Shown: in pieces, positions 1-36,471 of the stretch
How positions within the stretch are numbered: position 1 is the first letter of the stretch
Layout of the letters: every line of letters starts with the position of its first letter
Assembly: GCA_025454775.1 (NCBI GenBank)
Contig: JALONU010000019.1
Location: forward strand, 1-36,471
Origin: Bacteroidales bacterium
GTDB lineage: Bacteria > Bacteroidota > Bacteroidia > Bacteroidales > VadinHA17
Length of the DNA: 36,471 nt
Direction of reading: 5' to 3'
Position numbers and translations under genes: made by a program
The notes under the pieces: generated by a model
What the model was told of the DNA's origin: nothing
What the model saw: only the letters and a program-made list of their open reading frames with translations
Database searches by the model: none

Positions 1-834
1 TGGAAACATACCTTCAGGAAAAATTATGCCTGGAATACGGCATTATCGAGGACAAAATATGTTTTCGACCTAACCGGCTCCCAGAATGAATATTATTTTA
101 ATTTATTCTCATCAGTTGAGGATTATAACCTGAGAAGCGACTTGACATTCAATGCAGGTATTCACAGCCTGGTAACTGGATTCGAGCTTACGGAGCACCG
201 GTTCGTACCCAATAAGATTGATGCCAGGGCAAATGAGTTCCTCCTAAATTTCGGGCAGTTCAATAATCTATATGCCCTTGAGGGCGGATTGTACATTGAT
301 GATGAGTTTCCGATTACCGGTAAACTTTCATTTGCAGGCGGAATCAGGTTCTCCTTTTTCAATCATCACGGGCCATTCAGGAAATTTGTAAGGGATCCAT
401 TCGACCAGGTAACAGACACTCTCTTCTATAGCGGATCTCAATCCCTTGCTTTCTACTTTTATCCGGAACCCAGAACCGTTCTTAAATACCAGGTAAACGA
501 GAGTTCGTCATTCAAGGCTTCATACATGAGGATCGCACAGTATGTTCACCTTGCTACATCTGCCTCCGTCTCCATGCCTACCGATATCTGGATTCCCAGT
601 ACGGATTACATCAAACCCATGATTGGTAATCAGTTAAGCCTCGGGTATTTCAGAGATATACGGGGGCAGGATTATGTCTTTTCGACAGAAGTTTATTATA
701 AGTCGATGAGAAACAAGCTGGAGTTTCTCCGTGGGATTGTCTACAACTCAATTTATGGGAACCTAGAAGAAAACCTGGCATCCGGAACCGGCAGATCATA
801 CGGGGTTGAAATATATATAAGACAGGAACCATGA
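1..834 (+). pseudogene. TonB-dependent receptor, C-terminal beta-barrel part (5' end outside window; frame interrupted at ~815-834 and continued by 831..1316)
   Basis: Frame 1 is open from base 1 (WKHTFRKNYAWNTALSRTKYVFDLTGS...) to a TGA at 832-834. The alternating beta-strand composition is typical of TBDR barrels. The continuation is in the frame of 831..1316. Confidence 0.75.
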
Positions 835-1316
835 CAGGTGGGATAAGCTATTCTCTGGCTCGTACAGAGCAGAGGTTCGATGAGATAAATCACGGACTGT
901 TCTATCCGGCGAAATACGACAGGAGGCATGATATAGCAATTACCCTGAACAAACAGTTCAATGCGAAATGGAACGGTTCGGCTGTATTTGTTTTCACTTC
1001 CGGAAATGCATTTACAATGCCTGTCGGAAGATATATCATCCAGGGCAATATCGTAAACCAGTACGGCGATGTAAATCAGTTCAGAATGCCTCCATACCAC
1101 AGGCTTGATTTATCCCTGACAAGAAGTTTAATGATAAGGAAGAAATGGAAATCAGAACTGAATTTTTCCGTGTTCAACGTGTACAACCATGCAAACCCAT
1201 ATTTCATTTACTTTGAGGCTGTCGGGGAACTCGAAGATTACACACTCGAGATCAAGGCTCTGAAGGTGACGCTGTTCCCTGTGATACCATCCATAAGCTG
1301 GAATTTTACATTTTAA
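831..1316 (+). pseudogene. TonB-dependent receptor, extreme C-terminal barrel segment (continuation of 1..834 in another frame)
   Basis: ORF MTGGISYSLARTEQRFDEINHGLFYPAKYDRRHDIAITLNKQFN...YNHANPYF...ISWNFTF has the typical last beta-strands and aromatic terminus of a TBDR. In-frame upstream codons read ...YKTGT|MTGG. Confidence 0.75.
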
Positions 1317-1319
1317 CAT

Positions 1320-2183
1320 ATGATCAGGATAATTCACATTATTATTACCTTCTTCCCGGTACTGCTCCTGCTGGCAACTTCCTGTAATGAAAACCTGGAA
1401 TACAATGTTCCGGATCCTGACGATATGATCGTTATTGACGGTTGGATCGAGAATGGCCAGTACGCGAAAGTCCTCCTGACACGTAATACTCCTTATTTCT
1501 CTTCTCTTGATTCAGCCTCTCTAAGGGAACTGGTGCTTTCGAGGGCAAAAGTCACACTTACTGACGGGGAAAGAAGTGAAATTCTTACCTTGAGAAAGAA
1601 TGACGACTATTTTCCTCCATTCGTTTTTACGGGAAGCGAGATCAGGGGAGAGACAGGCAAAACTTATACACTGACGGCAGAATACGGAGGACGGTCAGCA
1701 TCAGGAAGCACCACTATACCGGCTCCGGTAAGTCTCGATACGATATATTATGTTAACAAGCAGAACACTGACTCAGGAACAATCTATATGGAATTCAGGG
1801 ATCCTCCTTCAGAAAAGAATTATTACCGGATCCTTGCAAAAATACTGGGGAAGGATCCCAATTATTACTCATCCATGATAATGGCGATCAGCGACGTGTT
1901 CTTCAGCGGACAGGAATTCGGATTTACAATTTACAGAGGCCAGAGGTCATACATTTCTGCAGGCACCAATGAATATTTCAAGATTGGTGACACAGTGAGC
2001 ATCAAGTTCTGTACAATAGATGAAGCCCACTACGATTTCTGGAGTTCATTTCAGGATGAAATTCTGAATACCGGAAATCCTTTTGCATCATCTCTTTCGG
2101 TAATAAAATCGAATATAGAAGGAGATGGATTGGGGATATGGGGAGGATATGGAGTCAGCCATTATATGATGATCATAAAATAG
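1320..2183 (+). CDS. DUF4249-type lipoprotein (partner of the TonB-dependent receptor)
   Basis: Lipobox-like LLLLATSC near the N-terminus; sequence NVPDPDDMIVIDGWIENGQYAKVLLTRNTPYF resembles DUF4249 proteins; immediately downstream of the TBDR. Confidence 0.75.
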   Translation: MIRIIHIIITFFPVLLLLATSCNENLEYNVPDPDDMIVIDGWIENGQYAKVLLTRNTPYFSSLDSASLRELVLSRAKVTLTDGERSEILTLRKNDDYFPPFVFTGSEIRGETGKTYTLTAEYGGRSASGSTTIPAPVSLDTIYYVNKQNTDSGTIYMEFRDPPSEKNYYRILAKILGKDPNYYSSMIMAISDVFFSGQEFGFTIYRGQRSYISAGTNEYFKIGDTVSIKFCTIDEAHYDFWSSFQDEILNTGNPFASSLSVIKSNIEGDGLGIWGGYGVSHYMMIIK

Positions 2184-2187
2184 CAAA

Positions 2188-2208
2188 GCCGTTCCCTACA
2201 GAAACGGC
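2188..2208. terminator. candidate bidirectional terminator between convergent genes
   Basis: GCCGTT (2188-2193) pairs with AACGGC (2203-2208) in the 49-nt gap between convergent ORFs; weak T-tract. Confidence 0.4.
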
Positions 2209-2232
2209 CTTGCCAATATCAGCCCTTTTATT

Positions 2233-3612
2233 CTAATATTCAATCGGTTCGTAATCAATATTGTAGTCATCAGCCAAATCTTCAAGGAGATCATTCAGGC
2301 TGTCGATGAAGTCGTCGAATCCCTCTTCAAAATAGGTTTCCATATCGATTGGAGATCCGTCGCCGAAGGTCAGCCTGAAGCTTACCCAGTAATCGTCTCC
2401 CCATTCATAATCATCATGAACAACATAAGCTTCGGCTTTTGCCATGATCTCATTGTTATCCAGATTGATGAGTCGAAGATTCAAATACTTGTTGAGTTCG
2501 TCAGCGATCCGTTCAGAATACTCCTCCTCATCTATGACCTCATCATCATAATCATCTTCAATTTCCCTGACTTCATCTGTAAGTCCCTTGATATCGATAC
2601 TGCCGCGTAAGGCTATATTCATCAACTGAAATTCGGCAGCAGCTGAATGTGCAATCTCCTCGAATTCAACTTCATACCATTCATCAACATCATCACAATA
2701 AACTTCTATCCACTGCTGCAGGGATTCATTCCAGTAATAGTCGCATACGTATGTGTAGGTTTCTGAGAAATGTTCAGTGTTATCATCAATATTCGCTTCT
2801 GTAAATAATCCCTCGACCCCTCCGGACATACTCATTATCAGGTCATTGTTTTCCCACATTTTATAAGTTGCAGTGATTTTCTCGCTGTTATTGGTCACAT
2901 CAACTTCATATTTGTATTCTTCAATGTCCAGGTCGGCGGCCATTGCATTTGGAACACCGTCGCTGTTATAGCTGGCGCCGAATACGAACGTAACAAGTGT
3001 TTCTGTGCCAACTTTAAGGTCGGCTTTAACCCCGGCAGGAAAGTCTCCGGTATATTCATCATCGAACGGGTGATCAAAAACGACGCCTTGATAGTTATAG
3101 ATGGTGAATGTGGCATTATTCAGATTTGTTGCGTCCGAAGCAGGGAATTTGAAGATGAAGCTGTTTCCGCCGAGCTGGATATCCCAGTCGCCCAAGCTCT
3201 GATTCCATGTATAAGTTCCCACATTCTCATCCCAGTACTCCTGAATGCTCTCATAATCATCATCCTCCTGTTTGCAGCTGACAATTGCCGAAAAAAGATC
3301 ACCCGTCGAGGCAGTACCATTTGCTATATTATAGTACTCCTGGATTACATCAAACAGTCTTGAGTCCCTGAATGCAGCCACCCCTTTGGTTCCTGATTCT
3401 GTGACCTCAATAAGGTTTCCGAATGCTTCAACTGTCTGAGTTTCTCTCATTCTCTCGAGCATTGCCATGAAATCCAGGCCGGTATCCTCAATTATAGCTT
3501 TGTTCTGCTCAACAGTGTTGCTGCTGAATTTCTCTGCATCCTTATCATCATCACATGATGCAAGGAGAAACACAATTGATAAAAAAAGACAAAACTTCAA
3601 TAGATTTTTCAT
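2233..3612 (-). CDS. hypothetical acidic lipoprotein
   Basis: 459-aa ORF with signal/lipobox FLLASCDDDKD; very Asp/Glu-rich C-terminus (EIEDDYDDEVIDEEEYSERIADEL...FDDFIDSLNDLLEDLADDYNIDYEPIEY). No family recognised. Confidence 0.75.
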   Translation of the reverse strand: MKNLLKFCLFLSIVFLLASCDDDKDAEKFSSNTVEQNKAIIEDTGLDFMAMLERMRETQTVEAFGNLIEVTESGTKGVAAFRDSRLFDVIQEYYNIANGTASTGDLFSAIVSCKQEDDDYESIQEYWDENVGTYTWNQSLGDWDIQLGGNSFIFKFPASDATNLNNATFTIYNYQGVVFDHPFDDEYTGDFPAGVKADLKVGTETLVTFVFGASYNSDGVPNAMAADLDIEEYKYEVDVTNNSEKITATYKMWENNDLIMSMSGGVEGLFTEANIDDNTEHFSETYTYVCDYYWNESLQQWIEVYCDDVDEWYEVEFEEIAHSAAAEFQLMNIALRGSIDIKGLTDEVREIEDDYDDEVIDEEEYSERIADELNKYLNLRLINLDNNEIMAKAEAYVVHDDYEWGDDYWVSFRLTFGDGSPIDMETYFEEGFDDFIDSLNDLLEDLADDYNIDYEPIEY

Positions 3613-3670
3613 TTTTCTTGGTTTATTAGGGGTTAGGTTTATTGTTTATAAAATATGCTATTACTTTATA

Positions 3671-3678
3671 CAAAGTTA
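3671..3678 (-). promoter_or_regulatory. candidate Bacteroidota -7 element (TAACTTTG) for the acidic lipoprotein
   Basis: + strand CAAAGTTA = TAACTTTG on -, ~59 nt upstream of the start. No well-spaced -33 TTTG seen. Confidence 0.35.
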
Positions 3679-3810
3679 TTGGATTTAAAGCATACTGAAG
3701 TAAGTTTTATCAAATTGTTCACAGTATTTGTCAACAATTATAAATGGTTAAAGACTAAACATGCATAGTGCAGGTCATTCTAGCACTGACTGCAATACTA
3801 ATCAGGGGAT

Positions 3811-3842
3811 AAAAAAAATGAGCCTCTCACCGGGGCTCATTT
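3811..3842 (-). terminator. rho-independent terminator of rpoD
   Basis: Stem AAATGAGCC (3816-3824) / GGCTCATTT (3834-3842) followed on the - strand by a T-run (A-run at 3811-3818 on +), just downstream of the rpoD stop. Confidence 0.75.
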
Positions 3843-3866
3843 ATATTTTCAAATACTGAATCTCTT

Positions 3867-4727
3867 CTAACCAAGATATCCTTTAAGCAGGCGGCTCCTG
3901 GATGTATGCCTCAGCCTTCTTATTGCCTTTTCCTTTATCTGTCTCACTCTTTCCCTGGTAAGTCCGAATTTCTCTCCTATTTCCTCGAGTGTCATTTCCT
4001 GGCAGCCTATTCCGAAAAAGTAGCGTATTATGTCCCTCTCACGTTCGGTAAGCGTTGCAAGTGCCCTGTAGATCTCACGCGACAGAGACTCGTCCATCAG
4101 TAGCTTGTCGGCAACCGGTGAGTCTGAGTTTGTGAGTACATCGAGGAGGCTGTTGTCTTCTCCCTCAATGAAAGGTGCATCCACCGATACATGCCTTCCG
4201 GAGACCTTAAGCGTATCTGTTACTTTCTCCTTTGGAAGTTCCAGCACATCGGCGAGCTCCTCGGGCGATGGTGTACGCTCGTTCTCCTGTTCAAACTTTG
4301 AGAAGGCCTTGTTGATCTTATTAAGTGAACCAACCTGGTTCAGGGGAAGCCTCACAATCCTCGATTGCTCGGCAAGTGCCTGAAGTATCGACTGGCGGAT
4401 CCACCATACGGCATAGGAAATGAACTTGAATCCGCGTGTTTCGTCGAACTTCTCAGCGGCCTTGATAAGTCCAAGGTTGCCTTCATTGATAAGATCGGGA
4501 AGGCTCAGCCCCTGGTTCTGGTATTGTTTTGCAACGGAGACTACGAAGCGGAGGTTTGCTTTTGTAAGTTTTTCCAGGGCAGTCCTGTCACCCTTTTTTA
4601 TCCTTTGTGCAAGTTCGACTTCTTCTTCGACCGAAATCAACTCCTCTTTACCAATTTCCTGCAGGTATTTGTCCAATGATGCACTTTCCCTGTTGGTTAT
4701 GGATTTGGTAATCTTTAGCTGTCTCAT
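3867..4727 (-). CDS. rpoD: RNA polymerase primary sigma factor RpoD/SigA
   Basis: [47 protein letters not shown]...[57 protein letters not shown]...[19 protein letters not shown]: sigma-70 regions 1.2-4.2; short 286-aa Bacteroidota form. Confidence 0.97.
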
Positions 4728-4746
4728 CCGTCTGAAAAAATTTTCG

Positions 4747-4777
4747 CAAAGTTAATGCTTTCCATTGTATAAACAAA
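4747..4777 (-). promoter_or_regulatory. Bacteroidota housekeeping promoter (TTTG-N19-TAACTTTG) upstream of rpoD
   Basis: On + strand CAAAGTTA (4747-4754), 19-nt spacer, CAAA (4774-4777). The reverse complement matches the Bacteroidota consensus TTTG-N17-23-TAnnTTTG, 20 nt upstream of the rpoD start. Confidence 0.65.
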
Positions 4778-4856
4778 ATAAAAACGATATTGCTAAATAA
4801 CCAGCAGAATAAACTACATCCTGCTGGTATTCAACAATTTATATAGAGATGCCCGA

Positions 4857-6317
4857 TTAGTTCCCGAATTTGTAGCTGAAGTATCTTCCGTCAGAGGTAA
4901 GGCCTTCAATGGATTTCAGGGATCTCTCGCTGCCGTTTGTTGCTGAACGGATATCTTCAGCATTGTTCACTTTTTTACCGTTGACCGATATGATTATGCT
5001 TCCCTTTCTAAGCCCCTGCTCACGGAACCAGCCGTCATTTATTTCGACAATTTTGGCCCCGTTGCTCAGCCTGTATGTTCTCAGGTCGGACTGACCGAGA
5101 GATTCGAAGGTAGCTCCGAATACGGAACCCAATCCCATACCCTTTGTTACAACTTCCGTAGTACCGGCGACGTTTTTAAGAGTTATCGGAATGGTACTGA
5201 GCTTTCCGTTCCTGTAGTACGAAATGTTTACCTTATCGCCCGGGCGGTGCCTGCTTATCTGGGCCTGAAGCTCAGAAGCCGAAGCGACCGATACACCGTC
5301 GAACTTTGTTATAATGTCGTCAACCTTAAGGTTGGCGTCAGCAGCTGCGCCTCCGTCCCTGACACTGGTAATAACGGCACCCCTGATGTCAGACAGATTC
5401 TGCTTACTTGCATCGTCTTCCGAAACATCCCTGATGTTCACGCCTATAAGGGCTCTCTGCACTTCGCCGAATTCCTTAAGGTCCTCAACGACTTTCTTCA
5501 CTATGCCTGTGGGTATTGCAAATGAATAGCCCGCATATGCTCCGTTTGGAGAGTAGATTGCAGAGGTAATACCAACCAGGAGTCCCTTTGTGTCGACCAG
5601 GGCTCCGCCGCTGTTGCCCGGGTTAAGGGCTGCATCAGTCTGAATAAACGATTCTATCCTGTATTCCGTATCAAGGATATTCAGGTCCCTGCCCTTGGCG
5701 CTTACGATACCGGCAGTTACCGTTGTCCCGAGAAGGAATGGATTCCCGACTGCCAGGACCCATTCTCCCACATTCAGCTTGTCCGAATCACCGTACCTCA
5801 GATACGAAAGGTTGTCGGCTTTGATCTTCAGAAGTGCGATATCGGTATTAGGATCCCTGCCGACAAGCTCAGCCTTGAACTTCCTGTTGTCGTTGAGTGT
5901 AACTTCTATGTTATCGGCATCCTCAACAACATGGTTGTTGGTTATTATATAGCCGTCGGTTGTGATTATAACTCCAGAGCCATAGCCGGGGACCTCGCGT
6001 GATCCGCCACCCCTGTACCTGTCTCCGTAAAACCATTCCATAAACGGATTGTAGGGGTTTTCAACCGTGGTCTTGGTTGTTACATGGACCACAGCATGCA
6101 CTGTCTGGTCGGCTGCATAAGTAAAATCAACCTGTCCGGGCTGCATCTGGAAAGATGTCAGCACAGCCTGCGCCTGATCCCTCTCCCTTTCTGTCATGGA
6201 ACTGTCAGACACTACTGCCATGGCAGGCTTGTCAATTATCCTGGTATAAGCAAATAATGCGATGGCTCCTCCCAGAATGGCCATCAGCAATCCGCCCAAT
6301 AAATACTTCGCTTTCAT
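4857..6317 (-). CDS. Do/DegP-DegQ family serine endoprotease
   Basis: N-terminal TM helix; trypsin-like triad motifs TNNHVV, DPNTDIALLKI, NPGNSGGALVD; two C-terminal PDZ-like domains. Confidence 0.93.
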   Translation of the reverse strand: MKAKYLLGGLLMAILGGAIALFAYTRIIDKPAMAVVSDSSMTERERDQAQAVLTSFQMQPGQVDFTYAADQTVHAVVHVTTKTTVENPYNPFMEWFYGDRYRGGGSREVPGYGSGVIITTDGYIITNNHVVEDADNIEVTLNDNRKFKAELVGRDPNTDIALLKIKADNLSYLRYGDSDKLNVGEWVLAVGNPFLLGTTVTAGIVSAKGRDLNILDTEYRIESFIQTDAALNPGNSGGALVDTKGLLVGITSAIYSPNGAYAGYSFAIPTGIVKKVVEDLKEFGEVQRALIGVNIRDVSEDDASKQNLSDIRGAVITSVRDGGAAADANLKVDDIITKFDGVSVASASELQAQISRHRPGDKVNISYYRNGKLSTIPITLKNVAGTTEVVTKGMGLGSVFGATFESLGQSDLRTYRLSNGAKIVEINDGWFREQGLRKGSIIISVNGKKVNNAEDIRSATNGSERSLKSIEGLTSDGRYFSYKFGN

Positions 6318-6401
6318 ATTTGTAAAATTTAAAATGTTACTTGTTGCTGGTTAATTGTCTCTTTTTTATTGTTTCTTGTTTCTTTCTTCTTCTGTCTTTA
6401 A

Positions 6402-6444
6402 ACCCGACCCCCAATCCCCCGACCCCCCAACCCCCCAAGGGGGG
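6402..6444. repeat. C-tract/G-tract repeat with terminal CCCCCCAAGGGGGG hairpin; G-quadruplex-capable on the - strand
   Basis: AACCCGACCCCCAATCCCCCGACCCCCCAACCCCCCAAGGGGGG; the - strand reads GGGGGG-TT-GGGGGG-TC-GGGGG-ATT-GGGGG-TC-GGG. Confidence 0.7.
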
Positions 6445-6580
6445 CTTCAAGTCTATTTCTGAATTAGTTCAGACCGGCTGCCGGATACCGGTTATCGTTT
6501 GCCGGTATTCCCTCAGGTTCCCCGAATACTTCAGATCATCCCTCATTAATCTCCTTTTCTCCACTTCGCCCATTCTCCCC

Positions 6581-6625
6581 TTCCATCTTCCGACTTCCGT
6601 CTTCCGTCTTCGGTCTTCCGTCTTT
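6581..6625. repeat. 7-bp tandem array (CTTCCGT), six units
   Basis: CTTCCAT CTTCCGA CTTCCGT CTTCCGT CTTCGGT CTTCCGT CTT in exact 7-bp register. Confidence 0.85.
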
Positions 6626-6730
6626 TATATATCTTTACAACCGTTTTCTGAGGATTTTGTTTTACAAAGATCATGCATTTTTGATATGATTGTCAGTTTA
6701 TTATAATGATTTAACAACACTTTAACATCG

Positions 6731-7507
6731 ATGAATGTATCATTTAACAAGTACCAGGGGGCTGGTAATGATTTCATTATCATAGACAACCGGAAAGGCA
6801 GTATTAATCCGGACGATTCGGTTCTTATTAACAGATTATGCGACCGGCGTTTTGGCATAGGCGCCGACGGTCTTATTCTTGTCAGCGATCATGAAAAGGC
6901 TGATTATGAAATGAAATATTTCAACTCCGACGGCAGGCTGGGATCAATGTGCGGAAACGGAGGCAGATGCACCGCCCATTTTTCGCATAAATGGAAAATT
7001 GCCGGAGATGACCAGAAGTTCATTGCTTACGATGGTATCCACGAAGCTTCTGTAACGGGTGACACTGTCAGGCTCCAGATGGCAGACGTGAACGAATACA
7101 AAATCATCGGAGGCAGCTATTTCATCAACACCGGGTCGCCTCATTATGTCGTTTTTACAAACGGAATAGATAACATGAACGTCAATGAGGAAGGCAGCAG
7201 GCTCAGATGGTCGCCCCTCTTCGCACCGGGCGGCACGAATGTCAATTTTGTGGAAGTCGGCGATAAAGGACTGTATATCAGAACATTCGAAAGAGGTGTC
7301 GAGGAGGAAACCCTTGCCTGCGGGACAGGCGTCACTGCTTCTGCCATAGCTTCAGTCCTGATAGGACATTTTGACACAGGTACTGTAAATGTCAGGGCCA
7401 GGGGAGGTAATCTAAAGGTGGAATTTAAAGTGAAAGACGGAAAAGTGACAAATGTATGGCTTACAGGTCCGGCAACGTTTGTCTTTGAAGGTAGTATTAT
7501 GATATAA
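6731..7507 (+). CDS. dapF: diaminopimelate epimerase
   Basis: KYQGAGNDFIIIDNR, MCGNGGRC (first catalytic Cys) and EEETLACGTG (second catalytic Cys). Confidence 0.97.
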   Translation: MNVSFNKYQGAGNDFIIIDNRKGSINPDDSVLINRLCDRRFGIGADGLILVSDHEKADYEMKYFNSDGRLGSMCGNGGRCTAHFSHKWKIAGDDQKFIAYDGIHEASVTGDTVRLQMADVNEYKIIGGSYFINTGSPHYVVFTNGIDNMNVNEEGSRLRWSPLFAPGGTNVNFVEVGDKGLYIRTFERGVEEETLACGTGVTASAIASVLIGHFDTGTVNVRARGGNLKVEFKVKDGKVTNVWLTGPATFVFEGSIMI

Positions 7508-7540
7508 ACCGAGTCATGACGGAGCATCCTGACAAAGAAA

Positions 7541-7577
7541 GGGTTTGCTTCGTCCCGATGTATCGGGACTCGCAATG
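7541..7577 (+). repeat. REP-like palindromic element, copy 1
   Basis: GGGTTTGCTTC-GTCCCGAT-GT-ATCGGGAC-TCGCAATGAC: perfect 8-bp stem (7552-7559/7562-7569) inside flanks shared with 8672-8717. Confidence 0.75.
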
Positions 7578-7585
7578 ACAATGAC

Positions 7586-8671
7586 ATGAAAAAGATACTG
7601 ATTACGTTAAGCATGGTGCTGGCCGGGATGCAGATTGAAGGACAGCCCGGGACAGTTGAGCTCATGAATGCCATAAACAAGGCAAACGCTGCTTTCGAAG
7701 CCCTTGACCACCGGCTCGATGTGCTGGAGAAAAAGATCGATGATGTGCTATGGTACGACAAGGTCGGAGATATTGCATTTATTGATAAGGTATATCTTAC
7801 AGGTCCTCCCCTGGCAAAGGAGAAGAATCCGACAGGACAGGGAGCAGGGAATCCGGTAAAATTCTGGACTTACATCTTCATCCCGAAGGATGCTGAACAA
7901 GGGAAAAAGTATCCTCTGCTGGTACTCCCCCACGGAGGCGTTCATGCCAACTTCACCACGTATCATACTCACATCATCAGGGAGATGGTGTCGCAGGGAT
8001 ACATCGTAACAGCGCCCGAATACAGGGGATCGACGGGTTACGGAGCAGGGATGTACAATATAATAGACTATGGAGGGCTTGAGGTTCAGGATGTAGACGC
8101 AAGCAGACAATATATGATCGACAATTACTCAATTGTGGACAGGAACAGGGTCGGCATCATAGGCTGGAGCCACGGAGGATACATTGCTCTTTTCAACATA
8201 TTTGAATACCCTGGAAATTATAAAGTTGCCTTTACAGGGGTGCCCGTCAGCGACCTCATCGCAAGAATGGGTTATAAAGACCAGGATTACCGGGACCTTT
8301 TCTCAGGGCAGGCTGCAATCGGGAAACCGGCTGACCAGAATGTGGCTGAATACCGGAAAAGATCACCTGCATGGCAGGTCCACAAGTACCAGAATACTCC
8401 CCTTCTCATCCACACGAATACGAACGACGAGGATGTCAATGTCCTTGAAGTGGAGCATCTGATAAAATCGCTCAAGGCTGAGGGAAAGACCAATTTCACA
8501 TATGAAATCTTTGAAAATATGCCGGGAGGGCATTCCTTCGACCGGATGGATTACCTCGAAGCCAAGGAAATAAGGATTAAAATATACAATCATCTGAACA
8601 AATACCTGAATCCTCCCAAACCCTTCAGATCATTGAAAGACCTTCAGAAAGCGGGGTATGTATTTAATTAA
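7586..8671 (+). CDS. S9-type peptidase / alpha-beta hydrolase (secreted)
   Basis: Signal peptide MKKILITLSMVLAGMQIEGQ; LPHGGVHANF, nucleophile motif GIIGWSHGGYIAL, NTNDEDVNVLEVEHLIKSLKAEG and GGHSF (catalytic His) as in prolyl oligopeptidase-like hydrolases. Confidence 0.85.
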   Translation: MKKILITLSMVLAGMQIEGQPGTVELMNAINKANAAFEALDHRLDVLEKKIDDVLWYDKVGDIAFIDKVYLTGPPLAKEKNPTGQGAGNPVKFWTYIFIPKDAEQGKKYPLLVLPHGGVHANFTTYHTHIIREMVSQGYIVTAPEYRGSTGYGAGMYNIIDYGGLEVQDVDASRQYMIDNYSIVDRNRVGIIGWSHGGYIALFNIFEYPGNYKVAFTGVPVSDLIARMGYKDQDYRDLFSGQAAIGKPADQNVAEYRKRSPAWQVHKYQNTPLLIHTNTNDEDVNVLEVEHLIKSLKAEGKTNFTYEIFENMPGGHSFDRMDYLEAKEIRIKIYNHLNKYLNPPKPFRSLKDLQKAGYVFN

Positions 8672-8717
8672 AGGATTGCTTCGTCCCCTCGCCTGAGGCG
8701 AGGGTTCTCGCAATGAC
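8672..8717 (+). repeat. REP-like palindromic element, copy 2
   Basis: AGGATTGCTTCGTC-CCCTCGCC-TGA-GGCGAGGG-TTCTCGCAATGAC: perfect 8-bp stem (8686-8693/8697-8704); same flanks (TTGCTTCGTCCC ... CTCGCAATGACA) as copy 1. Confidence 0.8.
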
Positions 8718-9759
8718 AGTAACTATGATTAAAGAGAGGTTATACGGAAAGACGCTGAATGAGCTGATTGCTGTAGCAAGGAGAGTCAAGCTTCCCGGGT
8801 TCGCGGCACGTCAGATCGCAGACTGGCTCTATAAGAAGGAGATCTCGGAGATAGACGAGATGACTAACCTTTCCAAACAAATGAGGAGCCTTCTGAGCGG
8901 GGAATACGAGGTAGGTCTTTCAGCTCCCTTAAATGAATCAGCCAGCAGTGACGGCACAAAGAAATATCTTTTTAAAGTACTCAGTGACAAATATATAGAA
9001 ACTGCATACATTCCCGACGATGACAGGGCAACGATTTGTGTCTCAACACAGGCAGGCTGCAAGATGGGATGTATCTTCTGCATGACCGGGAGGCAGGGAT
9101 TCCAGGGAAACCTTTCCTCCAACGAGATACTTAACCAGTTAAGGAGTCTGCCTGAGTTCAGAAAACTCACAAACATGGTTTTCATGGGAATGGGAGAACC
9201 TCTCGACAACCTGGCCGAGCTTCTGAAAAGCCTGGAAATTCTGACATCCGAATGGGGTTATGCATGGAGCCCGACGAGGATCACCGTCAGCACCGTAGGA
9301 CTCAAGTCAGCCATCAGTGAGTTCCTTGAAAAAAGCCGGTGTCACCTTGCCGTGAGCCTCCATTCGCCCTTTGACGAGGAAAGGAGGAAGCTAATGCCCA
9401 TTCAGAGGACCAACTCAGTGAAGGAGGTGCTCGATATAATCAGAAATTTCGATTTCAACGGTCAGAGGCGGGTATCTTTTGAATACATACTCTTCAAGGG
9501 GATGAACGACTCTCCTGCACATATAAAGGAGCTGGCTCGTATCCTGAACGGTATAAAGTGCAGGATCAACATAATAAGGTTCCACAGAATACCAGGTTCA
9601 GAATTCTTTAGTCCCGATATGGAGGAAACGATAAGGTTCAAGGAAGCTCTTAATGCGAAGGGGATACTTACCACAATAAGGGCTTCGAGGGGTGAAGATA
9701 TTCAGGCAGCGTGCGGATTATTGTCGACTCTTGAGCAAAACAGGAATAATCAGGGATGA
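8713..9759 (+). CDS. rlmN: 23S rRNA (adenine(2503)-C(2))-methyltransferase RlmN (true start may be 8725)
   Basis: Radical SAM motif CKMGCIFCMTGRQGFQGNLS; LYGKTLNELIAVARRVKLPGFAARQIADWLYKKEI; HLAVSLHSPFDEERRKLMPI. Confidence 0.95.
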   Translation: MTVTMIKERLYGKTLNELIAVARRVKLPGFAARQIADWLYKKEISEIDEMTNLSKQMRSLLSGEYEVGLSAPLNESASSDGTKKYLFKVLSDKYIETAYIPDDDRATICVSTQAGCKMGCIFCMTGRQGFQGNLSSNEILNQLRSLPEFRKLTNMVFMGMGEPLDNLAELLKSLEILTSEWGYAWSPTRITVSTVGLKSAISEFLEKSRCHLAVSLHSPFDEERRKLMPIQRTNSVKEVLDIIRNFDFNGQRRVSFEYILFKGMNDSPAHIKELARILNGIKCRINIIRFHRIPGSEFFSPDMEETIRFKEALNAKGILTTIRASRGEDIQAACGLLSTLEQNRNNQG

Positions 9760-11195
9760 AGAGGAACTTTCTTGTCATAGTATTCTGTATGCTGGCAACA
9801 GCACTGCTTTCACAGCAGCGATCCTTCACGGATTTCCTGGCTGATTCGGTTATGGAACATGCAGCCGTGTCGTTCTGTATTGCAGATGCAGACAGCGGAA
9901 AGATCATTTTCACGCGTAACAGTGAAAGAAGTCTTATACCTGCTTCCGTGATGAAGCTGGTAACAAGTTCGGCGGCCATAGAACTTCTGGGCCCCGATTA
10001 CAGGTTCAAAACCTCCATAGGGTATACCGGCAGGATCTCGAAATTCTTCAATATACTTAACGGGGATATCGTGATCAGGGGAGGCGGTGATCCTTCCCTG
10101 GGTTCGGAAAGGTTTCCGGGACATAATGCTGGCTTCACCGATACATGGATCAGTAAGCTCAGGGAATTGGATATCAGAGATATTACCGGAGGAATTATTA
10201 CAGACGATTCATATTACGATTATCTTCCCGTACCTGCCAAATGGCTTTGGGAGGACGCCGGTAATTACTATGGTGCCGGGGCTTACGGCCTGTCTATTTT
10301 CGACAATACCTACCAGATCCATCTTAGTGTTTCAAACGACAGCTCAAAGCTTTACATCACAGGCATCACACCTGCCGAATGCAAGTTCGAGTTTTCGAAC
10401 TGGCTTGTGGCAGCAGGTACTGCCGACAAGGGATATGTATTTGCAGCGCCTTACAGCACCAACGGCTGGCTCGCAGGAACTCTTCCGTCAAATCTCAGGG
10501 ATTTTGTACTCCAGGCCTCCATCGCGGATCCCCCACTGATCATGGCAAAGCTGATGGATCAGAAATGCCGTGATGCAGGGATAAGGGTTGCGACATACCC
10601 CACCACAACAAGACTGATGCAGAGACCTGTAAAGCAGGATGTTAAGATAATTGATGAAATAATATCTCCTCCCCTCTCTGGTATCATTGAAGTGCTGAAC
10701 CACGAGAGTGTTAATCTCTATGCAGAACACCTTCTGAAGGAACTGGGGAAAGTATACAGGGACAGCGGATCCACTGAGAAAGGAATAGAAGTTGTCCGGG
10801 AATTTCTGTCCTCGGCAGGTGTTTCTTCCGATGGCATGTTCATGGAAGACGGCAGCGGACTGTCGCCTCTGAATGCAGTAAGCTCCGAATCGATTGTCTC
10901 TCTGCTTTTCCAGATGAAAAAGAAGGGCAGGCATTTCAGTGAATTTTATGCATCCCTTCCTGAGGCGGGTATTGAAGGAACGTTGAAAAACAGTTTCAGG
11001 GATCAGGTCTTCGTCTCCAGGCTGAGAGCAAAGAGCGGGTCGATGACCAGGGTCAGGAGCTATGCGGGATACCTGAAGGCTAATAGTGGAAAGGAATTGA
11101 TATTCTGCATAATAGTCAACAATTTTTCAGGTTCACACCAGCGGGTCATAGGTCACATAGAGGAAATACTCAAAGAGGTGATCGAGTCGATGTAA
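9756..11195 (+). CDS. dacB: D-alanyl-D-alanine carboxypeptidase/endopeptidase (PBP4)
   Basis: SxxK (SVMKLVTS), SVN-like motif (HESVNLYAEHLL), MEDGSGLSPLNAVS, KSGSM; ATGA overlap with rlmN. Confidence 0.93.
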   Translation: MKRNFLVIVFCMLATALLSQQRSFTDFLADSVMEHAAVSFCIADADSGKIIFTRNSERSLIPASVMKLVTSSAAIELLGPDYRFKTSIGYTGRISKFFNILNGDIVIRGGGDPSLGSERFPGHNAGFTDTWISKLRELDIRDITGGIITDDSYYDYLPVPAKWLWEDAGNYYGAGAYGLSIFDNTYQIHLSVSNDSSKLYITGITPAECKFEFSNWLVAAGTADKGYVFAAPYSTNGWLAGTLPSNLRDFVLQASIADPPLIMAKLMDQKCRDAGIRVATYPTTTRLMQRPVKQDVKIIDEIISPPLSGIIEVLNHESVNLYAEHLLKELGKVYRDSGSTEKGIEVVREFLSSAGVSSDGMFMEDGSGLSPLNAVSSESIVSLLFQMKKKGRHFSEFYASLPEAGIEGTLKNSFRDQVFVSRLRAKSGSMTRVRSYAGYLKANSGKELIFCIIVNNFSGSHQRVIGHIEEILKEVIESM

Positions 11196-11232
11196 AGTTC
11201 TGCAGTACAGGTTCAGGGGAGATAAATAATAT

Positions 11233-14330
<3,098 letters not shown>

Positions 14331-14495
14331 TCAAACAGCACAAGCATGAGAGCTTTTTTATCTCATTTCCGATACACTTTCTGAATGTTTTTCCGGGGAA
14401 AGGAGAGCAACCGGTCTTTCACCTCCGTATCTACAAAAAAAGACCTCTCAACTTCTACTTTAAACAATTGATATAATGGATATTAGATAATAGTA

Positions 14496-14503
14496 CAAAG
14501 ATA
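14496..14503 (-). promoter_or_regulatory. weak candidate -7 element (TATCTTTG) upstream of gyrB
   Basis: + strand CAAAGATA; matches TAnnTTTG but has no well-spaced TTTG; 175 nt upstream of gyrB. Confidence 0.25.
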
Positions 14504-14580
14504 CTAAAAAATGCGGACTTTTTGTTAAGGAAATGTTATTTTTTATGCACAATCAGCCGGAGAAATCAACAGCCCTAAAA

Positions 14581-14683
14581 AGTCTTGCAGTCCTGCAGTC
14601 CTGCAGTCGTGCGGTCCTATAAGACTTCATGACTACAGACTGCAGGACTGCAGGACTGCAAGACTGTAAAACTGCAAGACTAT
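14581..14683. repeat. 8-bp word arrays in inverted orientation, forming a 28-bp perfect inverted repeat
   Basis: Left arm AGTCTTGCAGTCCTGCAGTCCTGCAGTC (14581-14608) is the exact reverse complement of right arm GACTGCAGGACTGCAGGACTGCAAGACT (14638-14665); 29-nt loop; both arms are built from ~8-bp units (AGTCCTGC / GCAGGACT). Confidence 0.9.
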
Positions 14684-16383
14684 CAAAGACTGTAGCTGAA
14701 GCCGACCATGAGGATAAATCTCTGTGTCGGGTAATAGGCGTACTGGTAGTATTTCCCGAAAGCTATATTATTTGCCTTCAGCCAGAATGAGAGGATCTTT
14801 GTATACCGGTACTCGGCATTCAGGTTAATATTCACATGCACAGGTTCCTTTCCTGCCAGAGGAAGGAGAACATTCCTGTCCATCACTGCCAGCTGCCGGT
14901 TTCCGAGAGCCGTAATGTCGGCACCGGCAATGATCTTGTTCCTCAGGCTGTATTTCAGTCCAAGTGTCGCATCCCAGTCAGGCTTGCCAAGCGGCAGTTC
15001 CGGCAACGTCATGGAGTAATTGTACCAATTGGCATATAATCCATACCAGATCTTTTCAAGTATGGTCCCCGTCATCTCCCCGTGGATGTTCAGCACCTCA
15101 CCGTCATCCACCACTGGGGCGAAGAAGTTGCCGGCCTGCGGAGAAATAAGGTCTGCCGTATCAACCTGATTGGCAAAGAATATCATATCGCTGATGACCG
15201 AATAGGAAGCAGAGACCAGGTAATTCCCGCCTATTCCGTTATTGCCGTTAAGTCCGGCTTTTACAACAAGATCGTGGCTTGTGTTGGGCAGTCTGAAAAG
15301 AGATCCGTCGCGCAGAAGGAATGGATTCTCCAGGATGATGTTCCTGGGTTCGTTCCTTTCAAGCCTGCCTGTAAGGGATGCCTGGAACCTGACAAATGAA
15401 GGTACGATACTGAACCCGAAACTGACGTCAGGGTAAATATGGAACTTCGGGTTATCCGTCATGTTCCTGTCAAGAAGCAGCTGAAGGCCTCCCTTGAAGT
15501 TCCATTGCGGAGTGCTCTTCTTTATGAACGGACTAACGGAAAAAAGGTACTTAGACTTGTCGTACAGCAACCTGGAAAGCGACCAGAACTGGAATTCCAG
15601 TCCTGATCCGATGTAAAATCCCTCATACTTTGTTGCTGCCATACCGTTAAGCCCAATATTATGCTGTGTTCTTTCGGAGGTATGGTAGAAGTAATCGTAA
15701 TTAAGGTCTATGTCGTATGAAAAGCGCGTTGAATCGAGTGTCAGGGATCCGAAGGAAAGGTCTGCGCCAAGGTTGTTGTATCCCATTTTGACATCCTTCC
15801 TTTCCAGACTGTAATCATGGACGATAGTGTCGTACCCATATGCATAGCGCACCTTTTGTTCAAAATCGACGGATCCTTCAAGCAGGTAACCCCTGAAGAA
15901 CTTCTTCCCGTAGAGGGCGACGTCATTATCCATATAGCCAGCATAGACCCTGTCGTCGTTCTGAAGCTTAAGGCTTCCGTTGGTGGAAAAATGCCTGCCA
16001 TAAAATCCGATTGCATTCCGCTTGGACCTTTCGTTTGTAATGCTGACTTCGGCCATAGGTGTTACGTGTGTCCCGAATCCCAGTTTTACGAAGCTCTTGT
16101 AAAGTTTCGGAAGAGGATCGGGGAGCAGGGCTGCCGGTTTGATGGGACTTATTGTATAATCCGGTGTGAATGTGGTTGCTGCGATGTCGTAGGTGAAATG
16201 CGAAACAAGCCGGGCAGTGTCCTTGATGTCAGGCAGGAAGCTTCTCTTCCTGAACTCGGGGAGAGAGGGTTTGTAGGGATTATACAGTACAACTTCCCTT
16301 TCGAGATCCTTCTGATCAACCTGGGCTGAAGCAAAAAGGCATGCCAGGAAAACAAGGGGTATAGTAGTCAGTATTCTTTTCAT
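14683..16383 (-). CDS. outer-membrane beta-barrel protein
   Basis: Signal peptide MKRILTTIPLVFLACLFASAQ; alternating amphipathic beta-strands, terminal ...QRFILMVGFSYSL; adjacent to a TPR protein gene. Confidence 0.75.
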   Translation of the reverse strand: MKRILTTIPLVFLACLFASAQVDQKDLEREVVLYNPYKPSLPEFRKRSFLPDIKDTARLVSHFTYDIAATTFTPDYTISPIKPAALLPDPLPKLYKSFVKLGFGTHVTPMAEVSITNERSKRNAIGFYGRHFSTNGSLKLQNDDRVYAGYMDNDVALYGKKFFRGYLLEGSVDFEQKVRYAYGYDTIVHDYSLERKDVKMGYNNLGADLSFGSLTLDSTRFSYDIDLNYDYFYHTSERTQHNIGLNGMAATKYEGFYIGSGLEFQFWSLSRLLYDKSKYLFSVSPFIKKSTPQWNFKGGLQLLLDRNMTDNPKFHIYPDVSFGFSIVPSFVRFQASLTGRLERNEPRNIILENPFLLRDGSLFRLPNTSHDLVVKAGLNGNNGIGGNYLVSASYSVISDMIFFANQVDTADLISPQAGNFFAPVVDDGEVLNIHGEMTGTILEKIWYGLYANWYNYSMTLPELPLGKPDWDATLGLKYSLRNKIIAGADITALGNRQLAVMDRNVLLPLAGKEPVHVNINLNAEYRYTKILSFWLKANNIAFGKYYQYAYYPTQRFILMVGFSYSL

Positions 16384-16418
16384 TTCACTTCGGTTTCTTT
16401 CCCTTGACTGGTTATAGT

Positions 16419-19400
16419 TCAGTTTGTTTGATTGAGTGCATCAAGCCTAGATTTAACCTCATCAAGAATGCCGTCATTGTTAACAGTGTAGTAATCTCTC
16501 AGGCTCTCGAGAGTGACCCTTGCCTGGAGGCGGTCTCCCTTCCTGAGACTAATATCGGAGAGCAGGATGAACATTTTTGCCATCCAGTACTGGTGCGGGG
16601 TGTTCTGGTCGATGAATTCCGACACTATCTTCTCCGATTCATCCGTCTGGTCTTTTTTATAAAGTAGTTCAGCCACCCTGTATTTTGATTCTGCACCTTC
16701 GGCGCTTGCCACTTCGGTAGCTACCTTTCTGAAATCGGACAGCGAGACATCAAAATTATTAAGGCTGTAATTTGCCTTTGCCCTCATGAATGTCGCCTCG
16801 CGTGAAAGTTCTTCAGGAATGCCGGCGGTGTTTGTGATCTTGTCTGCAGCAACTATTGTTTTTTGGGCGTCTCCCAGCTGGTAAGCCGACCTGAGTTCAC
16901 CTCCGAGGGCGGTTCTTTTCACATCAGCATTCGATGCATTCTTTCCCAGGCGCTCATAATACTCAAGGGATCTTTCAAAATCCTCCCTCGAATAGTAAAT
17001 ACCAGCGGCCTGCCCGACAGCCTGTTCTGTGAATTGATTAACAGGAGCTCCCGCAATGGTAACATATAACTTCAGGGCCTCTTCCTCATTGCCGGTTTTC
17101 CTGAAGCATTCAGCCAGGTAGAACTGTGCATTCTGAAGGAAGCTTCCGGAGGGGAATTCGCTGATATAGTTTCTGAAGACTTCGGTCGCTCTCTGGTACT
17201 TGCCGGTTATATAAAGATTCTCTCCCGATGCATAAAGGAGTGAATCCTTTTCCGAAAGGTTCACGTCGCCGTATCCCTGCAGGGTCTTGACATAGGTGAA
17301 GTAGCTGTCCACATCGTTCATAGCTACATATGCATTCTTCAGACCGGTAAGTGAAGCCCTGGCCTCAGGGGTGGATCTGAATTTCTCGACCACCCGCTTG
17401 TACTGGATTATTGCCTTTTCGCTCTGGTCAGTGTTGTAATAGAGAAGTCCCAGCTGAACCATGGCCCGTGGCACAAAAGGACTTTCCGGGAATGAGTTTA
17501 TCACTGTGTTGAAGTCTGCTTCCCCGCGCGGAAAATCCTCCAGGGCAACATATGCTCTTCCTCTTTCGAAAATTGCACTCGGTACATAGGACGAAGACGG
17601 ATAACGTGTCGTCAGCGAAGAGAGCGCCTCAGCTTTCCCTCTCTGGTCATTCATGAGTCCCAGGCAGAATCCCTTCTGGAACATGGCATAGTCGGCATCC
17701 ACCTTGCCGAAATCGATTACCTTGTCGTAATATGAGATCGCAGGTGCATATGAAGTCGTAATATAGTAACAGTCGGCTATTCTGTTCCGGGCATCGGCCA
17801 TAACCTCCGACCTTACGTTAACCACCTGTGATTCAAAATTCTTGAAGTGAACGATGGCATTTGTGTAATCCTTGAGATTAAAAAGTGCATACCCGAGGTT
17901 ATACCTGAGCAGCGAATTCTCGCTGAGCCCCGAGGAGCCGGGGATCCCTATGAAAGTTTTATAGTCGCTGCCTGCCTCTTCATACCTGCCGAGCCTGTAT
18001 AAAGCCTCGCCCTTCCAGTATACTGACCTTGCCCTCAGCTGCAGGTTGTACTTTTCATACCTGAGGGATTTTTCGAACATTGAAACCGCAGCTTCCAGCT
18101 CGAGGTTTTTAAAGAGCTCGAGGCCTCTGAAGAAGGCCACACGCTGATATGCTTCCTCAAGCCTGTCGTTCTTGTTCGGGATCCTGTCGAGTGAAGCCAG
18201 CGCAGCCTTGTAGTTTTTCACCTGCATATAGGTGCTGATAAGGTAAGTGTAAGCCTCATCAATATTCGGTGAGGAGGGGAATCTTTCAATATAGTCCTGG
18301 AAAGCATTTATCACTTCCCCGAAAGGCGAATAGGAAGTTTCGTAAGCCAGCTTTGCATAGCTGAACAGGGCCTGCTCCTCTATATTCCTGTCGAAGCTCA
18401 TTTTTGAAGCTTCGGAGAAACCAAGCTGCGCCCGTTTCTTATCGCCTTTCTTCAGGTAGCAGTCGCCCAGTATGAACCATATATTCTGCCCTAGCTGATC
18501 GTTCGTGGCGCCAATGTTTTTAAGGATATTGATGGCTTTGTCGTAGTCTCCCGTCATGTAATAGCAATATCCCAGCTGAAACTTATCTTCCTTTCCGCTG
18601 ATCTTGGTGCCGCTGGCGAATTTCTCAAGATACGGGAGAGCCTCCGTGAAATTACCCTTATTGTACCAGGCATCTCCTATGAACCTGTAAATTTCGAGTG
18701 CCCTGGCCTGACCTGCCGATTCAAGAAGCTGGGGTGCAATTGCAAGGATCTGATCGTAATCCTTTTTGAGATAGAGGATCTGAACTATGTAGAAGGGGAC
18801 AACACCGCCGAATGTTTCATCATCCCTGAGCCTGTTGAATCCCTCCAATGCGGTCTCGTACATTTTCTCCTCATAGGCCAGGTGGGAGAAATAGTAAACT
18901 GCAGGAGGTGTGTATTCCGTATCGATATCCTTGATCTCGGAGAACATTACCATAGCTTTGGGCTTGTCGCCCTTTATCATCAGGGAGTATCCGAGGCGGA
19001 AGAAATATTCGGCCTGTTTCTCCGGTGCAAGCTCCCATCTTCTTACCTGTTCGAGGTAGGTTGCAGCCTTCCTGTAACTCTTGTTCTGGTAGAAATAATC
19101 CCCGAGAGCGAGGTACGCTTCGTTGATCCTGGGGCTTTCAGGATGGGACCTGATGAAGCTTACCATTCTGTATTCCGCATCGGGGTTGAAAAGGTTCAGG
19201 GCGGCGAGTGACCGATAGTATTCTGCTTCGGCAGTTTCGATGACATTTGCTCCGGGATTGTTCCTGATAAAAGCGTCGAAGAGACGAATTGCTGCGGGAT
19301 ATTTCTCCTTGTTGAAGAGCTCCATGCCTCTTATGAATTCGGAACCCATATCGGCGTCGGTGAACGGAACCTGCGACGGAGCCTGAACTGCAATAAGAAT

Positions 19401-19439
19401 CAGCAATGCCAGCGCCGGTACAAATCTGTTTCTGTTCAT
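16419..19439 (-). CDS. large tetratricopeptide-repeat protein (exported)
   Basis: Signal peptide plus many TPR-like helical repeats (YPAAIRLFDAFIRNNPG, YRKAATYLEQVRRWELAPEKQAEYFFRLGYSLMIKGD, YDKAINILKNIG...) across 1006 aa. Confidence 0.88.
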   Translation of the reverse strand: MNRNRFVPALALLILIAVQAPSQVPFTDADMGSEFIRGMELFNKEKYPAAIRLFDAFIRNNPGANVIETAEAEYYRSLAALNLFNPDAEYRMVSFIRSHPESPRINEAYLALGDYFYQNKSYRKAATYLEQVRRWELAPEKQAEYFFRLGYSLMIKGDKPKAMVMFSEIKDIDTEYTPPAVYYFSHLAYEEKMYETALEGFNRLRDDETFGGVVPFYIVQILYLKKDYDQILAIAPQLLESAGQARALEIYRFIGDAWYNKGNFTEALPYLEKFASGTKISGKEDKFQLGYCYYMTGDYDKAINILKNIGATNDQLGQNIWFILGDCYLKKGDKKRAQLGFSEASKMSFDRNIEEQALFSYAKLAYETSYSPFGEVINAFQDYIERFPSSPNIDEAYTYLISTYMQVKNYKAALASLDRIPNKNDRLEEAYQRVAFFRGLELFKNLELEAAVSMFEKSLRYEKYNLQLRARSVYWKGEALYRLGRYEEAGSDYKTFIGIPGSSGLSENSLLRYNLGYALFNLKDYTNAIVHFKNFESQVVNVRSEVMADARNRIADCYYITTSYAPAISYYDKVIDFGKVDADYAMFQKGFCLGLMNDQRGKAEALSSLTTRYPSSSYVPSAIFERGRAYVALEDFPRGEADFNTVINSFPESPFVPRAMVQLGLLYYNTDQSEKAIIQYKRVVEKFRSTPEARASLTGLKNAYVAMNDVDSYFTYVKTLQGYGDVNLSEKDSLLYASGENLYITGKYQRATEVFRNYISEFPSGSFLQNAQFYLAECFRKTGNEEEALKLYVTIAGAPVNQFTEQAVGQAAGIYYSREDFERSLEYYERLGKNASNADVKRTALGGELRSAYQLGDAQKTIVAADKITNTAGIPEELSREATFMRAKANYSLNNFDVSLSDFRKVATEVASAEGAESKYRVAELLYKKDQTDESEKIVSEFIDQNTPHQYWMAKMFILLSDISLRKGDRLQARVTLESLRDYYTVNNDGILDEVKSRLDALNQTN

Positions 19440-19663
19440 AATAAGTAATTTTTGGCTTCCCTCATCATCCGGCTAGAACGTAATAATTAATGTAAACATC
19501 GGATAACGTTCTTATTATAAGCCACATATACAACCCTATTTAAAAATGCGATGTAAAATTACAATTATTAAACGCCTGCTGCCGGCCTTTATTACTGATT
19601 TTATCAACATCCAAATATTTTTTATCAATTCTTTCATTATTTTGCAGGCTAAATATCTGCCGG

Positions 19664-20380
19664 ATGCAGGAAACATTACCTCTTGGAGCGATCATAGAAC
19701 TGATAGACTGCAATATATGGCAGCAGGATCACCTGGTTTTGTCGGGGGTAAACCTTCAGGTTAACAAGGGTGAATTCATGTACCTTGTCGGGAAGGTGGG
19801 AAGCGGCAAAACAAGCCTGATAAAGACCCTGAATGCCCAGCTGCCGCTCAGGGACGGTTCTGGTATCGTTGCCGGGTACAATCTTTCAAAGCTTCGGACG
19901 CGCGACATACCCCTGCTGAGGAGGAAAATCGGCATAGTGTTCCAGGATTTCCAGCTTCTTACCGACAGGACCGTGCATGAAAACCTTGAATTTGTCCTGA
20001 AGGCAACAGGCTGGAAGAACAGGCAGGAAACCGATACGCGCATCGGCGAGGTCCTCGAGAAGGTTGGGCTGGGGCTCAAGGGTTACAAGATGCCGCATCA
20101 GCTCTCGGGGGGCGAGCAGCAGCGCGTTGTCATCGGAAGGGCACTCCTGAACGATCCTGAGATCATTCTCGCCGATGAACCGACAGGCAACCTCGATCCT
20201 GAAACATCCGAAGGCATCATCAGGCTTCTCATGGACATAAGCACAACGGGAAGGGCAGTGGTCATTGCCACGCATAACTATACTATCCTGAAGAAATTCC
20301 CGTCGCGGACGGTAAAGTGTGAGGGAGGAAAACTTTCCGAGATCCAGACCGACCAGGAAATAGAGCTCGAAGCCCTTTAG
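19664..20380 (+). CDS. ftsE: cell-division ABC transporter ATP-binding protein FtsE
   Basis: Walker A GKVGSGKTSLIK; IGIVFQDFQLLTDRTVHENLEFVLKATGW; signature HQLSGGEQQRVVIGRALLNDPEIILADEPTGNLDPETSEGI. Confidence 0.9.
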   Translation: MQETLPLGAIIELIDCNIWQQDHLVLSGVNLQVNKGEFMYLVGKVGSGKTSLIKTLNAQLPLRDGSGIVAGYNLSKLRTRDIPLLRRKIGIVFQDFQLLTDRTVHENLEFVLKATGWKNRQETDTRIGEVLEKVGLGLKGYKMPHQLSGGEQQRVVIGRALLNDPEIILADEPTGNLDPETSEGIIRLLMDISTTGRAVVIATHNYTILKKFPSRTVKCEGGKLSEIQTDQEIELEAL

Positions 20381-21285
20381 CTTTTAAAAATCCTTAGCGG
20401 CCACGGCAGCGTGTTCCTGAAAATCCTGTAGAAGGGAACGGCTTTGCTTCCGAATGATTCCATAAATGAAGCAACGGAGGGTATTGAGGATCCTGCAAAA
20501 TCGAGTATTGTTTTTGTGCCTGCTGACTCCCTGATCAGTTCATCAACAACATAATATCCCGTTCTTTTTTCACGACTCCCGGGTGTGTTCACCACAAACA
20601 ACATTGTCTTCCTTCCCTTCACCTCAACGAGGAAAATCCCATAGATCAGCCTCTTCCCTGCTTCTCTCACCCCCAGTATGCGGCCTTTCCTGTTGCTGAC
20701 ACAATACTTCATCAGGTTTCCCAGCCTGTCATAATCCCGCTGCCTTATACCACGGAGATGTATTCCCCTGTTCTGCCTGAAAAGGCTTATCAGTTCTTCC
20801 GGTTCAATGTCCTCAACCAGCTCATACTTCTCTTTTGATCCCTTATCGATATTTCTTATGCAATGAGCAGAGAAGCTTTTCCTGAGTTCTTCATAGGGCC
20901 GCGAAAGATCGAGCTCGTAGTTTGCCCTGGGTGTCATCCGGAAATCGTCGCTGCTGATCCTCTGTCCTATACAGAGATCCACAAGCCAATAGAAATCAGG
21001 GATATAGTCAATAAACTCGTTAGCTTTCCCCTCCTGCGATCCGTCGGGAGAATATATTCCCAGCTGCTGGAGAAAGTTTGGTGTGGCGATATAATGAATT
21101 CCGTATTTTGTCGAACAGGGCAGAGGAAATACAGATCCGTAACCGTCATCTGTCAGTGCTTCCCATCCCGGTGCCATGATATCGAGATACCATGAGTAAG
21201 CATAGGGTACCGGGCCTGCTGAGTGTTTAATGCAGTTGTCCCACTGTTCACGGTCTATCTCGGCGTTTTTAAGGTAGTTTATCAT
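20377..21285 (-). CDS. GNAT/FemAB-like acyltransferase family protein
   Basis: ORF track start is 21336, but internal Met MINYLKNAEIDREQWDNCIKHS at 21285 gives a 4-bp overlap with the upstream gene. Sequence ...SFSAHCIRNIDKGSKEKYELVEDIEPEELISLFRQNRG... resembles FemAB/GNAT-fold proteins of Bacteroidota. Confidence 0.6.
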   Translation of the reverse strand: MINYLKNAEIDREQWDNCIKHSAGPVPYAYSWYLDIMAPGWEALTDDGYGSVFPLPCSTKYGIHYIATPNFLQQLGIYSPDGSQEGKANEFIDYIPDFYWLVDLCIGQRISSDDFRMTPRANYELDLSRPYEELRKSFSAHCIRNIDKGSKEKYELVEDIEPEELISLFRQNRGIHLRGIRQRDYDRLGNLMKYCVSNRKGRILGVREAGKRLIYGIFLVEVKGRKTMLFVVNTPGSREKRTGYYVVDELIRESAGTKTILDFAGSSIPSVASFMESFGSKAVPFYRIFRNTLPWPLRIFKS

Positions 21286-22589
21286 GTCCGCTGTTCTTCC
21301 AGCATGTTTTCGAATATTGTTCTCCAACCCTTCCATTCGGCAGATTCGAGCAAGGAAGTATTATGCCACAGGGAAATAAATATCCCGCCTGCCTTCCTGG
21401 TTTCAGCTATTAGGCCGGAGATCACCCTTCCTGCTGTTTCGGGATCGAGCTTCCTGTACTGGTAAAGTGTGGCATCCATTACCTGAAGCGGAAAGATTTT
21501 GATCTGCAGTTGTTCGTCTCCCTCCGCATCGTAGAAAAAGAATGGCCTGGCAATGCCTGCCCTGAACCCGGGTTCGTCAGGATATCCCATAGTATAATCC
21601 TCGGTGATCCCGCAGCGCATCAGATTGCGGTAGGATCGGGGTATGAACAGCCTCAGGAAATGAAACCTGCCCGATCTGATATCCGTCCCGGTGATCTTTT
21701 TGAGCCGGGCGAGCTCCTTCCGGAGAAGTTCTGGTTTTTCGGCTGCATAATATGAGGGATGGATCCCGCACTCGTATTTGCTGCTTATCTTTTTTATGAG
21801 ATCCCTGTATTCCCCGCTGTTCCAGGAGGGATTCTTGTCAAATCTGGAATGATCGGCTGTCGGGAAAAAGAACCTGGCCTCAGTCCCGGATGCGGTTATC
21901 CGGTCAAGGATATAGTCGTATACTTCGAAGGGATCCCTGATCTCATGCCGTGTCACTCTGAACCGGTCGGAGGCATCCTTCTTCCTGTCTGCAACATCGC
22001 GTATGAATCCGCCCATGCTGACAATGAAGTTTTTCCCGAGATAAGCAAAGGGTTGATCAGAATCGATGGTGAGCATCGCCCTGAACTCGTTCCGTCTGAA
22101 AACAAGATTCGGGAATTTCCTGAGCAGTACCCTGGCAAACTGCCGGGCCCAGAGGTCGATCACAGGTTTGTCGAGAAAACCGTTTTTGCAGGCAATCGAA
22201 GAAGAGGCTCTGAATCTTCCGTGCTCATCAGCGTTGTGAGGAAGATATTCCTCGTACCTGGTAATAAGGTAAAATGACGCTGCAAAAATGTCGAACGGGA
22301 TCTCCCCTCCCTCACCGGACGTGAAAAATACCGGCAGGCCTTGCCATGAACTCATCACTACATCCCTCCTGCGGATGCCATTCTCGAAGAGAAGGGTGTC
22401 GGGATTGATCCTGAACGCACCCGGTATGGTGGTTGAAGAATAATTGATCGCCGGGGATTTTCCGACACGGCGTCTGTCGGTAACCACCTCCCATTGCAGT
22501 CCGAGGATATCACCGAGGATTATTCCGGCAATATAGTCAAGACGCCCTGAAGCTGTCCTTGAAAATATTTTTATCCTGGGAAGGGTCAT
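21282..22589 (-). CDS. polysaccharide deacetylase-like family protein
   Basis: FRAMLTIDSDQPFAYLGKNF, RFFFPTADHSRFDKNPSWNSGEYRDLIKKISSKYECGIHPSYYAAEKPELLRKELARLKKITG...HFLRLFIPRSYRNLMRCGITEDYTMGYPDEPGFRAGIARPFFFYD. Confidence 0.75.
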   Translation of the reverse strand: MTLPRIKIFSRTASGRLDYIAGIILGDILGLQWEVVTDRRRVGKSPAINYSSTTIPGAFRINPDTLLFENGIRRRDVVMSSWQGLPVFFTSGEGGEIPFDIFAASFYLITRYEEYLPHNADEHGRFRASSSIACKNGFLDKPVIDLWARQFARVLLRKFPNLVFRRNEFRAMLTIDSDQPFAYLGKNFIVSMGGFIRDVADRKKDASDRFRVTRHEIRDPFEVYDYILDRITASGTEARFFFPTADHSRFDKNPSWNSGEYRDLIKKISSKYECGIHPSYYAAEKPELLRKELARLKKITGTDIRSGRFHFLRLFIPRSYRNLMRCGITEDYTMGYPDEPGFRAGIARPFFFYDAEGDEQLQIKIFPLQVMDATLYQYRKLDPETAGRVISGLIAETRKAGGIFISLWHNTSLLESAEWKGWRTIFENMLEEQRT

Positions 22590-22622
22590 TAAACAAAAAT
22601 ATGAAAAGCAGCGGGAATATGA

Positions 22623-23963
22623 TCATACAATTTTTCTCTGCGGCTCTTTTACCAGAAAAGTCAACAGTAACACCGATGTTATGGCTGTTATTGCCCCAAA
22701 GCCAAAAGCCACCGTTCCTCCGAAACCTGGTATTCTCCTGTCGAAAGTACTGTAAATCAAGCCAAAGATAAGGCTTGCCGGCAGTGCACCAAGTCCGATC
22801 GCAAAATTGAACATCCCGTAAGCCGATCCATGTGCTTCTTTCCTGACCAGGTCGGCAACAAATGCTTTTTCCGCTCCTTCGGTGAAAGCATAGAACAGCG
22901 CATACACTGCGAAAAGAATGAAAGTCGCGGCAACCTGCATTTTTGCGGGAAGGAATACAAGCAGTGCAAATGACGCATAGACGAAAGCATAGATAGCCCA
23001 CCCGGAGTTTATAACCTTCTTTCTTCCGATACGGTCCGAAAGAGCTCCGAGAGGTGTTGAGAAGATCACCTTGATAATATGGAAAAATGCCCAGACCAAA
23101 GGGAGGAATAATATATTTACCACCTCACTCCGCGTTTTTTCATCTCCGAAGCCGGAGATCATCAGCCTGAGAGGTTCTATTCCGTTAACAAGGTCTGTCA
23201 CCGCTCCGCTCCTGCTTATCGATTCCTCCACCCTGAAGAGGAGGAAAGCATCGGAGGAATTGCCCAGTGTGAAAAGAATAACAATAAGCAGGTATTTCCT
23301 GAAATCGGGATCGAAGCTCCGGAGGGAAAATCTGAAAGAACCTGATGATCCCGCTGTTTCCTTTTTCTCCCTGACCAGGAAAATGATCGCCAGCACGGCA
23401 AGAATACCCGGAATAAGGGCGAGAAGGAAGGTCTGTCTCAGGGCCGTAAGAGGATCAGTGACACCTGACCCGGTAAACAGCACAAGGAGGACTGTAATAG
23501 CCAGAAGCGGCCCGATAACCGCTCCCGTATGGTCCATTGCCCTGTGGAACCCGAACGATCTTCCCCTGATATCTTCATCGGCCGAAGCGGCAATAATTGC
23601 ATCCCTCGGGGCTGTCCTGATCCCTTTACCGACCCTGTCGCCCATTCTTATGGCAACTATCTGCCATGCTGACGTAACGATCCCTGTTAGCGGACGGATC
23701 AATGATGATAAAGTATAACCGATCAGAACAAGCACTTTTCTCTTCCCGATCCTGTCAGATAGAATTCCGCTTATAAGCTTGAGGAGGGATGAAGTGGATT
23801 CCGCCACTCCTTCAATGATTCCAAGGACAATAGCGCCTGAGCCCAGCATGGTCACAAATACGGGGACAAGCGGATAGATCATCTCGGAGGCTGCATCAGT
23901 TAGGAGGCTGACAATTCCGAGCATTATCACAACAAACGGGATCCGTCTGTTTTCAGCTGCCAT
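22623..23963 (-). CDS. MFS transporter
   Basis: 12-TM-like ORF; LLKLISGILSDRIGKRKVLVLIGYTLSSLIRPLTG and LGALSDRIGRKKVINSGWAIYAFVY (MFS loop 2-3 motifs). Confidence 0.9.
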   Translation of the reverse strand: MAAENRRIPFVVIMLGIVSLLTDAASEMIYPLVPVFVTMLGSGAIVLGIIEGVAESTSSLLKLISGILSDRIGKRKVLVLIGYTLSSLIRPLTGIVTSAWQIVAIRMGDRVGKGIRTAPRDAIIAASADEDIRGRSFGFHRAMDHTGAVIGPLLAITVLLVLFTGSGVTDPLTALRQTFLLALIPGILAVLAIIFLVREKKETAGSSGSFRFSLRSFDPDFRKYLLIVILFTLGNSSDAFLLFRVEESISRSGAVTDLVNGIEPLRLMISGFGDEKTRSEVVNILFLPLVWAFFHIIKVIFSTPLGALSDRIGRKKVINSGWAIYAFVYASFALLVFLPAKMQVAATFILFAVYALFYAFTEGAEKAFVADLVRKEAHGSAYGMFNFAIGLGALPASLIFGLIYSTFDRRIPGFGGTVAFGFGAITAITSVLLLTFLVKEPQRKIV

Positions 23964-23972
23964 GACCGAAAT

Positions 23973-24893
23973 TTACGAAGAAGTTCCTGAACGGACAGCC
24001 AGTTTTTTACCGTTCTTGTAGAAACCTATTAGTGATGATGTTATTATAACCATGCCGGCAATTGTGAGCCATTCCGGCTTCTCCCCCGGGACGAGTATCC
24101 AGCTGAGTACCGCACCCACAACGGGAATGATGAACTTCCACAGATTCAGTTCCGATACTTTTACACGGGGGCGCTGAAGCAGCTTGTACCAGATGGAGAA
24201 TGCGAATGCTGAAACAAATGCCAGCCAGGCAAGGACAAGCCAGTATTCAGAAGGTTTGGGACCCCGGTATGTTCCCTCGAGAGGTATTGATAACAGGAAA
24301 ATTATTATCCCTCCCGTGAAGAAAGTGGTTGAGTTCAGCACAAAGGGATTAATTCCCCTGCTTCTCACCGAAACCATGACGTTGCTCGTGGCAGTTGCTA
24401 TGTTTGCACCCAGAATCATTACCACACCCAGCAGCTCAGTAATGCTCCCTATTCTCAGGGCCTGCCTTCCCGCACTTATGAGTATCACGCCCGAAATTCC
24501 CAGGAAGATTGTGATCATCTTTCTCCTGGTCAGTTTGTCATCTTCATGCATCCAGGCAGCAACGAGAGCGGTAATGAGAGGCTGGGATCCTACGATAACT
24601 GCACCAAGAGCTCCGGGTACCAGATTCATCCCATAATAAAACAGAATATAGTTTGTCAGTATCTGGAGAAGGAGCACCCACAGAATTAATTTTCCGTGCT
24701 GACTTACCATGCTTACGAAAGCCGCCGGCCTGACCGTAAAAGGAAGGATCATTATGCCCGAGATGATAAACCTGAGACCTGCAAAATGCAGAGGTGAGTC
24801 ATACTGCAGTCCTATCTTGACGCCTGCATATACGGTCGACCAGAGGAGACAGGCAAGGATTGCCCAGATTACAGTATTGTCTTTCCTGTCCAC
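23973..24893 (-). CDS. EamA/DMT-family transporter
   Basis: ~10 TM segments, two EamA-like halves; VIWAILACLLWSTVYAGVKIGLQYDSPLHFAGLRFIISG. Confidence 0.9.
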   Translation of the reverse strand: MDRKDNTVIWAILACLLWSTVYAGVKIGLQYDSPLHFAGLRFIISGIMILPFTVRPAAFVSMVSQHGKLILWVLLLQILTNYILFYYGMNLVPGALGAVIVGSQPLITALVAAWMHEDDKLTRRKMITIFLGISGVILISAGRQALRIGSITELLGVVMILGANIATATSNVMVSVRSRGINPFVLNSTTFFTGGIIIFLLSIPLEGTYRGPKPSEYWLVLAWLAFVSAFAFSIWYKLLQRPRVKVSELNLWKFIIPVVGAVLSWILVPGEKPEWLTIAGMVIITSSLIGFYKNGKKLAVRSGTSS

Positions 24894-24943
24894 AGGTTAA
24901 ATTGGTGGCGGCAAATATCCGAAAAAAAATAACATATTATTGA

Positions 24944-24951
24944 TAGATTTG
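24944..24951 (+). promoter_or_regulatory. candidate -7 element (TAGATTTG) upstream of the TPP-enzyme gene
   Basis: Matches TAnnTTTG, 24 nt before the ATG at 24975; no clear -33. Confidence 0.35.
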
Positions 24952-24974
24952 CCATACTATTTTCAGAACTCATT

Positions 24975-26532
24975 ATGAAAACGGCAAATATCATTGCAGA
25001 TCAATTGTTTAAGGTTGGAGTCAGGCATGTCTACGGCATACCCGGCGGAGCTTCCATTCCATGGATCGAAGCTTTCAGGAACAAGGGCATTGACTTCGTA
25101 CTTGTTTCCAATGAAGCATCAGCAGGCGTAATGGCTGCAGTAACAGCAAGGCTCACAGGGGTGCCCGGAGTCTGCCATGCAACCTTCGGTCCGGGGGCAA
25201 CAAATATCAGTACGGGAACCGGCTGTGCCTTTCTGGACAGGGATCCTGTAATAGTCCTCACTTCCGAGATGAACGACGCCATGAAAGCAAGGACAGCCCA
25301 GATCTGTTACAAAAGCTACATTCAGGATCAGCCCTTCCAACGCCGCAGACTCGATAAGAAAAGCCTTGAGAATATGCAGGGAAGAGTATCCGGGTCCTGT
25401 TCACCTTGGACTTCCCGATGATATCGCTGGTAATGAGGCTGAACCGGGGAAAGACAATGACCCGGAACGTTTAAAAGTCAATCCTCCCAGAAGTGTTTCC
25501 GAAATAATTTCTGTCCTGTCACGGTCCGAGAAACCTGTCATTGCTGCCGGGCTGACCGCCAGCCGTCTCGGTGCCGGAAAGGCACTGAAGGAATTTCTTG
25601 AAAAATGCCCCGTACCGGTCGTAACAACCCCCATGGCCGGAGACATCCTGCCTCATGATCATCCATGCTTTGCGGGAGTTCTTTTCCATGTACTCAGCGA
25701 CAGGCTTAAGCCGCTATTCAATGAGTGTGATCTCGTGATAGGCCTTGGCTACGACCAGGTCGAATACAACTACGAAACGTGGATGCCCGGTGTTCCCCTT
25801 GTCCACCTTGACACAAAGGTCAGCGATCTCCCTGTAAAAAAGGATGTATACGGGTATACCGGATCTCCCGATGACTGGTTCACCCTGCTTGGAAAAATCA
25901 GTAACCCTGCTAACAGGAACAAGATCATCAGGGATATACGCAATGATATGGAAGCGGAATATGAGAGGCATGCTTCCCCTTTCGGACCGGTTACAGTCCT
26001 TAAGATACTCAGGGATCACCTTCCTCCGAATGCCCTGGTTACCGCAGATGTAGGATCACATCTCCATCTCCTCGGGCAATTCTGGAGGACCGGTGCCGGG
26101 GGAGAGCTGATCATGTCGAACGGCTGGTCGGGAATGGGTTTCGGCATCCCAGCTGCCTTAGCGGCCTCGATTCACAGGCCTGATTCAAGGACTGTCTGCG
26201 TCACAGGCGATGGAGGTTTCCTTATGACAGCGGGGGAAATTGCAGTGGCACGACGTCTTGGCCTGCCTGTGGTGATCATTGTTCTTTCTGACGGAGAGAT
26301 GAACCTGATAAAGCTTAAGCAATCGTGGAAGAAAGTCCCTGCCGACGGAACTTTCCTTTATGGTGGAGATCTCTTTGGCTCCGACGTGTTCCTGGGGATA
26401 AAGGTTATCAGGGCTGATAATGCGCAAAAAATGAAAAAGGCTGTAACGACAGCCCTTTCATTAAGTGAACCGGTGATAATCAATGCGGTGATTAATCCGG
26501 CTTGTTATGAACATCTTATTGTAAGACAGTAA
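24975..26532 (+). pseudogene. thiamine-pyrophosphate-dependent enzyme (acetolactate-synthase large-subunit-like), split by frameshift/deletion near 25325-25340
   Basis: ORF 24975..25421 carries the N-terminal PYR domain (GVRHVYGIPGGASIPWIEAFRNKGIDFVLVSNEASAGVMAAVTARLTGVPGVCHATFGPGATN). ORF 25366..26532 carries the middle and C-terminal PP domain (EEYPGPVHLGLPDD ... TADVGSHLHLLGQ ... SNGWSGMGFGIPAALAAS ... VTGDGGFLM). The second frame is open further upstream as SPSNAADSIRKALRICREEYPGPVH. Confidence 0.85.
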
Positions 26533-26603
26533 AATACAGGAACAGATTGTTCCGGGGACCTTCAGACTTCCAAAAGAAGGAAGTGTTCCGGCAGAGCCCG
26601 GAT

Positions 26604-27146
26604 TTATTTTCCTGATTTTGCGCTCTTCGCCGTTTTCTTTTCAGGTTTTTCAGGTTTTTCAGCCTTTTCGGTTTTCGCAGCCTTTGCAGGCTTAGCTTCC
26701 TTTACAGGTTTTTCTTCCTTCTTCGGCTTTTCAGCTTTCACCGGTTTGGCCTCTTTCTTTTCCGCGGCTTCTTTCTTTGTTTCCTTTACAGGTTTTTCAG
26801 CTTTTGCAGCTTTTTCTTCCTTATGCGGTTTGGTCTCCTTTACAGGTTTCTCCTTAGGCTGCTTTGTTTCCTTTGGCTCCTTAACTTCCGCCGTGTGCTT
26901 CACCTCCTTAACTTCAGGTGTGTGCTTCACTTCCTTAACTTCCTTAACTTCAGGGACAACCACAGTTTCAACCACTTCCTTCACGGGTTTCTTTTCCCTT
27001 TGCGGTTTCTTCTCAGCAGTTTCCTTCACCCTTGGGGTTTGCATCATTTTAAGAGCCGGCTTGCTTGCTTTTTTCCTGCGCCTTCTGACGCCATATGTTC
27101 CGAGGAATATCTTTCCCCTCCTTGTTTTCTTGTCACCTTTTCCCAT
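26604..27146 (-). CDS. 30S ribosomal protein THX-like protein with a ~150-aa Lys/Glu/Pro/Ala-rich tail
   Basis: N-terminus MGKGDKKTRRGKIFLGTYGVRRRRKK matches the short ribosomal THX family; the rest is low-complexity KEVKEVKHTPEVKEVKHTAEVKEPKETK...KPAKAAKTEKAEKPEKPEKKTAKSAKSGK. Confidence 0.8.
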   Translation of the reverse strand: MGKGDKKTRRGKIFLGTYGVRRRRKKASKPALKMMQTPRVKETAEKKPQREKKPVKEVVETVVVPEVKEVKEVKHTPEVKEVKHTAEVKEPKETKQPKEKPVKETKPHKEEKAAKAEKPVKETKKEAAEKKEAKPVKAEKPKKEEKPVKEAKPAKAAKTEKAEKPEKPEKKTAKSAKSGK

Positions 27147-27189
27147 GATATGATTCTTTATTTTGGTATAAGCTTTATGAAAGCGTCGG

Positions 27190-27222
27190 CAAAGTTAATA
27201 ATATTCTTTATTTTTAGTCAAA
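27190..27222 (-). promoter_or_regulatory. Bacteroidota promoter (TTTG-N21-TAACTTTG) for the THX-like gene
   Basis: + strand CAAAGTTA (27190-27197), 21-nt spacer, CAAA (27219-27222); the same -7 octamer as the rpoD promoter. Confidence 0.65.
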
Positions 27223-27264
27223 ATTTAAATTATCGTTCAACAGAACACTTATCCCCCTGAGAAA

Positions 27265-28044
27265 ATGCAGACACTAAACGATCTGAGACTGGCAGTCCTT
27301 ATTGATGCCGATAATATACCTTTCAGCAACGTTACCGGCATGCTGGAAGAGATTGCCAAATACGGTACACCGACATTCAAGAGGATCTATGGCGACTGGA
27401 CGAGGCCCACTATCTCCGGTTGGAAACAGGTACTCCTCGAGAATGCCATCACCCCGGTGCAGCAGTACAGCTATACAAAAGGGAAGAATTCAACTGACTC
27501 GGCAATGATCATAGATGCCATGGACATCCTGTACTCAGGGAAGGTGGACGGTTTTTGCATAGTATCGAGCGACAGCGATTTCACAAGGCTTGCCACAAGG
27601 CTCAGGGAGGCCGGGATGAAGGTTATCGGGATAGGTGAACGAAAAACACCCTCTCCCTTCATTGTAGCCTGCGATAAGTTCATCTATCTTGAAATTATCA
27701 ATGTCCCGGCAGCTGTCAGGGAGCCTGCTCCCCAGGCTGGAAAGAAGAGCAAGCCTTCCGCGCATAAGAAACCCGGTGCCGAAAATGAACAGCAGAACCA
27801 GATAAAAAAGGCAAAAAGACTCATCGCAGCTTCCATAACCGACCTTGCCGACGAGAACGGATGGGCATACCTGGGCGATGTCGGGAATCTTATCCTTAAA
27901 AAACAGCCCGACTTCGATCCCCGAAACTTCGGCTTTGCAAAACTGACCCCGCTCATACGGTCATTCGATTTTGAGATTGACGAGAGGGAGTCGGGGCAGA
28001 ATAACATCAGGCATATCTATATCAGGAACAGGAAGCAGGGGTGA
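27265..28044 (+). CDS. NYN (PIN-like nuclease fold) domain protein with C-terminal OST-HTH/LOTUS domain
   Basis: LRLAVLIDADNIPFSN...KRIYGDWTRP...NSTDSAMIIDAMDILYSGKVDGFCIVSSDSDFTRLATRLREAGMKVIGIGE (NYN acidic motifs); C-terminal LIAASITDLADENGWAYLGDVGNLILKKQPDFDPRNFGFAKLTPLIRSF (LOTUS). Confidence 0.9.
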   Translation: MQTLNDLRLAVLIDADNIPFSNVTGMLEEIAKYGTPTFKRIYGDWTRPTISGWKQVLLENAITPVQQYSYTKGKNSTDSAMIIDAMDILYSGKVDGFCIVSSDSDFTRLATRLREAGMKVIGIGERKTPSPFIVACDKFIYLEIINVPAAVREPAPQAGKKSKPSAHKKPGAENEQQNQIKKAKRLIAASITDLADENGWAYLGDVGNLILKKQPDFDPRNFGFAKLTPLIRSFDFEIDERESGQNNIRHIYIRNRKQG

Positions 28045-28088
28045 GTTGTGAGTGGTGAGTGATGAGTAGTGAGTGGTGAGTGGTGGGA
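28041..28088. repeat. 7-bp tandem array (GTGAGTG), six units plus partial
   Basis: GTGAGTT GTGAGTG GTGAGTG ATGAGTA GTGAGTG GTGAGTG GTGGG; begins over the stop codon of the NYN gene. Confidence 0.85.
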
Positions 28089-28230
28089 ATGAGAGAATAA
28101 AATATACTGTTTTGGATATGATAAAGAACATAAAATGAGGGTTTATTGTTAATATATCGGACATAATATTTGACGGATTGGAAAAAATTCATGACCTTTG
28201 ATCTGTATTTAAAAACTTAATTGTGAAATC

Positions 28231-28545
28231 ATGAACATTTATTGCGGAAGTCTTCATTTTAAAATGAAGGAAGAAGAACTCAAGGAACTGTTTGAAGAGT
28301 ATGGCGAAGTAACAACCGCCAAGATCATTTTTGACAAATACTCTGGTAAAAGTAAAGGATTTGGCTTCGTGGAGATGCCGAATGATGCAGAAGCAAAAAA
28401 AGCAATCCAGGAACTTAACGGAGCTGAAGTTCAGGGTAGGAACATCATTGTTAACGAATCAATTGAAAGACAGGAAAGAAAAAGAGAATTCAGGGGAGGG
28501 CACGACCGCAGAGGCGGCGACCGTCCTGACAGAAACAACAGATAG
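28231..28545 (+). CDS. RRM-domain RNA-binding protein
   Basis: RNP2-like MNIYCGSL and RNP1-like KGFGFVEM; Arg/Gly-rich C-tail REFRGGHDRRGGDRPDRNNR. Confidence 0.93.
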   Translation: MNIYCGSLHFKMKEEELKELFEEYGEVTTAKIIFDKYSGKSKGFGFVEMPNDAEAKKAIQELNGAEVQGRNIIVNESIERQERKREFRGGHDRRGGDRPDRNNR

Positions 28546-28565
28546 TTCAACAAATATCAATTGCT

Positions 28566-28763
28566 ATGAAAGGTACTGTTAAATGGTACGACAGAGTTAA
28601 AGGTTATGGATTCCTCCAGACCGAAGATAACAAAGATATCTTTGTCCACCGTTCAGGTCTTGAGGTAGCCCATACCCAGCTTGAAGCAGGCCAGGCTGTT
28701 GAATTCGAAGTCGAACAAAGAGAAAAAGGCCCCGTCGCTGTCAGAGTCAGAAAAGCCGAATAG
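28566..28763 (+). CDS. cold-shock domain protein
   Basis: MKGTVKWYDRVKGYGFLQTEDNKDIFVHRSGLE: CSD RNP1/RNP2 motifs (KGYGFL, IFVH). Confidence 0.95.
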   Translation: MKGTVKWYDRVKGYGFLQTEDNKDIFVHRSGLEVAHTQLEAGQAVEFEVEQREKGPVAVRVRKAE

Positions 28764-28785
28764 CGAATTTCAGGCCGATAATCAT

Positions 28786-28818
28786 AGAGTCCCGTTTTCT
28801 ACGGGACTCTTTTTTTTC
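28786..28818 (+). terminator. rho-independent terminator after the cold-shock gene
   Basis: Perfect 10-bp stem AGAGTCCCGT (28786-28795) / ACGGGACTCT (28801-28810) followed by a T-run. Confidence 0.9.
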
Positions 28819-28841
28819 CTATATTTAAAAGAAAAAAAACA

Positions 28842-31800
28842 ATGAACTGCATTGTATTTTCGCGGACGGCTGCAGCTTCACTGGTATTCCTGCTGACCGT
28901 TCCATTATTTTCTCAATCGCTTGAAGAAGGATTCCTCGACCCTCCCGTATCCGCAAAGCCCAGAACCTGGTGGCATTGGACAAACAGCAACATAAGCACC
29001 GAAGGTATCACAAAGGACCTCGAATGGATGAAGAATGCAGGTATAGGCGGCTTTCAGATAGCCGACGTGGCATCAGGCCAGGGACAGATTGTTGAGAAGA
29101 AAATCCCTTTCGGATCTCCCGAATGGTACAATGCAGTGCGTCATGCCGCTGCGGAGGCAGACAGGCTGGGCCTCGAAATGACAGTTTTCAGCTCTCCCGG
29201 CTGGAGCCTTACCGGAGGTCCCTGGGTAAAACCGGAACAGGCTATGAAAAAACTGGTGTGGAGCGAAATGAACCTTAAAGGGCCCCTGAAATTCAAGGGT
29301 AAGCTCCCCCCTGTTCCCTCGAACGAAGGACCTGTCAGAAACCTGTCCAGATCTGCCAAACCCGGCCCCAACGAATCAAAATTTTCAAGGGATTTTCTTG
29401 TACTGGCCTTCCCAACGCCCCGGGATGAAACAGATATTCGGAGCTTAAATCCCGTCATAACCACCTCCGGAGGTCCGGTCGATACAGAAGCACTTCTCGA
29501 TGACGACCTTAATACTGCAGCCAGGATAAGATCGGGAAAGGACAGGACAACAACCTGGATCCAGTTCTTATTCGACAAACCCGTGTCAGTCAAGGCTGTG
29601 ACCCTCGCCAACCGGAGCGGTATCCCCGTCGGTACCATAAAAGCAGGCAATGACCCTTCTCAACTTAAAACACTTGCAATACTTCCCGGTCCTCAGCTGT
29701 ACAGAGCCGGGAAGGTTACAACATACTCATTTACTGAGACCGCAGCCACCTGTTTCCGGGTTGAATTTACCGGTGCTCCATTGAGGCCGGCAGACGTAAT
29801 GGCAGAAACAGTCACAAAACCCGATTCAGTGTATGTTTTCAGCGAGCTGAAACTGCACACGGGAGCAAGGATCAACAGGTGGGAAGACAAGGCAGGGTTC
29901 TACCATCTGTTTGCATATGAACCTGTTGAATCCGTATCAGTGCCCCAGCCATCAGCCGTGGATGAAGCCAGGATCATAAACCTCACTTCAATGCTGAAAC
30001 CTGACGGTTCCTTCGAATGGGATGTTCCCGCAGGCGATTGGACAATAATGAGATTCGGATATTCCCTTACAGGATCTACAAACAGGCCTGCCGTTCCTTC
30101 GGGATCCGGATTTGAGGTCGACAAGCTCAGCAGCCGCCACAGCGAGGACTATATAAGGGCTTATACGGATCCTATCAGGCAGTCGCTGGGGCAGTTGTAT
30201 GGCAGAAGCATGCAATACGTTCTTCTCGACAGCTGGGAAGCAGGAATGCAGAACTGGACAGATGAAATGACCGGGGAATTTGCCCGGAGAAGAGGATATG
30301 ATCCCACGCCTTACCTGCCCTGTCTTGCAGGAAGGGTGGTTGGAAACAGTGAGTTTAGCGACAGGTTTCTCTGGGATTTCAGGCGTACCCTGGCCGATAT
30401 GTTCGCAGAAAACCATTTCAAGGTGATCACGGATTATCTTCATAACCAGGGAATTAAAACTTATGGCGAAGTATCGGGCGTCTCCCTTGAGATCCTCGAG
30501 GATGCCCTGCTGTGCAAGAAATATGTTGATATACCGATGGGAGAATTCTGGCGCGGGAAAATGCATCCTGATCTTATGTACTACCAGGACGTGAGAGGCG
30601 CCGCGTCTGCCTCGCATATTTACGGGAAAAATATCGTGGCAACGGAATCATTCACAGGAGGAGGATTTGATTCACCACGATCACTGAAGGAGACCGGCGA
30701 TTACTGGTTCTCCCAGGGTGTGAACAGGATCATCTTTCATACCTCGGCACACCAGCCTCTCGACACGAAGCCTGGCAACACGATGGTAGGTACGCACATT
30801 AACAGGAATATAACCTGGGCAGAACAGGCCGGTCCTTTCATGAAATATCTTGCCAGGAACTCCTTCATGCTACAGCAGGGTACATTTGTGGCTGATATTG
30901 CATACCTGCTCAATGAGGGCGCTCCATCCACGATGCCGATATGGGGTGAAGGCCTCTCCCCTGCCCTGCCTGAAGGTTACGACTTCGACTATATAAATGC
31001 CGATGTCCTGCTTAACCTTATGACAGTCAACACCGACGGAAAGCTGTCACTGCCATCAGGCATGGCATACGAGCTGCTTGTTCTCCCTCCAACAGATAAA
31101 ATGACCCTTCCAGTCCTCAGGAAGCTCCATTCACTTGTAATCGCCGGGGCCAGGATCAGCGGACAGAGGCCCCTGACGACCCCGGGACTCACAGGTTACC
31201 CCGGTTCGCAGAAAGAGTTCGATGAGCTTGTCTCCGGGCTCTGGGGCGACCTTGACGGAATCAGCCGCACGATAAGGACCTTCGGAAAAGGAAAGGTATA
31301 CTGGGGTGTCTCGCCCGGAAGAATTCTTGAAATGAATGGTGTCAATCCTGATGTTATATTAAATGCCTCGCGGGGCGAAATTTCGTGGATACACCGCAGA
31401 ACAAAGGATGAGGATATCTATTTCATTGTCAACCTGACCGATACGACGGCGAACCTCAGCATGAAATTCCGCACCACAGGTCGTGAAGCTGAGATATGGG
31501 ATCCCTCGGCAGGCACTGTCAGGCCTGCCTCTTACTTTATCTCACAGTCAAATACTGCTGTTCCACTGTTTCTTGGGAAACGGCAATCCGTGTTCGTCGT
31601 GTTCAGAAAAGAAACCAATATAAAGACAAGGACTATCCCTCAGGCAGAGCCTGTACTGATAACCACGCTCACGGGGCCCTGGGACATCAGCTTTCCTCCT
31701 GACCTGGGAGCTCCCGCAGGTATAAGCGTTGAGAAACTTGAATCGTGGACATCGAATGCTGATGAGGGTATAAAATATTTTTCGGGGACTGCAACATATA

Positions 31801-32132
31801 CAAAGACTTTTGAAGTCCCGAAAAGATGGATGGCCGGAGGGCAGAAGCTGATCCTTGACCTCGGCAAAGTTGGTGATCTGGCCGAAGTTAAGGTAAACGG
31901 CCAGCCTGCCGGAATTCTATGGGACCATCCTTTCCGGACCGACATAACATCTCTCGTCAGGAAAGGTTCCAATACCCTTGAGATCATGGTTACCAACGAG
32001 TGGACCAACAGGCTTGCCGGCGATCAGAAGGCGGCTCCCGGGAAGAAGGTCCTGAACTCTTCAATGTTTGTATTTTCGAGGGGATTGAGTGAATCGGGGC
32101 TTATGGGGCCTGTAAGGATACTGCGTGAGTAG
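28842..32132 (+). CDS. glycoside hydrolase, GH106 (alpha-L-rhamnosidase)-like, secreted
   Basis: Signal peptide ...VFLLTVPLFSQS; KPRTWWHWTNSNISTEGITKDLEWMKNAGIGGFQIADVASGQGQ..., LGLEMTVFSSPGWSLTGGPWVKPEQAMKKLVWSE; C-terminal GH2-like beta-sandwich (LDLGKVGDLAEVKVNGQPAGILWDHPFRTDIT). Confidence 0.88.
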   Translation: MNCIVFSRTAAASLVFLLTVPLFSQSLEEGFLDPPVSAKPRTWWHWTNSNISTEGITKDLEWMKNAGIGGFQIADVASGQGQIVEKKIPFGSPEWYNAVRHAAAEADRLGLEMTVFSSPGWSLTGGPWVKPEQAMKKLVWSEMNLKGPLKFKGKLPPVPSNEGPVRNLSRSAKPGPNESKFSRDFLVLAFPTPRDETDIRSLNPVITTSGGPVDTEALLDDDLNTAARIRSGKDRTTTWIQFLFDKPVSVKAVTLANRSGIPVGTIKAGNDPSQLKTLAILPGPQLYRAGKVTTYSFTETAATCFRVEFTGAPLRPADVMAETVTKPDSVYVFSELKLHTGARINRWEDKAGFYHLFAYEPVESVSVPQPSAVDEARIINLTSMLKPDGSFEWDVPAGDWTIMRFGYSLTGSTNRPAVPSGSGFEVDKLSSRHSEDYIRAYTDPIRQSLGQLYGRSMQYVLLDSWEAGMQNWTDEMTGEFARRRGYDPTPYLPCLAGRVVGNSEFSDRFLWDFRRTLADMFAENHFKVITDYLHNQGIKTYGEVSGVSLEILEDALLCKKYVDIPMGEFWRGKMHPDLMYYQDVRGAASASHIYGKNIVATESFTGGGFDSPRSLKETGDYWFSQGVNRIIFHTSAHQPLDTKPGNTMVGTHINRNITWAEQAGPFMKYLARNSFMLQQGTFVADIAYLLNEGAPSTMPIWGEGLSPALPEGYDFDYINADVLLNLMTVNTDGKLSLPSGMAYELLVLPPTDKMTLPVLRKLHSLVIAGARISGQRPLTTPGLTGYPGSQKEFDELVSGLWGDLDGISRTIRTFGKGKVYWGVSPGRILEMNGVNPDVILNASRGEISWIHRRTKDEDIYFIVNLTDTTANLSMKFRTTGREAEIWDPSAGTVRPASYFISQSNTAVPLFLGKRQSVFVVFRKETNIKTRTIPQAEPVLITTLTGPWDISFPPDLGAPAGISVEKLESWTSNADEGIKYFSGTATYTKTFEVPKRWMAGGQKLILDLGKVGDLAEVKVNGQPAGILWDHPFRTDITSLVRKGSNTLEIMVTNEWTNRLAGDQKAAPGKKVLNSSMFVFSRGLSESGLMGPVRILRE

Positions 32133-32171
32133 AAGACTATCTTATAACTAAATTAATATCAGGATATTAGT

Positions 32172-32789
32172 ATGAAAGCTAAAAGCGATTCCCATACCAC
32201 TGAATGGATACTGGCTGAAATAATGCAAAAGATGCCCTCAGGCCTGAGAATTTCCGGCAATCCCCTGGTTGCTGATGGAAAATATGGAAAGTCAGTTGCC
32301 TTCAATGGCTCATCTGACGCCATATTCCTGGAGAGCAATCCTCTTTCAGAATTGGATGAATTCACTATTGAGGTGATTTTCATGCCTCAGAGCGGAGGCA
32401 GTTTTGAACAGCGCTTTCTGCATTGCGGCGAGACCCAGGGCGACAGGGTGCTCCTTGAGCTGAGGGCCACAGAAACACACTGGTACTTCGATGCGTTCAT
32501 TGCAGTCGGTGAAGAAAAATGTACGCTTATCGATCCAGACCGGCTTCATCCGCTCAATGAATGGTATCATGCGGCCTATGTAAACGATAATGGAAAGCTC
32601 ACCACATGGATCAGTGGAAGGAAAGAGATTGAAGGTGATATTATTATTTCTCCGGTTAAAGGCAGCAGAACCTCAATTGGTGCAAGGCAGAATGAGGTTT
32701 CGTGGTTCAGAGGCATTATACACAAAATAAGGATCACGGAAAAAGCCCTTGAACCTGACTCTTTTCTTAAAGTCCGTACAATAAACTGA
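32172..32789 (+). CDS. LamG/concanavalin A-like lectin-fold domain protein
   Basis: GKYGKSVAFNGSSDAIFLESNPLSELDEFTIEVIFMPQSGG...NEWYHAAYVNDNGKLTTWISGRKEIEG...TSIGARQNEVSWFRGIIHKIRI: typical LamG strands; no signal peptide visible. Confidence 0.8.
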   Translation: MKAKSDSHTTEWILAEIMQKMPSGLRISGNPLVADGKYGKSVAFNGSSDAIFLESNPLSELDEFTIEVIFMPQSGGSFEQRFLHCGETQGDRVLLELRATETHWYFDAFIAVGEEKCTLIDPDRLHPLNEWYHAAYVNDNGKLTTWISGRKEIEGDIIISPVKGSRTSIGARQNEVSWFRGIIHKIRITEKALEPDSFLKVRTIN

Positions 32790-32799
32790 TGAAGATCCT

Positions 32800-32833
32800 C
32801 ACCGGTTGCCCACAGGGAAAAAGATAACCGGTG
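32800..32833. terminator. candidate hairpin between convergent genes
   Basis: CACCGGTT (32800-32807) / AACCGGTG (32826-32833); no T-tract. Confidence 0.35.
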
Positions 32834-32870
32834 GGATATTCGCCAGAAAACTTAAAAACGCTACCCGTCC

Positions 32871-34190
32871 TTAAATCAGTTTCCAGGGTTTCCTGTACTC
32901 GTAGTGCATCAGCTTTGTTGCAGCACCATCCGTGTCGTCTACAAATGATTCGGTTGCAGGATCCCATTTTACCGTACGTTTCAGCTCGCAGGCAATGTTG
33001 CCAAGTGTGCAGACCAGACAGCTGCTGTGCCCCACCTCAACAGGAACAACAGGATCTTTTCTGGAGCGGACGGCTTCTATGAAATTCACCTGGTGAGGTA
33101 TCCTGGTCTCGTAAGGACCTTCCACCTTAGTTTCACTTTCAGGAAGGTTCCATGCCGGGTCGGAAGCCTGGAAATAGCCCCTGGCAACTTCTATCCATCC
33201 TTTCTCACCCCAGAATTTCACTCCCTTTGTTTTCTTCTCATCAAAAGGCTCGGATGTCATCACGGTGCCGCTGGCATATTTAAATGTCATATACTCTGTA
33301 CCGTCGCCAATCGGTGATATCTCCACAGGTCCGTTCTTATCCATGCCAAGACCCCACTGGGCAATGTCGAACATATGAGCTCCCCAGTCGGTGGTGAAGC
33401 CTCCTCCCATTTCCTTGTACCATCTCCAGGCGCCCCAGATATCTTCATTCTTCTCAGGATCAAGGGATATTGGCGGATCCAGCTGGTTGTTGAAATGGAT
33501 TGGCACATTAAGCGGGCCGAGCCACAGATCCCAGTTAAGATCGGCGGGCAGGGGCTCTTCAGGAAGGTCGTAAGGTTTAGGGGGTGCACCCACGTATGCA
33601 TTTACAAGTGAGATTGCACCTAGGGTACCTGACTGTACAAGCTTAACGGCATGCTGGAATTCGGCACTCGAGCGCTGCTGGCTTCCGAGGCCGAAGATAA
33701 TATTATTGCCGCGGACAGCTTTAACAAGTTCCTGTCCCTCCCTGATGGTGAAGGTCATGGGTTTTTCAAGGTAGATATCCTTTCCGGCCTTGCATGCAGC
33801 CACTGCGATCATGGCGTGCGAATGGTCCGGTACAGCGATTACAACAGCGTCAATATCCTTTCGTTTCAGGATGTCCTGGTATTTTTCGCAGGTGCTCACC
33901 TCAACTTTTCTTCCTGCTTTTTCATAGAAGGCATTCACCCTCTTCTCGAACCTTTTTCGCTTGATCCCGTAGACATCGCATCCTGCGAGAACTGTGACTC
34001 CCTCAATCTGGATGAATCCGTTGAGGAGGAACATTGCCTGCCGGCCGAGACCAATGAAGCCGAGGCGGATGGTCCCGTCTGATTTGGGTTTGCATCCCGT
34101 GAGATGCGGTAGTACTGCAAGTCCGGCTGCTCCGGCTGCGGCAGCGGTCAGGAACTGACGCCTTGACCAGTTCTTTTTCTGATTTTCCAT
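32871..34190 (-). CDS. Gfo/Idh/MocA-family oxidoreductase with Tat-like signal
   Basis: MENQKKNWSRRQFLTAAAAGAAGLAVLPHLTGC; IRLGFIGLGRQAMFLLNG; DIDAVVIAVPDHSHAMIAVAACKAGKDIYLEKPMT. ORF start at 34286 is probably upstream of the true ATG at 34190. Confidence 0.92.
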   Translation of the reverse strand: MENQKKNWSRRQFLTAAAAGAAGLAVLPHLTGCKPKSDGTIRLGFIGLGRQAMFLLNGFIQIEGVTVLAGCDVYGIKRKRFEKRVNAFYEKAGRKVEVSTCEKYQDILKRKDIDAVVIAVPDHSHAMIAVAACKAGKDIYLEKPMTFTIREGQELVKAVRGNNIIFGLGSQQRSSAEFQHAVKLVQSGTLGAISLVNAYVGAPPKPYDLPEEPLPADLNWDLWLGPLNVPIHFNNQLDPPISLDPEKNEDIWGAWRWYKEMGGGFTTDWGAHMFDIAQWGLGMDKNGPVEISPIGDGTEYMTFKYASGTVMTSEPFDEKKTKGVKFWGEKGWIEVARGYFQASDPAWNLPESETKVEGPYETRIPHQVNFIEAVRSRKDPVVPVEVGHSSCLVCTLGNIACELKRTVKWDPATESFVDDTDGAATKLMHYEYRKPWKLI

Positions 34191-34248
34191 TACTTTGATT
34201 TTAGGGTTATTTATATTCTGGTTAGTTCTTTCCAGTGAGTTCTTAAAA

Positions 34249-35613
34249 TTAGAATTTTCTTTGGAAAACATCCTTACTGTATTCAAGTTTTATGACCATA
34301 ATGCTGTCAGCCATCTCATTCACAGGAAGATTCCTGAGCCGAAGGTAGGGTTTCTGCTCAGTATGATCGCTGGGAGAAAGGTTCACAATATGGTCTATGC
34401 TCCTTCCGTCATTGAGCAGCGTTACGCTCACCGGTTTGACATCGAGGGGCTTAAGCTTGAAGCCGTTACCCGGAATACCTTTATGAAGATGCAGGTAAAA
34501 CGTGTTCCCCCGCCTTGTAACCAGTACATCATTCACCCTGATAATTCCCGATGCCGGTTCGGCAAGCTCAAATGATTCCCTGACTGAAGAATACCATTTC
34601 CCGATCCTTTTCAGTATCGAAGCTGATTTTTCAGGTATCACACCTTCAGCGGTCGGACCCACATTCAGAAGGTAGTTCGCTCCGCGTGCCAGATAACGGT
34701 CTATGCTTCCCATAAGATGAAAGTCTGAATAATAGTCCTCATCAGATTTGTATCCCCAGCTTTCCATTCCCACCGACTGGCATGCTTCTGTCGCCCTCTC
34801 CAGCTTTTCAGCTCCGGCAGCTGCCGTGTCAAAATCGCGTTCAGGGGTTCCGAAATCGCCATCATCGAATCCCCTGTTGTTGATCACAGCTTTGGGCTGA
34901 AGCTTTCTTATCATTTCATTTACAGACGGATCCTTATACCCGGGAACGTTCATGTCCCACCAGAAGCCGTGTATCTGTCCGTAATCAGTACAGAGTTCCC
35001 TGACCTGTACCCTGAGGAAGTCCATGTACCTGTCCCAGTCGGGCTGATCACCGGCTTCAGGCTTCGGAAGTTCATGATGCCTTCCCTGGTTAGGGTAATT
35101 AGGATGGTTCCAGTCAGCGATGGAATAGTACAGGCAGAGGGGTATTTCCCTTTTATGACATGCATCAGCAAGCATCCCTATAATATCCTTCTTATAGGGA
35201 GTGTTCATAGTATTGAATTGTGTCTGTCTTGTATCCCAGAGACAGAATCCGTCATGGTGCTTTGTGGTCACGGTTATATATTTCATCCCTGCCTCCTGCA
35301 TCAGGTCGAGCCATTTATCCGGATCGAATTTTCTCGGATTCCATTGAGCTGCAAGTTTTACATATTCCTGCCTGGGCACTCTTGCCCGCCACTGGTGCTG
35401 TTCATGCCATGCAGGGATTGAGTATATACCCCAGTGGACGAACATACCGAACCTCTTTTCGAAAAACCAGTCACGGCCATCGCCGAATTTCAATTGCGAG
35501 GCTGTCGAAGACAATGAAACAACGTCCTTTAGAATACCCGGGACCGGATCAGCTGAAAATAAAGGCAATGCAGCGCCCAATGCCGCCGTCTTAATCATTT
35601 CTCTGCGTTTCAT
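34249..35613 (-). CDS. alpha-L-fucosidase-like glycoside hydrolase (GH29)
   Basis: WFFEKRFGMFVHWGIYSIPAWHEQHQW; WNPRKFDPDKWLDLMQEAGMKYITVTTKHHDGFCLWDTRQTQFN; IHGFWWDMNVPGY; YLLNVGPTAEGVIP. Confidence 0.93.
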   Translation of the reverse strand: MKRREMIKTAALGAALPLFSADPVPGILKDVVSLSSTASQLKFGDGRDWFFEKRFGMFVHWGIYSIPAWHEQHQWRARVPRQEYVKLAAQWNPRKFDPDKWLDLMQEAGMKYITVTTKHHDGFCLWDTRQTQFNTMNTPYKKDIIGMLADACHKREIPLCLYYSIADWNHPNYPNQGRHHELPKPEAGDQPDWDRYMDFLRVQVRELCTDYGQIHGFWWDMNVPGYKDPSVNEMIRKLQPKAVINNRGFDDGDFGTPERDFDTAAAGAEKLERATEACQSVGMESWGYKSDEDYYSDFHLMGSIDRYLARGANYLLNVGPTAEGVIPEKSASILKRIGKWYSSVRESFELAEPASGIIRVNDVLVTRRGNTFYLHLHKGIPGNGFKLKPLDVKPVSVTLLNDGRSIDHIVNLSPSDHTEQKPYLRLRNLPVNEMADSIMVIKLEYSKDVFQRKF

Positions 35614-35649
35614 AATTTCTTACAAATAAAGTCCTTATGTTGTTAAGGA

Positions 35650-35689
35650 ACTGCAAGACCGCAAGACCGCAAGACTGCAGGACCTTAGA
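35650..35689. repeat. 8-bp word array related to that at 14581-14683
   Basis: ACTGCAAG ACCGCAAG ACCGCAAG ACTGCAGG ACCTTAGA; next to the stop codon of the GntR gene. Confidence 0.75.
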
Positions 35690-36401
35690 ACCTACCGAAG
35701 ATAGAATATTTCTCTGTATTACAGAATATTGAGGAATATAGAAAAAGACCCGGGTTGTTTGTTTCCATTTTTCTTTCAAGGTGAAGCACCGGCTGTCCTC
35801 TTTTGAGGTGGAGGAAGCGGCTGATCTTTTCAGAGGCGGGAATTGCCTTGATACGTTGCTCACCTCCCTTTATTTCAATATGGTAATGATCCCTGAGTAT
35901 CCTGAAAAGGGATCTGTTCTCGAACTGCCTGGAGGTGATCCTTGGCAGGTTGATATTTGCTATATAGCTGATATCGTAGAATATAGGTACATCATCGAGG
36001 AGCCTGAGCCTTTCCATGTAGATGCAGCCTGATTCCTTCTCGAGACCGGAAAGCGCAAACATGAAGTTCTCTTCCCAGGGTATGATGTGAGGTTTTACTA
36101 TTATTCTGGTCTTTAGCTTCCTGTCCCCTACTGCTGAAGTGGTTCCTGATACCGAGAGTATACCTATTTCGCGCGGAAGGTGATGAACAATACTGCCTTT
36201 ACCCTGGTGCTTGATGATATAGCCATCGTTGGCAAGGGTGGCCAGCGACTGCCTGACGGTAGGCCTCGTCATCCCGTAAAGCTGGCAAAGTTCATTTTCA
36301 GAAGGCAGCAGGTCGCCCTCCTTGTATACACCTTCGCTGATATGCCTGCGCAGGATCTCATAAAGCCGCTTGTGCTGCGGGATGCTCTTCAGGGACACCA
36401 T
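35685..36401 (-). CDS. GntR-family transcriptional regulator (UTRA/HutC subfamily)
   Basis: wHTH KRLYEILRRHISEGVYKEGDLLPSENELCQLYGMTRPTVRQSLATLANDGYIIKHQGKGSIV plus UTRA domain; ORF track start 36446, internal MVSLKSIPQHKRLYE at 36401 is preferred. Confidence 0.9.
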   Translation of the reverse strand: MVSLKSIPQHKRLYEILRRHISEGVYKEGDLLPSENELCQLYGMTRPTVRQSLATLANDGYIIKHQGKGSIVHHLPREIGILSVSGTTSAVGDRKLKTRIIVKPHIIPWEENFMFALSGLEKESGCIYMERLRLLDDVPIFYDISYIANINLPRITSRQFENRSLFRILRDHYHIEIKGGEQRIKAIPASEKISRFLHLKRGQPVLHLERKMETNNPGLFLYSSIFCNTEKYSIFGRF

Positions 36402-36432
36402 CTGAATATTTTTTGTAAATATATCAAGTTTT

Positions 36433-36448
36433 ACTTGTAAATACAAGT
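36433..36448. promoter_or_regulatory. palindromic candidate operator upstream of the GntR gene
   Basis: ACTTGTA-AA-TACAAGT: 7-bp arms, centre AA, ~32 nt upstream of the preferred start; resembles the GT-N-AC symmetry of HutC-subfamily operators. A degenerate neighbour TTGTAAATATATCAAG lies at 36413-36428. Confidence 0.55.
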
Positions 36449-36471
36449 TATTTTCTATATTTTTGTATCCG

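Follow-up and report, generated by a model that had tools for sequence, protein, structure and literature searches.

A bTHX gene with a long, lysine-rich C-terminal tail, predicted to be disordered, in a Bacteroidales genus

The THX locus, its core and its neighbours

The window, that is, the whole stretch of 36,471 nucleotides analysed here, carries on its minus strand an open reading frame that joins the core of the small ribosomal protein bTHX to a long low-complexity tail. The features of the locus are listed below in window positions, with the evidence for each in brackets.

26604..27146, minus strand: bTHX coding sequence with a long C-terminal tail, 180 aa (ORF, TIGR04560 and PF17070)
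27069..27146, minus strand: THX core, residues 1–26, including the reported rRNA-contact residues K3, D5, R9 and R10 (HMM match, conservation, pN/pS 0.13)
26988..27068, minus strand: proximal tail, residues 27–53 (partly conserved in the genus alignment)
26604..26987, minus strand: distal tail, residues 54–180, a polyampholyte of variable length, predicted to be disordered (composition, AlphaFold2, repeats)
26877..26951, minus strand: EVKEVK / EVKEVKHTP(A) repeat tract with 9-bp and 27-bp units (TRF, CDS positions 196–270)
27190..27197, minus strand: -7 element TAACTTTG of a Bacteroidota-type promoter (conserved in the genus; same octamer before rpoD)
27219..27221, minus strand: -33-type TTG, 21 nt from the -7 element (sequence; conserved less than the -7 element)
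26533..26603, minus strand: stable hairpin in the gap where the THX and TPP-enzyme genes converge, a possible terminator with no T run (weak)
27265..28044, plus strand: divergent NYN-LOTUS gene (Pfam, synteny)
28231..28545 and 28566..28763, plus strand: RRM gene and cold-shock gene, following the NYN-LOTUS gene (Pfam, synteny)

The ORF starts with ATG (first residues MGKGDKKTRRGKIFLGTYGVRRRRKK) and runs as a single unbroken frame for 180 aa. An earlier note on this DNA had described a THX protein and a long tail within one ORF and had proposed searching the N-terminus against the THX family models. The search bears the description out: residues 1–26 match both models over their full length and above cut-off (TIGR04560 ribo_THX, 47.3 bits against a cut-off of 26; PF17070 Thx, 33 bits against 29.7), which excludes a failure of the THX models at this N-terminus. 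The same residues align gap-free to the THX chain of the Thermus thermophilus 30S structures. At 180 aa the protein exceeds the 27–45 aa usual for THX, a length that is typical of its genus; since the family models do not include length, THX membership stands.

In solved structures THX is a tiny peptide embedded in the head of the 30S subunit, and we found no bacteroidotal THX chain among those in the PDB. Its residues K3 and W14 contact h43 of 16S rRNA, D5 contacts h42, and R9 and R10 contact h41 (PMC11711686); in Thermus, uS9, uS13 and uS19 cluster with it (PMC3734280). All four of K3, D5, R9 and R10 are kept in the window protein, and position 14 has F in place of the W of Thermus THX. Across 213 THX orthologues neither D5 nor K12 varies, and nor does K3 in any of the 100 long-tailed ones. 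The core pN/pS of 0.13 indicates strong purifying selection (pS is near saturation and the values are relative only). No second, short THX lies over the cut-off elsewhere in the genome, this gene being its sole THX and one further match reaching 14.8 bits. The best reading of the sequence is that the gene product is the ordinary bTHX of the cell, a small protein with a predicted place in the 30S head.

The gene was also claimed to have its own promoter, with the same -7 octamer as rpoD, and this is upheld. TAACTTTG occurs again about 20 bp upstream of a gene for a 286-aa sigma-70 protein (rpoD; 3867–4727, minus strand) in which regions 1.2, 2, 3 and 4 are present. On its own the octamer is a weak signal, its count in the window being close to chance (3 against 1.05 expected, with 12 of 100 shuffles reaching 3). 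Within 100 bp upstream of THX in the genus, the exact octamer is present at 24 of 31 loci and the pattern TAnnTTTG at 30 of 31, and it is this conservation of the -7 element that makes the promoter call convincing. The promoter is of the housekeeping type.

Gene order around THX is kept in the genus, with the TPP-enzyme gene convergent on its 3' side and the NYN-LOTUS, RRM and cold-shock genes on its 5' side. The latter form a run of RNA-binding genes (27265–28763, plus strand), divergent to THX and likewise kept across the genus. The hairpin in the convergent gap has a folding energy of -23.4 kcal/mol (z -2.83). The window copy of the TPP-enzyme gene (24975–26532, plus strand) is split into two overlapping frames, 24975–25421 and 25366–26532; because relatives carry both halves in one frame with matching spacing, we attribute the split to a frameshift or sequencing error. 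Two antisense ORFs over THX (26746–27153 and 26823–27260, plus strand) were taken to arise incidentally from lysine and glutamate codons, which are rich in A and G.

Distribution, composition and evolution of the tail

The long tail is real, present throughout the genus and fast-evolving. THX orthologues were found in 31 of 36 genus genomes, the five without a match being 78–93% complete. All 30 complete orthologues are tailed (90–240 aa, a more than twofold variation) and have at least 64 tail residues; the 31st is truncated by a contig end. These genus-wide tails, together with the conserved neighbours, rule out an assembly artefact, which the earlier note had named as a possible undoing of its claim. 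Among named organisms, the closest relatives are MAGs of uncultured Bacteroidales.

For a comparison of lengths, THX proteins were sampled by rank, with identical sequences and THX-HNH fusions removed. Median length was 129 aa in the genus (n=30), 94.5 aa in the rest of the order (range 35–315 aa; n=108, 52 of them at least 100 aa long), 41 aa in the rest of the class (n=41, none reaching 100 aa) and 38.5 aa in the rest of the phylum (n=24, a single one reaching it). The order and class samples differ at P=7e-11 (Mann-Whitney, phylogeny ignored). Judged by these lengths, long tails are largely a trait of the order and universal in the complete genus orthologues, and a long tail is thus what THX normally has in this lineage, not a one-off fusion. 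The statement that THX proteins normally have a few dozen residues is accurate for other classes of the phylum; it fails for the genus studied here and for a large part of the order.

The family itself is patchily distributed. THX was found in 118 of 295 genomes of the order, many near-complete Bacteroidota genomes gave no TIGR04560 match, and a permissive PF17070 re-search of 14 THX-negative genomes returned nothing over the cut-off; from the count and the re-search it follows that losses of THX, or very divergent forms, exist. This contrasts with a 2012 survey which, in its main passages, places Thx in nearly all Bacteroidetes as well as in Thermales and some Gammaproteobacteria (PMC3353972), and in those passages tails go unmentioned. 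In the searchable literature we found neither a characterised near-identical long-tailed protein nor an account of bacteroidotal THX tails.

The whole tail (residues 27–180) is of low complexity, with K 31%, E 19%, A 12%, P 11% and V 11%. Positive residues make up 32% and negative residues 19% of it, close to the genus median of 20% acidic, giving a net charge of +0.12 per residue, and the charges are mixed more evenly than in any of 1000 shuffles. Of the basic residues, Lys makes up 97% in the tails of the genus, compared with 54% in the core. A net positive charge is seen in 30/30 genus tails and in 76/81 order tails of at least 30 aa (counts that ignore phylogeny), and many of the net-positive tails consist of differing repeats. 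What persists in the tail is the use of Lys over Arg and a net positive charge.

The exact sequence is held more loosely. The best-conserved piece is residues 41–53 (consensus KExKxKKPxKEKK, top-residue frequency 0.72, 95% occupancy), and pN/pS is 0.45 both for residues 27–53 and for the distal tail, again as relative values with pS near saturation. The internal repeats that had been pointed out are present: TRF resolves the window coding sequence into a 27-bp unit repeated 2.5 times and 9-bp units. Across orthologues the units span 9–66 bp and some arrays are nearly perfect (15 bp x7.6 at 97%; 66 bp x5.2 at 94%); as every unit is a multiple of three, tail length changes through in-frame gain and loss of repeats. 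We found no paralogues of the tail elsewhere in the genome. AlphaFold2, run with 26 orthologues, gave a tail without structure (mean pLDDT 53.7) and one short helix at residues 6–9; lacking rRNA, the model renders even the core poorly and is informative on disorder alone. The tail is accordingly predicted to be intrinsically disordered.

Tails and extensions on other ribosomal proteins

Tailed ribosomal proteins look general in this lineage, judging from bS16 and bL17. In the order bS16 is 172–257 aa long with a long A/E/K-rich tail, which is net negative at 16 of 20 loci (counted from residue 81, a stretch that may include folded parts), and the bL17 tail of the source genome is neutral and about 60 aa long. 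These tails resemble that of THX in being C-terminal and A/E/K-rich; they differ from it in being Ala-rich and mostly neutral or acidic, whereas in the THX tail Lys abounds and the net charge is positive. Since THX tails are positive and bS16 tails mostly negative, the sign of the charge follows the protein, beyond what genome composition alone would give.

Longer organellar THX proteins and histone-like extensions of ribosomal proteins in mosquitoes are already known, and the window protein differs from both. The Thermus bTHX (S31) matches the core, although its chain stops at about residue 27, where the window protein has 154 further residues. Plant bTHXm and bTHXc (PSRP4) also hold a THX core within a longer polypeptide; there the core starts at residue 45–66 in several listed chains and the extension is largely N-terminal, while that of the window protein is C-terminal, far longer and repetitive. 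In mosquitoes, RpS6 and RpL23a carry independently evolved, Lys-rich, low-complexity extensions described as H1-like (PMC11764897), a likeness of description on other, eukaryotic proteins.

Extensions of another kind occur in three genomes of the order (L167 in G142, L168 in G201 and L172 in G124), where one ORF of 270–275 aa joins the THX core to a C/H-containing domain, CxxC...DHxPQ...CxxCN. A weak, below-cut-off resemblance of the domain to HNH_5 (E 0.016) was seen in one of the two proteins tested. A fourth genome (G139) has the HNH-like domain without THX, and G201 has, besides its fusion, a separate THX of 49 aa (L135). These ORFs suggest that unrelated fusions are tolerated at the C-terminus of THX.

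Possible roles of the tail

We postulate a bTHX whose core sits in 16S rRNA and whose sequence-tolerant, weakly cationic tail modestly aids rRNA contacts or assembly, a reading to which we give a little better than an even chance. The core would dock, as in Thermus, where h41, h42 and h43 form a pocket of 16S rRNA in the 30S head, beside uS9, uS13 and uS19. The first 25 or so tail residues would run on along the rRNA, and the distal tail, a flexible polymer of weakly cationic character, would extend away from the head surface and touch rRNA or other RNA transiently, with no sequence specificity. Such contacts might modestly help 30S assembly or stability, with rRNA folding and packing assisted without specific recognition, and selection would act on the charge and flexibility of the tail and less on its exact sequence or length. 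Binding of the tail to rRNA is plausible from its composition; its affinity for RNA may be slight, because its net charge is low. That the tail has some function is marginally the likelier case: the constancy of charge sign in genus and order, opposite to that of the bS16 tails, speaks for one, and the loose sequence and length, together with the short-tailed THX proteins elsewhere in the phylum, speak against it.

A strong rival, with a substantial though less than even chance of being right, is that the tail is a near-neutral by-product, the basic C-terminus of THX merely tolerating K/E/A/P repeats expanded by slippage from A/G-rich codons, much as the lineage puts up with tails on further ribosomal proteins, and the tail having no role of its own. 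The in-frame repeats, some nearly perfect, the weak constraint on sequence and the length spread of 35–315 aa in the order speak for it; tails on bS16 and bL17, and the acceptance of an unrelated folded domain by THX in three genomes, do so as well. Less easily accommodated are the persistently positive net charge with bS16 of opposite sign, the retention of at least 64 tail residues in every complete genus orthologue, and a mixing of charges more even than in shuffles. A neutral tail would cleanly exemplify the growth of low-complexity sequence on essential machinery.

A bolder version of the functional reading, which we regard as unlikely, makes bTHX a platform on the 30S head: a disordered arm, kept by selection and tuned in its charge, would be displayed there as a new functional surface, with an HNH-like domain taking its place in rare genomes. 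If true, the ribosome would have gained a surface that captures RNA, serves in assembly or brings ribosomes into contact with each other.

The tail had also been called histone-H1-like and credited with a possible link between ribosome and nucleoid. H1 tails are rich in Lys, Ala and Pro and nearly devoid of acidic residues, and the comparison fails on composition because 19% of the window tail is acidic. Neither the window protein, in which only Thx was matched at E up to 10, nor the 26 orthologues matched the linker-histone, Hc1 or HC2 families (low-complexity bias limits this test), and genus tails contain no AT-hook or SPKK motifs. The name is therefore misleading for a well-mixed polyampholyte, and DNA compaction of the H1 kind is disfavoured. 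A bacterial parallel is offered by AlgP and PhaF of Pseudomonas, whose tails of KPAA repeats are reported DNA binders and, like that of THX, are disordered, repetitive and Lys/Ala/Pro-containing, the AlgP tail being of similar length at 154 aa (PMC9239181). The THX tail, by contrast, is Glu/Val-rich and evenly charge-mixed. Despite the resemblance, a DNA-binding tail of H1 or AlgP/PhaF type that holds ribosomes to the nucleoid is improbable, given the even mixing of acid with Lys, the low net charge, the motif-free genus tails and the lack of any histone-family match, and the proposed nucleoid link is weakly supported.

The least credible alternative, a free RNA-binding protein that is no longer ribosomal and co-operates with the NYN-LOTUS, RRM and cold-shock neighbours, draws on the kept RNA-binding neighbourhood and is very improbable, as those neighbours are divergent and have separate promoters, the core is strongly constrained at its rRNA-contact residues, the genome has no second THX for the ribosome, and Thx genes, according to the main passages of the 2012 survey, usually lie apart from other ribosomal genes anyway (PMC3353972).

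If much of this largely uncultured order does carry a charged, disordered THX arm of 50–200 residues, its ribosomes would have a surface unlike that of the model ribosomes, to which the mostly acidic bS16 tail would add a further alteration in Bacteroidales. The role of disordered ribosomal tails would then be testable by comparing related short- and long-tailed species.

Two tails stand apart from the rest. One orthologue (L044, genome G133) has, beyond its K-rich tail, about 95 further C-terminal residues that are not repetitive, and in another from outside the class (L214, genome G620), one of two THX matches in its genome, the tail ends in the AT-hook-like KKRGRPKKK.
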